Shown here in pieces: positions 1 to 64,000 of a stretch of DNA of 64,000 bases. A program made the position numbers and the translations under genes. Every line of letters starts with the position of its first letter. The first letter of the stretch is position 1. Under the pieces are notes generated by a model. That model saw only the letters and a list, made by a program, of their open reading frames with translations, ran no database searches and had not been told where the DNA came from. Source of the stretch: Neobacillus drentensis (lineage in GTDB: Bacteria > Bacillota > Bacilli > Bacillales > Cytobacillaceae); assembly GCF_021560175.1 (NCBI RefSeq), contig NZ_CP091110.1, forward strand, positions 1,416,001 to 1,480,000. The letters are read 5' to 3'.

Positions 1-1266
1 CATGGGGAAGAAATCCGTCAGCATGTGTTAGAACATTTGGATTTTTATTTAGAACAATTAAGTGAAAATGTGGCAAAACGGGGCGGGCATGTCTTTTTTG
101 CTCAAACAAAAGAAGAGGCCAATGACTATATCCGAGGAATTGTTCAGCAAAAAAATGCTAAAAAAATTGTGAAATCAAAATCGATGGTGACCGAGGAAAT
201 CAGTTTAAACGCCATGTTGGAACAAGAAGGCTGCCAGGTTATTGAAACAGATCTTGGAGAATACATCCTTCAGGTTGATGACCATGATCCGCCGTCACAT
301 ATAGTGGTACCAGCGTTACACAAAAATAAAGAACAGATTCGCGATGTATTCACAGAAAAGCTTGGCTATACAAAGACTTCCAAACCCGAAGAACTAGCTT
401 GGCATGCCCGAGAAACACTCCGTCAGGAATATTTAACGGCAGATATCGGGATCACCGGCTGTAACTTTGCGGTTGCTGAGACAGGGTCTTTCAGTTTAGT
501 TACAAATGAAGGGAATGCCGATTTAGTTACCGCCTTGCCGAAAACACAAATCACCGTAATGGGAATGGAGCGAATTGTGCCGACGTTTGAAGAGATGGAA
601 GTGCTCGTCTCCTTATTAACAAGAAGTGCGGTCGGACAGAAGCTAACTAGTTATATCACTGTTTTGACTGGACCTAGAGAAGAATTGGACGTGGATGGTC
701 CTGAAGAATTCCACTTAGTTATCGTCGATAATGGCAGGTCCAATATCCTTGGTGGAGAATTTCAATCCGTTCTCCAATGTATCCGCTGTGCAGCATGTGT
801 CAATGTTTGTCCGGTTTACCGTCATGTTGGGGGACATTCGTATGGATCCATTTATGCAGGACCAATTGGTGCTGTCTTATCACCTTTACTTGGCGGCTAC
901 GATGATTACAAAGAGCTTCCCTATGCCTCGACACTTTGCGGGGCCTGTACCGAAGTTTGCCCGGTGAAAATTCCGTTGCACAATCTTCTTCATAAGCATC
1001 GAGAAGTAATCGTAGAAAAAGAAGGAAAAGCACCAATCTCAGAAAAATTAGCCATGAAGGCATTTGGACTAGGCGCAGCTTCACCAGCCCTCTATAAAAT
1101 TGGTTCAAAAATCGCTCCAACGGCGATGAATCCTTTTACAGTGGGAGATAAAATTTCTAAGGGACCAGGACCATTAAAAGCCTGGACTGATATCCGTGAG
1201 TTCCCAGCCCCAAATAAAGAGAGATTCAGAGATTGGTTTAAAAACCGTGAAAAAGGGGGCCAATGA
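1..1266 (+). CDS. lutB: LutB, iron-sulfur subunit of L-lactate oxidation complex (5' end missing)
   Basis: LutB acts with LutA and LutC in the cytoplasm to oxidise L-lactate to pyruvate. The reading frame is open from base 1, and the residues before the GTG at 25 still match LutB, so the true start lies left of the window, roughly 55-60 codons away judging by Bacillus LutB. The central region carries the DUF162/LutC-like fold. Two ferredoxin-type cysteine clusters follow: [12 protein letters not shown] near residue 255 and CGACTEVCP near 308, each ending in CP as expected for [4Fe-4S] sites. It overlaps lutC by 4 bases (ATGA), which indicates translational coupling. lutA is expected just upstream. 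Identity is near certain; only the start is unseen. Confidence 0.97.
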
Positions 1267-1988
1267 TGATGCCAGGAACAGTACAAAATCGTGAAGCCTT
1301 TCTAAATCAAATAGCCACAAGACTTGGGCGGCCTCGAATCTCTAAATCTGTGGAGAGACCAGACTGGAAGTTCCGTCCTCAGGAAGAAGTTTTAAAAGAT
1401 GCTACACAAGACGAATTGTTAGATGTATTAAAAGAACATTGTAAAAAAATTCATACAACTATTTATACGACGGATATTAGCGGGCTGTCATCAACCCTAA
1501 AAGAAGTCGTTACAAATTACGGCGGCGGTCCAATTGTAACATGGAAGGATGAGCGCTTTTCTCAGTGGGGCCTCGAATCTTTAATGAAACAAGAATGGCC
1601 AAGCCAAAATATCGATGTGTACGAATGGGATCATACAAAAGGCGAAGAAAACATCACTAAAGCAGAGCGGGCTAATGTTGGGATAACCATTAGTGAAATC
1701 ACCCTGGCTGAGTCCGGAACTGTGGTTTTATTCAGTGATGAGAATAAAGGACGTACGGTCAGCTTTTTACCTGCTACCTATATTGCTCTAATTCCAAAGA
1801 GTTCCATTGTTCCTAGAATGACACAAGCGGCTCAAAAAATGAGAGAAATCCATCAAAAAACAGGCCATGTTGCATCCTGCATTAATTTTATAACTGGACC
1901 AAGTAACTCAGCTGATATTGAGTTAAATCTGGTTGTCGGTGTACATGGACCGGTAAAAGCGACTTATATCGTCATTAACGATCTGTAA
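1263..1988 (+). CDS. lutC: LutC, lactate utilization protein
   Basis: Third component of the LutABC lactate-to-pyruvate system. The 241-residue product has the usual LutC length and one LUD (DUF162) domain. Conserved stretches include the ITLAESGT segment and the C-terminal [10 protein letters not shown] and VHGP motifs. ATG codons at 1263, 1266 and 1269 are all possible starts; 1263 gives the typical ATGA overlap with the lutB stop. A hairpin and T-run just after the stop close the lut operon. In this context lactate could come from rhamnose through RhaEW about 1.2 kb downstream. Confidence 0.96.
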
Positions 1989-2000
1989 AACGTATAGATT

Positions 2001-2047
2001 AGCTGTTCTATTCAATCAAGTTGATTTTTTAGGACAGCTTTTTATAT
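2001..2047 (+). terminator. Intrinsic terminator after lutC
   Basis: Arms AGCTGTTCT (2001-2009) and AGGACAGCT (2031-2039) pair with one G-T mismatch and are followed by TTTTTATAT. The position right after the lutC stop fits the end of the lut operon. Confidence 0.7.
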
Positions 2048-2107
2048 ATGAACGAGGAAGTTATTTTTAAAAAATGAAAGCGTTTGACTACTAAAGGAGG
2101 AATTTTC

Positions 2108-3070
2108 ATGAAGATAGGTTTTGTTGGAACCGGATGGTTTACAAAAACTCATGCAAGTATTTTAAAAGAAATAGATGGAGTAGACATTACAGCATTTTGC
2201 GGGACTAGTTTGGAAAAAGCGGAAAAAGAGGCAAGAAATTGGTCAAATGCTGCTGGCTATTCAAATGTAGAAGAGATGTTGGATAAGCAGAAATTAGATG
2301 CGGTTTATATTTGTGTACCACCCCATGCACATGGAGAAATTGAAGCCGCCTTAATTGATAGAAACATCCCATTTTTTGTGGAAAAGCCGCTTGGGAATAA
2401 TGAAGAACCAAATGATCTTGCTAGAAAAATAAAGGAAAAGGGTCTTATTACTTCTGTAGGTTACCATTGGCGGTATAAGGATACGACTAATAGAGTTTTA
2501 TCGTTACTAAATGAATGTCGAGTTGGAATGGCATTGGGGTATTGGATGGGTTCGATGCCAATGGTTCCCTGGTGGAGAGATGTACATAAATCAGGTGGGC
2601 AATTTGTCGAACAGACGACACATATTGTGGATCTGCTTCGTTTCCTATTTGGTGACATTAATGAAGTATATGCAGCCTTTAATAACCAGATTATGCAGGA
2701 AAAGGTTGAAGGAACGACAGTGCCGGATGTAGGAAGTGTGACGATGAAACTTAAAAATGGCATGATTGCCACGATATCCAATACCTGCATTCTAAAAAAC
2801 TCAAGTAAGGTTGGTCTTGAAATCTATTCAGATGAAGGGATTATAGAACTGAGTAATGATTTATTACGAGTGGTAAGCGGTAATCGAGTAGAGGAATACA
2901 AGGAAGAAACAAATCCTTATCTTGCAGAGAATAAGATTTTCCTTAATGCTGTCCAAACTGGAGATCCATCTAAAATATTATCAACCTATCATGACGCTTT
3001 AAAAACGCATCGTGTAACAGTTGCTGCTAATCAATCTGCCATCAGCGGGCAGCCAATATATTTGGGATAA
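2108..3070 (+). CDS. Gfo/Idh/MocA family NAD(P)-dependent oxidoreductase
   Basis: About 320 residues with an N-terminal Rossmann fold (start MKIGFVGTGWF, nucleotide motif GxGxxx) and the family signature EKPLG near residue 98, followed by the C-terminal alpha/beta domain. Family members oxidise or reduce sugars, inositols or sugar acids with NAD(P). ATG 2108 was chosen because AAAGGAGG (2093-2100) sits 7 bases upstream; the open frame runs a little further up without a good ribosome site. It lies between lutC and rhaEW on the same strand, so a role in sugar (perhaps deoxysugar) catabolism is plausible. The substrate cannot be told from sequence. Confidence 0.9.
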   Translation: MKIGFVGTGWFTKTHASILKEIDGVDITAFCGTSLEKAEKEARNWSNAAGYSNVEEMLDKQKLDAVYICVPPHAHGEIEAALIDRNIPFFVEKPLGNNEEPNDLARKIKEKGLITSVGYHWRYKDTTNRVLSLLNECRVGMALGYWMGSMPMVPWWRDVHKSGGQFVEQTTHIVDLLRFLFGDINEVYAAFNNQIMQEKVEGTTVPDVGSVTMKLKNGMIATISNTCILKNSSKVGLEIYSDEGIIELSNDLLRVVSGNRVEEYKEETNPYLAENKIFLNAVQTGDPSKILSTYHDALKTHRVTVAANQSAISGQPIYLG

Positions 3071-3111
3071 ATCCAATAAAACAAAAAAATGAAAGATTTA
3101 TGAACTTTCTA

Positions 3112-3163
3112 TTCAAAAATAAACAAACATATATTATAATAAAAACAGAAGATAACAAACATA
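3112..3163 (+). promoter_or_regulatory. Predicted sigma-A promoter and paired direct repeat upstream of rhaEW
   Basis: TTCAAA (3112-3117), a 17-base spacer and TATAAT (3135-3140) form a good sigma-A promoter. The 10-mer AACAAACATA occurs at 3122-3131 and again at 3154-3163, exactly 32 bases (about three helical turns) apart and flanking the -10 box. That is a likely binding site for a rhamnose regulator such as DeoR-family RhaR. The regulator itself is not in the window, so the assignment is inference. Confidence 0.5.
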
Positions 3164-3189
3164 AAAACAAAACAAACGGAGGATTTCGG

Positions 3190-5259
3190 ATGGTACAGAA
3201 TCTTTGGAATCAAGAAACAGCTTCACAGGTAACAAAAGGGGTAGAAGAATTAGTCTATCGTTCCAATTTAATTGGGTCTGATCGTGCGGTTTGTAACTAT
3301 GGCGGTGGTAACACTTCCATGAAGACAATTGAAAAGGATTTCCGCGGCCGTGATGTGGAAGTGATGTGGGTAAAAGGAAGCGGTTCCGACTTAGCAACGA
3401 TGAAAGCAAAGAATTTTACTGGTCTTAATTTAGCAGACATTCGTCCATTATTCGAACGGGACGAAATGCCAGATGAGGAAATGGTTGCTTATCTTGCACA
3501 TTGTATGATCGACAGCAAGCACCCAAGAGCATCGATTGAAACATTATTACATGCTTTCTTACCTTTCAAACATGTGGACCACACACATCCAGATGCTATC
3601 ATTAGCCTTTGCTGCGCAGACAATGGCAAGCAGTTAGCTGAAGAGATTTTTGGAAATCGTTTTGTTTGGGTTCCATATATCCGCCCGGGATTCACTCTTT
3701 CAAAAATGATCGCACAGGGAGTATTAAATAACCCAAATGCGGAACTAGTCTTAATGGAAAAACACGGTCTGGTAACATGGGGAGAAACTTCTGAAGAGTC
3801 TTATGCAAAAACAATCGAAATTATTAATGAAGCGGAAGCATATATTAATGAAAGAATTGATGAAGCAACTGTATTTGGCGGCCAAAAATATCAATCTCTT
3901 TCTGAAGAAGAAGCAACTAGCATTCTAGCAAAAGTAATGCCCGTTATCCGAGGTGCGGTAAGTGATGAGAAGAAAATGCTTTTAACTTACGATCGTGGTG
4001 ACGATGTTCTGCAATTTGTGAACAGCTTTAAAGCACCAGAACTTTCACAAATCGGTGCAGCATGCCCAGACCATCTTGTTCATACAAAAATGATTCCACT
4101 TTATGTGAACTGGGATCCACAATCCAAAGATGTGGAAGCTTTGGTTGCCAGCGTGAAAGAAGGAGTAGCTAGCTTTAAGCAATCTTACCAAGAATATTTT
4201 GAGCAAAATAAAAACGAAGGCGACAAAATGTTTGAGCCGGCACCACGTGTGATCTTAATCCCTGGTATTGGTATGGTGAACACTGGTAAGGACATTAAAA
4301 ATTCAAGAATCAGCGGCGCCTTATACCACCGTGCGATCGCTGTTATGAAGGGCGCTACAACACTAGGTGAATTTGTTTCTCTAAGTGCAAATGAATCCTA
4401 CAATGTAGAATACTGGCCATTAGAATTATACAAATTATCACTTGCTCCAGCTGAGGCAGAATTCTCTAGAAAAGTAGCCTTTATTACTGGAGGAGCTGGC
4501 GGAATTGGAAGTGCAACAGCACGCCGTCTTGTATCAGAAGGAGCTGCCGTAGTTCTTGCTGACCTAAACCTTGAAGGAGCGGAAAAGGTAGCAGCTGAAA
4601 TTAACGAACAATTTGGAGGAGATCGTGCGCTTGCTGTTAAGATGGATGTAACAAGTGAAGAAATGGTTCAAGCTGCCTTTGATCAAACTGCATTAACATT
4701 TGGCGGAGTGGACATTATTGTCAACAATGCAGGTCTTGCTACATCAAGTCCATTCGAGGAAACAACACTTAAAGAGTGGAACTTAAACATGAATGTATTA
4801 GGAACAGGCTATTTCTTAGTTGCCCGCGAAGCATTCAAGCAAATGAAAGATCAAGCCATTGGCGGTAATATGGTGTTTATCGGTTCTAAAAACTCGGTTT
4901 ACGCTGGTAAAAATGCGGCTGCATATAGCTCTGTTAAAGCGCTTGAAACTCACTTAGCAAGATGTATTGCAGCAGAAGGCGGCGAGTATGGCATTCGCGT
5001 AAACTCTGTCCTTCCAGATGCGGTACTTCAAGGTTCAGCTATTTGGGGATCAAGATGGCGTGAAGAGCGTGCCGCAGCATACGGCATTGAACCTGATCAA
5101 TTAGAAGAGCACTATCGTAAACGTACTACGTTACTAGTAAACATTTACCCTAGCGATATTGCAGAATCCATTGCCTTCTTTGCTTCATCCAAATCAGATC
5201 GGACAACTGGATGTATGCTAACAGTAGACGGCGGAGTACCGGCTGCGTTTACGAGATAA
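3190..5259 (+). CDS. rhaEW: Bifunctional rhamnulose-1-phosphate aldolase / L-lactaldehyde dehydrogenase
   Basis: A 689-residue fusion, the same length as Bacillus subtilis RhaEW (YuxG). The N-terminal part (about residues 10-400) is a class II aldolase/adducin domain with the metal-binding HTHPDAI segment. The C-terminal part (about 430-689) is a short-chain dehydrogenase with the TGGAGGIG nucleotide motif, NNAG and a YSSVK active site. It splits L-rhamnulose-1-phosphate into DHAP and L-lactaldehyde and oxidises the aldehyde to L-lactate. The start at 3190 follows ACGGAGGA; the upstream in-frame codons are AT-rich leader. Its product is the LutABC substrate, which explains the neighbourhood. 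The rhamnose isomerase and kinase genes are not visible here. Confidence 0.95.
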   Translation: MVQNLWNQETASQVTKGVEELVYRSNLIGSDRAVCNYGGGNTSMKTIEKDFRGRDVEVMWVKGSGSDLATMKAKNFTGLNLADIRPLFERDEMPDEEMVAYLAHCMIDSKHPRASIETLLHAFLPFKHVDHTHPDAIISLCCADNGKQLAEEIFGNRFVWVPYIRPGFTLSKMIAQGVLNNPNAELVLMEKHGLVTWGETSEESYAKTIEIINEAEAYINERIDEATVFGGQKYQSLSEEEATSILAKVMPVIRGAVSDEKKMLLTYDRGDDVLQFVNSFKAPELSQIGAACPDHLVHTKMIPLYVNWDPQSKDVEALVASVKEGVASFKQSYQEYFEQNKNEGDKMFEPAPRVILIPGIGMVNTGKDIKNSRISGALYHRAIAVMKGATTLGEFVSLSANESYNVEYWPLELYKLSLAPAEAEFSRKVAFITGGAGGIGSATARRLVSEGAAVVLADLNLEGAEKVAAEINEQFGGDRALAVKMDVTSEEMVQAAFDQTALTFGGVDIIVNNAGLATSSPFEETTLKEWNLNMNVLGTGYFLVAREAFKQMKDQAIGGNMVFIGSKNSVYAGKNAAAYSSVKALETHLARCIAAEGGEYGIRVNSVLPDAVLQGSAIWGSRWREERAAAYGIEPDQLEEHYRKRTTLLVNIYPSDIAESIAFFASSKSDRTTGCMLTVDGGVPAAFTR

Positions 5260-5265
5260 TAAGAG

Positions 5266-5298
5266 TAAAAAAAGTCTGTCATTGACAGGCTTTTTTTA
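5266..5298 (+). terminator. Intrinsic terminator after rhaEW
   Basis: GTCTGTCA and TGACAGGC arms with a tiny loop, preceded by an A-run and followed by seven T residues, directly after the rhaEW stop. Confidence 0.88.
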
Positions 5299-5329
5299 TG
5301 GGTTTGAAAAGCAAGGTATAAAGAGAGTG

Positions 5330-5602
5330 TCTAAAGGACAAATTTTTCTAATAGTGACTGGATTTGTCTAATAGAATTGTTCTATGGGACAAAAGTTCAG
5401 TAAAATCCAAGCAAACTGTCCAATAGAGAGCTTCTAAAGGACAGATTTGCTGTTTGTGATAGGGCTTTTGTCCAATAGGGTTTGGTCTAAAGGACAAATT
5501 TTTCTAATTTCAACTAAATTTGTCCAATAGAGACTTTCTAAAAAAAGTTTCCCTTATAATACAAAAAAATTGTCCAATAGAGTTCAATCTATTGGACAAT
5601 TT
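5330..5602. repeat. Tandem hairpin repeat array, about 52-bp period
   Basis: TGTCCAATAG (or TGTCTAATAG) begins at 5365, 5417, 5469, 5521 and 5571, spaced 52, 52, 52 and 50 bases. The partner TCTAaAGGACA has its GGACA at 5336, 5387, 5439, 5492 and 5594, with one decayed copy near 5540. Each TGTCC..TAGA / TCTA..GGACA pair is an inverted repeat, so the array is a string of short hairpins. The last copy is a perfect 15-bp stem that also serves as the terminator of the minus-strand LysR gene. No reading frame runs through it. It fills the 350-base gap between rhaEW and the LysR gene. Confidence 0.8.
5555..5602 (-). terminator. Intrinsic terminator of the LysR gene at 5608
   Basis: Arms 5567-5581 and 5588-5602 pair perfectly over 15 bp with a 6-base loop. 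Read on the minus strand the hairpin is followed by seven T residues, directly downstream of the LysR stop. It is also the last unit of the 52-bp array. Confidence 0.88.
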
Positions 5603-5607
5603 ACCTA

Positions 5608-6525
5608 TTAGCATTCTTTAAAATTTATTGTTTTCTGATTATTTTCAGCCAACACATCCAAAAACATTGAGATAGAAGGATTCAAATTGTTTTTCTTCCA
5701 AGCCATAACCAGTTCAAAATCATGCCCCTCCATGCCATCAATTTCGATAAACCGAAGCGATGGGCTTGATACCGCTTCAAAGCTTTTTGGCAGGATAGAG
5801 ATACCTATTTCAGATTCAACCAGTACTGGAACCGTATCGACAAATCGGGGTTGACTCACAATTCTTGGAGTCAGCCCATTTTGTTCACATAAATGGACGA
5901 TAAAATCATAAGAACCTATTGGTGAATCATGGCGGTTATGGATAATGAATGGCTCTGTTGCCAGATCTACAAGCTTGATTGTTTTGCGACTAGCAAGAGG
6001 GTGATTTTCATGCATGACAATACAATATCGTTCTTTTGCTACCGTTTGAATCTCAATTTCTTCAATTCTATGCAATCCAGTCGGCTGGGTAAGAGCTATG
6101 TCTATTTCTCCTTCTTCTAACGCTTCCTTTAACATTTTGCTAGGAAAATGGTTTAAATGAAGTTCTACCTTTGGATAAAGCTCACGGAACCGCTTAATGA
6201 TTTCTGGCAAAAAACTACGTACATGGACACTCAAAAAGCCAATCGACAGATTCCCAATCACACCTGCATCCGTTTGTTTAGCTTTTTCAATCGCACCAGA
6301 TGTTTTTTCTACAATCTCCATTGCCTCTTTTAAAAAGACAGCCCCTGCAGGTGTAAGCTGTACTGAGCGTTTATTTCGTATAAAAAGTTTAACACCAACT
6401 TGTTCTTCCAAGTCGGCAATTTGATGGCTGATCGCAGATTGAGCCACATAGAGTTGATTGGCGGCTTTAGTAAAATTTAGATGCTCTGCTACGGTAATAA
6501 AATAGCGCAATTGTCGAATATCCAT
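5608..6525 (-). CDS. LysR-family transcriptional regulator (divergent from quercetinase)
   Basis: 305 residues. The N-terminal winged helix-turn-helix (residues 1-60, with LNFTKAANQLYVAQSAISHQ) is followed by a LysR substrate-binding domain to the end. The start ATG at 6525 has GTGAGGA upstream on the minus strand. The gene is transcribed away from the quercetinase gene across a 238-bp shared intergenic region, the classical arrangement of a LysR activator with its target. It probably senses a flavonoid or aromatic breakdown product, but the ligand cannot be read from sequence. Confidence 0.93.
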   Translation of the reverse strand: MDIRQLRYFITVAEHLNFTKAANQLYVAQSAISHQIADLEEQVGVKLFIRNKRSVQLTPAGAVFLKEAMEIVEKTSGAIEKAKQTDAGVIGNLSIGFLSVHVRSFLPEIIKRFRELYPKVELHLNHFPSKMLKEALEEGEIDIALTQPTGLHRIEEIEIQTVAKERYCIVMHENHPLASRKTIKLVDLATEPFIIHNRHDSPIGSYDFIVHLCEQNGLTPRIVSQPRFVDTVPVLVESEIGISILPKSFEAVSSPSLRFIEIDGMEGHDFELVMAWKKNNLNPSISMFLDVLAENNQKTINFKEC

Positions 6526-6716
6526 AGGATCCTCACTTGTTATTTAGTTATCATTATTTTATCATAAGAAGCAGAAAGTAGTCGAAATTATGCGAGTATT
6601 CTATATTAAACAACCTTTAAAGATTACATACTCCAAGAAACATTAATGCAAAAACGTGATTACAGAAATCGAATACCTATATTTCCAATTTTTCTTCATT
6701 CGTATTATGGTTAATT

Positions 6717-6730
6717 TGGAAGCGCTTAAT
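6717..6730 (+). promoter_or_regulatory. Possible CcpA cre site upstream of quercetinase
   Basis: TGGAAGCGCTTAAT matches the cre consensus TGWAARCGYTWNCW at 12 of 14 positions and has the AAGCGCTT core. It lies about 35 bp before the quercetinase start, suited to glucose repression. Two mismatches keep confidence low. Confidence 0.35.
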
Positions 6731-6763
6731 TTAAAATGGAATTTTAGATAAGGAGTGGGGATG

Positions 6764-7816
6764 ATGGTTCTAAATGTCGTTGGCAACCTACCTAACGAGA
6801 AGAAACCATATTTTATTAAAAATGGCGAGGGAGAACGATATCTTTTCGGTACCCAAGTTGCCTCCCTGGTTGCTACAACTGAAAGCACCGGTGATATGAT
6901 GGAGATTGTTCAATTATGGGGAGGAAAAGGTGATAGTTTCCCAGCACATGTCCATGAACAAGCTCACGAGGGCATCATTGTGCTCGACGGAAGACTAGAA
7001 GTCGAATTGGATGGACAATTGTATTTATTAACGGCAGGAGACTATGTAAGTATTCCAGCAGGAACTGTTCATGCTTACCGGATGCAAAGTCATCGAACAC
7101 GTTTTTATTCGTTTACTGTGAATGGTCACGTTGCTAAATTATATTCGATTATTGGAGAGCCATTTTCTAAGTTTGAACGCCCTCCTGTTTCTACGAACCT
7201 CTTAAACTTTGATATTTTAAACCAACATCCCGCTGGACTAGATATTAAATTCGTAACTAGTCATCCAACAGAAGGATTACCTCAAATGATTAGAGGTAAT
7301 GCCATTCCGCAAGAGGTTCAACCTTATGTACTTGAATCAGGTGAAGGGGTCCATCTTCTTAGCGGCGATACGGTTCATACACTCCTAACGACTAAAGCCG
7401 CAACAGACAGCAAGTTTCTTGTACTTATTTCTGAAGGACCTAAAGGACAAGCTATTGGTGAACATGCGCATGAATTAACGAATGAGACCTTTATGTGTTT
7501 ACAAGGAGAAATGACTCTCTGGGTGGGTGGTGAAGAGTTGCATTTATCACCAGGTGATTTTGCCTATGTGCCGGCAAATACACCACATCGCTTCCGCTGT
7601 GACGCTCATTATACAAAGTTCTTTGGATTATTGACTCCAGGAGAATTTGAAGATTTTTTCCGCATTCTAGGAGACCCTTACGAACATTCAATCTTCCCAT
7701 GTGAACCAGCTCCATATCGATTTGACCGAGTGATTCAGCGAATCAACGAGCTCGATTTAAAATTATTAGGAAAGCCGCCAGGTGCTCCACCAACTGAAGT
7801 TGAAGAGGTTCATTGA
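6764..7816 (+). CDS. qdoI: Two-cupin quercetin 2,3-dioxygenase-like enzyme
   Basis: Bicupin of about 350 residues resembling Bacillus subtilis QdoI (YxaG). That enzyme opens the C-ring of quercetin with O2, releasing CO and a depside. Both metal sites look complete: in domain 1 His62, His64, Glu69 and His103 (HVHEQAHEG then GTVHAYR), numbered from ATG 6764, which are the QdoI positions; in domain 2 the HAHELTNETF and NTPHRFR motifs. AGGAG at 6751-6755 is 8 bases from ATG 6764 and 5 from ATG 6761; 6764 fits the QdoI N-terminus best. The QdoI-like motif GEGERYLFG is present. The next gene, an esterase, starts 2 bases after the stop, so the two are co-translated. Metal preference is unknown and other flavonols are possible substrates. 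Confidence 0.85.
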   Translation: MVLNVVGNLPNEKKPYFIKNGEGERYLFGTQVASLVATTESTGDMMEIVQLWGGKGDSFPAHVHEQAHEGIIVLDGRLEVELDGQLYLLTAGDYVSIPAGTVHAYRMQSHRTRFYSFTVNGHVAKLYSIIGEPFSKFERPPVSTNLLNFDILNQHPAGLDIKFVTSHPTEGLPQMIRGNAIPQEVQPYVLESGEGVHLLSGDTVHTLLTTKAATDSKFLVLISEGPKGQAIGEHAHELTNETFMCLQGEMTLWVGGEELHLSPGDFAYVPANTPHRFRCDAHYTKFFGLLTPGEFEDFFRILGDPYEHSIFPCEPAPYRFDRVIQRINELDLKLLGKPPGAPPTEVEEVH

Positions 7817-7818
7817 TA

Positions 7819-8766
7819 ATGAGTGAACGTTTTGAAGTAAAGGTTAAACCAGATCTTGAATTTGCTGCTCCAAATGGGAAACCCTTACTATTGGATCTTT
7901 ATTTGCCTATTGGTACAGAAGGGCCTGTGCCTGTCATTGTCTGGCTCCATGGCGGCGGCTGGCGAATTGGTGACCGAAAGCTTGGACCGGATTTCCGTGT
8001 AAGATTTGCAGAACGGGGTTTTGCCATGGCCAGCATTGAGTATCGATTAAGCAGTGAAGCAACGTTTCCTGCACAGATTCATGATGTAAAGGCGGCCATC
8101 CGCTGGCTTCGTTCGGTTGCAAAAGAATATGGGCTTGATAGTGAAAATATTGGTCTTTGGGGCTCTTCAGCAGGAGGGCATCTGGCAGCGTTGGCTGGTA
8201 CGACAGGTTTTGGTAGACTTGAAGGTTTAGAGTTGGGAAATCAAGACTTTTCGAGTGAGGTTCAAGCTGTTGTTGATGGGTATGGTCCGATTGATTTCTT
8301 GCAGTTGGATGTGCATTTAGAGTTTACACCTTCTGATGATCCGGAATCCAATCGTTTAAATTCCGTTCAGCGACATACTGATCCGGATTCTCCAGAGTCA
8401 AAATTGCTTGGAGCACCCATTGAAATCGTTCCTCACCTTGTTCGTGAAGCAAATCCAATCACGTATATTGATAAGAAAGTACCGCCATTTCTTATTCTGC
8501 ATGGAATGAGTGACGCAGCTGTCCCTGCTCACCAAAGTGAGCTGCTGTATAAAGCGTTAAGTGAACAGGGAAATGAGGCAACACTCTGTTTAATTGAAGG
8601 ACTGGGACATGCATTTTTTAATAAAAATGATCTTGATGGCCAGCCTCTCGAAGTTACCCTTCGCAAGGCTGGAAGAGGAGAACCTAAGCAGATAGAGACT
8701 GGCAGTAAGAGGATATTTGAGTTAGTAGAAACATTTTTTCGCAAACACCTTATTGAAAAAGGGTAA
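7819..8766 (+). CDS. Alpha/beta hydrolase (HSL/BD-FAE-like esterase), candidate depside hydrolase
   Basis: 315 residues with a complete esterase machinery: oxyanion motif HGGG (44-47), nucleophile Ser117 in GSSAG, Asp232 in HGMSDAAVP and His264 in GLGHAFF. It has no signal peptide, so it is cytoplasmic. ATG 7819 follows the quercetinase stop by 2 bases; GAAGAGG at 7802-7808 is its ribosome site. Quercetinase yields an ester (a depside of protocatechuate and a trihydroxybenzoate), and a co-transcribed carboxylesterase is the expected next step. The fold and triad are clear; the depside role is inference from position. Confidence 0.88.
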   Translation: MSERFEVKVKPDLEFAAPNGKPLLLDLYLPIGTEGPVPVIVWLHGGGWRIGDRKLGPDFRVRFAERGFAMASIEYRLSSEATFPAQIHDVKAAIRWLRSVAKEYGLDSENIGLWGSSAGGHLAALAGTTGFGRLEGLELGNQDFSSEVQAVVDGYGPIDFLQLDVHLEFTPSDDPESNRLNSVQRHTDPDSPESKLLGAPIEIVPHLVREANPITYIDKKVPPFLILHGMSDAAVPAHQSELLYKALSEQGNEATLCLIEGLGHAFFNKNDLDGQPLEVTLRKAGRGEPKQIETGSKRIFELVETFFRKHLIEKG

Positions 8767-8776
8767 AAGTCGAATC

Positions 8777-8810
8777 GATACTCCGTTTAGACGGGGTATT
8801 TTTTTTTTGT
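8777..8810 (+). terminator. Intrinsic terminator after esterase
   Basis: ATACTCCG (8778-8785) pairs with CGGGGTAT (8792-8799) through one G-T pair and is followed by a run of ten T residues. It separates the quercetinase-esterase unit from the ring-cleavage operon. Confidence 0.88.
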
Positions 8811-8840
8811 TTTACCAAGAGGATGGAAAGTAATTTCCAA

Positions 8841-8940
8841 TTAATGTAGAATCGAGGCCAGGATTTGTAGAATAAATAAAATATTTGTAGAATTGCTTCT
8901 TTATTTCGTAGAATTCCGCATTTACTTTGTAGAATTCCTA
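8841..8940. repeat. Five-copy GTAGAAT array with 20-21-bp period
   Basis: GTAGAAT starts at 8846, 8867, 8887, 8908 and 8929 (steps 21, 20, 21, 21). Four of the five copies are preceded by TTTG or TTCG. The bases between the cores are not conserved. The rest of the 8767-9212 gap is AT-rich leader with no gene that I can support; the promoter of the following operon should lie near 9100-9200. Confidence 0.7.
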
Positions 8941-9212
8941 TGAAATTAACTAAATTCTGGCGCTATGAGGACAAGCAGGGTAGAAAATCATAAGGTTTTG
9001 TTCGCTGAAGGGATCGAGTAAGGAGATTATGTTCCTACGTTTGTGATTTGTAAATTATGAACAATCAGCTATGGAAAAGAAAAAGTACCAAATGATCGAA
9101 AATCATGATTACTCAAATACAATATGTGTATTTCAAAAAAATTTTATTGTAGCTTATCATTAATTTAAGAGAAGAACACATTGTTGTGTTTGAAAAACGA
9201 GGAGGAGATCCC

Positions 9213-10151
9213 ATGAAATTACTAACCTATTCCATAAATAATCAACCGTTACGACTCGGCATTCTAGTCGACGAAAATACCATTGTAGACCCGCAGCAAG
9301 CCTATATCGAGCTTTTAACCCAAAATGGTCAGCAAAGAGTAAATGAAATTGCAACCGCTTTATTACCAGCTAATCCAACAGAATTTATTGCAAACGGTGA
9401 CCTCGCCTTAAAAACTGCAAAAGAAGCGATTGCCTTTGCCCTTGAGAATGCAGAACATTCATCGGCTATTTATAAAAAAGAAAATGTACAAATCGGAGCA
9501 CCTGTCCTAAAGCCAAATAAAATTATCTGTGTAGGCCTAAATTACAAGAATCATATTCTCGAAATGAAACGTGATCTTCCGGTTCACCCAGTGATTTTTG
9601 CCAAGTTTGCTACAGCAATAGCCGGTCCAAATGATGAATTTCCACTAAAATCAAATTTGACCAAAAAGCTAGATTATGAGGCAGAGTTGGCGTTTGTCAT
9701 TGGAAAAGAAGGAAAAGACATTCCGTATGAAAATGCATTGGACTATGTGTTTGGTTACACCGTTGCTAATGATATTACAGCCCGTGACATGCAAAAGCGG
9801 ACGATTCAATGGCTGCAAGGAAAGACCTTAGATAAGAGTCTTCCACTTGGCCCCGTTTTAGTAACAAAGGATGAGATTCCAAATCCGCACAGTCTCGACA
9901 TTTCGTTAACCGTTAACGATGAAGTAAGACAAAACTCGAACACTGAGCAGCTTTTGTTCAATGTAAATCATCTAGTTGAATTTTTATCAGGCATCGTAAC
10001 GTTAGAGCCAGGGGACATTGTCCTTACAGGTACACCCGGTGGTGTCGGTGAAGCACAAAACAAGTTCTTACAGGATGGTGACATAGTAAAAGTTGAAATT
10101 GCCGGGATTGGTGCAATTGAGACAACAATCGTGGAGGTGAGCAAAGAATGA
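9213..10151 (+). CDS. Fumarylacetoacetate hydrolase (FAH) family protein
   Basis: 312 residues. The FAH catalytic domain occupies about residues 95-310, with metal ligands Glu156 and Glu158 in YEAELAF, Asp187 in GYTVANDITARD, and the LTGTPGGVG loop. Relatives hydrolyse or decarboxylate the open-chain products of aromatic ring cleavage (fumarylpyruvate, 2-hydroxyhepta-2,4-dienedioate and similar). The start at 9213 follows ACGAGGAGGAG. The stop overlaps the next gene, an extradiol dioxygenase, by 4 bases, so this enzyme probably acts on the meta-cleavage product made by its neighbour. The exact substrate is unknown. Confidence 0.9.
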   Translation: MKLLTYSINNQPLRLGILVDENTIVDPQQAYIELLTQNGQQRVNEIATALLPANPTEFIANGDLALKTAKEAIAFALENAEHSSAIYKKENVQIGAPVLKPNKIICVGLNYKNHILEMKRDLPVHPVIFAKFATAIAGPNDEFPLKSNLTKKLDYEAELAFVIGKEGKDIPYENALDYVFGYTVANDITARDMQKRTIQWLQGKTLDKSLPLGPVLVTKDEIPNPHSLDISLTVNDEVRQNSNTEQLLFNVNHLVEFLSGIVTLEPGDIVLTGTPGGVGEAQNKFLQDGDIVKVEIAGIGAIETTIVEVSKE

Positions 10152-11107
10152 TTATGAATCTTGAACCAATACGAGATGTAGCCCACTTGGCGCATATTGA
10201 ACTATTAACTCCTAAGCCAACCGAGAGTCTAGAATTTTTTCGAGATCTTCTCGGAATGGAAATCGTCCATCGAGAAGGACAATCGGTCTTTCTCCGCGGC
10301 TGGGGAGACCAGCAGCTTTATAGCTTAAAACTGACTGAAGCTCACCAGGCGGGTTTAGGACATGTGGCATTAAGAACTTATTCGGAACAAGCACTCGAGC
10401 GCCGTGTAATTGATTTGGAGAGAAGCGGACATGGAATAGGATGGACAGATGGAGATTACGGGCATGGCCGTTCCTACCAATTTCGCGATGCGGATGGACA
10501 TGTTTTAGAAGTGTTCTATGAGGCAGATAAATATATTACTCCAGATCACTTAAAACCAGGTTTAAAAAATCAGCCCCAAAAATTTTCAGCAAGAGGCGCA
10601 AGTGTAACACAACTGGATCATATTAATTTGTTCAGCTCTAATGTCGATGCAGATAGCTCATTCTTTCGAGAGCAGCTTGGTTTCAGATTAAGTGAACAAG
10701 CGATTACCGATGAAGGCAACCAAACGACGGCATGGCTTCACGTCACCAATAAATCATATGACCTAGCTATTTCTCTCGATAAATCAGGTGCCCAAGGACG
10801 TTTTCATCATGCCGCATTTAAAGTGGAAACTGCAGAAATGGTGCTCCGCGCCGCAGATGTATTTTTAGATAATGGAATATTCATTGAAGCACCACCTAAT
10901 AAACATGTGGCCGGTCAAACAATGTTTGTTTACGTCTATGAACCGGGAGGAAATCGGATTGAGGTATGCTCAGGAGGTTTTCTCATCTATACACCAGATT
11001 GGGAAACCGTTACCTGGACACCGGAGGAACGGAAAAAAGGATTAGCGTGGGGAACACCGCTTCCATCTACATTTCACACATACGGAACACCAAACTTAGA
11101 CAAATAA
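10148..11107 (+). CDS. Type I (VOC) extradiol ring-cleavage dioxygenase
   Basis: 319 residues with two vicinal-oxygen-chelate domains (about 9-125 and 155-275), as in catechol 2,3-dioxygenases. The Fe(II) ligands are visible in the C-terminal domain: His158 (QLDHINLF), His221 (GRFHHAAF) and Glu272 (NRIEVCSGG). It would open a catecholic ring next to the two hydroxyls. GGAGGTGAG lies 8 bases upstream of the ATG, which overlaps the FAH stop. The operon continues into a flavin monooxygenase that could supply the dihydroxylated substrate. Candidate substrates in a quercetin context are protocatechuate or hydroxylated phloroglucinol derivatives. Confidence 0.9.
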   Translation: MIMNLEPIRDVAHLAHIELLTPKPTESLEFFRDLLGMEIVHREGQSVFLRGWGDQQLYSLKLTEAHQAGLGHVALRTYSEQALERRVIDLERSGHGIGWTDGDYGHGRSYQFRDADGHVLEVFYEADKYITPDHLKPGLKNQPQKFSARGASVTQLDHINLFSSNVDADSSFFREQLGFRLSEQAITDEGNQTTAWLHVTNKSYDLAISLDKSGAQGRFHHAAFKVETAEMVLRAADVFLDNGIFIEAPPNKHVAGQTMFVYVYEPGGNRIEVCSGGFLIYTPDWETVTWTPEERKKGLAWGTPLPSTFHTYGTPNLDK

Positions 11108-11126
11108 ACCAGAGGAGGTCGTGTAC

Positions 11127-12305
11127 ATGAATGAAGTATTAAAGAAGTTTTCATACCAAGAAGCGATTGACCGTGCAAAAGAGTTGGCTGTTACTTTACA
11201 ATCCCAGCCAAACCTTGGCGAAGAATTAAGACATCAGCCAGCTGAAACCATCCAGGAAATTATTTCATCAGGCTTAGTTCGATCCTTAGTGCCAGGCCGC
11301 TGGGGCGGGCATGAACTGAATTGGAAGACGTTAGCTGATACAGCAATTGAAATATCAAAAGGAGATGCTTCTACGGGTTGGTGCTATTCACTCCTTCTCT
11401 TGCATAATTGGATGCTGGCTTTTTTTCCAAATCAAGCTCAGGCAGATGTTTGGGGGGATAATCCAGATGCTTGTCTTGCTACATCGATTAATCCTAGTCA
11501 TGATTCCTCCATCTCCCGTGTGGATGGAGGATATAAGCTAAGCGGCAAATGGGGATTCTCATCAGGGATCAATCACTGTGATTGGGTAATGATTAGTGCT
11601 CCTGCGCCAGTTTCAGAAGATGAAACCAAAGCTTTATACTTCCTCGTGCCAAAAAGTGACCTAAAAGTGATTGATGTTTGGCACGTCATTGGGATGAAAG
11701 GAACAGGTAGTAATTTATTGCAGTTAACGGATGTTTTCGTTCCTGACCACCGAACAATGGAATTAGAGCCTTGGAATTTACATGGGATCTCTCCTGGGAT
11801 GGACCTGAATACTGCACCACTTTACCGTATCCAATTGTCGGCTGTTATGCCAGTTACACTTTTATCCGTTATTCTTGGAGCAACCAAAGGTGCATATGCA
11901 ATTTGGCGTGACCAGGTCATTGGAAAAAATAAATCAAGGGGCGGCGTGGCAGTCGCGAACTTAACCCATCAACAAATTCGGCTTGCCAAGGTAGCTGCAA
12001 AGATTGAAGCAGTGGACGCACTTTTACACAAATCCTTGGAACTTGTAGAGTCTGGACGGGTACTTGATTATCCAGAGCGTGTACGCTTGCGCTGTAATTA
12101 TGCCTATTGTGGAGAAATGTGTACAGAGGCAATGGAGACCATATATACTAGTAGCGGTGCGGCTGCTTCTAGTGAGAGGCATCCTCTACAACAGTTTTGG
12201 CGTGATATTCATGCTGGCGCACAGCATACCGCTTTCAATTTTGACTGGGTCGGAGAACTCTTCGGAAAGCTTGAGCTCGGCCTTCCAGTAAAAGTGGAAT
12301 ATTAA
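11127..12305 (+). CDS. Acyl-CoA-dehydrogenase-fold flavin monooxygenase
   Basis: 392 residues with the acyl-CoA dehydrogenase fold of group D flavin monooxygenases (HsaA, HpaB-C2 and DszC relatives). Visible landmarks are the N-terminal helical domain with LVPGRWGGHE, the GDASTGWCYS segment, a beta domain with GKWGFSSGI, and a C-terminal helical bundle. Such enzymes hydroxylate phenols using reduced flavin from a partner reductase. AGAGGAGG sits 8 bases before ATG 11127. In the operon it would create the catechol that the preceding dioxygenase cleaves. A true acyl-CoA dehydrogenase is less likely because of the ring-cleavage neighbours. Confidence 0.82.
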   Translation: MNEVLKKFSYQEAIDRAKELAVTLQSQPNLGEELRHQPAETIQEIISSGLVRSLVPGRWGGHELNWKTLADTAIEISKGDASTGWCYSLLLLHNWMLAFFPNQAQADVWGDNPDACLATSINPSHDSSISRVDGGYKLSGKWGFSSGINHCDWVMISAPAPVSEDETKALYFLVPKSDLKVIDVWHVIGMKGTGSNLLQLTDVFVPDHRTMELEPWNLHGISPGMDLNTAPLYRIQLSAVMPVTLLSVILGATKGAYAIWRDQVIGKNKSRGGVAVANLTHQQIRLAKVAAKIEAVDALLHKSLELVESGRVLDYPERVRLRCNYAYCGEMCTEAMETIYTSSGAAASSERHPLQQFWRDIHAGAQHTAFNFDWVGELFGKLELGLPVKVEY

Positions 12306-12325
12306 GAGAGAAGGAGAGAAACATA

Positions 12326-12769
12326 ATGACAAAAACTCTAGATCGTCTGAGCCCAGGGCTCGCTTCTTCTTTACAGGGAGAAAAGATGGTTTCCTTGATC
12401 ACCGTCGATGCGGAAACAAAACTACCGCAATTGAGTGTGGTTTCTTGGGTAAATGCGAATCCAGATGGTACACAGATAAAGTTAGCCCTTGGTAACAAAG
12501 CATCCAGTATTACTAATATCCAAAGCAATCCTACCGTAATCGTTGGAATGATTGGCGAAGGAAGCTGTTATTCTGTCCGTGGAAAGGCTACTGTTTCTGA
12601 AGTAATCGAGAAGACAATGAAGTTTTGTGTGGTTACCATTGATGTTGAAGAAGTGGAAAATGTGATGTTTTACGGTGGTAAGGTGACAGTTGAACCGGAA
12701 TATGAAAAGACGTACAATCCGGAACTTGCCAAGAAATTAGATACAGAAGTTTACGAGCTTCTTAGGTAG
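12326..12769 (+). CDS. Pyridoxamine-5'-phosphate-oxidase-like FMN-binding split-barrel protein
   Basis: 147 residues forming one split-barrel domain similar to PNPOx-like flavoproteins, with GEKMVSLITVD, SWVNANPDG and LGNKASSITNI segments near the expected flavin contacts. It ends the ring-cleavage operon, 20 bases after the monooxygenase stop, with AGAGAAGGAG as ribosome site. It could be the small flavin partner (reductase or carrier) the monooxygenase needs, but it lacks obvious similarity to HpaC-type reductases. Its role is therefore open. Confidence 0.7.
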   Translation: MTKTLDRLSPGLASSLQGEKMVSLITVDAETKLPQLSVVSWVNANPDGTQIKLALGNKASSITNIQSNPTVIVGMIGEGSCYSVRGKATVSEVIEKTMKFCVVTIDVEEVENVMFYGGKVTVEPEYEKTYNPELAKKLDTEVYELLR

Positions 12770-12838
12770 AGAGGAATTATGGATACCAGCACGTTGTGGA
12801 AAATCAATTAGAGAAACAAATAGTTTAAAGAATGAAAC

Positions 12839-12874
12839 AGCAGACAGAATTTTATTTTTGTCTGCTTTTTTTTT
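12839..12874 (+). terminator. Intrinsic terminator of the ring-cleavage operon
   Basis: AGCAGACA (12839-12846) and TGTCTGCT (12859-12866) pair perfectly over 8 bp and run into nine T residues. Confidence 0.9.
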
Positions 12875-12912
12875 ATAAAATGAATATATTTTCTTGTTAA
12901 AACAGTTTTCTT

Positions 12913-12985
12913 TTAAAAGGTTACGCGTATCATCAGCTGGCAGAAAATATCATTCACATCAACGTGGGATTTTTCCCAGCTGCTT
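12913..12985 (-). pseudogene. C-terminal fragment of a SnoaL-like (ester cyclase) protein
   Basis: On the minus strand this short stretch reads WEKSHVDVNDIFCQL before a stop, the same C-terminal motif as the longer fragment at 20630-20819 (EKRSHVDVNDILRQLG). The two DNA stretches agree at about 36 of 42 bases (12935-12976 and 20646-20687). No start or upstream part of the gene remains here. SnoaL-like proteins are NTF2-fold enzymes or binding proteins; a function for the remnant is not expected. Confidence 0.5.
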
Positions 12986-13022
12986 GTATCAGCAATTCGT
13001 AAAAGCAAGCTACCACTTTTAA

Positions 13023-13351
13023 CTAAACATTAACTACTTCTTCTTTAGATGAGTTTCTAGCTATATCGTCTCTTACAGTAATACCTGCTACAACTAATTC
13101 TGCAATTTTTTCAGCAAATTGTGGCAGATATTCTTTATGTGCAATTAAAAGCTCATCTAGAACACGCTTTGCCGTTTCACCACTAGGAATGAGCGGATTT
13201 ATCGTAAATGCTTGCAACGCTAATCCGTAATCACCGGTTACGGCTGCCTCCTCTACACATAGTTCCATATTCTTCATTACTTGCAGCCAGCCTCTTTCGG
13301 ATGGTGGCAGAGATCCAAAAGCAATTGGCCTTGCACCTGCAGCACCAATAA
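13023..13351 (-). pseudogene. C-terminal remnant of a GH4 glycosidase
   Basis: The minus strand reads in frame from about 13351 through GSLPPSERGWLQVMK, EEAAVTGDYGLALQAF and INPLIPSGETAKRVLDEL to a stop at 13023. This is the typical C-terminal region of family 4 (NAD-dependent 6-phospho-glycosidase or alpha-galactosidase) enzymes. The catalytic N-terminal three quarters are missing. The ATG at 13277 would give an 84-residue product with no active site. A decayed sugar gene beside the Spo0E-like gene is the simplest reading. Confidence 0.75.
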
Positions 13352-13362
13352 GTTTGATGTTG

Positions 13363-13632
13363 TTAAAGTTGAATAAAATCTTTTTTGGTTATACGATCAT
13401 GAATAGTGCATACGGGCTCATCTAAGTTTGGATACCTATCATAGAGATATCCCTGTTTTAAGGAGCGAAGTTCACACATGATTATGTGTAACATGACAAT
13501 GTCCCGATCTAATTGTTTGCTGAGTTTTAGGACATCAGGATCAGAGGGTCCCTTATTCCTTTTCAATTCAACCAAACTCTGGCGGTATGAATTGATACGC
13601 TTACTTAATTCTATGGCATTCTTTAGAATCAT
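13363..13632 (-). CDS. Spo0E-like aspartyl-phosphate phosphatase
   Basis: 89 residues. It carries a form of the Spo0E signature, LKLSKQLDRDIV, within a two-helix hairpin preceded by a basic helix (ELSKRINSYRQSL). Family members dephosphorylate Spo0A~P or related regulators and delay sporulation. The ATG at 13632 is preferred over that at 13641 because GGAG then has 9-base spacing; the upstream ATG abuts it. The C-terminal tail after the signature (YLYDRYPNLDEP) is longer than in small Spo0E paralogues. Its presence supports a spore-forming host. Confidence 0.75.
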   Translation of the reverse strand: MILKNAIELSKRINSYRQSLVELKRNKGPSDPDVLKLSKQLDRDIVMLHIIMCELRSLKQGYLYDRYPNLDEPVCTIHDRITKKDFIQL

Positions 13633-13789
13633 GAGCCTCATCTCCTTTCTATATTCATCAAATTTTTTTAATCTATATACTTAATAACTAACCACTATTT
13701 GATAAAAGAAATAGTTTAAAAGAAAAGAATACATAACCTTGTGAATTTTACTTTTAGTGATCATGGAAAGATAGGAACAGTGCCTAAAG

Positions 13790-13930
13790 CTAAACAAAAT
13801 CATTAAAGTAAACAATGTGTGAAAGAATCTTGTATCCTTCTAGGTCTTTGAAAGCTTCTTTTGCTTCTTTTTCTGTGTTATATTCATACATGGTTATATT
13901 TAAATTTGAATAAAGAGTGATAACCCACAT
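13790..13930 (-). CDS. Small conserved-looking protein, 46 aa
   Basis: The minus strand has a 46-codon frame that begins MWVITLYSNLNITMYEY and continues with TEKEAKEAFKDLEGYKIL. AAGGA lies 7 bases upstream of the ATG. Composition and predicted beta-alpha-beta pattern look protein-like, and the middle contains a charged helix. I recall similar short hypothetical proteins in Bacillus genomes but cannot name a family. Function unknown. The rest of the 13633-14085 gap holds no other supported feature. Confidence 0.55.
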   Translation of the reverse strand: MWVITLYSNLNITMYEYNTEKEAKEAFKDLEGYKILSHIVYFNDFV

Positions 13931-14085
13931 AAAAATTTCCTTGTATCTCAAAATAATAAATATAAAGTTAAAAGCAAATATAAATTTTCCTCATAAATGG
14001 AATCTACTTTTTTTATTGCCATCAAAATTTTAGAACGTTATAGATTTCTGAACCCCAATCATATCCATCATGAGATGTGTCGATC

Positions 14086-14592
14086 CTAGGGCTGATCCAT
14101 TGTTAAAAATGCAGCTAATTCTTTACTTTTTTGTTTTCTTTCTTTACGCATTCTTGCCCGCTCGGAGGCGGTTTCATGTAATTTTTTCTCTTCTTCTGTT
14201 TCTGGGATGACATCCGGAACCCATGTTGGGCGCTTATGCTCATCAAGTGCGACAAATGTTAAGAGGGCAGTCGCCGCGATTTTACGCTTACCGCTTTTTA
14301 AATCTTCCGCGATAATTTTCACAAATACTTCCATTGATGATGTGCCTTTCCATGTCACATAAGATTCAAAACAGACAGAATCGGTAGGGCGTACTGGATG
14401 TAAAAAATCGACGGAATCCGTTGAAGCAGTTACACATTCGCTTCGACTATGGCGCGCTGCGGAAATAGAGGCGACTTGGTCTATATCACTCATTAACCGG
14501 CCGCCAAATAATGTATTATGATTATTCACATCGTTTGGGAATACACGACTTGTTCGTATCACTCTTGATTCTTTACAATATTTAGCTTCCAT
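14086..14592 (-). CDS. Acyl-CoA thioesterase, hotdog fold (YkhA-like)
   Basis: 168 residues. A single hotdog domain has the acyl-CoA hydrolase signature NHNTLFGGRLMSDIDQVA near residue 24 and TALLTFVALDEHKRP near 125. The highly charged C-terminal tail is typical of the YkhA/YciA group. It hydrolyses acyl-CoA thioesters in the cytoplasm. The gene follows odhB by 20 bases on the same strand and is probably co-transcribed with odhAB. Confidence 0.9.
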   Translation of the reverse strand: MEAKYCKESRVIRTSRVFPNDVNNHNTLFGGRLMSDIDQVASISAARHSRSECVTASTDSVDFLHPVRPTDSVCFESYVTWKGTSSMEVFVKIIAEDLKSGKRKIAATALLTFVALDEHKRPTWVPDVIPETEEEKKLHETASERARMRKERKQKSKELAAFLTMDQP

Positions 14593-14612
14593 TGATGGAT
14601 CTCCCTAAAGTT

Positions 14613-15854
14613 TTAGCTTTCTAATAATAAGGTTTCTGGATCTTCCAACAATTCTTTTACCATAGCCAGGAAGCTAACGGCTTCTTTCCCATCCACAATT
14701 CGATGATCGTAAGACAGTGCGATATACATCATCGGACGGTTTGCCATTCGTTCACTATCAATTGCTATTGGCCTTGTTTGGATCTTATGCATACCGAGAA
14801 TTCCAACTTGCGGACTATTCAAAATCGGTGTGGACATTAAAGATCCAAAAACTCCACCATTTGTAATCGTAAAGGTTCCACCTTGCAAATCATTCAAAGT
14901 GAGGGCGTTATCACGAGCCTTTTTACCAAGATTACCGATTTCTTGTTCGATTTCCGCAAAATTTTTCTGGTTCGCATTGCGTACAACTGGAACGACCAAA
15001 CCTTCTGGAGCTGCAACGGCAATTCCGATATCGTAAAACTTCTTGATCAGCAATTCATCCCCTTGAATTTCTGCATTTAAAAGAGGGAATTGCTTTAAGG
15101 CTGAAACCACTGCTTTTGTAAAAAATGACATAAATCCAAGACGAACACCATGTTTATCGAAAAAGGCATCTTTCCGCTTATTGCGTAAATCCATAATCGC
15201 AGACATGTCAACTTCGTTAAATGTGGTCAACATCGCTGCTGTTTGTTGGACCTCTACGAGGCGTTTAGCGATGGTTTGACGTCTCCGAGACATTTTTACA
15301 CGTTCTACAGGTTTATCAAATTCCACATCATTTTGTTGTTCCTTTCGTTTTGGACTTGCCTTTTCCAATTTTGGTTCTTCTTTTACCGGAGGTGCAGGTG
15401 AATAGGCTTTGACATCATTTGACTTAATTCTGCCTAGTGGGTCACTGCTATTTACCTGATTTAAATCGATTCCCAGTTCTCTTGCCCATTTTCTTGCAGC
15501 TGGAGAAGCAATCGGTCGGTTGGCTTTCGGAAAATCTTGCTCTGACCGGATGGTTTGTTGATTTAAAGTTTCTTCTACCGATTTTTCCGGAGCTGTTGTG
15601 GTGACAACGGTTTCCTCAGCTGTGCCATCCTCAATAATTGCAATTACATCGCCTACTTCCACCGTATCGCCTGTGTCTTTTAATACCTTCGTAACTACAC
15701 CTGAATATTCAGCATTTAATTCTATATTGACTTTATCTGTTTCCAGTTCTACGACACTATCTCCTTTGGATACTTTGTCACCAATATTAATTAGCCATTG
15801 TGAAATCGTTCCTTCTGAAATGGATTCTGCTAACTCCGGTACCTTAATTTCCAT
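14613..15854 (-). CDS. odhB: 2-oxoglutarate dehydrogenase E2, dihydrolipoyl succinyltransferase
   Basis: 413 residues. The order is lipoyl domain (1-75, lipoyl Lys in [11 protein letters not shown]), a flexible linker, a peripheral subunit-binding domain (about 115-150, [14 protein letters not shown]), a basic linker and the catalytic acyltransferase domain with [12 protein letters not shown] near the end. It transfers succinyl groups to CoA in the TCA cycle. ATG 15854 was chosen over TTG 15857, with AGGAGAG about 10 bases upstream. It follows odhA by 65 bases, as in other Bacillaceae. Confidence 0.97.
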
Positions 15855-15919
15855 CAAGTTTCATCTCTCCTAAGAATATTAAGTAATATTTTTATCTTGG
15901 TATTTGCTGTTGATCATTG

Positions 15920-18814
15920 TTAGCTTCTAACTAACTCTCTTTCTTGTTTCTGTGTATCTATTAAAAGATTAAAATTCAAAGCCTGTTGGACAATATGTTC
16001 TTGTTCCTTTTTATGAACGTTGGAATCGCCTACTGCCGTGCTTGAACGCGCCTGTCGTCCAATGTAACCGACTGTCAGTTTGCTGGAAGCAAGTTCAAAG
16101 AGTGTAGGGGCGATATAATGCCATGCTCCCATATTCTTTGGTTCTTCCTGTACCCAAACGATTTCCTTCAGGTTCGGATAGCGCATTAAAATATCTTCTA
16201 CTTTTTCCTTCGGGAATGGATACAATTGTTCAATACGAATTATGTGTATTTCGTCTAATTTTTGAATTTCTTTACTTGAGTCAATTTCCACAGCCAGATC
16301 GATGGCCATCTTACCAGTCGCTAACACGAGCCGCTTCACTTTTTCTCTCCTTTTTCCGAGCTCTGGTTGTTCCACAACCGTTTGGAAACTGCCATCGCTT
16401 AGAGCAGTGCCAGGAGAAGAGACCAGCGGATGACGAAGCAGACTTTTTGGTGTCATAATGACCAGCGGCCTGACGAATTCTGTTCCTAAGATGGATGCTT
16501 GCCGGCGCAAAATATGAAAGTATTGGGCAGCACTAGTCAAGTTTGCTACCGTCCAGTTGTTTTCTGCCGCCAACTGTAAAAAGCGTTCAAGACGGGAACT
16601 GGAGTGCTCTGGACCCTGGCCTTCATAACCGTGAGGCAAAAGAAGAGTAAGCCCTGACTTTTGTCCCCATTTAGCTCTAGCGGATGAAACAAATTGATCA
16701 AACAGAGGTTGTGCTGTGTTAGCAAAATCACCGTATTGTGCTTCCCATATGACAAGTGTTTCAGGAGCAAAGACATTATAGCCATATTCAAAACCTACAA
16801 CAGCCGCTTCAGACAGTGGGCTATTATGCACCGCAAACGAAGCGCGGGCTTGCGTTAGATGATGCAAGGGTGAATAGGTTTCGTTGGTTTCTGTGTCATG
16901 CAGCACAATGTGACGCTGAGCGAACGTTCCACGCTCAGAATCCTGTCCCGTTAGCCGGATCGGTGTGCCTTCTTTTAACAATGTCGCGAATGCCAGCACT
17001 TCTGCTACCGCCCATTCTACTTTCCCATTTTCCTCCAGTGCTAGTTCACGGCGTTCCAGAATCCGCTTTAATTTTGGATAAACGTGAAAGTTTTCCGGCC
17101 ATTTCAGCAATTCATGATTTAATTCACAAAGAGTATTAAGCTGTATATTTGTTTCCAATTGCGGAATTCCTTTCGTGATAACCTTAGGAACCTCTACAAC
17201 TGCCGATCGCTCATCATGCTTCGTCTCTGACACTTGGTCATATTCCGCTTGGAGTTTTTCTTGCACGCTACGATTGATTTGTTCGACCTCTTGTTCATTC
17301 AAAATACCTTTCTTTCTCAACTGTTCGGAATATAAGGCTTTTACGGTTGGATGGCCCGCAACTTTTTTGTAAACCTGGGGCTGGGTGACCGCAGGGTCGT
17401 CCATTTCGTTGTGGCCAAATCGGCGGTATCCGACTAAATCAATCAAAAAATCCTTGTGGAAACGGGCACGGTATTGATAGGCAAGACGAACAGCTGCCAG
17501 ACAAGCTTCTGGATCATCCGCATTTACATGCACAATTGGGATCTCAAAACCTTTTGCCAAGTCACTCGCATATCTCGTAAAACGAGAATCATGGCTATCT
17601 GTCGTAAAGCCGACCATGTTGTTCGTGATGATATGAATGGTCCCGCCCGTTTGATATCCTTTTAATCCACCTAAATTTAAAGTCTCCGATACAATTCCCT
17701 GGCCTGGAAATGCAGCATCGCCATGGACCAGTATCGGAAATGCTTTCTTAACATCTTGCTTGGGATATCCTGCCTTTTGACGTTCTTCTTGGGCTGCTCT
17801 TGTAAACCCTTCGATTACTGGATCGACAAATTCAAGATGACTCGGATTATTCGCTAAGGTAATCCGTGTACGAAGGGGACTGTCACACTCGACGAACCGG
17901 TTGCACCCTAAGTGGTATTTCACATCTCCTGTCCAACCCTCACTAATATCGACTAAATCTTCCGATGGTCCTTGTTGTTTGGCGTAAGAGTGCTGAAACT
18001 CAGAGAAAATCTTGCTGTATGGTTTATTTAATACATGTGCCAAGACACTTAAGCGGCCACGATGAGCCATTCCAATGAGGATATTTTGTACTTGATCCCC
18101 GACACCTTCGCGAATCGCTTCATTTAGCATAGGTACAAGCATGTCTACACCTTCAATAGAAAATCGTTTTTGACCGACAAAGGTTTTATGTAAGAATTGT
18201 TCAAATCCTTCCACCTCCGTCAAACTCTTTAATAGGTTTGCTTGTTCTTCTTTCGATAAGGAGCGGTGCATACTCCTTGTCTCCACTATCCTAGTTAACC
18301 ATGCTTTTTCGTCCATATTATCAACATGGTTAAATTCGTAGGCTAGTGTAGAGGTATAAAGATTCTTTAAATGGTTTATCGCATCCCAAGCGGTTTGAAC
18401 GCCTTCAGGTGTATCCTTCCAAACGAGTTTAGCTGGAATCGCTTTCAAGTTGTAGTCACTTATCCCATGTTTTTCAGGGTTGAACAAGTCACGGTGTTTT
18501 TCATTCCCTTCTAAAGGGTTCATATTTGCCGCTAAATGTCCATGTGAGCGAATGTCTTCTAGAAGTTTTACAACTTTCATCACTTTCTCTATATCTACTG
18601 AATTATCTGGAATAACAGATCCATGTTTGATATTTTCTTTCAATTGACTTGTCTCAAAAGACAAGGGTGATCCCCATGTATTAAATAACTCTATTAATTT
18701 TGGCTCGACAGTATCTATACCGTTCATATAGCGCTCATATTGTTCGATTACATAGCCAAGGTTTGGACCATTCAATTTCCTCCATGGATTTCGTTGATTT
18801 TCCTGTTCTTCCAT
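15920..18814 (-). CDS. odhA: 2-oxoglutarate dehydrogenase E1
   Basis: 964 residues, slightly longer than the usual 930-950. Thiamine-diphosphate enzyme that decarboxylates 2-oxoglutarate and loads the E2 lipoyl group. Family landmarks are [18 protein letters not shown], the ThDP motif [28 protein letters not shown] and the C-terminal transketolase-like Pyr domain with [10 protein letters not shown]. The start at 18814 has only a weak GGGGG ribosome site. It leads the odhA-odhB-thioesterase unit and is divergent from a LysR gene across 166 bp. Confidence 0.97.
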
Positions 18815-18980
18815 TCTGGAATACCCCCATGATTGAGTTTTCGTATAATATTATTTGGATAGGTTATAGAAGTAATTAACATTGATTAAGGATAAGGATA
18901 ATGCAATAATGAAAATAAATAAAATTGAAAAAAATTATTTTTACTTATAAAAAATCTTTATATCATTACAGGGTGGGACA

Positions 18981-19880
18981 ATGGATTACCGTGACTGGGA
19001 AATACTGAAGGTACTTTATAATCAAAAAAATCTTACAAAAACAGCTCGATTATTATTTCTTACTCAACCTGCATTAACGAGTAGATTAAAGCATATGCAG
19101 GAAGAGCTGGGGGTTACAATCGTAACCCGTGAAAGTCGTGGCGTGCATTTTACCCCACAAGGAGAATATCTTGTCCAATGTGCTGAGGAGGCCCTTGCTC
19201 ATTATGAGAAGATAAAAGAAAATGTCCAAAATATGGGTAATAACGAAAGTGATAAAGTGGTAGGTACGTTGAAATTGGGGGTATCTAATTTTTTTGCGAA
19301 TTATGAACTTCCTTATATTTTGAAACTGTTTAAAAGCCAATTTCCCCATGTGGAATTCAAAGTGATTACGGGGTGGAGCAGAGACGTAACCCAACTTATA
19401 CACAATAAAGATGTTCATATCGGTTTTGTTCGGGGAGACTATGGGTGCAGGGGATTATCGACACATCAATTATTTGAGGAAACCATTTGCATTGCTTCAA
19501 AGGATGAGATTGAAATTAGGGATCTTCCTCGTCTTCCTAGAATTGAATATAGAGGGGATTACTTATTAAAATCAACCATTGATCATTGGTGGGCTGAAAA
19601 TTATGCACAAGCACCCTTTATCGGTATAGAAGTCGACCAAGTTGATACGTGTAAGGAAATGGTGATAAATGGTTTAGGATATGGTATCCTTTCCAGCAGG
19701 GTACTTAATGGCATAGAAGACTTATCCAAAGTCCTTATAAAAGATCAAGAAGGAAATCCTATATTGCGCAGAACATGGATGTATTATCATAAGGAATCCC
19801 TAGAATGGAATGTCGTTAAGGCATTCGTACATTTTATTGAAAATTTTAATTGGAAATATACTGGTACAAAGATAAAATAA
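18981..19880 (+). CDS. LysR-family transcriptional regulator
   Basis: 299 residues with an N-terminal HTH (NLTKTARLLFLTQPALTSRLK, residues 17-38) and a substrate-binding domain. Many members of this subgroup have the LSTHQLFEE and GLGYGILSS stretches seen here. It is divergent from odhA, so control of odhAB or of a gene lost from the decayed region downstream is possible. The AT-rich upstream region gives a GTGGGAC site near the ATG. No ligand can be assigned. Confidence 0.9.
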   Translation: MDYRDWEILKVLYNQKNLTKTARLLFLTQPALTSRLKHMQEELGVTIVTRESRGVHFTPQGEYLVQCAEEALAHYEKIKENVQNMGNNESDKVVGTLKLGVSNFFANYELPYILKLFKSQFPHVEFKVITGWSRDVTQLIHNKDVHIGFVRGDYGCRGLSTHQLFEETICIASKDEIEIRDLPRLPRIEYRGDYLLKSTIDHWWAENYAQAPFIGIEVDQVDTCKEMVINGLGYGILSSRVLNGIEDLSKVLIKDQEGNPILRRTWMYYHKESLEWNVVKAFVHFIENFNWKYTGTKIK

Positions 19881-19912
19881 AAGTGTATATCCCTAGTAGA
19901 ATCGCTTCAGAC

Positions 19913-19966
19913 CGACCAGCGTTTTATTTTAAATCAACTAAAATAAAACGCTGGTCGTTATTTTTG
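19913..19966 (+). terminator. Strong hairpin terminator after LysR gene
   Basis: Arms 19913-19931 and 19939-19957 are perfectly complementary over 19 bp with a 7-base loop; GTTATTTTTG follows. It closes the LysR gene at 18981. Confidence 0.9.
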
Positions 19967-20629
19967 TATAAGTGTTTCCTTCCTCTTTTATAGTTTTCAA
20001 TAGTTTTTTTTGGATATTTAACAATGAACATAAACTACCTTCATCGAGGGGGCTCTAATAGCCCGCCTAATTTAAATACAGAATTACTGTGCTCCATTTA
20101 TAGCTATTAAAGGTTTTCCTTTTAAAACAAGCACTAGTTTTTAGATGCTTGTTTTTTCTTTAATGAAATGACCTTTCCCTTTTGCAGGAATACTATTGAA
20201 CTGGATATCTAATATAAAATGCACAGCTCTTGATATATCGTAATATTCAAAAAAATGATCTATTAAGAAATTCTCTCAGCTTTCATTAGCATTGTTAATT
20301 CGCTGATTGCATTTTACGAATTACCACTAGGGTAAGATAGTATTATAAAATAGGCAGTTTCACTACGAACGATTCCATCTGTTTTCTTTTAGATGGTATC
20401 TATGCTGGTGTTTTTTCAAGCACTATAATAATAATCTCGAATTTAAACCCATATTTCCCAATATTTTATTCACAGAAAAAGTTCTAATAAAGTTATGGAA
20501 GAAGTTAAACACGATGATGTTTATTTCGGAAATTAAAACCCGAATTACTACTTTAATTTATAGATATTGGATTAATAACCAAAAGGACCCTAAAAAGGGT
20601 CTTTGATTAGCCATGCTGACGTGAAGGGT
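19967..20629. other. Gene-poor stretch with orphan terminators
   Basis: About 660 bases without a supported gene. It contains a perfect 10-bp hairpin with T-run on the plus strand (AAAACAAGCA 20124-20133 and TGCTTGTTTT 20146-20155) that follows no gene. A small GACCC/GGGTC hairpin near 20583-20603 fits as the minus-strand terminator of the SnoaL-like remnant. The orphan terminator suggests a plus-strand gene has been lost here. Confidence 0.5.
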
Positions 20630-20819
20630 TTAAAAGGTAGTACCAAGCTGGCGGAGAATATCATTTACATCAACATGTGATCTTTTCTCTATGATTTTGC
20701 CGTTTTTAAACCGTAAAAACATCATAAGAGAGAACCTAACGGTACTACCGGTTGAAGTAATACTGAAAAATGGGATACCTGTGTGAGTACCTTCAATATA
20801 AAATACACTGCTTCTTGAT
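20630..20819 (-). pseudogene. C-terminal remnant of a SnoaL-like (ester cyclase) protein
   Basis: After a stop codon the minus strand stays open for about 62 codons, reading FYIEGTHTGIPFF, RFKNGKIIEKRSHVDVNDI and LRQLG before its stop at 20630. This is the C-terminal half of a SnoaL/NTF2-fold protein, in which GxHxG followed by a KIxE strand is typical. There is no start codon and the first half is missing. A second shorter copy of the same end lies at 12913-12985. Confidence 0.6.
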
Positions 20820-20866
20820 CACCTAGCCTAAATCGACACGGTTTTCTCTTCTTTATAGCTTGTCTA

Positions 20867-21634
20867 TTATTTATTGAATGTGTATGATTCTCCGTCTTCT
20901 GGCACTAAAACATTAGAAGTAATTCCTTTTTGAGTAATAAAGCTCTTTAATTCTTCTCTGGTTAATCCCCAATGGTTTACAGCTTCCATATGGACACAAA
21001 TTATTTTTCCATCTGGAGCAGCTTTGTACACTTCATAGACATCATTTTTCCCCATGACTAGAGAACCGCCTTGAAAGAATTGATTATCACCGGCATTTAC
21101 GACAATAATTTCTGGTTTTTGTGAGTCGATTACTTCTTGAACTGCTTCATACCATACTGTATCACCGGCAACATACAAAATTTTCTCCGATGGGTGTCTG
21201 AAGACAACACCACATACTAGACCAGCATGTTTTAAGATTTCGCCTCTCCCATGCTCGCCTTTTGTTTTAACTAATTGGATACCTTCAAAGACTGTATCCT
21301 GTTGTAAAACCTCTACATTTTGGAAACCAGTATTTCGAATTTCTGTTGCATCCTCTTCATTTTGTGCAAATACTTTGATCTCTTTTGGCAATGCTTCTTT
21401 AGCAACATCATCCCAGTGGTCTAAATGCAGATGAGTGACAATGACAGCATCAATATTTTGAATAATATTGTCAATGGATGTTGGTAAACTTACCAATGGA
21501 TTATTTTGATCTTGTCTTGATGAATTTGGAAAAGGTGGGTAACTCCCTTTTTCTGCTAACATTGGATCAATTAGAAATTTTTTCCTCGCATATTCAACAA
21601 CTATTGTTGCATTACGAATTTGTTGTATATCCAT
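20867..21634 (-). CDS. MBL-fold metal-dependent hydrolase (UlaG-like)
   Basis: 255 residues with the metallo-beta-lactamase fold. The zinc motif THLHLDHWD lies near residue 85 and the later metal ligands in AGDTVWYEA and VHMEAVNHWG. UlaG-like enzymes act on lactones, phosphodiesters or similar small molecules. The ATG at 21634 follows AAAGGGG on the minus strand. The gene is divergent from an Lrp-type regulator 130 bases away. The same hydrolase/Lrp arrangement recurs at 37565-38696, which suggests local control by the regulator. Substrate unknown. Confidence 0.88.
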   Translation of the reverse strand: MDIQQIRNATIVVEYARKKFLIDPMLAEKGSYPPFPNSSRQDQNNPLVSLPTSIDNIIQNIDAVIVTHLHLDHWDDVAKEALPKEIKVFAQNEEDATEIRNTGFQNVEVLQQDTVFEGIQLVKTKGEHGRGEILKHAGLVCGVVFRHPSEKILYVAGDTVWYEAVQEVIDSQKPEIIVVNAGDNQFFQGGSLVMGKNDVYEVYKAAPDGKIICVHMEAVNHWGLTREELKSFITQKGITSNVLVPEDGESYTFNK

Positions 21635-21764
21635 ATTTTATAACCCCTTTATCTTTGAAATTTCCTTTAAACAATGTATAGTCTAAACTATGGACCCAAG
21701 AGGATACATAGATTAAATAAAGTCTTTTGGAGGTTTGACTTTATTTATGAAAGGAATTAAATAT

Positions 21765-22175
21765 ATGTTAGATAACACGGATATGAAAATCTTGAAGGAA
21801 CTAACTAAAAACAGTCGGATTACAATGAAAGAATTGGGTGAGAAAGTACATTTGACTGGACCAGCTACGACGGCAAGAGTGGCAAAATTAGAGGATAATG
21901 GAATTATTGAGGGTTATACCATTAAAGTGAACCAAGTCAAATTGGGATATTATATACATGCTTTTATTACTATCATGACACAAAGCACTACTCATCAGCC
22001 ATATTTGACGTTTATAAAAACACAAGAGAACTATCTAATAAATAACTATAAAATCAGTGGAGATGGTTGTTATCTCCTCGAATGTAAATTTCCATCCAAT
22101 GAACTAATGAATCAATTTTTAGAGGAATTAAACGAGCATGCAAACTATAAATTATCGATTGTTATTAGTAAATAG
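21765..22175 (+). CDS. Lrp/AsnC-family transcriptional regulator
   Basis: 136 residues with an N-terminal HTH (NSRITMKELGEKVHLTGPATTARVAKLE, about 12-39) and a C-terminal RAM domain. Start ATG 21765 follows AAAGGA and matches the N-terminus of its paralogue at 38250; an in-frame ATG at 21747 is further from any good site. Shared features with that paralogue include the LGEKVHLTG-type helix and a GDGCYLLE / GQGCYHLK loop. It is divergent from the MBL hydrolase, the likely target. Confidence 0.9.
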   Translation: MLDNTDMKILKELTKNSRITMKELGEKVHLTGPATTARVAKLEDNGIIEGYTIKVNQVKLGYYIHAFITIMTQSTTHQPYLTFIKTQENYLINNYKISGDGCYLLECKFPSNELMNQFLEELNEHANYKLSIVISK

Positions 22176-22200
22176 CTATAGTAGTATATCGGTTATGCAT

Positions 22201-22237
22201 AAAAAAGGACCTCCCATTCATGCTTCAGGATGTCCTC
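22201..22237 (-). terminator. Minus-strand terminator
   Basis: AGGACcTCC and GGAtGTCCT pair with one internal mismatch. Read on the minus strand the hairpin is followed by six T residues. It would have ended the decayed minus-strand gene(s) at 22240-22610. Confidence 0.5.
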
Positions 22238-22239
22238 TG

Positions 22240-22610
22240 CCAAACTTTTTTAATGCAGTAATTTGGAGGTAGATAAACGATCAAATTCTAATGTTGGTTT
22301 TAACACACCGTTTACTCTCTCTAATTTAATATCTTGTCCACTTTAAATGCAGCAGTTCCTTTAATATTTGTAGAAGAAGCCCCCACTTTTATTTATTAAG
22401 CCTAAATTTGTCCTACTAATTGTCCTCACTGTTTTTTATATCTTCTGGACATTTAACTCGCACTTTTACAGAAATTTCATTTAGTCTATCTCCTGAAATT
22501 GCAAGAAATATATTATTGACATCGTTTTCAGATAGATATAAAATAGCACTATCAAAATTATTTGGATAGTTACTGTAAGGCAGGCTATACCATTTATGAT
22601 ATTATTTTTT
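22240..22610 (-). pseudogene. Decayed minus-strand coding sequence, unidentified
   Basis: Two minus-strand stretches look coding but have no start. From about 22610 to a stop at 22416 the frame includes DSAILYLSENDVNNIF and LNEISVKVRVKCPED. Further down it reads SSTNIKGTAAFKVDK and then, after a frameshift, LERVNGVLKPTLEFDRL up to a stop near 22247. A terminator in the right place follows. I do not recognise the family. The pieces may belong to one or two broken genes. Confidence 0.35.
22564..22592 (+). promoter_or_regulatory. RAT antiterminator site upstream of bglG-type gene
   Basis: GGATAGTTACTG (22564-22575) followed by GGCAGGCTATACC matches the ribonucleic antiterminator consensus (GGATTGTTACTG..GGCAGGC..ACC) bound by BglG/LicT/SacY proteins. 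It lies about 60 bases before the antiterminator gene, suggesting autoregulation. I see no convincing GC-rich terminator overlapping it. Confidence 0.7.
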
Positions 22611-22649
22611 AGATTCATTATTGTATAACCTTGGAGGAAGATGGTTTTT

Positions 22650-23489
22650 ATGAAGATAGATAAGGTTATTAACAATAATTTAGTACGTTCCTATAAAGAT
22701 GGTAAAGAAGCACTAGTCATGGGAAAAGGTCTTGGTTTTAAAAAGCAGAAAAATGATTTCATTGATGAAGCATTAATTGAAAGAATTTATGTGATTGAAG
22801 GAGAAGAAAATGGTAATTATCTAGAGGTGTTACTATCTAATATTCCTTACACATATGTTCAAACAACCAATGAAATTGTTAAATTTGCAACTAATTCCTT
22901 GGATAAAAAGTTAGATGATACCATTTGGTTGGGTTTAACAGATCATATTTACCATGCAATTGATCGTGCTAAAAAGGGGAAGACAGTAAGAAACGCTTTG
23001 TTATGGGAAATTAGTAGGTTTTATAATCATGAGTATCTAATCGGTAAAGAAGCATTGAAAATTATCGAAAAAAGACATGATGTAAAACTTAATGATTCTG
23101 AGGCAGGGTTTATTGCATTACATCTAGTTAATGCGCAAATGGATGATACAGTAAAGATTCAAGAAACAATGGAACTAGTTCGGAGACAAAAAAAAATAAT
23201 GGATATAGTGAAATACCATTATGGTACAGAACTTAATGAAAGTTCCATACACTATGACAGGTTTATGACACATTTAAAATACTTTGTTAGAAGATTATCT
23301 AAAGGAAAAGAAGTTATCAAAGATGACTTAGGATTTTTAGATGTGATCAAAACAAAATATCCGAATGAATATAAATGTGCGAAACGAATTGATGAATATG
23401 TTCAAAAAGAACTCAATTGTAAATTGACAGAAGATGAAATTATTTATCTTGCTGTTCACATAAGAAGAGTAATTGCGGAAAGTGTTTAA
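22650..23489 (+). CDS. BglG/LicT-type transcriptional antiterminator
   Basis: 279 residues. An N-terminal RNA-binding CAT domain (1-55, MKIDKVINNNLV and MGKGLGF) is followed by two PTS regulation domains. The phosphorylatable histidines appear in PRD1 (DHIYHAIDRA and ISRFYNHEY) and PRD2 (MTHLKYFVRR and LAVHIRRV). When not phosphorylated by the cognate EIIB it binds RAT RNA and prevents termination ahead of the PTS gene. ATG 22650 aligns with LicT; an ATG at 22641 is also in frame. It is followed by two RAT-terminator elements and then by its PTS. Confidence 0.94.
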   Translation: MKIDKVINNNLVRSYKDGKEALVMGKGLGFKKQKNDFIDEALIERIYVIEGEENGNYLEVLLSNIPYTYVQTTNEIVKFATNSLDKKLDDTIWLGLTDHIYHAIDRAKKGKTVRNALLWEISRFYNHEYLIGKEALKIIEKRHDVKLNDSEAGFIALHLVNAQMDDTVKIQETMELVRRQKKIMDIVKYHYGTELNESSIHYDRFMTHLKYFVRRLSKGKEVIKDDLGFLDVIKTKYPNEYKCAKRIDEYVQKELNCKLTEDEIIYLAVHIRRVIAESV

Positions 23490-23511
23490 CATTAAACAGG
23501 CTTCGCATGTG

Positions 23512-23590
23512 GGATTGTTACGCTAGGCGGCTATACCCACCAGTTAAGGAAAGAGATCCTATTTTGATTTCCTTAACTGGTGGGTTTTAT
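23512..23590 (+). promoter_or_regulatory. RAT site 2 with overlapping terminator
   Basis: GGATTGTTACGC (23512-23523) ..GGCGGCTATACCC is a RAT element. Its last four bases (ACCC) are also the start of a perfect 18-bp terminator stem (23535-23552 with 23568-23585) followed by TTTTATTTTTG. Formation of the RAT hairpin, stabilised by the antiterminator, would block the terminator. Confidence 0.9.
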
Positions 23591-23633
23591 TTTTGAAAAA
23601 AAGGAAAATTAATAAATAGCGATTTGCTATGTG

Positions 23634-23716
23634 GGATTGTTACGCGATGCGGCTATACCCACCAGTAAACGAAAGGAATCATTTGTTGATTTCTTTCCTT
23701 TGCTGGTGGGTTTTAT
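23634..23716 (+). promoter_or_regulatory. RAT site 3 with overlapping terminator, before the PTS gene
   Basis: A near copy of site 2. GGATTGTTACGC (23634-23645) ..GGCTATACCC overlaps a terminator with arms starting ACCCACCAG (23657) and ending CTGGTGGGT (23711), then TTTTATTTTG. The stem has three mismatches, unlike the perfect stem of site 2. Two tandem conditional terminators stand between the regulator and the PTS gene. Confidence 0.9.
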
Positions 23717-23759
23717 TTTGGGGAAATCTATCAGGAAATTAAAACAGGGGGAAAAAAAT

Positions 23760-25622
23760 ATGGAGTTTAAAAATCTAGCAGCTACTATTTTAGAAAAAGT
23801 TGGCGGGAAAGAAAATATCTCATCAGTAGGACACTGTGTGACACGTTTACGATTTAATTTAAAAGATAGTACAAAGGCCGATACTCAGACGCTTAAAAAT
23901 ATGAAAGGTGTTGTTGGTGTTGTTGATCAAGGTGGACAATATCAGGTCGTTATTGGAAACAATGTCCAAAATGTGTATAAAGAGCTTGTAGCATTAGGAG
24001 ATTTTGATGATTCAAGCAATAATCATGAAAAAGAAAAAGAAAAAGGAATAATCAGCAAAGTATTAGATACAATTGCCGGTAGTTTTTTCCCTATCATACC
24101 AGCTCTTGCGGGTGCTGGTATGTTAAAAGCAGTACTTGCATTGTTAATGGCATTTAAATGGGTGACAGTTGAATCACAAACTTATCTGTTTTTAAACTTT
24201 ATGGCAGACGCAGCTTTCTATTTTCTTCCTATCCTATTAGCAGCCTCTGCAGCTAAAAAGTTTAAAGTCAATCAATTTGCGGCAATGGCTATCGGTGCGA
24301 TTCTAGTGCATCCAACGTTCATTACCATGACGAATGCTGCAAAAACTGCAGGAACCGATTTGCATTTTTTAGGAATTCCAGTTCCTCTTGTCTCATATGC
24401 ATCATCAGTTATTCCGGTTCTTTTAGCTATCTGGTTTATGTCTTATGTTGAACCCTTTGTGGAAAAGATTATACCAAATTCTATTAAGACTGTTATTGCT
24501 CCGTTATTTACTTTAATTGTTGTAGCTCCAACAACATTAATCGTTATTGGACCATTAGGAAATTATCTGGGTCTAGTACTTGGAATGGGCGTTACTTTTC
24601 TGAATGCTCATGTGAGCTGGTTAGTCCCAACGTTAGTGGGTACATTTACGCCGTTTTTGGTTATGACAGGGATGCATTACGGTATTATTCCTATCGGTAT
24701 GAATATGCTTGCAACAAAAGGCTTTGATACAGTTGCAGGCCCAGGAATGATGGTTTCAAATATTGCTGAGGGTGCAGCATCATTGGCTGTCGCCCTTCGT
24801 ACAAAGAATTCAGATATTAAACAATTAGCTTCTTCGGCTGGTATTACAGCGGTTGTTGGTGTTACAGAACCTGCAATGTATGGTATTAGTTTAAGATTCA
24901 AAAGACCATTAGTTGCTACCATGATTGGTGGCGGAGTTGGAGGTCTGTTTATCGGTATCATGGGTGTAGGAAGATACGCTCAAGTTTCTCCAGGTATTTT
25001 CTCATTACCTAGTTATATTGGACCGGGCGGTTTTACAAATTTAATTTATGCAGCTATTGGTTGTGCCATAGCATTTGCTACATCATTTATTGTTTCATAT
25101 ATTCTTGGTATTGAGGATCCAGTTGAAGAATCCATAGCAAACAAAACAGAAAACAAAAAAGGTGTTATTTCAGATAAGGTAATCTATTCACCTCTCAAAG
25201 GAAAAGCAGTTGAACTGAAAGAAGTAGATGATGCTGTATTCTCGGAGGGGATTTTAGGGAAAGGTGTAGCGATTATACCGGAAGAAGGAAAAGTTTTTGC
25301 TCCTATTGATGGCACTGTAACAGCCTTTTTTGATACACATCACGCAATAGGCATTACTGGTGAAAATGGATCAGAAATTCTAATTCACGTCGGAATCGAT
25401 ACAGTTAAATTAGGAGGTCGCCATTATTCGCCAAAAGTGACAAAAGGACAAACAGTTAAAAAAGGTGACTTAATATTAGAGTTTGATATTGATGCAATTA
25501 AAAATGAAGGTTATCAAGTCATTACGCCATTTATTGTAACAAACTCAGCCGATTATGCCGATATTTTAAGTATCACAGGAAAAGATGTACAACCAGGAGA
25601 AGCTTTACTTAAATTAGCTTAA
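23760..25622 (+). CDS. bglP: PTS beta-glucoside-specific enzyme IIBCA
   Basis: 620 residues. EIIB domain (1-85) with the phosphorylated cysteine in SSVGHCVTRLRF, a membrane EIIC domain of about ten helices (100-455) and a C-terminal EIIA domain (475-620) with the active histidine in EILIHVGIDTVKL. It imports and phosphorylates beta-glucosides such as arbutin, salicin or cellobiose. The start at 23760 follows AGGGGGAAA and the EIIB start MEFKNLA is typical. The longer upstream frame runs through the RAT terminator and is not coding. It is controlled by the antiterminator upstream. Confidence 0.95.
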   Translation: MEFKNLAATILEKVGGKENISSVGHCVTRLRFNLKDSTKADTQTLKNMKGVVGVVDQGGQYQVVIGNNVQNVYKELVALGDFDDSSNNHEKEKEKGIISKVLDTIAGSFFPIIPALAGAGMLKAVLALLMAFKWVTVESQTYLFLNFMADAAFYFLPILLAASAAKKFKVNQFAAMAIGAILVHPTFITMTNAAKTAGTDLHFLGIPVPLVSYASSVIPVLLAIWFMSYVEPFVEKIIPNSIKTVIAPLFTLIVVAPTTLIVIGPLGNYLGLVLGMGVTFLNAHVSWLVPTLVGTFTPFLVMTGMHYGIIPIGMNMLATKGFDTVAGPGMMVSNIAEGAASLAVALRTKNSDIKQLASSAGITAVVGVTEPAMYGISLRFKRPLVATMIGGGVGGLFIGIMGVGRYAQVSPGIFSLPSYIGPGGFTNLIYAAIGCAIAFATSFIVSYILGIEDPVEESIANKTENKKGVISDKVIYSPLKGKAVELKEVDDAVFSEGILGKGVAIIPEEGKVFAPIDGTVTAFFDTHHAIGITGENGSEILIHVGIDTVKLGGRHYSPKVTKGQTVKKGDLILEFDIDAIKNEGYQVITPFIVTNSADYADILSITGKDVQPGEALLKLA

Positions 25623-25671
25623 TAATGGTGGGGATTGATTGCTCGTAAGGGCACCCAATCCCAATATATAA

Positions 25672-27087
<1,416 letters not shown>

Positions 27088-27108
27088 TTTATTACTATTA
27101 AAAAGAGA

Positions 27109-27140
27109 TTGAGATACTATTTAATCAAATAGTATCTCAA
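27109..27140. other. Perfect 14-bp hairpin between bgl operon and MFS gene
   Basis: Arms 27109-27122 and 27127-27140 (TTGAGATACTATTT and its complement) with a 4-base AATC loop. No T-run follows on the plus strand; the hairpin instead runs directly into AAGGAG, the ribosome site of the next gene. It may be an operator, an mRNA-stabilising 3' end of the bgl transcript, or a weak terminator. Confidence 0.6.
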
Positions 27141-27158
27141 AAGGAGATTGTATGATTT

Positions 27159-28550
27159 ATGTCAGTAACAAAAAATGTTTCATTAGTTAAAAGTCAAAAT
27201 TTATTAATTGCTGCTATCGCGTTTGGGATAATATTAAACCCATTAAATACATCCATGATAACGGTAGCAATGCCAGAGATCAAAAGTGAGTTTTCACTTA
27301 CATCACAGGATATCACATGGTTAATCGCTTCCTATTTCATCGTTTGTGCAATTTTCTTACCGCTTATTGGAAAATTGAGCGACTTTTATGGCAGGAAAAA
27401 AATCTTTCTGTCTGGACTACTATTAGTAAGTATATCTTCCTTTGCTGCCCCATTATCACAAAATATGCCGTTTTTGCTGGCAATGCGATCCATACAAGCA
27501 ATTGGTACATCCGCTCTATATCCTGCCGGAATGGGAATTGTTCGATCCTATATCGAAAAAAATCAAAATAGAGTAATCGGATCACTAACTGTATGTGCTA
27601 CCACCTCGGCAGCATTTGGACCGACAATCAGCGGGCTGCTAATTCACCTAGGCGGATGGCATGTAATCTTCTACGTTAATTTTCCGATTATCATTATTTC
27701 TGCCATCTTGGGTTTCTTTTTTATTCCTAAAGATGAAACGATGGCTGTCAAAGCTTTCAAGTGGGATGGAATTGGGATTATTGTTTTCGGTTGCCTCATC
27801 TCTTTATGGATTTATTTTTTGCAAACATTAAAAAGTGGTTTAAGCTTATGGGCATTAATTGGCACTTTAGCGTTAACATTTTTATTTTACTTCTTTGAAA
27901 AAAGAAAGGAAGATCCTTTTATAGATGTAATGTTTTTGAAGAAAAATCTTAACATTTCATTTGTGTATATTCAATATATTTTGGCAACATTGATTTTCTT
28001 TGCCATGCTGCTTTCGATGCCAATGTATTTACAATCAGAATTGATGCTCAGTTCTAAGCTTACGGGTTTCATTATGCTTTCACTTTCCATATTTTCAATA
28101 ATTAGTACACCACTTGCGACGCGTTGGATAGAAAAGTCAGGATTTAAGTCTCCATTACTAACAGGAGTGATTATTGGAGTAGTTGGTGTTGTCCTTTTAA
28201 TGACAATCAAACATAGCTCACCACTAATTTGGATTTTTATTGTGTTATCCATCATTGGATTTAGTAATGGTATGTTAAATATAGGTTTACAAACGCTGCT
28301 CTATTCATTTGTTTCTAAATCGGAAACGGGAAGGGCTTCGGGTCTATTTTTGACATCAAGATTTATGGGTAATATTTTGGCTTCCAGCGCATTTGGTCTT
28401 ATGTTTGCGACCGGAGTCAATGATACGAACCTTAATTGGATGACTATTATTTTAATTGTGGTGTCCATTATTTTATTTACTGGAATATTATTCATAGGAA
28501 AAAACAAAGGTGGAAGGGGTACTACAGGACTTAAAAAAATGAATGCTTAA
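27159..28550 (+). CDS. MFS transporter, DHA2 (14-TM) drug efflux family
   Basis: 463 residues, strongly hydrophobic, with about 14 predicted membrane helices. Motif A-like GKLSDFYGRKKIF (about 69-81) and motif C region GPTISGLLIHLGGWHVIFYVNFP are typical of DHA2 exporters such as EmrB, LmrB or QacA relatives. It probably exports hydrophobic toxic compounds by proton antiport. It follows the beta-glucosidase by 71 bases after a hairpin and ends at its own terminator. Export of aglycones released by the bgl operon is a speculative link. Confidence 0.88.
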   Translation: MSVTKNVSLVKSQNLLIAAIAFGIILNPLNTSMITVAMPEIKSEFSLTSQDITWLIASYFIVCAIFLPLIGKLSDFYGRKKIFLSGLLLVSISSFAAPLSQNMPFLLAMRSIQAIGTSALYPAGMGIVRSYIEKNQNRVIGSLTVCATTSAAFGPTISGLLIHLGGWHVIFYVNFPIIIISAILGFFFIPKDETMAVKAFKWDGIGIIVFGCLISLWIYFLQTLKSGLSLWALIGTLALTFLFYFFEKRKEDPFIDVMFLKKNLNISFVYIQYILATLIFFAMLLSMPMYLQSELMLSSKLTGFIMLSLSIFSIISTPLATRWIEKSGFKSPLLTGVIIGVVGVVLLMTIKHSSPLIWIFIVLSIIGFSNGMLNIGLQTLLYSFVSKSETGRASGLFLTSRFMGNILASSAFGLMFATGVNDTNLNWMTIILIVVSIILFTGILFIGKNKGGRGTTGLKKMNA

Positions 28551-28571
28551 AATGCTCGGTAAGTAATAGCA

Positions 28572-28600
28572 AAAAAATAGCTACACCGTAGCTATTTTTT
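28572..28600 (+). terminator. Intrinsic terminator after MFS gene
   Basis: AAAAAATAGCTAC (28572-28584) and GTAGCTATTTTTT (28588-28600) pair over 13 bp around a 3-base loop. Confidence 0.88.
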
Positions 28601-28673
28601 GATTTTAGTAAACGTACTTATTATTGATATTTCTTCATTAGATTTTTTAGGCTTATATAAGGAGGTTAGATAG

Positions 28674-29066
28674 GTGAAAGCTTTAAAAATAAGCAAAGGA
28701 AAACAAGATGACAATATAAAATATGCTCAGCAGCATTTAGCAAATGAAAGGACTTATCTTGCTTGGATTCGTACTGCTATATCCATTACAGGCGTTGGTT
28801 TTCTAACAACTTCGTTACATTTTACCATAAAGATCAGTTCTAATTCTGCAATTAATACGTTAGCCATACTTCTTGGAATCTTTGCTTGTCTTGTTGGTTT
28901 CATCACTGCTGTCTTGTCAACAATCCATTACACCAGGAAAAGAAGGGAAATCCAAGATGGACTTTTTATTCCGTCAAACTACTCTATCATATTTGTTTCC
29001 ATTTTATTTTCACTCCTAGTTTTTTTGATTTTTATGTATCTGTCTTTCTTATTATTTAAGTTATAA
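28674..29066 (+). CDS. DUF202 (YidH-like) membrane protein
   Basis: 130 residues. The DUF202 signature is present near the N-terminus (QQHLANERTYLAWIRTAISI), followed by three membrane helices (about 34-55, 64-85 and 102-128). GTG start with AAGGAGG upstream. The function of the family is unknown; it is often found near metal or stress genes. It is followed by the copper regulator gene. Confidence 0.88.
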   Translation: MKALKISKGKQDDNIKYAQQHLANERTYLAWIRTAISITGVGFLTTSLHFTIKISSNSAINTLAILLGIFACLVGFITAVLSTIHYTRKRREIQDGLFIPSNYSIIFVSILFSLLVFLIFMYLSFLLFKL

Positions 29067-29139
29067 AATGAGGGTAAATTAATAGTAATGACCTTCCTTT
29101 TCTATATTAGAAATTAATATTAGAACTATTTTAAATCCC

Positions 29140-29170
29140 TTGACATACTATAGGGGGGTATAGTAAGTTA
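29140..29170 (+). promoter_or_regulatory. csoR promoter with CsoR operator
   Basis: TTGACA at 29140-29145 is a perfect -35 box. Between it and the presumed -10 (about TAAGTT, 29164-29169) lies the palindrome TACTATA-GGGGGG-TATAGTA (29146-29165). G-rich palindromes flanked by TAC/GTA are the known operators of copper-sensing CsoR repressors. Binding would cover the promoter spacer and shut off the copper operon until Cu(I) binds CsoR. Confidence 0.85.
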
Positions 29171-29191
29171 TACGTATGGAGGTGAGGTTCA

Positions 29192-29512
29192 ATGGATGAA
29201 AACTTGAATCATGATTGTCATCTTTCTAAAGAAAGAAAGAGTCATCATTCCGATAAAGTAAAGAAAAATTTAGTTACTCGGTTAAACAGAATTGAAGGTC
29301 AAATCCGCGGAATAAAAGGATTAATTGAAAAAGATACTTATTGTGATGATGTAATTACCCAAATTTCTGCTACACAGTCTGCTTTAAACAGTGTGGCAAA
29401 ACTTCTTTTAGATGGACATTTAAAAACATGTGTATTGGAACGAATAAACGAGGGTGATACAGAAGTTTTAGATGAAGTACTTTTAACGATAGAAAAGTTA
29501 ATGAAAAAATAA
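29192..29512 (+). CDS. csoR: Copper-sensing transcriptional repressor CsoR
   Basis: 106 residues, all-helical CsoR/RcnR family. The Cu(I) ligands of the family are present as Cys51 (DTYCDDVI), His76 and Cys80 (GHLKTC), the full C-H-C triad. The His-rich N-terminus (HDCHLSKERKSHH) is longer than average. TATGGAGGTG precedes the ATG. It heads csoR-copZ with copA further on, and its operator lies just upstream. Confidence 0.95.
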   Translation: MDENLNHDCHLSKERKSHHSDKVKKNLVTRLNRIEGQIRGIKGLIEKDTYCDDVITQISATQSALNSVAKLLLDGHLKTCVLERINEGDTEVLDEVLLTIEKLMKK

Positions 29513-29527
29513 CTGGGAGTGATTATG

Positions 29528-29734
29528 ATGGAAAAGATTACTTTAAAGGTTACTGGAATGTCTTGTGGCCATTGTGTAAAATCGGTTGAAGGAAGTGTTG
29601 GAGAGTTACAAGGTGTTAAATCGGTAAAAGTTCACTTGGAAGCAGGAAATGTGGATGTAGAATTTAACCCTGCTGAAGTTCCCTTAAGCAAGATTAAACA
29701 AACAATTGATGACCAGGGCTATGATGTGGAATAG
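29528..29734 (+). CDS. copZ: Copper chaperone CopZ
   Basis: 68 residues, one HMA domain with Cu(I)-binding motif GMSCGHC near residue 10. It hands Cu(I) to the CopA ATPase. GGGAG at 29515-29519 is 8 bases before ATG 29528, which also matches the N-terminus of Bacillus CopZ; ATG 29525 is an alternative. It lies 15 bases after csoR. Confidence 0.95.
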   Translation: MEKITLKVTGMSCGHCVKSVEGSVGELQGVKSVKVHLEAGNVDVEFNPAEVPLSKIKQTIDDQGYDVE

Positions 29735-29741
29735 ATTGTAT

Positions 29742-29776
29742 AGATAACGTGCACTAAAAAAGCACGTTATCTTTAG
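29742..29776 (+). terminator. Hairpin after copZ
   Basis: AGATAACGTGC (29742-29752) and GCACGTTATCT (29762-29772) form a perfect 11-bp stem, followed by a short TTT. Probably a partial terminator that separates csoR-copZ from copA. Confidence 0.7.
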
Positions 29777-29785
29777 CAACAAAAC

Positions 29786-29802
29786 ATACCCCCTACCCGT
29801 AT
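29786..29802 (+). promoter_or_regulatory. Second CsoR-type operator, upstream of copA
   Basis: ATAC-CCCCTACCC-GTAT is a 17-bp CsoR-like box (C-rich core flanked by ATAC/GTAT) immediately before the copA ribosome site. It suggests copA also has CsoR-controlled transcription of its own. Confidence 0.7.
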
Positions 29803-29818
29803 AAAGAGGTGAATATCG

Positions 29819-32242
29819 ATGAGTAATGATATAAAAGAAGCCGTTTTTCAAATCACAGGTATGACCTGTGCGGCATGTGCTGCGAGAATTGAAAAAGGCC
29901 TTAAAAAAATGGATGGTGTAAAAGAAGCGAATGTTAATTTAGCCCTTGAAAAGTCCACTATAAAATATGACCCTGATGTTGCATCTGAATACACTTTCCA
30001 AAAGAAAATTCAGGATTTAGGCTATGATGTTGTAAAGGAAAAGGCGGAATTTGATGTTACAGGAATGACCTGTGCAGCTTGTGCAAATAAAGTGGAAAAA
30101 AGATTGAACAAATTAGATGGAATAGAAAAAGCCAATGTCAACTTCGCGCTAGAGACAGTCCTTGTGGAGTATAACCCACAACAAGTCTCTGTTCCTGAAA
30201 TGAAAGAGGCTATTAAAAAGTTAGGATATTCCCTTGAACTAAAAAAAGAAAATACAGAAGGGCAGGTTGACCATCGTCAAAAGGAAATTGAAAAGCAGCA
30301 AGGTAAGTTTATTTTCTCTCTTATCCTGTCATTCCCACTATTGTGGGCGATGGTTAGCCACTTTGAATTTACACGGTTTATTTGGCTGCCAGATATGTTA
30401 ATGAATCCTTGGGTTCAATTAGCTCTTGCTACACCCGTGCAATTTGTAGTTGGTAAACAGTTTTATGTAGGAGCCTATAAGGCGTTAAGGAACAAGAGTG
30501 CCAATATGGATGTGCTTGTTGCACTTGGTACATCAGCAGCCTATTTCTATAGTTTATATTTAAGTATTACCTCCATTGGCTCCGGCGCTCATATGTTAGA
30601 ACTCTACTATGAAACAAGTGCTGTTTTGATTACCTTAATACTATTAGGGAAATTGTTTGAAGCAAAGGCTAAAGGACGTTCATCTGAGGCGATTAAGAAA
30701 TTAATGGGACTACAGGCGAAAAACGCAACCGTTTTTCGTGATGGTCAAGAGATGATAATCCCAATCGAAGACGTTTTAGAAGGGGATATTGTTTATGTCA
30801 AACCAGGTGAAAAGGTGCCGGTTGATGGTGAAATTGTTGAAGGCAGGTCAGCCGTTGATGTATCGATGTTAACGGGAGAAAGTATTCCGATTGATAAAAC
30901 GATTGGAGATCACGTTATTGGTTCAACGATTAATAAAAATGGATTCCTGAAAATTAAAGCTACAAAGGTTGGAAAAGATACAGCGTTAGCTCAAATTATT
31001 AAGGTGGTTGAAGAAGCACAAGGTTCTAAAGCACCGATCCAACGCTTAGCTGACGTGATTTCAGGAATATTTGTGCCGATCGTAGTAGGAATCGCCATTG
31101 TCACGTTCCTTGTATGGTATTTCGCAGTAAATCCTGGCGATTTTGCGGACGCTCTTGAGAAATTTATTGCGGTATTAGTTATCGCTTGTCCTTGTGCACT
31201 TGGCTTGGCAACACCAACTTCAATTATGGCGGGCTCGGGTCGTGCAGCCGAATTTGGAATTTTGTTTAAAGGCGGAGAACACCTTGAAACCACTCATCGC
31301 TTAAATACGATTATTTTGGATAAAACTGGTACAGTTACAAACGGAAAACCATCTTTAACCGATGTTATTTTGGCAGAAGGTATGGATGAAAGGGAATTTC
31401 TAATGCTGGTTGGTACGGCTGAGAGAAACTCAGAACATCCACTTGCCGAGGCAATTGTGGAAGGTATAAAGGAAAAAGGAATGAACCTTGGCTCATCTGA
31501 TACCTTTGAAGCGATTCCTGGTTTTGGTATCCAATCAACGGTAAATGGTAAGCAGTTATTAATCGGGACACGTAGACTCATGGCGAAATATAGTGTTAAC
31601 GTTCAAGTTGTACTAGCCAATATGGAGAGCTTGGAGAAGCAAGGGAAAACAGCGATGGTAGTAGCCATCGATGGGTGCTATGCAGGGATGGTTGCCGTTG
31701 CCGACACCATTAAGGATACATCGAAAGAAGCGATTGCTCGATTACACAAAATGGCCTTAGAAGTAGTAATGATAACAGGGGATAATACTCAAACAGCCCA
31801 AGCCATTGCAGCCCAAGTGGGAATTAAGAAAGTCATTGCAGAAGTTTTACCCGAAGGCAAGGCCGAAGAAGTGAAAAAGCTTCAGCAAGCAGGTAAAAAA
31901 GTGGCTATGGTAGGGGATGGAATTAATGACGCTCCGGCACTTGCGACAGCTGATATCGGGATGGCAATCGGTACAGGTACGGATGTGGCAATGGAAGCAG
32001 CAGATATTACTCTTATTCGCGGCGATTTAACTAGTATTGCGGACGCGATTTTCATGAGTAAGAGGACAATCACAAATATTAAGCAAAATCTGTTCTGGGC
32101 ACTGGCATATAACGTCATAGGAATTCCAATCGCAGCAGCAGGTTTCTTGGCACCGTGGTTAGCAGGGGCAGCGATGGCATTTAGCTCCGTATCAGTTGTT
32201 CTCAATGCACTAAGACTTCAAAGGATTAAGTTAAAGGCTTAA
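29819..32242 (+). CDS. copA: Copper-exporting P1B-type ATPase CopA
   Basis: 807 residues. Two N-terminal HMA domains with GMTCAAC motifs (Cys17/Cys20 and Cys85/Cys88), membrane helices, A-domain TGES, the transport motif CPC (Cys457-Pro-Cys459), phosphorylation site Asp501 in DKTGT, and the GDGINDAPAL hinge near the C-terminus. It pumps Cu(I) out of the cell. AAAGAGGTG precedes ATG 29819. All catalytic motifs are intact. Confidence 0.97.
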   Translation: MSNDIKEAVFQITGMTCAACAARIEKGLKKMDGVKEANVNLALEKSTIKYDPDVASEYTFQKKIQDLGYDVVKEKAEFDVTGMTCAACANKVEKRLNKLDGIEKANVNFALETVLVEYNPQQVSVPEMKEAIKKLGYSLELKKENTEGQVDHRQKEIEKQQGKFIFSLILSFPLLWAMVSHFEFTRFIWLPDMLMNPWVQLALATPVQFVVGKQFYVGAYKALRNKSANMDVLVALGTSAAYFYSLYLSITSIGSGAHMLELYYETSAVLITLILLGKLFEAKAKGRSSEAIKKLMGLQAKNATVFRDGQEMIIPIEDVLEGDIVYVKPGEKVPVDGEIVEGRSAVDVSMLTGESIPIDKTIGDHVIGSTINKNGFLKIKATKVGKDTALAQIIKVVEEAQGSKAPIQRLADVISGIFVPIVVGIAIVTFLVWYFAVNPGDFADALEKFIAVLVIACPCALGLATPTSIMAGSGRAAEFGILFKGGEHLETTHRLNTIILDKTGTVTNGKPSLTDVILAEGMDEREFLMLVGTAERNSEHPLAEAIVEGIKEKGMNLGSSDTFEAIPGFGIQSTVNGKQLLIGTRRLMAKYSVNVQVVLANMESLEKQGKTAMVVAIDGCYAGMVAVADTIKDTSKEAIARLHKMALEVVMITGDNTQTAQAIAAQVGIKKVIAEVLPEGKAEEVKKLQQAGKKVAMVGDGINDAPALATADIGMAIGTGTDVAMEAADITLIRGDLTSIADAIFMSKRTITNIKQNLFWALAYNVIGIPIAAAGFLAPWLAGAAMAFSSVSVVLNALRLQRIKLKA

Positions 32243-32262
32243 ATGGAGAGGAGGATGCTTAT

Positions 32263-33096
32263 ATGAAAAAAGGTATAATAATCTGGGCTGTTTCGGCTAT
32301 TCTTTATCTTGGAGTAGTCATTGCAGGTTATAGTATGTATGCCAATAATAATCCAAAATCAGAGGAACACGGTCATCATACAACTACTACTGAACAGGGG
32401 GAAGAAAGCATGAATCATCAACATAGTGATCAAGAGCACGGGAATCATGGTTCAAACACTACCAGTGAGATTACACCCAAAGTATCCTATGCAAATGGGG
32501 TAATCACAATTGAATTAAAAGATCATAATAATCATGCTCCGGAACTGGAAGTCTCTCATGAAAAATATATGCATTTGATTGTCGTTAGCTCAAATTTAAA
32601 AGAGTACCATCATTTACATCCAGAAAAAAAGGGCGATGTAATATATCAAGTAAAGATAAGTTTGGCAGATAATTCTTATAAAGCTTTTGTTGATATCAAC
32701 CCAAAAGGGCTTCAATATGCGGTAAGACCTATCGAGCTGCAGGTTGGTGCAACGCATCATGTACATGGAGAAAACAAGCTTATTACTGATAAAGATTTTA
32801 CCAAGACACTAAACGGTCAAACAGTTGAATTAACCCCTCATTCCTTTGAAGTTAACAAAGAGATTACCCTGAATTTTAATGTAAAGGGTGAGAAACCTGA
32901 AGAGTATTTAGGTGCATTAGGTCATGTGGTCATCCTGGACGAAGCAGGAGAGAAATATATACACGTTCATCCAGTTTCGAATGATCAAACTGTATTTGAT
33001 ACACAATTTGATAAACCGGGGATTTATAAGCTTTGGGCTGAATTCAAGTTTCACGGACAGGTCAATATCTACCCATTTGTTATAGAAGTTAAATAA
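32263..33096 (+). CDS. His-rich membrane-anchored extracellular protein
   Basis: 277 residues. One N-terminal membrane helix (about 5-26), without a lipobox Cys, anchors a His-rich linker (HGHHTTTTEQ.., NHQHSDQEHGNHG) and a larger beta-rich region with more His clusters (YHHLHPEKKG, ATHHVHGEN and YIHVHPVSN). The gene starts 20 bases after copA, so binding or sequestering copper outside the membrane is the likely role. I do not recognise a named family with certainty; similarity to YtkA-like domains is possible. Confidence 0.75.
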   Translation: MKKGIIIWAVSAILYLGVVIAGYSMYANNNPKSEEHGHHTTTTEQGEESMNHQHSDQEHGNHGSNTTSEITPKVSYANGVITIELKDHNNHAPELEVSHEKYMHLIVVSSNLKEYHHLHPEKKGDVIYQVKISLADNSYKAFVDINPKGLQYAVRPIELQVGATHHVHGENKLITDKDFTKTLNGQTVELTPHSFEVNKEITLNFNVKGEKPEEYLGALGHVVILDEAGEKYIHVHPVSNDQTVFDTQFDKPGIYKLWAEFKFHGQVNIYPFVIEVK

Positions 33097-33208
33097 TAAA
33101 GAATATGGTGAAATAAAATGCAGATAAAATTTCAGAGGATTTTAAACATTAAAAGCTGATAGTTCCTGACGCATTATGTAGCGCCAGGTGTATCATTTCA
33201 ACATTCAT

Positions 33209-33225
33209 ATACCTTACCGCCGTAT
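33209..33225 (+). promoter_or_regulatory. Possible third CsoR-like operator
   Basis: ATAC-CTTACCGCC-GTAT has the same 17-bp layout as the box before copA (ATAC-CCCCTACCC-GTAT), with a C-rich core and matching ends. It lies 31 bases before the ribosome site of the frameshifted nitrite-reductase-like gene. A related regulator (for example a CstR-type persulfide sensor) could also read it. Confidence 0.45.
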
Positions 33226-33256
33226 AGTAATTGAATAGACAAAAAGGAGAAAGTAT

Positions 33257-33867
33257 ATGATGAATAGTTTAAAAAAATTAAAATCGCCGTAAATGGTGGA
33301 ATAGGATTTGGGGCTAAACTCAATTCAAAGCAACTTATAACGCTTTCGAAATATATGAATGAAGATGATGAACTTGAGTTAACAACATTCCAACAACTCT
33401 ATTTAGTAATTCCAGAAGATAAAAAGGAAGAAATCATAAAAGAATTCGAAAGTGTTGGCTTAGCCTGTTATCCAGTTGGAAACTACGTAAAGAGTTTGAG
33501 AACCTGTAATTTTTGTAAAGGGGAAGAGGAGGAAGGAATGCTAGTGGCGAAAGAATTAAATCGCCGAATAGCAGGGAAAGCCGTACTGTTTACCCTAAAG
33601 ATTGCTTACACAGGGTGTCCTGTAGGCTGTGGTGAACCCATGTTAAGCGACATAGGTATTATGAAAGTTAGAGATTACTACAATTTATATGTTGGAGGAA
33701 AAGCAAAAGGCAAAGACGCTGAAGTTGGTTCCTTGCTGATGGAGGATCTTACACCAGAGGATTTGTACGATATGGTAGAAAAGATTATTACTGTATATTC
33801 ACAAATGGGTAAAAAGCGGGAGACATTCAATAAATTTTTGAAGCGAATAGATAGAGAACAATTATAA
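33257..33867 (+). pseudogene. Nitrite/sulfite reductase-like protein, frameshifted at a poly-A tract
   Basis: AAGGAG and ATG 33257 start a frame that reads MMNSLKK and then hits a stop. One extra A in the A7 run at 33271-33277 would join it to KIKIAVNGGIGFGAKLNSKQ and the downstream frame, giving about 203 residues. The product resembles stand-alone nitrite/sulfite reductase ferredoxin-like proteins: IGFGAKL in the first half and cysteines in RTCNFCKG and GCPVGCGEP for the iron-sulfur/siroheme part. The remaining frame (ATG 33355) would make a truncated 170-residue protein without ribosome site. Real mutation, sequencing error and slippage are all possible. Confidence 0.8.
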
Positions 33868-33964
33868 GTTAACAAAAATTCCTGAGACCTTGATCGCAGT
33901 TATCAATGTTCATATCACTGTTCTAAACTACGTATCTAATTTTAAATTTTGAGGAGGTATTATT

Positions 33965-35389
33965 GTGTCTACAAAGTCACAAACGATTTTACACGCTGAC
34001 CCGAATCGTTGGAAGGCATTGGCTTTATTGGGATTTGCAAATTTTATAGTAATGATGGATTCAGCTGTTGTTCAAGTTGCCTTACCATCTATTAAAGGTG
34101 CACTTGGATATACAGAGGCGAATTTACAATGGGTTATGAATGCCTTTCTTATTATGTTTGGGGGATTACTACTTTTAGGAGGAAAACTATCTGATTTGTT
34201 TGGTCACCGACGCATTTTTATGTGGGGTGTTTCAATCTTAACTGTTTCGTCTTTATTAGCTGGATTAGCTTGGAATGAAATGTCATTGAACATAGGAAGA
34301 GCAATCCAGGGGGTTGGATCGGCTTTAATTGCACCATCAGCACTTTCAATTGTTATGATTTTATTTTCTGCCAATAAGCAAGAAATGGGGAAGGCACTTG
34401 CAATTTGGGGGCTTTCTGGTGCAGCAGGCGGTGCGATTGGTATCGTTCTTGGAGGTGTTTTGACGCAATTACTTAGTTGGCGATGGACTTTACTATTTTA
34501 CGTTCCTGTCGGTATGATCGTTTTACTATTAGCACCAAAGCTTCTACAAAAAGGCATGCCAAAAACAGGCCGTATTGATTATGCAGGTGCTATTGCTGTT
34601 ACAACAGCACTCGTTTTAATTGTTTTTGGTATCGTAAATGTAGAACATAATGGCTGGCAAGCACTTTCAACTGTATTACCTTTAGGACTTGGTATTGTTT
34701 TATTCATCATCTTTATCCTTATTCAAGTGTTTAGGAAAGAGCCATTAGTTCCGCTTAGCATCTTTAAGACTCCCAATTTGGCAGCAGGGAACATTTCGCT
34801 TATTTTATTATCGGCATCTTGGTTCCCTTTAGTTTATTTCCTTATTTTATACGTGCAACAAGTATTGAAATTTAAACCTTTTAAAGCGGCAATGGGAATG
34901 CTACCGGCGCCGATTCTGATGGCTATATTCATGATTGTTCTAGCTGAAAGGGTTATGAATAAATTGGGTATGAAAATAACAATGATGATCGGATTTATCA
35001 TACTCGGTATTGCAGGACTATTATTTTCAGGTAATACAGTGGATGGAACTTATTGGGGTGATGTATTTGTCCCACTGGTGTTAGCGGCATTTGGGAATGC
35101 TCTTACCTATCTGCCAGCAACGACAGCCGCTGTGGCAGAGTCAAAATCAGAGGATTCTGGTCTTGCATCAGGCCTGTATAATACGACCTATCAGGTTGGA
35201 TCTGCAGTTGGTTTAGCGATTATGGTTTCGGTTGCAGCGGCAGCAACAGCAACAGCAACAGCTAGTGTTACAGGAGCGATAGCAGTAAGTCTTAATGAAG
35301 GCTATCAACAAGCATTTTTCTGGTCCGGTATGGTGGCTTTTGGTGGCGCAGTATTAGCCCTTCTGTTTATCCGTTCACCCAAGCAGTGA
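33965..35389 (+). CDS. MFS transporter, DHA2 (14-TM) drug efflux family
   Basis: 474 residues, about 14 membrane helices. It shows the N-terminal MMDSAVVQVALPSIKGAL motif, motif A-like GKLSDLFGHRRIF and motif C-like GAAGGAIGIVLGGVLTQLLSWRW region in order. GTG start after TGAGGAGG. It is likely a proton-driven multidrug exporter. The C-terminus has an AATATATASVTGA low-complexity stretch. It is only distantly related to the exporter at 27159. Confidence 0.9.
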   Translation: MSTKSQTILHADPNRWKALALLGFANFIVMMDSAVVQVALPSIKGALGYTEANLQWVMNAFLIMFGGLLLLGGKLSDLFGHRRIFMWGVSILTVSSLLAGLAWNEMSLNIGRAIQGVGSALIAPSALSIVMILFSANKQEMGKALAIWGLSGAAGGAIGIVLGGVLTQLLSWRWTLLFYVPVGMIVLLLAPKLLQKGMPKTGRIDYAGAIAVTTALVLIVFGIVNVEHNGWQALSTVLPLGLGIVLFIIFILIQVFRKEPLVPLSIFKTPNLAAGNISLILLSASWFPLVYFLILYVQQVLKFKPFKAAMGMLPAPILMAIFMIVLAERVMNKLGMKITMMIGFIILGIAGLLFSGNTVDGTYWGDVFVPLVLAAFGNALTYLPATTAAVAESKSEDSGLASGLYNTTYQVGSAVGLAIMVSVAAAATATATASVTGAIAVSLNEGYQQAFFWSGMVAFGGAVLALLFIRSPKQ

Positions 35390-35459
35390 GAATCGGAAAT
35401 TACAAATAATCTCATTTCCTATTTGTTTTTTGGGATATTGTATTAGGAGTAGGTGAACA

Positions 35460-35735
35460 ATGATTGAAAGACAATATATTTTATCGAGTACGGGATTTGC
35501 CCGTCCAGCAAGAATGTTAATAGGTATTTCTAATAAATATTTATCAAAACTAGTTCTTGAATATAAGGGGATTTCTGTTGAATTAAATTACTCACTCGAT
35601 TCGATAATGGATGTTATGTCCTTGGGAATTATACCTGGTGCTCAATTTATTATCAGGGCTGAAGGGATTGATGAGGATCAAGCTTTACAATTAATAGACG
35701 ATCATTTTAGTAAAATGAAATTAATTAGTTTGTAG
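35460..35735 (+). CDS. HPr-like protein lacking the active-site histidine
   Basis: 91 residues with the HPr fold. The regulatory serine region SIMDVMSLGI (Ser48, equal to HPr Ser46) is intact. The catalytic IHARPA of HPr reads GFARPA here (Phe13 in place of His15), so it cannot pass PTS phosphate from enzyme I to EIIA. This resembles Crh, which has Gln at that position and acts only through serine phosphorylation with CcpA. AGGAGTAGGTG precedes the ATG. It lies alone between an exporter and a redox gene, an unusual place for a ptsH paralogue. Confidence 0.82.
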   Translation: MIERQYILSSTGFARPARMLIGISNKYLSKLVLEYKGISVELNYSLDSIMDVMSLGIIPGAQFIIRAEGIDEDQALQLIDDHFSKMKLISL

Positions 35736-35915
35736 GATGAACAACATAAGTGGAATTGTGGTAACACAGGCTTAGATGTATCTAAAAATCCTAAAAATAG
35801 ACTATCTGACAATAAATCAATTAATCTTTTATCTGCCACTTCTCTTTCGTTTACGGGACAAATGCAAAAGATAAGTACTATAAATCAGCATTTATTGTCT
35901 AGAGGAGTGAAATAT

Positions 35916-36482
35916 ATGTATAAAAGAATACTAGTGGTTATTGGATTAGTTGGAATGATTGGTTGGGCAATTTATGATTCTGCTTCAACATCAAAGAAAC
36001 AAAAAAAAGCCATTCAGGAGACTCAATCTGTTAGTAATAAGTCTGAGGTTCTTGGGATTGAAGAAGGGGATAGAGCGCCAAATTTTTAATTACCGACCTT
36101 AGATGGCCCAAATGTAAAATTGTCAGATATGCAAGGTAAGAAAGTGATCTTGAATTTATGGGCGACTTGGTGTCCCCCATGTAAAGCGGAAATGCCTCAT
36201 ATGCAGGAATTTTATCAATCCCAAAAAGGAAAAAATATAGAAATCCTAGCAGTGAATTTAACGGCTGCGGAAAAAGATGTTTCTAATATTAAACCATTTG
36301 TTCAGGATTATGATTTAACCTTCCCTGTTTTATTGGATCATGATGGATTGATAGTAGATACATATCAGGCCTTAACTATTTCTACTAGTTATATCATTGA
36401 TACGAAAGGGATTATCCGAAAAAGAATCGTAGGTCCAATGGATAAAGAAAGGATGACTGAACTAATCAACAGTATTGAATAA
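35916..36482 (+). pseudogene. ResA/TlpA-like thiol-disulfide oxidoreductase with internal stop
   Basis: The frame starts at ATG 35916 behind AGAGGAG, encodes a membrane anchor (about residues 5-20) and reaches GDRAPNF. It then meets TAA at 36087-36089 and continues in the same frame with LPTLDG. A CAA-to-TAA change would explain it. The rest is an intact thioredoxin domain with the WCPPC active site. The full product would be about 188 residues. ResA-type proteins reduce apocytochrome c or other extracytoplasmic thiols, and ccdA, the electron donor, lies downstream. As written it is inactive unless the stop is read through. Confidence 0.85.
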
Positions 36483-36520
36483 AAGTCGGATTCTTTCATA
36501 ATTTCACTATCGTCATCGAT

Positions 36521-36597
36521 AGTATGCGTCAAGAAAGTGCATACTTGTTTCGGGATTCATCTGACTATATAATACGTTCAAAACCAAGTAAAGGCGG
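36521..36597 (+). promoter_or_regulatory. HxlR-type operator and promoter upstream of ccdA (duplicate of 39219-39297)
   Basis: AGTATG (36521-36526) and CATACT (36540-36545) form an inverted repeat with 13 bases between. It overlaps TTGTTT (36545-36550) and is followed by TATAAT at 36568-36573 (17-base spacer). The block through CCAAGTAAAGG is a near copy of the promoter between hxlR and the sirtuin operon. It should place ccdA under the same regulator. Confidence 0.75.
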
Positions 36598-36737
36598 GGG
36601 AAGAGAAGGAGAAAAAATAGGCATCTTTGGATTTCGACAATTCCGGATACGATTACCCATAATCAATTTAAAGTGTATATCACCATTAGTTTAAGCAGGT
36701 TATGTTTAGAAATAATAGGATTATAGGGGGAGATTTA

Positions 36738-37460
36738 TTGACTGAAATTACAATATGGGTCGCATTTGCAGGAGGATTATTAGCATTTATTTCTCCTTGC
36801 TGCCTACCTTTATATCCATCGTTTATCTCTTATATTACTGGTGTAACAGTGGGAGAAATAAAAAATCAGCAAAGTCATTCTAATACTAGAAAAATAGTCC
36901 TATTACATTCTATTTATTTTTCAATCGGATTTACAATCGTTTATTTTGCATTAGGTTTTTCAGCGAGTTTCTTCGGGAAAATTTTTTCTGACTATAAGGA
37001 TTTAATAAGAATGCTAGGTGGCATTTTTCTGATAGTAATGGGAACGTTTATGTTAGAAATTTTCAAACCAAGTTTTTTAATGAAGGAGCACCGCTTCCAA
37101 TATACCAAAAAGAAAGTGGGATTTTTAAATTCAGTTATTGTGGGAATTATTTTCGGAGCAGGGTGGTCTCCTTGCATAGGACCTATTTTTGGGGCAATTA
37201 TGTATGCTAATATTATGTATCCTACACAAACCTTTTTTAATATTGCTGCCTATTCATTGGGGTTCTGTATCCCATTTATAATAATGGCGTTTTTCATCAG
37301 CAAGACAAAAATAATATTAAAATATTCAGCGTTACTAATGAAAATCGGTGGCGTTTTAATGATTCTCATTGGATTAATGATATTTTTTGATAAAATGACA
37401 TACATAACTATATGGGGTTCCCAAATACAGTATTTTTTTGAGGAAATGCTCAGCAAATAA
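36738..37460 (+). CDS. ccdA: CcdA-type cytochrome c biogenesis / thiol-reducing membrane protein
   Basis: About 240 residues with six membrane helices. Redox cysteines occur in LAFISPCCLPLYPSF and GAGWSPCIGPI, the two CcdA positions. It passes electrons from cytoplasmic thioredoxin across the membrane to ResA-like partners. TTG 36738 with AGGGGG upstream matches the CcdA N-terminus; an ATG at 36702 in frame lacks a good ribosome site. Its partner gene just upstream carries a nonsense codon. The promoter at 36521 is a copy of the HxlR-controlled one. Confidence 0.9.
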   Translation: MTEITIWVAFAGGLLAFISPCCLPLYPSFISYITGVTVGEIKNQQSHSNTRKIVLLHSIYFSIGFTIVYFALGFSASFFGKIFSDYKDLIRMLGGIFLIVMGTFMLEIFKPSFLMKEHRFQYTKKKVGFLNSVIVGIIFGAGWSPCIGPIFGAIMYANIMYPTQTFFNIAAYSLGFCIPFIIMAFFISKTKIILKYSALLMKIGGVLMILIGLMIFFDKMTYITIWGSQIQYFFEEMLSK

Positions 37461-37514
37461 ACATATGAAACTCGCAACTAATTAACGAGTATCAATGCGG
37501 CCAAATTTAGCCAG

Positions 37515-37547
37515 CAAAAAGGGAGCTTGTTTTTAAAACAAACTCCC
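37515..37547 (-). terminator. Terminator of the cysteine hydrolase gene
   Basis: GGGAGcTTGTTTT (37521-37533) and AAAACAAaCTCCC (37535-37547) pair with one mismatch. Read on the minus strand the hairpin is followed by TTTTT. It stands between two convergent genes and may serve both. Confidence 0.75.
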
Positions 37548-37564
37548 GTTAATATTTATTGGTT

Positions 37565-38131
37565 CTACAAGGTAGTTTTAACTTTTTGCTGCAGGAATTC
37601 GTCGGTCGTAATTACATTAGCATACATACCGTTAAGTGCACTGACAAACGCATAGTGAACCTGTTCAGCTGGTACGACCTTATCTTGATAAGATAAGTCC
37701 CTTGTTGCACATGCATCTTCTATAAGTGTGGTTTCAAAGCCTAAATCCACTGCAGCTCTAACAGTTGCATCAATACACATATGTGTCATCATACCTACAA
37801 CCACTACCTTGGTTACTCCTTTTTCTTTTAATTTGCTTTCTAATTCAGTCTTTAAAAAGCTGTTAGGAAAATGTTTTCTAATAAGACTTTCATGTTCTAA
37901 TGGTAGAACACTTTCATGTAGTTGAACTCCCTCGGTATCTGGGAGAAAGAAACCTAACTCTGGGTTACTTGCGATATGCTGGACATGAAAAATATGATCT
38001 TTGTTATTCTGTCTAAACCATTCAAGAACTTTTGCAGCATTAGCGGCTGCTTTTTCAGGGTTGCTTAATTTCATCTTTCCATTTGGAAAATAGTCATTTT
38101 GAATATCGACAATGATTAAAGCTGTGCTCAT
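37565..38131 (-). CDS. Isochorismatase-family cysteine hydrolase
   Basis: 188 residues. The catalytic triad of the family is visible: Asp9 (IIVDIQND), Lys86 (RKHFPNSF) and Cys119 (MMTHMCIDAT), the last followed by the usual TVRAAVDLGF helix. Members hydrolyse amides or ethers such as nicotinamide, N-carbamoyl compounds or isochorismate; the substrate here is unknown. ATG 38131 follows GAGGTG; the GTG at 38140 lies inside that site. It is divergent from an Lrp regulator 118 bases away. Confidence 0.9.
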   Translation of the reverse strand: MSTALIIVDIQNDYFPNGKMKLSNPEKAAANAAKVLEWFRQNNKDHIFHVQHIASNPELGFFLPDTEGVQLHESVLPLEHESLIRKHFPNSFLKTELESKLKEKGVTKVVVVGMMTHMCIDATVRAAVDLGFETTLIEDACATRDLSYQDKVVPAEQVHYAFVSALNGMYANVITTDEFLQQKVKTTL

Positions 38132-38249
38132 TTGTTTCACCTCATTTAAAGATTAAGTACAATAAAATAATAAATAATATTTTGATTTTTATCGATACTT
38201 TGATGAAACACTTTTTGATTAAATGATTTCACGGTGAAAGGAATTTATA

Positions 38250-38696
38250 ATGGATATCGATCAAATTGATTTTCAAATTCTCAGGTTACTAACCGAAAAT
38301 TCACGTGTCCAATGGAAGGACTTAGGCGAAAAAATTCATATGACGGGTCAAGCAGTAGGAAACCGTATTAGAAAACTTGAAGATAGTGGTGTCATTAAAG
38401 CCTACTCACTAATAATCGATGAAATGAAGCTGGGGCTGATCTTTACAGCGTTTGTCATTGTTCATATGAAATCAGCAAATCATGATGCTTTTATTCGGTT
38501 TATTAAAGATCGAAAAGAGGTAGTTGAAGCTCACCGAGTATCTGGGCAAGGCTGTTACCATTTAAAACTAAAAGTTAAATCCCAAGAACAATTGAATCAA
38601 ATTCTTAATAAACTTCTCGATCATGGGAACTATAGTTTAAATCTGTCCATACAAGAGATTAAACAACAACACTCTTGGACTAGCACATTACAATAA
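38250..38696 (+). CDS. Lrp/AsnC-family transcriptional regulator
   Basis: 148 residues with HTH (SRVQWKDLGEKIHMTGQAVGNRI, about 18-40) and RAM domain. GAAAGGAA precedes the ATG. It is a clear paralogue of the protein at 21765, with the same LGEK..HMTG helix and VSGQGCYHLKLK loop. It also lies divergent from a small hydrolase gene and may regulate it. Confidence 0.92.
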   Translation: MDIDQIDFQILRLLTENSRVQWKDLGEKIHMTGQAVGNRIRKLEDSGVIKAYSLIIDEMKLGLIFTAFVIVHMKSANHDAFIRFIKDRKEVVEAHRVSGQGCYHLKLKVKSQEQLNQILNKLLDHGNYSLNLSIQEIKQQHSWTSTLQ

Positions 38697-38742
38697 ATGT
38701 TTGCTCCGTTAATATGAAAACCAACCAACTGAATGATAAAAA

Positions 38743-38797
38743 CAGCAAAAAAAGGTATAATTCTCTCCGATTTAGAGAGTATTATACCTTTTTTGCT
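38743..38797. terminator. Bidirectional terminator between Lrp and HxlR genes
   Basis: A long hairpin: AGCAAAAAA, GGTATAAT and CTCTC on the left pair with GAGAG, ATTATACC and TTTTTTGCT on the right with small bulges. A-runs and T-runs on both sides allow it to end both convergent transcripts. Confidence 0.85.
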
Positions 38798-38840
38798 TAG
38801 TGAGACATCCATAATGTAGAATTTGGTGCATTTCTCTCTT

Positions 38841-39200
38841 TTACTTTTCTTTATTATGCTCTCCCCACTGGCACATTTCCTGAATAATAGGCCAGAGAGT
38901 TTGCCCTTTTTCAGTAAGGCTGTATTCGACCTTTGGAGGAATTTGTGGATATTCCTTACGATGAACTAAACCATCGTTCTGCATTTCCTTTAAGGTAGAA
39001 CTGAGTGTTTTATAGGTTATCTTCCCTAGCATACGCTGAAGTTCATTATAGCGGACTGTACCGTTCCTTGATAAATGGTAAATAATTAGCAGTTTCCATT
39101 TACCGTTGATAATGGAGAGTGTATAGCCAAAAAAAGGCTCCTGGCTTTCAGAAATTTTCTCGTTTCTATCAGACATATTAACATTGGACCTTTTTATCAT
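38841..39200 (-). CDS. HxlR-family (MarR-like winged helix) regulator
   Basis: 119 residues. The HxlR signature is present: INGKWKLLIIYHLS near residue 32, RYNELQRMLGKITYKTLSSTLKEM as recognition helix region, and YSLTEKGQTLWPII. AGGAGG lies 8 bases upstream of the ATG at 39200. Many HxlR proteins sense aldehydes, quinones or disulfide stress. It is divergent from the sirtuin operon, and the AGTATG-N13-CATACT palindrome between them is its likely operator. Confidence 0.92.
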   Translation of the reverse strand: MIKRSNVNMSDRNEKISESQEPFFGYTLSIINGKWKLLIIYHLSRNGTVRYNELQRMLGKITYKTLSSTLKEMQNDGLVHRKEYPQIPPKVEYSLTEKGQTLWPIIQEMCQWGEHNKEK

Positions 39201-39218
39201 TACACTATCCTCCTAGAT

Positions 39219-39297
39219 AGTATGTGTCATAAAAGTGCATACTTGTTTGTAATTGTATATTGACTATATAATACATTTGAATCCAAGTAAAGGAGGA
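39219..39297 (+). promoter_or_regulatory. HxlR-type operator and promoter of the sirtuin operon
   Basis: AGTATG (39219-39224) and CATACT (39238-39243) form a palindrome with a 13-base centre that overlaps TTGTTT (39243-39248); TATAAT follows at 39267-39272. The transcribed leader begins near ATCCAAGTAAAGGAGG. The whole block recurs at 36521-36597. Confidence 0.78.
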
Positions 39298-39384
39298 TTC
39301 AAATATTTGTTTTCGAGAAAGTGCTATATATATAAAACAATATTTTTCAACTTTGAAAAAAATCATTAGGAGGACAAAGTAATT

Positions 39385-40260
39385 ATGTTATCACAACAAT
39401 ATCAAGACAATATAGACACATTACTAAAGAAAATAGAAGAAGCTGAGGCGATTGTGGTTGGTGGCGCTGCTGGGATGTCTGAGGCTATTGGACATAGTTT
39501 TTATCATACTGATGCGAATTTTCTAAAGCATTTTGGAAAATTTGCAGATAAATATGGTATTAAAAACCTTTTTAAGGGCTTTTATTACCGATTTTCTACA
39601 AGAGAAGAACGGTGGGCTTTTCTTGCAACTGAAATCAAATATATATATGATGCCGAAGCCGGTCGCCCATACCTTGACTTATTGCAACTACTTCAAGGCA
39701 AAAATTATTTCATTGTTACAACGAATCAAGACTCCCAGTTTTCCAAAACTTTCCCTGAAGAAAAAGTATCCCCAATTCAAGGCGATTTGCGTTATTTTCA
39801 ATGCGGCTCCCGTTGCCATGATCAGGTTTATTATAATAAAGAGCAAGTTGAGAACATGTATGCAAACATAGATGGAACCAGAATTCCAACAGAATTAATT
39901 CCATTATGTCCAAAGTGCGGGCAGGAAATGGAACCATGGGTGCGCTCTTATGTATTTCTGGAAGGTAGCTCTTACAGAAATGAATTAAGAAAATACAATG
40001 AGTTTCTTATAAAAAACAAAGATAAAAAGGTTCTCTTTCTGGAGTTAGGTGTGGGAACCATGACACCGATGTTCATCAAAGAACCCTTCTGGAACATGAC
40101 TTACAGTTGGCCGGATGCATACTACATTGCCATCAATCCAAAGGATGCATTGTTGCCAAGGGAACTGAAGGATAAGGGACTCGCCATTCATGAAGATATT
40201 GCTGTGGTATTACAAGATGCTTTGAACGAGAAAGCAAAAAGAGATACGGATATTGGATAA
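39385..40260 (+). CDS. Class-M-like sirtuin (SIR2 family NAD-dependent enzyme)
   Basis: 291 residues with a divergent sirtuin fold. The NAD motif is GGAAGMS (26-32) instead of GAGIS. TTNQD (112-116) replaces TQNID. Gln132 in IQGDLRYFQC stands where classical sirtuins have the catalytic His. The zinc cysteines are Cys140, Cys144, Cys175 and Cys178. These changes match the macrodomain-linked SirTM group, which ADP-ribosylates protein (for example a lipoylated GcvH-like carrier) rather than deacetylating. TAGGAGGA precedes the ATG. It is the first gene of an operon divergent from HxlR; no macrodomain, GcvH-L or LplA gene is beside it here. Confidence 0.85.
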   Translation: MLSQQYQDNIDTLLKKIEEAEAIVVGGAAGMSEAIGHSFYHTDANFLKHFGKFADKYGIKNLFKGFYYRFSTREERWAFLATEIKYIYDAEAGRPYLDLLQLLQGKNYFIVTTNQDSQFSKTFPEEKVSPIQGDLRYFQCGSRCHDQVYYNKEQVENMYANIDGTRIPTELIPLCPKCGQEMEPWVRSYVFLEGSSYRNELRKYNEFLIKNKDKKVLFLELGVGTMTPMFIKEPFWNMTYSWPDAYYIAINPKDALLPRELKDKGLAIHEDIAVVLQDALNEKAKRDTDIG

Positions 40261-40336
40261 GTACAGAGCAATCCGGCTTCGCATATGTAAGGAATAACTA
40301 ATTCAAAATCAAAATTTTATAAAATTGGAGGATCAT

Positions 40337-41182
40337 ATGGAAGAGAAGTATCAAAAGGTTTTAAGCAAAATCAAGGAGGCTGACAGCATTGTCATTGGCG
40401 CAAGTAACGGCCTCGCCATTTCGGAAGGTTATAATATCTTTGCAGAGGATTCTTCCTACCTGGAACATTTTGGTGATTTTCGTAAAAAGTATGGTTTTCG
40501 TAGTATCCTACAGGGATCTTTTTATCCATATCCTTCCGAGGAAGAAAAGTGGGCATTTTTCAGCCGTATGTACGCCTACTTTTTAAACAACAAGGAAGCT
40601 AGTCCTGTCATGAAGAACCTTTATGAACTGGTGAAGGATAAAAATTATTTTGTGGTTACCTCTAATACAGATTCTCATTTTACACTGGCAGGATTTCAAA
40701 AGGAACGCCTTTTCGAAATAGAGGGCAATAGTCGGTATTTGCAATGTTCTCATGGTTGCCATAATCGAATTTACCCAGGTGACGTAATATTGAGTAAAAT
40801 GGCCCAACACCAAGAGAATGGAAAAGTCCCTCTGGATCTTATTCCTAAGTGTCCAGAGTGCGACGGCCTAATGCAAGTCCATGTCGAAGTCGATCGGAAT
40901 TTTCTAAGGGGTGAGGCATGGCAAGCCAACTTTGATGCTTATCAGAATTTTATCGATAATGCTCATGGCAAAAAATTAGTCCTGCTGGAATTAGGCGTAG
41001 GTGCTAGAAATCAATTGATTAAAGCCCCGTTTATGAATTTAACTAGCTTAGAGGAAAATGCAACCTATATTACTTTTAATAGAGGATCCAAGCTTTTTAT
41101 TCCAGATGTAATTGCTTCTAAATCCATTGGGATCGACGGTAATATTGCGGAAGTGTTAGAGCATTTGGTGCAGATGAAATAA
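40337..41182 (+). CDS. Second divergent sirtuin-like protein (His/Gln replaced by Glu)
   Basis: 281 residues, clearly related in plan to the preceding gene. NAD motif GASNGLAIS (21-29), SNTDSHF (109-115), EIEGNSRYLQC with Glu129 at the catalytic His/Gln site, and zinc cysteines Cys137, Cys141, Cys172 and Cys175. TTGGAGGA lies 4 bases before ATG 40337. The replacement of the active residue suggests a changed chemistry, an inactive regulatory subunit or NAD sensing. The gene starts 76 bases after the first sirtuin. Confidence 0.82.
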   Translation: MEEKYQKVLSKIKEADSIVIGASNGLAISEGYNIFAEDSSYLEHFGDFRKKYGFRSILQGSFYPYPSEEEKWAFFSRMYAYFLNNKEASPVMKNLYELVKDKNYFVVTSNTDSHFTLAGFQKERLFEIEGNSRYLQCSHGCHNRIYPGDVILSKMAQHQENGKVPLDLIPKCPECDGLMQVHVEVDRNFLRGEAWQANFDAYQNFIDNAHGKKLVLLELGVGARNQLIKAPFMNLTSLEENATYITFNRGSKLFIPDVIASKSIGIDGNIAEVLEHLVQMK

Positions 41183-41216
41183 GCTGTTTATTAGAAAACA
41201 GAGGAGGGAATGAATG

Positions 41217-41795
41217 ATGTTTCTAGCGAATGTTCTGAATGATCCTGCCTGTCAACCAATCAAAAAGGTTTATGAACGATGGTTTACATTCATGGAAGAA
41301 ACGATAGAGTTTTGGCTTCCGAATAGTGTATGGCATACGAAAACCCATTGTGCTCGCGTGCTGCTCCTAGCACTCCTCATCGGACATCAAAAAGGTCAGA
41401 GTGAGGAGGAGATGGATGCACTTGGAATGGCGGCTGTTTTCCATGATTCCCGCCGCCTTGATGATGGGATTGATAAGGGGCATGGTGGCCGTGCGGCAGA
41501 GTATTACAAAGATTATTGCTGTGCACACGATTTGCCGTATGATGAGAAAACCTACTACATCACCTATTACCATGACCAGGATGATTCGCTAGGTTTGTCT
41601 GAGATTGCAAAGTCCCCTAGTTTAAGTGAAAGGGCCGTGCTGGTGTATCAGATTTTCAAGGATGCCGACGCACTGGATCGCTTCCGTCTGGGCTCTGATG
41701 CTTTGAATGTAAATTTTCTTCGGACAAAAGAAGCACATGGACTTGTTGACTTTGCAAAATATCTCTTACAGAAAAGTAGAGAAACTAATTCGTGA
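41217..41795 (+). CDS. HD-domain metal-dependent phosphohydrolase
   Basis: 192 residues. HD landmarks are WHTKTHCARVLLLA (first His), AAVFHDSRRLDDG (HD pair) and FKDADALDRFR (final Asp), as in small nucleotide phosphohydrolases. AGGAGGG (41202-41208) fits ATG 41217 with 8 bases; ATG 41214 is also possible. It starts 34 bases after the second sirtuin stop and is surely in the same operon. The substrate could be a nucleotide or an ADP-ribose-like molecule; this is inference from the NAD-related neighbours. Confidence 0.85.
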   Translation: MFLANVLNDPACQPIKKVYERWFTFMEETIEFWLPNSVWHTKTHCARVLLLALLIGHQKGQSEEEMDALGMAAVFHDSRRLDDGIDKGHGGRAAEYYKDYCCAHDLPYDEKTYYITYYHDQDDSLGLSEIAKSPSLSERAVLVYQIFKDADALDRFRLGSDALNVNFLRTKEAHGLVDFAKYLLQKSRETNS

Positions 41796-41868
41796 AAATA
41801 TAGAGAGGAAAAATCTACTTATCTTGTGCAAGTCCGAGAGTATTTTGCTGGCTTAGGAGGTAAGAATT

Positions 41869-42007
41869 ATGAATAAGTATATCGATGATAGTTTCGCTCC
41901 TTTTATGGGAAGAGTACAAACGTTCTTTAAATCCAGCCGAATATACTTACATTTACGGACCTCGGATAAACAATGGTAAACCATATGAAACTATGCTTCC
42001 ATACTGA
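41869..42007 (+). pseudogene. Probable internally deleted nicotinate phosphoribosyltransferase remnant
   Basis: A strong TTAGGAGG site precedes ATG 41869, whose frame starts MNKYIDDSFA, like the N-terminus of nicotinate phosphoribosyltransferases (PncB). In another frame the same stretch reads SLLLWEEYKRSLNPAEY, like the C-terminal helix of those enzymes, and stops at 42005-42007. The two ends thus lie within about 140 bases, with the roughly 440 codons between them gone. The motifs are short and recalled from memory, so the assignment is tentative. It would have been the fourth gene of the sirtuin operon. Confidence 0.45.
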
Positions 42008-42049
42008 AATTATTGAATAAACACGAAAACAACTAGGTCGGTGAAATAG

Positions 42050-42271
42050 ATGATTGATTTTTTACAGCGAATTAATGAACTAGCTAAAAAGCAGCGTGAG
42101 GAAGGTTTAACCAATGCTGAAAAAGTTGAGCAACAGGTGCTTCGAGAAGATTATTTACGTGAAATACGTGGACAAGTGATCCACACTTTCTCAGGGATGA
42201 AGGTGCTGGATCCACTTGGAAATGATGTAACACCTGAAAAGGTCCGCAATTTAAAAACAAAAGATTTATAG
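42050..42271 (+). CDS. DUF896 family small protein (YnzC-like)
   Basis: 73 residues, two helices in a hairpin with the family pattern INELAKKQREEGLTNAEK and LREDYLREIRGQV. Conserved in Bacillaceae; YnzC is co-transcribed with SOS genes in Bacillus subtilis, but the biochemical role is unknown. GGTCGGTG lies before the ATG. It precedes hslO by 26 bases. Confidence 0.92.
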   Translation: MIDFLQRINELAKKQREEGLTNAEKVEQQVLREDYLREIRGQVIHTFSGMKVLDPLGNDVTPEKVRNLKTKDL

Positions 42272-42297
42272 CATATATAAAAGAATAGGAGATTTAG

Positions 42298-43179
42298 GTG
42301 AAAGATTATTTAGTAAAAGCCATTGCTCATAATAAACAAGTGCGTGCATATGCCGCTATTACAACTGAAACAATTGAAGAAGCAAGACGCCGCCATGATA
42401 TGCAAGCGGTCGCTTCAGTGGTCCTGGGACGTTCCATGACAGCAGGAGTCATACTTGGCGCCATGCTAAAAGGTGTAGAAAAACTAACCATAAAAATGAA
42501 TGGAGGCGGACCAATTGGAACCATCCTAGTAGATGCAAATGCCAAGGGTGAAGTAAGAGGGTATGTTTCAAATCCCCATGCGTACGCAGGGCTGAATCAG
42601 CAAGGTTTACTTGATATTAAATCGGTGGTGGGAACAAATGGAATCCTTTCCGTTACCAAAGATATAGGATTGAAACACCCCTTCATTGGCCAGGTTCCTA
42701 TTGAATCGGGTGAAATCGGTGAGGATTTTGCCTCTTATCTACTGCATTCAGAACAAGTAGCATCCTCTGTTGGTGTAGGTGTACTAGTAAACCCAGACTT
42801 AACCATTCAAGCTGCTGGTGGTTTTATTATTCAGCTTATGCCGAACACAGAAGAAGAGACTATTCGCGTAATTGAAGAACGTTTACAAACGATGCCTTCC
42901 ATTTCATCGATGATTGGGCAAGGTATAACACCAGATCAAATTCTGAAACAATTACTAGGTGAAGAAAATGTCAGCATACTTGAAACAATCCCAGTTCAAT
43001 TTAGATGTGAATGCTCTAGAAATAGAATCTCGAATGGTATTTTAAGTCTAGGAAGCGAAGAAATTCAAGATATGATAGAGACGGAAGGACAGGCTGAAGC
43101 GCAATGCCATTTTTGTAATGAAATCTACTTATATAATAAAGAAGATTTAGAAACTTTATTAAAAGCGGACATTTCATAA
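42298..43179 (+). CDS. hslO: Hsp33 redox-regulated chaperone
   Basis: 293 residues. Chaperone domain (1-230) and C-terminal redox switch with four zinc cysteines in the CxC (RCECSRNR) and CxxC (CHFCNEIY) motifs. Oxidation releases zinc and activates holdase function. GTG start with AGGAGATTTAG upstream. Both motif pairs are intact. Its position near thiol and NAD stress genes fits oxidative stress. Confidence 0.96.
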
Positions 43180-43200
43180 AGTATAAAGGAGCGTAATTGA

Positions 43201-44379
<1,179 letters not shown>

Positions 44380-44461
44380 AGAAGAATTGAAACTAAAAAC
44401 GGTCTCCTGTTATGATTTTTTTAAAATTTTACAAAAGTAATTTAATTAGGAGATGATGTTT

Positions 44462-44884
44462 ATGACATGGACAATAATTTCAATCATTCTTATAAGTCTT
44501 CTTAAAATATTAGTAACTTGTCTTCCAACCGGTACAGTCGAATGGTTAATGAAGAAATTTGAGACTCATTCAAAACTTAATGTCGAAAACATCACTTTAA
44601 CCATTGACGGAAAACAACTTGAAGTTGAAGATAAAATCAAAGTGATTAATGATTTTAATGAGGCAATTTTTACAAAGAAACACTATATATTCCCGGGAAC
44701 AGAAGATGCTTTTTTAAGTCCGGAGGATAGTGAAACACCCATAGTCATTGATACTAAAATAGGAAAAAGAGATGTTAGGTTATTATTGTATAGATACAAT
44801 GACCGCGTCGATGTTGTTAAAAAGTATAAAAAGAAATTGGTGGCATATAGTTTGCTTTCCGAAAACCTTCAAAAACTGTCGTAG
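44462..44884 (+). CDS. yfmQ: YfmQ family protein
   Basis: 140 residues. One N-terminal membrane helix (about 3-22) followed by a soluble domain with FNEAIFTKKHYIFPG and TPIVIDTKIGKRDVRL stretches, as I recall for Bacillus YfmQ. Function unknown. TAGGAG (44447-44452) is 9 bases from ATG 44462; ATG 44453 overlaps the site. A terminator follows 27 bases after the stop. Confidence 0.8.
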   Translation: MTWTIISIILISLLKILVTCLPTGTVEWLMKKFETHSKLNVENITLTIDGKQLEVEDKIKVINDFNEAIFTKKHYIFPGTEDAFLSPEDSETPIVIDTKIGKRDVRLLLYRYNDRVDVVKKYKKKLVAYSLLSENLQKLS

Positions 44885-44910
44885 CCACTGACATTACACA
44901 GGGAATGAAG

Positions 44911-44946
44911 AAAATCCACGCTCTTTAGGGTGTGGATTTTTTAGTT
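44911..44946. terminator. Terminator after yfmQ
   Basis: AAAATCCAC (44911-44919) and GTGGATTTT (44932-44940) pair over 9 bp with T residues after. It overlaps the end of the minus-strand LysR remnant, so it may have served both genes. Confidence 0.8.
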
Positions 44947-45450
44947 TTAAAAATGAGTCCATCTTCGTGTCTATTTATAAAGTACTCAAATTCCTTAGTA
45001 AATAAAGAGATTAAAGGATTAAGATTATTTTTATTCCAGGCAATAATGAAAACAATTTCCTCTATTTTTTCTTCTAGTTCAATAAAACGAAGTGTTGGAG
45101 GGGGATTGACCATTGCAACGGGAAGAATGGAAATACCAATACCGGCTTCAACCATGAGTAACACGGTTTCAAAGTGAGAACATTCCTGTATGATGTTTGG
45201 AGAGATACCATACTTCAAAAAGAGTTCCGAAATATGTTTGAATCCATCTGGGGACACTTCTGGATTAATAACGATGATCTGCTCAGAGGCAATCGAAGTT
45301 ATACTAATTTTTCTATGATTCGCAAGAGGATGTTCACTATTCATAACAACTGTAATGGGGATTTTGGATATTTTCCTAGAGATAATTTCGGGGAATTTTT
45401 CAATTGTTAACGATAGAGTAAAACCAATATCAATTTCTCCTGAAGATTTT
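44925..45450 (-). pseudogene. C-terminal part of a LysR regulator
   Basis: The minus strand is open from about 45450 to the stop at 44925. It reads GEIDIGFTLSLTIEKFP, VVMNSEHPLANH and AGIGISILPVAMVN, the effector domain of a LysR protein. Stops close the frame above 45455 and the DNA-binding half is absent. The internal ATG at 45344 has no ribosome site. Close relative in style of the LysR at 5608 (both end with AWKKNNLNP or AWNKNNLNP motifs). Confidence 0.85.
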
Positions 45451-45451
45451 T

Positions 45452-45655
45452 ATTATTCTTCTATGTATCATCATTATGTAAATTACAGTCCAAAACTTGT
45501 TTCAGCCCCTGGGGAGGCAAAATCCGATTTATGGATATGGACACAGCTGGCAGCAAGACTTGGATTCGGTGATGATTTTGCTTATACGCGAGATAAATGG
45601 TTAAGGATGACCTTAAAGCCGCTGAAAGATTCAGGCATTACTCTTGAAAAGTTAA
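45452..45655 (+). pseudogene. Fragment of a molybdopterin oxidoreductase
   Basis: Plus-strand frame reading YSPKLVSAPGEAKSDLWIW, TQLAARLGFGDDF and YTRDKWLRM. This is an internal segment found in large molybdopterin-bis-guanine-dinucleotide oxidoreductases of the DMSO-reductase family. Both ends are missing; the left end abuts the LysR fragment and the right end an inverted repeat. Longer frames that run through the region are chance fusions of unrelated pieces. Confidence 0.7.
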
Positions 45656-45705
45656 TTGGCCAACCTGGAGGAGGAGCCAATTATGCTAATCTCCAGGTTG
45701 GCCAA
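45656..45705. repeat. Perfect 15-bp inverted repeat at a fragment junction
   Basis: TTGGCCAACCTGGAG (45656-45670) and its exact complement (45691-45705) flank a 20-base loop. It joins the molybdopterin-oxidoreductase fragment to the MscS fragment. It may be an old terminator or a mobile-element end; no T-run follows. Confidence 0.65.
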
Positions 45706-45816
45706 AGTTTCGCTTATCTTTCGTATACATGACCATCCGTGGATACGGAATTTCAATTCCATGCTCATCTAAAGAAAGTTTAATATCTTTGCGAATTTTC
45801 CTTTGCTTTTTCGGGA
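45686..45816 (-). pseudogene. C-terminal fragment of a MscS-type mechanosensitive channel
   Basis: The minus strand reads RKIRKDIKLSLDEHGIEIP and YPRMVMYTKDK before its stop at 45686. This is the last cytoplasmic part of small MscS channels (YkuT-like). Only about 43 codons remain; the membrane region is missing. The upstream end meets the IS3 fragment. Confidence 0.7.
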
Positions 45817-45975
45817 GCATTGAAAAGTGAAAAGTATTATCTGAACAAGTACAGCACATTTGAAGAGTTGAAAAAAGACTAAACGGCCTTAGTCCCTTTG
45901 AATACAGGGCTAACGCCGCTTAGTGTCTTTTATTTATTTTCGCTTTCTACTTGACGGGGGGCACTTCACAATACC
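45817..45975 (+). mobile_element. IS3-family (IS150-like) transposase remnant, right end
   Basis: A plus-strand frame reads ALKSEKYYLNKYSTFEELKKD. After an internal deletion of roughly 18 codons it continues in a second frame as NGLSPFEYRANAA and stops, the usual C-terminus of IS3-family OrfB transposases. A following CTACTTGACGGGGGGCACTT stretch could be the right terminal repeat. The catalytic core and left end are gone. It marks the recombination behind the neighbouring gene fragments. Confidence 0.75.
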
Positions 45976-46008
45976 GGAGCATCTACTGCAGCATAAAAAA
46001 GTCTTTTA

Positions 46009-47361
46009 TTAAGCTTGCTCAGTCTTTGGTTCAATCATAGTAAATAGAATGAAAAGAGTAAGTAATGCACTTCCCGCAAAGAATATAAACACGAGATTCC
46101 AGTTAAATGAATCCAAGAGTAGACCCACTAGGAATGGAGCAAATGCACCACCCAGCGATCCTGCAGTGTTTATTATGGATGCTGCAAAAGAAACCTTGTC
46201 TTTTGAGGCAAGTCCCATAGGATAGACCAAAAAAGTGGAGTAGCCAAGATTTAAAATAATACCTGTCAATAAAAGCAGAGCACCCAGTATTACAGGATTA
46301 TTAGGAGCATAAATAAGTGAATACATCATGAGTACAGTTGCTCCGGCAGTTAAAATCATATTAGGTTTACGTCGTTTTTCAAAAACATTATCTGATAGCC
46401 ATCCACCAAAGATATTCCCAATCATCGCGCCGATCCAAGGAGCTGAAGCTACAAAACCCATTTTCATGGTAGAAAACCCTTTAACGTCAACCAAATAAGT
46501 AGGTACCCATGTCATGATTGAGTATTGAATCCCTACTAAAAGGAAATAACCTAAAGCACAGCCCCAAATACTCCATGAAAAAACTACTTTTCTATTGGTA
46601 TCCAACGGTTTAATATTTTTCGAGCGAATCAATTTATCCAGCCAGTTTAAGTTTCTCTTTTGACTAGGGACTTTCGTCTTTGTTACAACTGTTTGTTCAA
46701 CTGGACTTTGGTCATTAATATAATTTATCTCAGACTCTGAGGTATACCGACTTTCTTCCGGTTTGTCTTTTACCAACCACCACCATAATGCAGCAGTAAT
46801 GAAACCAGGAATAGCAAATAGATAAAATACGTCTCGCCAGCCATACGTGATAATGATGAAAGCACAAAGCGGAGGTACTACAGCAGGCGCAAATTTAATT
46901 GATGCCATAAAAATTCCAGTTGCAAATCCCTTTTCTTTAGGAGGGAACCATCTATTTATGGTAGAGACAATTCCTATATTAAGTGGTCCTTCTGCGGCAC
47001 CCAATAATAAACGTGCCACTTTCAAATGTAATATTGAACTAGCCAATCCTGTGAATAATGTTGCCAAAGAAGTTAGAATGACTGAAATTGAGAATATGTT
47101 CCGTACTCCTTTTTTACCAAAGTACATACCTGCTGGAATTTGAATTGCAGCATAAGTAAGATAAAACAAGCTCGTCATCAACCCAATATCGGTATTACTC
47201 ATATGGAAACTATCCTTTATAGTTGGAATAATTACACCCATATTAGATCTATCTGCACCAGCTATCATATACACTAAAAAGATTAAGGTCAGTACAACCC
47301 AACGAAATCGGGTTTTTTTCTTTAATTGAGGTTGTGATTCCTTTGCCAAAGCCTCTCTCAA
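46009..47361 (-). CDS. MFS transporter, anion:cation symporter (ACS) family
   Basis: 450 residues with 12 membrane helices. ACS features are ADRSNMGVIIP in helix 1, the GVRNIFSIS loop and RLLLGAAEGPLNIG in helix 4. Relatives import sugar acids, hydroxy acids or aromatic acids with H+ or Na+. It starts with TTG at 47361 after AGGAGGAG. Its upstream region shares a 74-bp element with the RraA operon on the other side of the LysR gene, so the transporter probably supplies that pathway. Confidence 0.9.
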   Translation of the reverse strand: MREALAKESQPQLKKKTRFRWVVLTLIFLVYMIAGADRSNMGVIIPTIKDSFHMSNTDIGLMTSLFYLTYAAIQIPAGMYFGKKGVRNIFSISVILTSLATLFTGLASSILHLKVARLLLGAAEGPLNIGIVSTINRWFPPKEKGFATGIFMASIKFAPAVVPPLCAFIIITYGWRDVFYLFAIPGFITAALWWWLVKDKPEESRYTSESEINYINDQSPVEQTVVTKTKVPSQKRNLNWLDKLIRSKNIKPLDTNRKVVFSWSIWGCALGYFLLVGIQYSIMTWVPTYLVDVKGFSTMKMGFVASAPWIGAMIGNIFGGWLSDNVFEKRRKPNMILTAGATVLMMYSLIYAPNNPVILGALLLLTGIILNLGYSTFLVYPMGLASKDKVSFAASIINTAGSLGGAFAPFLVGLLLDSFNWNLVFIFFAGSALLTLFILFTMIEPKTEQA

Positions 47362-47576
47362 TTTAACTCCTCCTACCTAAAATTAAATTTTACTACAAAA
47401 AATTGGTATAGTCATAAAAACATTAGCAAAAATTATAAAATCATTTCAAAATAAAAGTTAAATATCTGCTACATTATCAATTTTTGGAGTAGTTAACTAT
47501 TCTTACTTTACTTCCCAAATTTTGATCAAACGCTTGAGTTCTACTATCTCCTTTCTTAAATTAGGATAAATTTTTT

Positions 47577-47650
47577 ATTCCCGGAAATCTAATTTTATAT
47601 TAGCAAACGCTTACATCAATTAATAACGATAATTTTAAATGTTAATTATC
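47577..47650 (-). promoter_or_regulatory. 74-bp regulatory element, copy 1 (cre site plus palindrome)
   Basis: Read on the minus strand this block is identical at 65 of 74 positions to 48804-48877. It contains TGTAAGCGTTTGCT (47602-47615), a full match to the cre consensus for CcpA, and ATTTCCGGGAAT, a nearly perfect palindrome. It lies about 220-290 bases upstream of the ACS transporter start. The remaining AT-rich bases of the 47362-47728 gap hold no gene. Confidence 0.75.
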
Positions 47651-47728
47651 TAATTTTTTGATATTTAGGTCTGAAATATTTAATGTAATAAAAAAATTTT
47701 TATATAATATCCTAAAGGAGTGTAAGAA

Positions 47729-48655
47729 ATGAATTATGAATTAGTAGAAACATTTGCTGTATTAGCGAAAACAATGAATGTAACTAAAACAGCGGAAAAA
47801 CTTTTTTTATCCCAGTCTACTGTTAGCTATCGATTAAAAGCTCTTGAAGAAGAACTAGGTGTAATATTAGTGGAGAGGGATCGAGGTTTTAAACATATTA
47901 AATTAACTGACTATGGAAAGTACTTTTTGTCTATTGCTATTGAATGGCAGAATATTAACCACAAAATTCAGAATTTCAGTTCTTCTCCATTCAAAAAAAC
48001 AGTATCTATAGGAGTAGTTGATAGCGTTAATAATTATTTGTTTTCCGGGATTTATCAAGAAATAATTAAGAATAACCCAAATGTACAGTTAACGATAAAA
48101 ACACTACATACTGCAGAGATTTACGATCAAATTGATGCAAGAATTATTGATATAGGGTTCGCTTTAAACCATATAAATCAGCCCCAAATTGAATCAGTAA
48201 AACTATTAGATGAGGAAATGATATTGGTTACCAAAGGGAAGGGTTTTGCTAATTTAAAGGAAATAGATCCAAAGGAACTTAATCCTAATAATCAAATCTT
48301 TATAAATTGGGGTGAAGAATACTTAAACTGGCATAATAAAAATATTCCACATAATTCTTCCCCTAAATTAATCACAGATTCTGCTTTGTTGTCATTTGAA
48401 ATACTTGATGAAGATTCTTGGTTCATCGCCCCAAATAGTGTTGTAAATAAATTGAGTAAAAAGTTTTCAGTCCATCTATTACTGTTTAAAGAAGTTTCAC
48501 CACGAAGAACTATTTACATGATTAGTAATAAAAATCCGCTTTACAGTAATAGGGATGCAATCAGTGAATTTAAACTTCTTATTAATAAATACATAATTAC
48601 GCAGGAAAGATGGCAACAAGAGTTTAAAGAAGGTTTATTAAAACCAAGCTCATAA
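47729..48655 (+). CDS. LysR-family transcriptional regulator
   Basis: 308 residues with N-terminal HTH (MNVTKTAEKLFLSQSTVSYRLK, about 16-37) and substrate-binding domain. AAAGGAGTG precedes the ATG. It sits between two promoters that carry copies of the same 74-bp element, one driving the ACS transporter and one the RraA-like/dehydrogenase operon. It is therefore the likely pathway activator. Ligand unknown. Confidence 0.92.
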   Translation: MNYELVETFAVLAKTMNVTKTAEKLFLSQSTVSYRLKALEEELGVILVERDRGFKHIKLTDYGKYFLSIAIEWQNINHKIQNFSSSPFKKTVSIGVVDSVNNYLFSGIYQEIIKNNPNVQLTIKTLHTAEIYDQIDARIIDIGFALNHINQPQIESVKLLDEEMILVTKGKGFANLKEIDPKELNPNNQIFINWGEEYLNWHNKNIPHNSSPKLITDSALLSFEILDEDSWFIAPNSVVNKLSKKFSVHLLLFKEVSPRRTIYMISNKNPLYSNRDAISEFKLLINKYIITQERWQQEFKEGLLKPSS

Positions 48656-48696
48656 ACTTTGTTTTCTGAAAATCATTTGAAATAAGTTCTATGGTT

Positions 48697-48741
48697 CCCT
48701 TGTAAATGGCTAATTTTCAGCATATTACAAGGGCTTTTTTA
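48697..48741 (+). terminator. Terminator after LysR gene
   Basis: CCCTTGTAA (48697-48705) and TTACAAGGG (48725-48733) pair perfectly over 9 bp and are followed by CTTTTTTAT. Confidence 0.85.
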
Positions 48742-48803
48742 TGACCATTCAATTTTAAATATTTATTTAAACTCGTCTTTTGATGGGAATAATCAAATTT
48801 GTC

Positions 48804-48877
48804 GATAATTAACATGTAAAAATACCGTTTTTAATTAATGTAAGCGATTGCTACTATTAAATTAGATTTCCGGAAAT
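48804..48877 (+). promoter_or_regulatory. 74-bp regulatory element, copy 2 (cre-like site plus palindrome)
   Basis: Near copy of 47577-47650 in the opposite orientation, without gaps. TGTAAGCGATTGCT (48839-48852) has one mismatch to the cre consensus. ATTTCCGGAAAT (48866-48877) is a perfect 12-bp palindrome, 36 bases before the RraA-like start, and may be an operator. Confidence 0.75.
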
Positions 48878-48913
48878 AAAACTATAAACCTAATTTAAGG
48901 TGGCGAATTAATA

Positions 48914-49585
48914 ATGCAAACATTTAATCGTACTTTTGAAAGACCAGCCAAGGAATGGAATGAAAAATTTGCTAATATAGCTACACCAATCATTGGTGAT
49001 GTAATGGGCAGACAGAATATCATGGATTTTAGAATTAGGCCGATTTGGTCAGGTGCTCGTTGCGTTGGTCCCGCTTTAACTGTTATGACTTATCCGTCAG
49101 ATAACTTAATGATTCATCTTGGTGTTAGCTTAGCACAAGAAGGGGATATTCTTGTAGTTGATGCAGGAAATTATCCAAATGCAGGTCTATGGGGAGAAAT
49201 CTTAACAATTAATGCAATGTACCGCAATATTGGCGGCCTCATCATCGATGGTGGAGTTAGAGATATTAAAGAAATAGAAGAACTGGGTTTTCCAATGTTT
49301 GCATCTGGAATAAACGCTCGGGGTGGTTACAAGAGTAATCCAGGAAGAGTAAATATGCCAGTATCTTGTGGAGGAGTGGCAGTTTGCCCTGGAGACTTAA
49401 TTGTAGCGGATGAAAATGGTGTAGCAGTAATTCCAAAGGCTGATATTGCGGAAGTCTATGAAAAATGTCTAGCAAAAATTTCAGCAGAACAAAAAATCAT
49501 GGAGCAACTTAGACAAGGAAAAGATACGGTAGAAATCATGAATATGGAAAAAGAATTAGATAAACTTGGTATTCTAGTAAAATAA
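48914..49585 (+). CDS. RraA-like / 4-hydroxy-4-methyl-2-oxoglutarate aldolase family protein
   Basis: 223 residues. The family core is visible: ATPIIGDVMGR near residue 23, GLWGEILT, GLIIDGGVRDIKEIE and DENGVAVIP. The metal-binding Asp/Arg of the class II pyruvate aldolases lie in the DGGVRD motif. Such enzymes cleave 4-hydroxy-4-methyl-2-oxoglutarate or 4-carboxy-4-hydroxy-2-oxoadipate, the last step of some protocatechuate and gallate pathways, or act on other 2-oxo acids. The gene precedes a 2-hydroxyacid dehydrogenase by 21 bases. Confidence 0.87.
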   Translation: MQTFNRTFERPAKEWNEKFANIATPIIGDVMGRQNIMDFRIRPIWSGARCVGPALTVMTYPSDNLMIHLGVSLAQEGDILVVDAGNYPNAGLWGEILTINAMYRNIGGLIIDGGVRDIKEIEELGFPMFASGINARGGYKSNPGRVNMPVSCGGVAVCPGDLIVADENGVAVIPKADIAEVYEKCLAKISAEQKIMEQLRQGKDTVEIMNMEKELDKLGILVK

Positions 49586-49606
49586 TCTGGGTGAGGCGAC
49601 TTTTAA

Positions 49607-50539
49607 ATGAAGACATTTATTTTTGACCCCATTGATCCAAGTGCATTACAATATGCAAAAGAAAAACTAAATGTAGTTACTTGGACCGATAAAGAGATTG
49701 ATAATTATTCGCTCGCAGAAGCAGTAATTGTACGAACTTTTAAAATGACAAAAGAAGTAATCGACCAAATGCCAAATCTTAAAATTATCGCAAAACATGG
49801 TGTTGGTGTAGATAATATCGACCTGGATTATGCTAAAAGTAAAGGGATCAGAGTTACAAATACTCCCCAAGCCAACATGCACTCCGTGTCTGAATTAGTT
49901 ATTGCTCTTGCATTAAATTGTGCAAGAAAAATTAGCTTATCTCAAAGGATAATAGAAAAGGGGATAAGCAAAAATTCTCCTGTTGAACTAGCAGGATTTG
50001 AATTGCAAGATAAAACACTCGGCTTAATAGGATTAGGACGAATTGGATCATTAGTTGGCCATAAATTAAATGCTGCTTTTAATATGAATGTATTAGTTTT
50101 TGATCCATACACAACCCAATCAAAATGTCATGAAGAAGGCTTTACTAAATATGAGAGCTTAGATGATTTATTAAAAGAAAGCGATATAGTTAGTATTTCG
50201 GTTCCATTGACAAAAGATACGGAGAATTTGATTTCTGCACGTGAGCTTTCACTTATGAAAAAAAATGCTATTTTAATTAACACAGCAAGAGGAAAAGTCA
50301 TTAATGAACAGGACCTCTATCATGCATTACAAAATGGGGAGATTTTTGGTGCTGCATTAGATGTTTTTGCAGAGGAACCGATTTCTAAAGACCACCCATT
50401 ATTATCATGTGATAATTTCATTGGTACTCCTCACAATGGTGCTAACACTGTAGATGCACTAATTCGTATGGGTACAGGAGCTGTGGATGAAATTGTTAGA
50501 GTAATGCGAAATATGAAGGCTCTGTCAGGGATTGCGTGA
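49607..50539 (+). CDS. D-isomer-specific 2-hydroxyacid dehydrogenase
   Basis: 310 residues with catalytic and NAD-binding domains. The NAD motif is GLGRIGSLVG (about 145). Catalytic Arg lies in INTARGKV, Glu in AEEPISKDHPL and His in GTPHNGANT. It interconverts a 2-oxo and a 2-hydroxy acid with NAD(P). GGGTGAGG precedes the ATG. Placed after the RraA-like aldolase in one operon with a hydroxy-acid type transporter nearby, it probably oxidises an imported hydroxy acid. Relatives include sulfolactate and phosphoglycerate dehydrogenases. Confidence 0.9.
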   Translation: MKTFIFDPIDPSALQYAKEKLNVVTWTDKEIDNYSLAEAVIVRTFKMTKEVIDQMPNLKIIAKHGVGVDNIDLDYAKSKGIRVTNTPQANMHSVSELVIALALNCARKISLSQRIIEKGISKNSPVELAGFELQDKTLGLIGLGRIGSLVGHKLNAAFNMNVLVFDPYTTQSKCHEEGFTKYESLDDLLKESDIVSISVPLTKDTENLISARELSLMKKNAILINTARGKVINEQDLYHALQNGEIFGAALDVFAEEPISKDHPLLSCDNFIGTPHNGANTVDALIRMGTGAVDEIVRVMRNMKALSGIA

Positions 50540-50574
50540 ACGTTAAATTTAAAAAAAATCCTCGAATAATTAAA

Positions 50575-50610
50575 ACAAAAAAAGGCATAGATCAAATGCC
50601 TTTTTTGTCT
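50575..50610 (+). terminator. Terminator of the aldolase-dehydrogenase operon
   Basis: AAAAAAGGCAT and ATGCCTTTTTT pair around a short loop (50577-50606). It ends the operon about 35 bases after the dehydrogenase stop, right at the left edge of the pycA remnant. Confidence 0.8.
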
Positions 50611-51891
50611 GCTTATGACTTGATTTCTGCATTAAAAGAAACCGTTGATATTCCAATTCATTTGCACAGTCATGATACAAGCGGGAACGGTGTATTTTTA
50701 TGTATGCAAAGGCCATGAAGCAGGAGTTGATATCGTGGATGTGGCAGTAAGTTCAATGGCAAGATTAACATCACAGCCAAGTGCCAACTCTTTATATTAT
50801 GCCTTAGAAGGATATGAGTGTAGACCGCAAGTCGATATCGGAGGATTAGAGGAGATTTCTCATTATTGGGAAGATATTCGCAAATATTACTTGGAATTTG
50901 AAAGCGGTATGAATGCTCCTCATACGGAAGTATATGTTCACGAAATGCCAGGAGGACAATACAGCAACTTACAGCAACAAGCAAAAGCAGTAGGGCTGGA
51001 GGACCATTGGGAAGATGTGAAAAGGGTGTATTCGCATGTGAATCATTTGTTTGGTGACATCGTAAAAGTAACTCCTTCTTCAAAAGTAGTCGGAGATATG
51101 GCACTTTATATGGTCCAAAACAATTTGACACGGAAGACGATGTGTATGAGCGCGGTGCGACACTCGATTTTCCAGACTCCGTCGTCGAATTATTTGAGGG
51201 CTATCTAGGACAACCTCACGGAGGCTTCCCGAAAGAGCTTCAGCGCATTATATTAAAAGGGAAAGAGTCGATTACGGTTCGCCCAGGGGAATTATTGAAA
51301 CCTGTGGATTTTTAGGATATCAAAGAAATGCTATACCATTCATTAAATCGTCCTGTGACAAGCCATGATGTGCTTGCTTATGCACTATATCCAAAAGTGT
51401 TCATGGACTATCAAAAAACAGTCGAACAATACGGAGATATCTCCATACTTGATACGCCTACATTCTTATACGGAATGCATCTTGGGGAAGAAATTGAAGT
51501 AGAGATTGAAAGAGGAAAAACGCTTATCGTAAAACTTGTTTCCATTGGGGAACCGCAAGCAGATGGAACACGTATCCTTTATTTTGAGTTAAACGGTCAA
51601 TCTCGTGAAGTCGTAATTAAAGATGAAAGTGTTAAAACAACTGTTCAAGCAAAGATCAAAGCAGATATGAGCAACAAAAACCATATTGGAGCATCAATGC
51701 CAGGAACAGTGATGAAACTCCTAGTTGAAAAAGGAGAGAAGGTTTCCAAAGGTGATCATCTCATGATTACAGAAGCTATGAAAATGGAAACAACGGTTCA
51801 AGCGCCATTTACAGGTGTTATAAAAGACATATATGTCAAAAATGGCGATTCTATTCAAACCCGTGACTTGCTTATTGAATTAACAAAATAA
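50608..51891 (+). pseudogene. pycA: Pyruvate carboxylase remnant (C-terminal half, several lesions)
   Basis: The reading begins at AYDLISALKETVDIP and HLHSHDTSGNG in the carboxyltransferase domain and ends with the biotinyl domain (ITEAMKMETT), a complete C-terminus. The biotin carboxylase domain and about half of the carboxyltransferase domain are missing. Lesions are an indel cluster around 50690-50720, a frameshift near 51130 just after MVQNNLT, and TAG at 51313-51315 in DF-DIKEML. The biotinyl-domain frame from ATG 51328 is intact but lacks its enzyme. An intact pycA elsewhere is likely. Confidence 0.92.
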
Positions 51892-52065
51892 TAGAAGAAA
51901 CTGAGAAGGAAGCATAAAAAATTTTACTTATGTTAGTTTCCTTTATTATGTTATTATCCTAAGAATTACTTAAGCACAATATTATCATTCCAAGTTGAAT
52001 AAAACGACATAAATAAGATGATTTCATCATATTTATCACAAATAAGAGGTTAAAGGGGTGAAATT

Positions 52066-52254
52066 ATGTTACACAATGTTGGCAGAAGATTCATCTGGTT
52101 TCTGATCGGAAGTACAATCTTTGCTACCTTTATTGGATATGCCCTGATTAAGGCTGGTCTCATATCATTTCCTGATACTCCTAAATCCCAAAGAACACTG
52201 AATAGTAAAGATTTTAATCGAAATAGAAGAGTGGGTAAAATTCGAGTTACTTAG
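52066..52254 (+). CDS. Small single-pass membrane protein, 62 aa
   Basis: One hydrophobic helix (about 10-30) followed by a basic tail rich in Arg, Lys and Asn. AAAGGGGTG is well placed before the ATG. No family is recognised. It lies alone between the pycA remnant and a strong terminator, which supports a real short transcript. Function unknown. Confidence 0.6.
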   Translation: MLHNVGRRFIWFLIGSTIFATFIGYALIKAGLISFPDTPKSQRTLNSKDFNRNRRVGKIRVT

Positions 52255-52333
52255 AGATTTCTAGATCACCACTTTGTAAATTAGTTGATCAAATAGAATT
52301 ATCCTATGGTTATGACTAGTTCTGTTCATCTAT

Positions 52334-52393
52334 CAAATAATAGACAAAAGGCAACCTAATCGACACATTTGGTTGCCTTTTGTCTATTATTTG
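52334..52393. terminator. 23-bp perfect hairpin, bidirectional terminator
   Basis: Arms 52334-52356 and 52371-52393 are exact complements over 23 bp with a 14-base loop. T-rich and A-rich stretches lie within the arms. It separates the small membrane protein gene from the convergent TetR gene. Confidence 0.85.
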
Positions 52394-52431
52394 AAGTTCT
52401 TTTACAAATTTAAATGGTATGTTATTCGACT

Positions 52432-53028
52432 TTATTGTTTAATTTTAACTAAAGAATTTATTTGATTGTGTTTTAAAATTTCTAGTAATTGTTCCGCCAT
52501 ATAACTTGAACTATATTTAAATCCACCTGTGACCCATTCTATGATTAGCCCTAATATAGCATATGCTTGATAACTGGCATACAATTCTGAGTTAATAGAC
52601 CTATTAGGGGAACAATCGATTAAGTCATTCAAGGCAAGATCCTTTAATACAGTACAGAGCTTACGTTCAAATCCATTTAATGTATCGGTTTGAAAAATAA
52701 GTGAATAGAAATTGGCATATTTACTAACATGATCAAAAATTTTTATCGCCGAAGTTGTCAGGTTATTCACCTCAAACATATCTATGTTTTTATATGGTTC
52801 ACGGTAGGACTCGATTAAATTAGTGATCACTTCATCAATTATTTCATTCAATATGTCCTCTTTATACTGATAATGTTTATAAAAGGTCCCTCGGTTCAAA
52901 TCTGCTGATATCACAATATCCGATATGGTTATATCCTTGAAATCTTTCTCTTGCATTAGTGAGACCAAGGCGTCCTTCATGGCCTTCTTTGATTTAATAA
53001 TTCTTCTGTCAAAATAATTAATAGACAT
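52432..53028 (-). CDS. TetR/AcrR-family transcriptional regulator
   Basis: 198 residues. N-terminal HTH (residues 12-58, with ISDIVISADLNRGTFYKHYQYKEDIL) and a C-terminal ligand domain of the TetR_C_7 type. ATGGAGGAG precedes the ATG on the minus strand. It is divergent from an SDR gene across 183 bp and probably represses it. Confidence 0.93.
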   Translation of the reverse strand: MSINYFDRRIIKSKKAMKDALVSLMQEKDFKDITISDIVISADLNRGTFYKHYQYKEDILNEIIDEVITNLIESYREPYKNIDMFEVNNLTTSAIKIFDHVSKYANFYSLIFQTDTLNGFERKLCTVLKDLALNDLIDCSPNRSINSELYASYQAYAILGLIIEWVTGGFKYSSSYMAEQLLEILKHNQINSLVKIKQ

Positions 53029-53211
53029 ATAACTCCTCCATTGTTCATTAATAATTTTTAATACTCATAGGAACCTATTTATGTTGATTAATAAACATTT
53101 ACAAGCCTATTTGCTGATTGAATCGATTAATTAACAATTATTATACTATAGATATGGTAGTGAACAAATGTTGAATAGAACTGAATATTATAGATGGATG
53201 GAGGAAGTTAT

Positions 53212-53970
53212 ATGAGACTTCAAAATAAGATAGCAGTGGTAACTGGAGCAGGTTCTGGAATGGGAAAAGCAATAGCTAATCTATATGCGAAGGAAGGGGC
53301 AAAGGTAGTAGTTTCTGATATTAACATAGAAGCAGCAAATTCGACAGTGGAAGACATAAATTCTAATGGTGGACAGGCAATCGCGGTTTTGGCCAATGTT
53401 GCCAAAGAAGATGATATCCAAAACCTTATTAATACTGCGGTTGATACTTTTGGAACATTAGACATCTTAGTTAATAACGCAGGAATTATGGATAACTTTG
53501 AACCTGCCGGTGATATTAAAGATGACAAATGGGAAAGAGTTTTTGCTATAAATACGACAAGCGTGATGCGCACAACACGGAAAGCGCTATCAATTTTTTT
53601 AGAGAAACAAAATGGGGTTATTATTAATATTGCTTCAGCCGGTGGACTTCAAGGAGCTAGAGCAGGTGCTGCTTATACTGCTTCAAAGCACGCCGTCGTT
53701 GGTTTTACAAAAAATACTGGATTTATGTACGCAACAAAAGGTATTCGTTGCAACGCCATTGCCCCAGGCGGAGTTGAAACAAACATTGGTTCATCGATGA
53801 CGGGTATTAACGAATTTGGCATGGGAAGGATTCAAGCAGGATTATCGATCAATCCACGTGTAGGTAAACCAGAAGATATTGCAAATATTGCACTTTTTCT
53901 TGCCTCTGATGAATCAAGCTTTGTGAATGGAACCGTTATTACTGGGGATGCAGGTTGGACAGCTTATTAA
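53212..53970 (+). CDS. Short-chain dehydrogenase/reductase (SDR)
   Basis: 252 residues, classical SDR. NAD(P) motif TGAGSGMGKA (about 12-21), NNAGI, catalytic Ser in NIASAGG and the YTASK active site, ending with the usual VTGDAGWTAY-like tail. GGAGGAAG is 6-7 bases before ATG 53212. Substrate unknown; the TetR gene beside it suggests induction by a small hydrophobic compound. Confidence 0.93.
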   Translation: MRLQNKIAVVTGAGSGMGKAIANLYAKEGAKVVVSDINIEAANSTVEDINSNGGQAIAVLANVAKEDDIQNLINTAVDTFGTLDILVNNAGIMDNFEPAGDIKDDKWERVFAINTTSVMRTTRKALSIFLEKQNGVIINIASAGGLQGARAGAAYTASKHAVVGFTKNTGFMYATKGIRCNAIAPGGVETNIGSSMTGINEFGMGRIQAGLSINPRVGKPEDIANIALFLASDESSFVNGTVITGDAGWTAY

Positions 53971-54022
53971 TTTATGCATTGTTAAAGTGATAATACCATC
54001 GGAATTTATTTGAAAGTTATGC

Positions 54023-54052
54023 AAACCACGCTTTTTCTTGCGTGGTTTTTTT
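54023..54052 (+). terminator. Terminator after SDR gene
   Basis: AAACCACGC (54023-54031) and GCGTGGTTT (54040-54048) pair over 9 bp, followed by a T-run. Confidence 0.9.
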
Positions 54053-54213
54053 GTATATTATTCCAAATCGAAACTATTCCCATGGTACAACCATAAAGCA
54101 GGTAACTATCGGAAGGGAAATTCAGACTAATTTAATAACTTATGTTTGAAATGGATAGGAAATATGTCGCATACGGCTATAGTTAACTAATAACATCTCC
54201 CTTAAACTAGGGA

Positions 54214-54227
54214 TAGAAGCGCTTTCA
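54214..54227 (+). promoter_or_regulatory. Possible cre site upstream of the rhamnosidase operon
   Basis: TAGAAGCGCTTTCA matches the cre consensus except at positions 2 and 3 and has the AAGCGCTT core. It lies about 30 bases before the MFS start. CcpA repression of a glycoside operon would be expected. Confidence 0.5.
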
Positions 54228-54257
54228 AATAATAATAAAAGGAAAGAAGGTTGAACA

Positions 54258-55529
54258 ATGAATTCGAATGCAATTAAAACACCTTTTCCTCGTTTAATTA
54301 CTGGTATTTCAATTGGAAGCTTTGGTTATAATCTTGCTCTTATTACACCAATAGCTTTCCTGCTCACTGTAAAGCTGGCTATGCTCGATCCAGCAAACGT
54401 TACCAAGAACTTCAGTATAATTGGTTTAACAACGGGTATTATTGGTATATTTAGTCAATATTTGGCTGGAGTGATCAGCGATAGAACCACATGGAAATTA
54501 GGACGCAGGCGTCCTTGGATTTTAATTGGCTCAATAGGTGGAGCGGCTGCACTTTATGGAGTGGGATCTGCTAAATCTTTTACCGTGGTCTTATTGTTTT
54601 GGGCTTTAGCTAAACTCTTGTTAAGTTTTATGAGTACGGCTCTAACCGCATTGATTCCTGACCAAGTTCCGGAAAATAAGCGTGGTACTGCTTCAGGAAT
54701 ATATGGTCTTGTTAGTCCACTTGCGATTATGTTTGGAATTAACTTAATGTTTATTTTAAATAGCTTGGCGATTGAAAAGAAATTTTTATTACTTGGAATG
54801 ATTTGTGTTGTTTTTGCCATTATTACTAGTTTATTGATAAAGGAAGATAAAGTAGAGTATCAAAAAGAACGTGGAAACAACAATGCATTATCATTCGGAG
54901 AAAAAATGTCTCGGATTTATCCAAGTCCTAGAAAGTATCCAAATTTCACCTTTGGAATGTTAACAAGATTTTTCATGGGCATTGCCTATACAGCTTCTTC
55001 TTTTACTAGTGTTTATTATCTAGAGCGTTTTCATGTATCGCAACAAGATCTAGCCGGAATTGTTTCGACAAGCATGAATATAACGATTCCAATCTTAGCA
55101 ATCGCCAGTATCATCGGTGGTAGTCTTTCTGATAAATTTGGCCGTCAAAAACCATTTGTCTTTCTTGCCGCAGTGGTAACGGCAGTTGGGATTTTAGGCT
55201 ATGGCTTTGCTCCAAGTATCGGCATTTCCTATGTTTGTGGTTCAATCATTTCCCTTGGCTTTGGAATGTTCCTAGCAGTAGATATCGCCCTTATGTCAAG
55301 GGTCCTGCCGCATCCTGAAGATGCAGCAAAAGATATGGGAATTGTTAACATTGCCAATGATATTGGCGGATCGCTTGCTAACTCAGCAGCAAGCCCAATT
55401 GTTGCAGCAGGTGGTTATCCATTATTTTTTGGTGTGCTGGCGGTATTCGGAATTCTAGCTGGAATCATGGTTAAACCCATTCCGGAATTGGAAAGAAATG
55501 ATCCAGCTAATATTGAACTGGCTCAATAA
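54258..55529 (+). CDS. MFS transporter of the rhamnoside operon
   Basis: 423 residues, 12 membrane helices. Motif A reads RTTWKLGRRRPWIL in the first half and GGSLSDKFGRQKPF in the second. The GRRRPW motif is shared with glycoside/sugar:cation symporters. GAAAGAAGG precedes the ATG. It is followed by a tiny membrane protein and an intracellular GH78 alpha-L-rhamnosidase, so it probably imports rhamnose-containing glycosides. The substrate is inferred from the operon only. Confidence 0.87.
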   Translation: MNSNAIKTPFPRLITGISIGSFGYNLALITPIAFLLTVKLAMLDPANVTKNFSIIGLTTGIIGIFSQYLAGVISDRTTWKLGRRRPWILIGSIGGAAALYGVGSAKSFTVVLLFWALAKLLLSFMSTALTALIPDQVPENKRGTASGIYGLVSPLAIMFGINLMFILNSLAIEKKFLLLGMICVVFAIITSLLIKEDKVEYQKERGNNNALSFGEKMSRIYPSPRKYPNFTFGMLTRFFMGIAYTASSFTSVYYLERFHVSQQDLAGIVSTSMNITIPILAIASIIGGSLSDKFGRQKPFVFLAAVVTAVGILGYGFAPSIGISYVCGSIISLGFGMFLAVDIALMSRVLPHPEDAAKDMGIVNIANDIGGSLANSAASPIVAAGGYPLFFGVLAVFGILAGIMVKPIPELERNDPANIELAQ

Positions 55530-55532
55530 GAG

Positions 55533-55566
55533 GATAAATCCGCGCTGTGACTAGCGGATTTTATCC
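55533..55566 (+). terminator. Hairpin between MFS and downstream genes
   Basis: AAATCCGC (55536-55543) and GCGGATTT (55554-55561) pair over 8 bp with TTATCC following. It probably acts as a partial terminator or processing site within the operon. Confidence 0.6.
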
Positions 55567-55586
55567 ATATTTGTGGGAGGTTTCAG

Positions 55587-55697
55587 ATGAGTATTACCTT
55601 AATGATCATCGCAGCAGTAACGATTCTTTTTGAATTATTCTTAACACCTCTAATTGTTAACAACATGAGAAATCGACGGAATTTAAGGAGGAAATAA
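55587..55697 (+). CDS. Tiny membrane protein, 36 aa, between permease and rhamnosidase
   Basis: ATG 55587 behind GTGGGAGG starts MSITLMIIAAVTILFELF and continues to a basic end, NNMRNRRNLRRK. One membrane helix with a positively charged tail. Its last codons (AGG AGG AAA) form the ribosome site of the rhamnosidase gene, so the two are translationally linked. It may be a small partner of the MFS permease. No family is known to me. Confidence 0.65.
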   Translation: MSITLMIIAAVTILFELFLTPLIVNNMRNRRNLRRK

Positions 55698-55698
55698 C

Positions 55699-58521
55699 TT
55701 GGTACAGGTCATCAAATTAACAATCGAAAGTCAAGAAAGTCTGTTTGGAACGGACATCTTACAACCACGGTTCAGCTGGATACTAGAAAGTGAAAATAAA
55801 GGAGTTTTCCAGTCTTCCTATCAAATTAATGTGTTTGAAAAAGAATCCTCGGAGATTAAAAGGTTGATTTGGGATTCTAATAAAGTACATTCACAAGTTT
55901 CAGTGAACATCCCATACGAAGGTCCCCTATTGAAGAGTAAAGCCATCTACACCTGGCAAGTCCGTGTTTGGTGTTCTAATGGCGAGGAATCGGCTTGGAG
56001 CAATGAAGGTCAATGGGAAATGGGGCTTTTACACGAGAGTGAATGGATTGCGAAATGGATTGAGCCACAGCAAGAAAATGTAACCGAAGAACCGGAACTT
56101 ACCTTAGAGGACATGTTCATTAATAAGAAGAAGGCGGACCAGCCTTCATCGGAACAGAGATTGCATCCGCCTAAATTGGTTCGTAAATCATTCAAGATAC
56201 AGCAAAAGAAAATAGCGAAGGCCCGCCTTTACATTACAGCTCATGGACTTTATCATGCAAGAATTAATGGTCAAAAAATTACCGATGCAGAATTCACACC
56301 TGATTATACATCCTATTCCAACTACTTGCAGTACCAGACTTACGATGTTTTGCCCTTTTTTCGCGAAGGCGAAAATGTATTAGGCGTCATTCTTGCAGAT
56401 GGCTGGTATGCAGGCAGAATAAGCGTCCCGGGAGGCAGTGCACAATTCGGTAACAGACTAGGACTGCTTGCACAATTAGAAATCACTTATACAGATCAAA
56501 CAAAACAAATCATTGCAACAGACGATTCCTTTGTATCATCAAATAGTCACTATGTTTACAGTGATATTTTTATTGGCGAAAAACAGAATAAAAATCTTGA
56601 AAAGATCGGATGGGACCAGCCTGGATATGATGAGTTATCCGATGAATGGGCACTCGTTACAGTCGTTGATAATAAGTTTAATAACTTACGAGCCCAATAT
56701 GGTGAATTGGTAAAACCGGTTGAATCTCTATCCCCGATTAATATTTGGCGGGATCAGACCCAGGCTTATATTATCGACTTTGGCCAAGTTATTGCCGGAC
56801 GAATCCGGCTCCATGTACATGGTCCAGGCGGACAGGAGCTTAAATTTGAACATAGTGAAGTCTTAAATGAAAATGGAGAGTTTTTTAATAATATAGTAGG
56901 AAGGAATAAGGAACAAACCGATTATTATGTAACAAGCGGTGAAAATGGAGAAGTTTTCGAACCAACATTCACTTTTCATGGTTTCCGTTATGTTCGTCTC
57001 TCAGGCTACCATTCTGTACTTCAACCAGAGGATATAACAGCAATTGTTTTATATTCAGATATGAAGTTCACAGGTCAGTTCACAACATCTGATCCAGAGA
57101 TTAATCGACTCTGGGAAAATATCCAATGGAGCCAAAAAGGTAACATGTTATCCATTCCGACAGACTGCCCGCAACGAGAAAGAGCGGGCTGGACCGGTGA
57201 CATCCAGGTATTTGCTCCGACTGCTGCCTTTAATATGGATGTTCAAGCCTTTTTAACAAGATGGCTGTGGAATTTGCAGCTGGAGCAAACAGAAGAAGGA
57301 GAAATTCTTAATTACTGCCCCGCACCAACGGATATTTGGAAAGATAAGAAATTTACAGGAACTATTTCTTCAGCAGGCTGGGGGGATGCCATCCTTATTG
57401 TTCCATGGGTACTTTATCAGAGGTATGGAGATAGAAGAATCCTGGAACAATGCTTCCCGGAAATGGAAAAATGGCTCGGTTATGTACAAAAAAGTGCGGC
57501 GCAAAATAAAGAAAATGTTAAAAATGATTATGAGAGATATTTATGGGATACGAAATTCCACTTTGGCGACTGGATGATTCCGAGTTTTATGCTCGGTGAG
57601 AACCCACAAGGTCCAATCGCTTCTGCCATGGCGACGAAGGAGCCGATTGCAACTGCGTACTATGCTTATTCTGCTGGATTATTAGCCCAAATTGCCAAAA
57701 CTCTTGAAAAACAAGACAAGGCTGATTATTACGATACCCTTCATGGTAAGGTGAAGGAAGCCTTTGAAATGGCCTATGTAAACGAGTCAGTACAGATGAC
57801 AGCTGATTACCAGGGCGTGTACACAATTGCTCTTGCTTTTAACCTACTTTCAGAAGAGCAAAAGAAAAAAGCGGTGGAAAGATTAGTAGAGTTAATCGAG
57901 AAAAATGATTATAAAATCGATACAGGATTTTTATCTGTTCCTTTTATTATGGATGTCTTATGTGAGAACGGCTACGAGGAAATCGCCTATAAGCTTCTCT
58001 TCCAAACAAACTGCCCTTCATGGCTATATGAAGTAAAGAATGGTGCAACAACCATTTGGGAATCATGGGAAGCGATTAAACCGGATGGTACAGTTGGTGC
58101 TTTTTCATTTAATCACTATGCATTCGGCTGCATAGGGGATTGGCTTGTTCGCCATATTGGCGGATTAACACCAATTGAACCTGGATACAGCAAGTTTAAG
58201 GTCGAGCCGCATTATTATGAGCGATTAACATATGCGGAAACGCAATTTGAATCCATTTATGGTGATATTAAGGTGAAATGGGAGATACAAGAAGAAAAGA
58301 AACTGATCCTACAGGTCTTGGTACCAGCTAATACAATTGCTGTTATTTCACTAACAAATGTAGAGCCCGGCTGCCTTCAGGAACTAAATGAATATGTGAC
58401 CGAGATGGAATATTCAAATTATCAATATGATGAAAAGGAAAGAAGAGTTGAATTCACTGCACCTTCCGGAAAAATTAATATTGAATACCAATTAAATGAA
58501 TTTTGTAAAATAAACGGTTAG
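55699..58521 (+). CDS. GH78 alpha-L-rhamnosidase, intracellular
   Basis: 940 residues. N-terminal beta-sandwich domains are followed by the (alpha/alpha)6 catalytic barrel and a C-terminal beta domain. The catalytic region holds DCPQRERAGWTGDIQVF (about residues 490-506) with the acid residues of the family, and GATTIWESWEAI near 785. There is no signal peptide. TTG start with AAGGAGG 7 bases upstream. It releases L-rhamnose from imported glycosides such as rutin, naringin or saponins. The rhamnose pathway end enzyme RhaEW lies at the other end of the window. Confidence 0.94.
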   Translation: MVQVIKLTIESQESLFGTDILQPRFSWILESENKGVFQSSYQINVFEKESSEIKRLIWDSNKVHSQVSVNIPYEGPLLKSKAIYTWQVRVWCSNGEESAWSNEGQWEMGLLHESEWIAKWIEPQQENVTEEPELTLEDMFINKKKADQPSSEQRLHPPKLVRKSFKIQQKKIAKARLYITAHGLYHARINGQKITDAEFTPDYTSYSNYLQYQTYDVLPFFREGENVLGVILADGWYAGRISVPGGSAQFGNRLGLLAQLEITYTDQTKQIIATDDSFVSSNSHYVYSDIFIGEKQNKNLEKIGWDQPGYDELSDEWALVTVVDNKFNNLRAQYGELVKPVESLSPINIWRDQTQAYIIDFGQVIAGRIRLHVHGPGGQELKFEHSEVLNENGEFFNNIVGRNKEQTDYYVTSGENGEVFEPTFTFHGFRYVRLSGYHSVLQPEDITAIVLYSDMKFTGQFTTSDPEINRLWENIQWSQKGNMLSIPTDCPQRERAGWTGDIQVFAPTAAFNMDVQAFLTRWLWNLQLEQTEEGEILNYCPAPTDIWKDKKFTGTISSAGWGDAILIVPWVLYQRYGDRRILEQCFPEMEKWLGYVQKSAAQNKENVKNDYERYLWDTKFHFGDWMIPSFMLGENPQGPIASAMATKEPIATAYYAYSAGLLAQIAKTLEKQDKADYYDTLHGKVKEAFEMAYVNESVQMTADYQGVYTIALAFNLLSEEQKKKAVERLVELIEKNDYKIDTGFLSVPFIMDVLCENGYEEIAYKLLFQTNCPSWLYEVKNGATTIWESWEAIKPDGTVGAFSFNHYAFGCIGDWLVRHIGGLTPIEPGYSKFKVEPHYYERLTYAETQFESIYGDIKVKWEIQEEKKLILQVLVPANTIAVISLTNVEPGCLQELNEYVTEMEYSNYQYDEKERRVEFTAPSGKINIEYQLNEFCKING

Positions 58522-58552
58522 AGTTAAAACTTGGAACCATGTATAGTGGAAA

Positions 58553-58592
58553 GCAAAAGGGACCGCCTTTATCATAGGTGGTCCCTTAACTC
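58553..58592. terminator. Terminator between convergent rhamnosidase and malic enzyme genes
   Basis: GGGACCGCCT and AGGTGGTCCC (58559-58585) pair with one mismatch. On the minus strand TTTTGC follows; on the plus strand TTAACTC. It best serves the malic enzyme transcript. Confidence 0.75.
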
Positions 58593-58620
58593 TACTATAG
58601 ATTAATAGGTTATTTATGGC

Positions 58621-60054
58621 TTAACCGTTGACTAAATTTGCTGCACGAAGCTCTTTCCGTGCAACACCTGTTTCATGCGCGGCTTTGACAACAGCGGAAC
58701 GAACTTTTTCTACTACTCTTTCATTAAAAACACTTGGAATAATATACGATTCACTCAGTTCTTCGTCGGTCACAACAGAAGCAATGGCTTTAGCGGCAGC
58801 GACCTTCATAGCTTCATTAATTTCACTAGCTCGACAATCGAGGGCACCGCGGAAAATTCCTGGGAAACAAAGAACATTATTGATTTGATTTGGATAATCA
58901 GATCGGCCAGTAGCTAAGACCCTTACGTAGGGTTCCGCTATTTCAGGATCGATTTCAGGTTCTGGGTTTGCCATGGCGAACACGATTGGATCCTTTGCCA
59001 TGTTTTTAATATCTTCCACCGTTAAGATTCCAGGTGCTGATACACCGATAAATACGTCAGCTCCTTCAATAACTTCGGATAATGAGCCTTTAAGATTATC
59101 CGGATTGGTTATCTCGGCGTAGTGGTTCCAATACTTATTGTCATAATGAACATCACGGTGAATAGCACCATTTCTGTCCACACCAATTATATTGCGAACC
59201 CCTGCGGACAGGAGGATTTTTGTGCAGGCAATTCCAGCTGCTCCAATTCCGGTGAAGACGACTTTGATATCTGCAATATTTTTGTTAGTGATTCTTAGCG
59301 CATTTAACAGCCCGGCAAGTAGAACAACTGCTGTTCCATGCTGATCATCATGAAAAACGGGGATATCAAGCTCTTTCTTTAATCTTTCTTCTATTTCGAA
59401 ACACCTTGGTGCTGAAATATCCTCTAAATTGATTCCTCCAAAAGCAGGCGCAATCGTTTTAATGGTACGGATTATTTCTTCCGTATCTTCTGTATCAAGG
59501 CAGATTGGAAAGGAGTCAACATTTGCTAATTGTTTAAAAAGCATGGACTTTCCTTCCATTACTGGCATGGCTGCAGCTGGTCCAATATTACCGAGACCAA
59601 GGACGGCCGTACCATCTGAAATGACCGCAATGGTATTCCGCTTGATTGTTAATGAGTAGGCTTTCTCTGGTTCCTCTGCTATTGCGGTGCAGACATTAGC
59701 GACGCCTGGAGTATAGACCCTTGCCAAATCTTCACGATTTTTAATCCTAGTTTTAAGCGCTGTCTCAATTTTTCCGCCTAGATGCATGAGGAAGGTACGA
59801 TCGGAGATTTGAATTACCTTGACGCCTTTAAGCTTGGCAATCAATTCTCCAAGAAGCTGGCTATGTTTTAGTCCATGGACATTGACAGTTATGTCGCGAA
59901 TCGTATGTGTTTTATTCGATGAAATCACATCGACCCCAATGATATCGCCGCCTGCATTACTGATACAGCTAGCAATCTCAGCGAACGAAAAAACTTCAAC
60001 ATCCAATTGTAAGCGCATAATAATGTGTGTACTCGTACCTGTTCCGATTGACAA
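58621..60054 (-). CDS. NAD-dependent malic enzyme with N-terminal ACT domain
   Basis: 477 residues. An ACT-like regulatory domain (about 10-85) precedes the malic enzyme core with VYTPGVA, SDGTAVLGLGNIGP, FHDDQHGTA and the NAD motif FTGIGAAGIAC. It decarboxylates malate to pyruvate. Start TTG at 60054 with GGGAGTGGG upstream; later in-frame ATG codons would cut the ACT domain. It follows a two-component system and a dicarboxylate carrier on the same strand, giving a C4-dicarboxylate uptake and use unit. Confidence 0.93.
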   Translation of the reverse strand: MSIGTGTSTHIIMRLQLDVEVFSFAEIASCISNAGGDIIGVDVISSNKTHTIRDITVNVHGLKHSQLLGELIAKLKGVKVIQISDRTFLMHLGGKIETALKTRIKNREDLARVYTPGVANVCTAIAEEPEKAYSLTIKRNTIAVISDGTAVLGLGNIGPAAAMPVMEGKSMLFKQLANVDSFPICLDTEDTEEIIRTIKTIAPAFGGINLEDISAPRCFEIEERLKKELDIPVFHDDQHGTAVVLLAGLLNALRITNKNIADIKVVFTGIGAAGIACTKILLSAGVRNIIGVDRNGAIHRDVHYDNKYWNHYAEITNPDNLKGSLSEVIEGADVFIGVSAPGILTVEDIKNMAKDPIVFAMANPEPEIDPEIAEPYVRVLATGRSDYPNQINNVLCFPGIFRGALDCRASEINEAMKVAAAKAIASVVTDEELSESYIIPSVFNERVVEKVRSAVVKAAHETGVARKELRAANLVNG

Positions 60055-60105
60055 ATTAACCCACTCCCTAAATCCATATGTTTTATATAATCGTTAGTTC
60101 TCCCC

Positions 60106-61695
60106 TTAGTTGTAGGGGAGAGTAACAGTAAATCTCGTTCCTTTACCAGCCTCTGTTGACAGTTCGATTTGGCCGTTTAGCTTTTCTAAGCTGGATTTAA
60201 CTAGAGATAATCCAATCCCTCGATCATTCCCTTTTGTAGAAAACCCTTTCAAGAATACCTGTTCAACCATATCCTTGTCTATTCCAGGGCCAGTATCGGC
60301 TACTTCAATTAAAAGCTCATGATCGTAATAGTCAAAGTGGATGAATACCTTTTTATTCTCTTGTCCTGAAAGAGACTCTAAAGCATTATCAGTTAAATTT
60401 CCGATAATCGTGATTAATTCATGAGTGATTCCAGGCAAAAAAGGTTCTGGTAAAATATCTTCAACTGAAAAAATAAGATCTGCGCCCATTTCTCTCGCAT
60501 AGCTCATTTTTCCAAGAATGAACCCTGCTAGAGCGGGATCCTTTAATTTATTGACAATATAACCGACTTCATTTTGAAGATGATCGGAGATCTGATCAAT
60601 ATAATCGGCAAGTTTTCCATATTGCTGGAGGTGAACTAATCCTAAAACAACGTGAAGCTTGTTCATAAATTCATGGGACTGGGCCCTTAAGGCTTCCGCA
60701 TAGAGTTTAATCCCAGTTAGTTCCTCTGCTAGCTTATTAATTTCGGTTTTATTTCGAAAAGTAGTAATGGCACCAACCATCTGATTACCAACAAAAATAG
60801 GTAATTGGTTTGCAAAAAGAGTAATACCTGATAAATCAATTTCTAGGTTTAGCCTTGGTTTTCCTGTCTCCAAGACATTTTTCAATTGAAGTTGAGGCAG
60901 GTATTGATCAACTAAGCGGCCAACCGGATTGTCTTTGATTCCCGCTTCTTCAAATAAACGAAGCGCTTCATTATTAATCAAGGTTATACGGGCCTCTTGG
61001 TCAACAGCTAGAATTCCTTCTTTAGTAGATTGAAGCATGGCACTTCGCTCTTCAAGTAATTTTCCTATTTCAAACGGTTCAAGACCAAACATACTTTTCT
61101 TTATTTTTTTTGCTAGAATAATAGCGCCTATTACTCCTATTATAACGCCGAAAATAACAGCAAGATAAATGATTTTTTTGCTGTTTTTAACATCCTGTTT
61201 GACCTTGTTGAGAGAAATCCCCACTGCAACAGCGCCGATTTGTTTTCCACTGTCTGAGAATACTGGAGTAAAGGCTCTTAAAGAATACCCTAATGTTCCT
61301 TTGGCAATGGAGGTCTTCTCATGACCATGGAGAACAGGGCCTTCATCACCACCAACAAATCGTTGACCAATTTTATCTGGGCTAGGATGAGATTTCCGAA
61401 TCCCATTCATATCCATAACAACAATAAATTCGACGTTCGTGATTTTTACCATTTCGTTTGAATATTTTTGAATAGCAGGCTCATCCTTTTTTTGTTGCAG
61501 CGCTTCCAATACAAGGGGAGAATGAGCAATCATTCTTGCAATATTCATTGCTTTTTCTGTTTGATTTTTTTCAGTTGATTGCCCAATTTCATTACTTATA
61601 AGTAAATCGGTGACAAATAAAGCTAGAGCCACAACCCCGCAGACTAAAATCGTGATAGTCGTTTGAAGACGGAACCTAGGTCTTTTATTTCGCAC
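60106..61695 (-). CDS. DcuS/CitA-type sensor histidine kinase (DctS/MaeK-like)
   Basis: 529 residues. Membrane helix (about 12-32), extracytoplasmic sCACHE/PAS sensor (35-175), second helix (about 175-195), cytoplasmic PAS (220-320), and kinase core. The phosphorylated His is in AQSHEFMNKLHVVLGL; the N-box (NLTDNALESL), DTGPGID and the G-box (GNDRGIGLSLV) follow. It senses C4-dicarboxylates or citrate outside the cell. GTG start with GAGGTG upstream. Next to its response regulator (30-base gap) and the malic enzyme gene. Confidence 0.94.
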   Translation of the reverse strand: MRNKRPRFRLQTTITILVCGVVALALFVTDLLISNEIGQSTEKNQTEKAMNIARMIAHSPLVLEALQQKKDEPAIQKYSNEMVKITNVEFIVVMDMNGIRKSHPSPDKIGQRFVGGDEGPVLHGHEKTSIAKGTLGYSLRAFTPVFSDSGKQIGAVAVGISLNKVKQDVKNSKKIIYLAVIFGVIIGVIGAIILAKKIKKSMFGLEPFEIGKLLEERSAMLQSTKEGILAVDQEARITLINNEALRLFEEAGIKDNPVGRLVDQYLPQLQLKNVLETGKPRLNLEIDLSGITLFANQLPIFVGNQMVGAITTFRNKTEINKLAEELTGIKLYAEALRAQSHEFMNKLHVVLGLVHLQQYGKLADYIDQISDHLQNEVGYIVNKLKDPALAGFILGKMSYAREMGADLIFSVEDILPEPFLPGITHELITIIGNLTDNALESLSGQENKKVFIHFDYYDHELLIEVADTGPGIDKDMVEQVFLKGFSTKGNDRGIGLSLVKSSLEKLNGQIELSTEAGKGTRFTVTLPYN

Positions 61696-61725
61696 AGGAG
61701 CACCTCTTTTCTTTTTATTTAAAGG

Positions 61726-62400
61726 CTATAACCTGTACTTATTCATTGGACGGCCAACGGAACCATATTGAATTTCCATTACAATCTGACCTTTTTTCTC
61801 TAGATAATCCAAATAACGGCGAACAGTAACACGAGCTAAGCCAATTCCTGCGGCAACATCTTCAGATGAAAGAGGTTCAGCTTGTCTTTTTAAAAATTGT
61901 ACTATTTGCTGGAGGGTTCTGTCATTCAACCCTTTTGGCAAATATTCAGACTCGTCTCCTGTGAGTTTAACTCCCATTAATGCATCCAAATCTGCTTGTT
62001 CAAAGGGCTTATTTTCCTTGTATTTTTTAAATGTTTGACGATATTGCTCAAGGGCTGTTTGAAAACGGTCAAATCGGAATGGTTTGACAATATAATCCAC
62101 AACGCCTGCCCGGAAAATCTCCTGGATATGTTGTGGAGCGCGATTGGCTGTTAAGAGTATGACGTCTAAAGGATAATGGTTATTTCTAATGGTTTGTAAC
62201 AAAGTAAGTCCATTTGTGTCTGGTAAAAAGAAATCTAGTAAAACGAGATTTGGCTTTTCTTTGTTGATGCAGTAAATGGCCTCTTTACCAGTGAAAGCTT
62301 TTCCAGCTAACTTAAAGCCAGGAAGCTTGGAAACGAATTGAGCATTAATCTCCATGACCATCGGATCATCCTCGACAATCAAGACTTTGATTGGCTCCAT
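61726..62400 (-). CDS. DctR/CitB-type response regulator
   Basis: 224 residues. Receiver domain with acidic pair EDD (10-12), phosphorylated Asp in VLLDFFLPD and Lys in YIVKPFRFD, followed by a C-terminal winged HTH (GIGLARVTVRRYLDYLEKK). AAAGGAG is 8 bases before ATG 62400. Partner of the kinase downstream; probably activates the dicarboxylate transporter and malic enzyme genes when malate, fumarate or succinate is present. Confidence 0.94.
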   Translation of the reverse strand: MEPIKVLIVEDDPMVMEINAQFVSKLPGFKLAGKAFTGKEAIYCINKEKPNLVLLDFFLPDTNGLTLLQTIRNNHYPLDVILLTANRAPQHIQEIFRAGVVDYIVKPFRFDRFQTALEQYRQTFKKYKENKPFEQADLDALMGVKLTGDESEYLPKGLNDRTLQQIVQFLKRQAEPLSSEDVAAGIGLARVTVRRYLDYLEKKGQIVMEIQYGSVGRPMNKYRL

Positions 62401-62454
62401 GACTTTTCTCCTTTGATATCTTTTCTCCCATTATAACCTACTTTTTTTCCTATC

Positions 62455-62486
62455 CTCAAAGAAACAGCCACGATTTTCGTGGCTGA
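62455..62486 (-). terminator. Hairpin after dicarboxylate transporter
   Basis: CAGCCACGA (62465-62473) and TCGTGGCTG (62477-62485) pair perfectly with a 3-base loop; TTTCTTTG follows on the minus strand. A moderate terminator between the transporter and the response regulator. Confidence 0.7.
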
Positions 62487-62512
62487 GGACGTTTATCTAG
62501 TTTTGTGGGAGG

Positions 62513-63766
62513 TTAGGCTGTTTGACTAATAGACTGCTTGTCTGTAACATTCTCATCGAATTCGTTTTCCATTTTCGATACAACCACTGTGGCAACCCCG
62601 TTGCCAATTAGATTTGTTAAAGCACGAGCAGTTGACATAAAGCGGTCAACCCCTAGAAGAAGGGCAATACCTTCAACAGGCACGCTTGGGAATGCAGCCA
62701 GGGTTGCTGCTAAGGTGACAAAACCGGAACCTGTTACACCAGCAGCACCTTTTGAAGTAAGCATTAAAACACCAAGTAGTGTGACTTCCTGACCAAAGCT
62801 TAAATGAACCCCAAATGCCTGAGCAATAAATAGAGCAGCCATAGAAAGATAGATTGATGTTCCATCTAAATTAAAAGAGTATCCAGTAGGAACAACTAGG
62901 CCAACAACCGACTTGGAGCAGCCGTAATTTTCCAGCTTCTCCACCATTTTAGGAAGAGCGGATTCTGATGATGATGTCCCTAGGACCAAGAAGATTTCAT
63001 CTTTTATATATTTTATAAATTGAAAAATATTAAATCGGTAGAACTTAGCAATACTGCCTAACACCACAACAATAAACACTACCATCGCTAAAACAGTTAA
63101 CCCGAACAATTTTCCAAGAGACACGAGGGAACCAATACCGAATTCGCCAATTGTATAGGAAATCGCACCAAAGGCTGCAATTGGTGAATAGTACATAATA
63201 AGATTTACAATCCGGAAGAAAGTATCCGACAATTTCTCGAAGAGGTTAAGGACGACCTTTCCATGTTCACCGAGGCCAGATAAAGCAATTCCGAATAAAA
63301 CAGCTAAAAAGAGAATCGGTAACAGCTGCCCGTTTACCATTGCCCCCAAAAAGTTATCAGGAATGATTCCCATGATAAAATCCATGAAACTATGGCTTCC
63401 TTCGGCTGCTTGTTTCGTGAATTGGGTAATGTCCCCTTTTGCACTGTGAGCATTTACACCTGAACCGGGTTTAAAAATAGTAGCAAAGAGTATCCCAATC
63501 GCCAAGGAAATGGTGGAAACGATTTCAAAGTATAGTAATGCTTTTCCACCGATTCGGCCGACTTTTTTCATATCTCCCATTCCAGCAATTCCGACGACAA
63601 TCGTTAAGAAGATGATTGGTGCAATTACCATTTTAATCATTTTGACAAAGATATCTGATAAAACTTTTAAATCAGCACCTGCTTTTGGAAATATGGCACC
63701 AAAAATAATACCAAGAACTATTGCGATTAAAACCTGTGTTGTAAGACTTTTAAAACTGATTTTCAT
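62513..63766 (-). CDS. dctA: Dicarboxylate/amino acid:cation symporter (DctA/DctP-like)
   Basis: 417 residues of the DAACS (SLC1-type) family. It has eight membrane segments and two hairpins; the serine-rich LGTSSSESALP loop and the NLDGTSIYLSMAALFIAQA and GAAGVTGSGFV motifs are at the substrate site. It imports succinate, fumarate or malate with cations. AAGGGGG precedes the ATG. The next genes on the strand encode the DctR/DctS-like pair and malic enzyme. A glutamate/aspartate preference cannot be excluded by sequence alone. Confidence 0.92.
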   Translation of the reverse strand: MKISFKSLTTQVLIAIVLGIIFGAIFPKAGADLKVLSDIFVKMIKMVIAPIIFLTIVVGIAGMGDMKKVGRIGGKALLYFEIVSTISLAIGILFATIFKPGSGVNAHSAKGDITQFTKQAAEGSHSFMDFIMGIIPDNFLGAMVNGQLLPILFLAVLFGIALSGLGEHGKVVLNLFEKLSDTFFRIVNLIMYYSPIAAFGAISYTIGEFGIGSLVSLGKLFGLTVLAMVVFIVVVLGSIAKFYRFNIFQFIKYIKDEIFLVLGTSSSESALPKMVEKLENYGCSKSVVGLVVPTGYSFNLDGTSIYLSMAALFIAQAFGVHLSFGQEVTLLGVLMLTSKGAAGVTGSGFVTLAATLAAFPSVPVEGIALLLGVDRFMSTARALTNLIGNGVATVVVSKMENEFDENVTDKQSISQTA

Positions 63767-63793
63767 TACCCAATCCCCCTTATTTCACTAAAA

Positions 63794-63807
63794 TGTAAAC
63801 ACTTACA
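63794..63807 (-). promoter_or_regulatory. cre-like palindrome upstream of dctA
   Basis: TGTAAACACTTACA is an inverted repeat (TGTAA/TTACA) close to the cre consensus but without its central CG. It lies 28 bases before the dctA start. The bases from 63808 to 63942 hold a promoter-like AT-rich stretch and an 11-bp direct repeat TTGGTCACAAA (63905 and 63916) that could bind a regulator. Confidence 0.4.
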
Positions 63808-63940
63808 AATTAAGTCAAACCAAGATGTTGTAAACTCTATTGAGAGTATATATTTTAGCGAATAGTCTGACAATGTTTTGGTTATATCGTTCTTTTTGGT
63901 GATTTTGGTCACAAATTGGTCACAAAATAATTCGTAACAA

Positions 63941-63985
63941 AAAACCACGAAAGTCTACTAAGGAGTAGGCCGTTCGTGGTTCTTT
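63941..63985. terminator. Terminator at the right window edge
   Basis: AACCACGAA (63943-63951) and TTCGTGGTT (63973-63981) pair over 9 bp. T-runs lie on both sides, so it can end a minus-strand gene entering from beyond the window. Confidence 0.8.
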
Positions 63986-64000
63986 TTGCGATATTCGGCG

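What the first reader, a model, noticed from the sequence alone, without database searches (positions are those of the whole stretch)
38841..42007. HxlR-controlled double sirtuin plus HD hydrolase locus, a candidate new NAD-dependent stress system
Two divergent class-M-like sirtuins in tandem, an HD phosphohydrolase and the remains of what looks like a nicotinate phosphoribosyltransferase form one unit opposite an HxlR regulator. Known SirTM operons contain a macrodomain, GcvH-L and LplA2; none is here. The set suggests reversible ADP-ribosylation or NAD consumption with its own hydrolase and NAD supply, either for redox stress or for defence.
Basis: partly seen in the sequence, partly recalled or inferred. 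Interest (0 to 1): 0.8.

Follow-up and report, generated by a model that had tools for sequence, protein, structure and literature searches.

The report
Paired sirtuins with NAD-recycling stress genes
A Bacillus relative carries two sister sirtuin genes that travel together in every complete copy examined, are fused in some microbes, and often sit beside genes that rebuild NAD under one redox-type switch; it looks like an undescribed two-part NAD-using stress system, although no activity has been measured.

Summary
HxlR, two class-M-like sirtuins (SirA, SirB), an HD hydrolase and a collapsed nicotinate phosphoribosyltransferase are there, plus a nicotinamidase remnant. In 25 unique loci with a full SirB, SirA is adjacent in 25 and a macrodomain was found near none. 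SirA keeps the class M residues Asn118, Gln137 and Arg192. SirB has Glu at 137 (25/25 loci; 118/118 database proteins) and mostly Glu at 192 (23/25; 116/118). SirA and SirB are sister clades; metagenomes encode SirB-SirA fusions and one SirA-SirB fusion, so they probably form one enzyme. A 27-base operator fronts HxlR/SirA and a CcdA gene, its only two sites in the genome. Intact relatives add PncB and PncA, some NadD and NadE, and second copies of Hsp33 and MnmA. Best reading: a redox-controlled heteromeric sirtuin with its own NAD recycling, probably ADP-ribosylating an unknown target. Chemistry, target, inducer and HD role are inferred. Defence is not supported. The literature searches run found no description.

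The parts
38841..39200 (-). HxlR-type regulator; single Cys near the C-terminus (MCQWGE), no N-terminal Cys
   Evidence: PF01638 E 8e-34; best NCBIfam match RrpA redox regulator, 136 bits, below its cut-off of 185; Cys conserved in 17 of 17 readable rows, window included (the L114 row was out of frame there), and in L114
39219..39245 (+). Operator AGTATGYGTCNNAAAAGTGCATACTTG between HxlR and SirA; by reading, TTGTTT-18-TATAAT overlaps it
   Evidence: 0 mismatches, mean 0 in 100 shuffles; 2 sites in the 6.26 Mb genome at up to 3 mismatches; found in relatives
36521..36547 (+). Second operator, upstream of CcdA
   Evidence: 1 mismatch; L008 also has one before a CcdA fragment
36702..37460 (+). 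CcdA/DsbD-type membrane thiol-disulphide protein, putative regulon member
   Evidence: PF02683 E 3e-13; within 6.5 kb of SirB in 6 loci, 4 of them full
39385..40260 (+). SirA: class-M-like sirtuin keeping Asn118, Gln137 and Arg192; GVGxMTP loop
   Evidence: 5a3a E 1.7e-45; residues; clade support 100/95
40325..41182 (+). SirB: diverged sirtuin, Asn118 kept, Glu at 137 and at 192, GVGxRNQ loop, GASNGLAISEG in place of the GxGAGMS stretch; likely start ATG 40337
41214..41795 (+). HD-superfamily hydrolase with invariant H41, H45, H77-D78, H90, H120, D150, D152
   Evidence: alignment A1 of 26 rows; model pLDDT 91; HD-fold matches
41869..41942 (+). Collapsed pncB2: first codons and a C-terminal piece only; right edge approximate
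   Evidence: matched by eye
41943..42017 (+). Remnant of pncA2 (last 14%), with a stop
   Evidence: 76% identity to L009 PncA2; frame 0
42050..42271 (+). DUF896 protein, near SirB in 9 loci
   Evidence: PF05979 E 4e-26
42298..43179 (+). Second Hsp33 (redox chaperone)
   Evidence: 87% to the L008 locus copy; the genome's other Hsp33 is 61%
43282..44379 (+). Second MnmA (tRNA 2-thiouridylase), possibly impaired here
   Evidence: 87% to the L009 locus copy; the genome's other MnmA is 77%; SGRVDSS in place of SGGVDSS and 6 residues shorter than L009's
37565..38140 (-). Isochorismatase-family hydrolase, conserved neighbour in 13 loci; membership in the unit uncertain
   Evidence: PF00857 E 4e-37
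38250..38696 (+). Lrp/AsnC regulator paired with the isochorismatase

Best explanation
SirA and SirB form one heteromeric sirtuin. HxlR sits on an operator between itself and SirA and lets go under thiol or electrophile stress. The pair then uses NAD+: SirA, which keeps the residues class M sirtuins need, transfers ADP-ribose to an unknown target; SirB, with Glu in place of Gln137 and Arg192, binds NAD or the product and activates or aims SirA. Nicotinamide, the by-product, is cleared by PncA and returned to NAD by PncB (and NadD, NadE where present). The HD protein hydrolyses the nucleotide product or the ADP-ribosyl adduct, in the place held by the macrodomain elsewhere. Hsp33-2, MnmA2 and CcdA repair thiol damage. 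Shown by sequence: constant pairing, fusions, residue changes, shared operator, linked NAD and redox genes, no macrodomain nearby. Inferred: chemistry, target, inducer, complex, HD role.
For: SirA beside SirB in 25 of 25 unique loci with a full SirB; no macrodomain within 3 kb in 24 of 24, none found in the 25th, L154. Clades 100/95 and 100/100, sisters at 99/98. Fusions: 13 SirB-SirA, 1 SirA-SirB. Glu137 in 25/25 and 118/118, Glu192 in 23/25 and 116/118 (the two sets overlap); in SpySirTM changing Asn118, Gln137 or Arg192 greatly lowers transfer (PMC4518038, passages). Operator in 22 of 26 SirB loci, two sites in the window's genome. At least one NAD-salvage gene or remnant in 17 of 26 (my count), of two kinds: PncB of L015 and L006 is only 45% identical to the other; NadD and NadE in L014, NadE in L015. 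G370 carries this unit and a separate GcvH-L/Macro/SirTM/LplA2 operon. Precedent for a sirtuin pair active mainly together: FAM118A/B (PMC12700824, passages).
Against: No activity, complex or expression data. The window copy has lost PncB2 and PncA2 and its MnmA2 looks damaged, so the salvage half is dispensable here; the genome has another pncA-pncB. HD was not found in 5 of 26 loci (L011, L013, L020, L134, L154) and HxlR not in 6 (L006, L018, L020, L021, L134, L154). In 12 of 13 SirB-SirA fusions the SirB half has no Cys, hence no zinc site, which fits a non-catalytic SirB. HxlR lacks the N-terminal Cys of the YodB/HypR type (recalled), so redox sensing is unproven. HD fold matches are tied among many HD families.
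Confidence: 0.5

Rival explanations
1. The pair is a regulated NADase or makes a nucleotide signal rather than modifying a protein; SirB completes or controls the active site, the HD protein degrades the signal, and the salvage genes refill NAD.
For: FAM118A/B, two sirtuin paralogues, are each very weak and process NAD markedly better together; HD fold matches include nucleotide phosphohydrolases and cyclic-dinucleotide esterases; salvage genes fit large NAD use.
Against: SirA keeps the full class M transfer set; no defence-family hit for SirA, SirB or HD.
Confidence: 0.2
2. The pair ADP-ribosylates a small or reactive molecule: a detoxification enzyme induced by an HxlR that senses electrophiles.
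For: HxlR regulators answer formaldehyde or thiol-reactive compounds in other bacteria (abstracts in the listing); an MBL-fold hydrolase is near SirB in 7 of 26 loci and an isochorismatase-type hydrolase in 13.
Against: The characterised relatives modify a protein; nothing in the sequence points to a small substrate.
Confidence: 0.12
3. SirB is an inactive leftover of a SirA duplication and the unit is an ordinary stress operon with one working sirtuin.
For: SirB lost Gln137 and Arg192; 12 of 13 fused SirB halves lost all cysteines.
Against: Glu137 is invariant over 118 database proteins and Glu192 nearly so; SirB is kept with SirA in every complete locus and fused in both orders.
Confidence: 0.1
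4. Anti-phage or abortive-infection system.
For: SIR2 domains are common in defence (recalled); the unit is patchy (4 of 61 genomes of the genus) and occurs on two megaplasmids.
Against: No PADLOC hit for the sirtuins or HD; HxlR has weak winged-helix matches only. Regulator, Hsp33, MnmA, CcdA and salvage genes are unusual for defence (recalled).
Confidence: 0.06

Closest known systems
SirTM / zinc-macrodomain operons (class M sirtuins)
   Same: Fold; Asn118, Gln137, Arg192 in SirA; HxlR genes also lie near some macrodomain-linked SirTM genes (19 of 62 loci).
   Different: No macrodomain, GcvH-L or LplA2; two sirtuins; SirB with Glu at 137 and 192; GVGxMTP or GVGxRNQ in place of GVGx[NT]TP; HD or cupin partner and NAD salvage genes.
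FAM118A/FAM118B sirtuin pair (vertebrates)
   Same: Two sirtuin paralogues that act together (PMC12700824, passages).
   Different: Closer to ThsA-type sirtuins, active-site His present, filaments; no sequence relation was tested here.
Pnc1 and Npt1 with Sir2 in yeast (recalled)
   Same: Nicotinamide removal and NAD salvage serve a sirtuin.
   Different: Separate genes and an ordinary deacetylase; here the salvage genes lie in the sirtuin cluster.
YqeK and other HD phosphohydrolases
   Same: HD fold and a similar set of invariant His/Asp (the YqeK set is recalled).

Membership tests
Class M sirtuin (SirTM), SirA | Catalytic His replaced by Gln (QG), with Asn118 and Arg192 | tested here: met
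   N and Q in 32 of 32 SirA rows, R in 31 and one gap
Class M sirtuin (SirTM), SirA | GVGx[NT]TP loop | tested here: not met
   GVGxMTP in 30 of 32, one GVGEMSP, one gap; the 80 of 84 single-sirtuin rows whose type was printed all have GxGx[NT]TP
Class M sirtuin (SirTM), SirA | Linkage to a zinc macrodomain | tested here: not met
   0 of 24 unique pair loci within 3 kb, against 71 of 81 unique single Gln-type loci (duplicates and the lone L007 SirA removed by me). One Macro gene in the genome, elsewhere; by reading it lacks the N-terminal extension
Class M sirtuin (SirTM), SirB | Gln137 and Arg192 | tested here: not met
   Glu137 in 25/25 and 118/118; Glu192 in 23/25 and 116/118
Class M sirtuin (SirTM), SirB | Sirtuin fold of the SirTM type | tested here: met
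Extended SirTM operon | GcvH-L and LplA2 next door | tested here: not met
   neither found within 6.5 kb of SirB in the 27 rows (26 unique; some contigs are short); a partial LLM match in L130 only
Class M activity | Protein ADP-ribosyl transfer | not testable with these tools
   needs an assay
HD phosphohydrolase | H...HD...D motif and fold | tested here: met
YqeK Ap4A hydrolase | Sequence and structural membership | tested here: inconclusive
   no YqeK hit; fold match tied
Known anti-phage system | Match to PADLOC models | tested here: not met
   0 families for SirA, SirB, HD; weak winged-helix matches for HxlR

The most novel reading that the evidence does not exclude
A two-chain sirtuin in which the second chain supplies a conserved Glu pair and a new role, with an HD hydrolase (or a cupin) in the eraser place of the macrodomain and a complete nicotinamide-to-NAD recycling line in the same cluster: a self-fuelled ADP-ribose signalling system for thiol stress.
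Probability: 0.3. Interest if true: 0.9.

Novelty: new variant of a known kind. Interest (0 to 1): 0.72.

Why it matters
Sirtuins are usually studied as single enzymes. An old pair with a fixed double residue change, fused in both orders and tied to NAD rebuilding, would add a heteromeric sirtuin class and make the question of what macrodomain-free class M relatives do directly testable. It also gives a regulator, an operator and a candidate regulon with which to look for the trigger.

Tried and rejected
Defence: no PADLOC hit for the sirtuins or HD. Phage origin: two distant phage records for SirB; no relative of P0217 in viral contigs; one 23% match for A3, which is a Gln-type sirtuin next to a macrodomain. 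The HD protein was not searched in phages. Macrodomain elsewhere in the genome: one Macro gene, not of the zinc type by reading. HD as YqeK: no sequence hit. HD relatives on three other plasmids lie in larger proteins with unrelated neighbours; the 34% relative in G192 lies in a 462-residue frame among unrelated genes. Lone SirB: in a phylum sample 12 of 398 genomes matched A3 at 1e-50; besides the window's own, 10 of 11 read as Gln-type and the eleventh, G076, was unread there but Gln-type; 10 of the 11 have a macrodomain hit. Stenotrophomonas SirB (P0217, P0229) was seen in the protein database only; its neighbourhood was not fetched. No prediction of the SirA-SirB complex was run.

Duplicates that I removed before counting: L001, L002, L085, L088, L111 (window copies); L086, L089, L112 (= L114); L123 (= L126); L125, L127 (= L008); L124 (same sequence as L004); L113, L094, L091 (= L115, L117, L118). 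L021 (SirB fragment, SirA gone) is left out of the 25 and counted among the 26. L018 and L019 are two loci of one genome. The same protein can stand both in a locus and in the database set, so 25/25 and 118/118 overlap; the 118 are those under 330 residues of 120 listed, from 784 matches. Long branches meet in the tree (L114 with L134 in B, L020a with L134 in A), so places inside the clades are unsure. One search covered only 2 genomes and shows nothing.

Literature: all-terms searches gave 0 papers for sirtuin + nicotinamidase + nicotinate phosphoribosyltransferase + operon + HD domain, SirTM + HxlR, HxlR + Sir2 + nicotinate phosphoribosyltransferase, sirtuin + MnmA + Hsp33. Searches listed papers; no title or shown abstract describes the pair. 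PMC4518038, PMC11490716 and PMC12700824 were seen as passages, the rest as listings. The library is open-access only.
Full report

The unit elsewhere. One scan of 84,980 species genomes kept the best 80 of 183 SirB relatives. Seventeen (L003-L019) are 71-91% identical over nearly the whole length, L021 is a fragment at 83%, L020 is at 43%. Of the other 61 (L022-L082), all hold a single Gln-type sirtuin and 51 have a macrodomain hit within 3 kb. With the window, G370, G455, two megaplasmids, an L. plantarum plasmid and G890 there are 26 unique SirB loci, 25 with a full SirB. Within 6.5 kb of SirB these 26 have: SirA in 25 (a fragment in L006); HD in 21 (3 partial); HxlR in 20; PncB in 16 (3 partial), besides the window's scar; PncA2 in 11 (the window only a remnant) and a second PncA type in 2; MnmA in 12 (1 partial); DUF896 in 9; Hsp33 in 7 (3 partial); CcdA in 6 (2 partial); MBL-fold hydrolase in 7 (one duplicate row removed). 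The line HxlR, SirA, SirB, HD, PncB, PncA, DUF896, Hsp33, MnmA is complete in L008 and L126 and, by tblastn, in L129, where other genes lie between HxlR and SirA. L014 (Sporosarcina) adds NadD directly behind the operator and then NadE, which makes the nicotinamide-to-NAD path complete in one cluster. L015 (Clostridium) has another PncA, a PncB only 45% identical, and NadE. NAD salvage has thus been linked to the pair with at least two gene sets.

Accessory copies, not housekeeping genes. The window genome has a separate pncA-pncB, a separate MnmA (77% against 87% to the L009 copy) and a separate Hsp33 (61% against 87% to the L008 copy).

The pair. In one search all 36 Glu-type rows (24 unique loci) stood in tandem with a Gln-type sirtuin and none had a macrodomain within 3 kb. 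Of single Gln-type rows 74 of 85 had one; without three doubly fetched loci and the lone L007 SirA this is 71 of 81, and in the other ten none was detected. L154 adds a 25th pair without macrodomain hit. In the tree of 62 rows all 26 SirA rows form one clade (100/95), all 20 SirB rows another (100/100), and the two are sisters (99/98), apart from the 15 macrodomain-linked rows. The protein search with A3 gave 784 matches, 120 listed; 119 of these had a readable Glu and one did not fit the pattern. Among the 238 proteins listed exceed 400 residues: 13 read as SirB then SirA, P0254 as SirA then SirB, and five are shortened or partial (P0265, P0266, P0268, P0269, P0324). P0247 stands for 40 sequences and P0250 for 22 on 25 contigs, which speaks against assembly error. 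Fusion in both orders is strong indirect evidence of a physical complex. In 12 of the 13 SirB-SirA fusions the SirB half has no Cys at all, while 12 of 13 keep the Glu (P0255 was not readable); P0253 and P0254 keep the cysteines. SirB thus seems to keep its ligand pocket but not always the zinc module, which suits a regulatory or NAD-binding partner.

Residues. Rack and colleagues report that Asn118, Gln137 and Arg192 are needed for transfer, that Gln137 contacts the ribose 3'-OH and Arg192, that a His at 137 also abolishes activity, and that GVGx[NT]TP is class-specific (PMC4518038, passages). SirA: N 32/32, Q 32/32, R 31/32 with one gap, loop GVGxMTP in 30. SirB: N 25/25, E 25/25 at 137, E 23/25 at 192 (P in two), loop mostly GVGxRNQ. 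Single sirtuins: N, Q, R in 84/84 rows, three loci being there twice. SirB therefore should not be called a class M transferase; the linked double change suggests a new role in the nicotinamide-ribose pocket.

Regulation. The site AGTATGYGTCNNAAAAGTGCATACTTG overlaps, by reading, the promoter between HxlR and SirA. AGTATGC and GCATACT stand as inverted arms in 13 of 18 regions looked at, not in the window's own. At up to 3 mismatches it occurs twice in the whole genome: here and 154 bases before CcdA. Of 26 SirB loci 22 have a site with at most 3 mismatches, G370 included; L020, L021, L134 and L154 have none. In 64 single-sirtuin loci the best match had 6 mismatches, in nine loci. The HxlR has one conserved Cys near its end. 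Whether it senses oxidants is unknown; the association with CcdA, Hsp33 and MnmA favours thiol stress.

Distribution. Patchy: HD in 4 of 61 genomes of the genus and 3 of 398 in the class sample; SirB at 1e-70 in 2 of 108 genomes of the family of G370; no Glu-type besides the window's own among 398 phylum genomes at 1e-50. It occurs on two megaplasmids. G370 has this unit and a separate GcvH-L operon, so the pair is not a decayed form of that operon.

Conclusion. None of the searches of an open-access library found them described.

Noticed in passing
L134:5157-7329; L154:7600-10549: SirA next to a SirB fused to a C-terminal cupin, on an L. plantarum plasmid typed as conjugative and, by reading, in G890, there directly after an MBL-fold hydrolase gene.
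   Followed up: partly
L024, L042, L058, L068, L082 and others: HxlR genes lie near single SirTM genes (HxlR cluster in 19 of 62 loci), often with radical SAM, nitroreductase or DUF1848 genes; the HxlR proteins printed have an N-terminal Cys.
   Followed up: partly
window:35862-36482: A TlpA/ResA-like thioredoxin gene interrupted by an in-frame stop, just before the second operator and CcdA.
   Followed up: no
window:43282-44379: The accessory MnmA has SGRVDSS in its PP-loop and is 6 residues shorter than the L009 copy, so it may be inactive.
   Followed up: partly
window:20867-28550: MBL-fold hydrolase with Lrp, then antiterminator, beta-glucoside PTS, BglA and MFS genes resemble the flank of the unit in L009 and partly in L114, hinting at a larger shared island.
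   Followed up: no
L108, L109: Two sirtuins of small genomes with TAGNGFAQMEG, FG in place of QG and no Asn118; another diverged branch.
   Followed up: no
L015:17205-18139: A perfect HxlR operator stands before a DUF3786 gene about 6 kb from the Clostridium unit.
   Followed up: no
L017:5783-6974; L019:5754-6957: Operator-like sites (2 mismatches) before genes of 311 and 315 residues; the L017 one is an MBL-fold protein with a lipoprotein-like N-terminus.
   Followed up: partly
L149: A viral-collection contig carries a Gln-type sirtuin next to a macrodomain.
   Followed up: no
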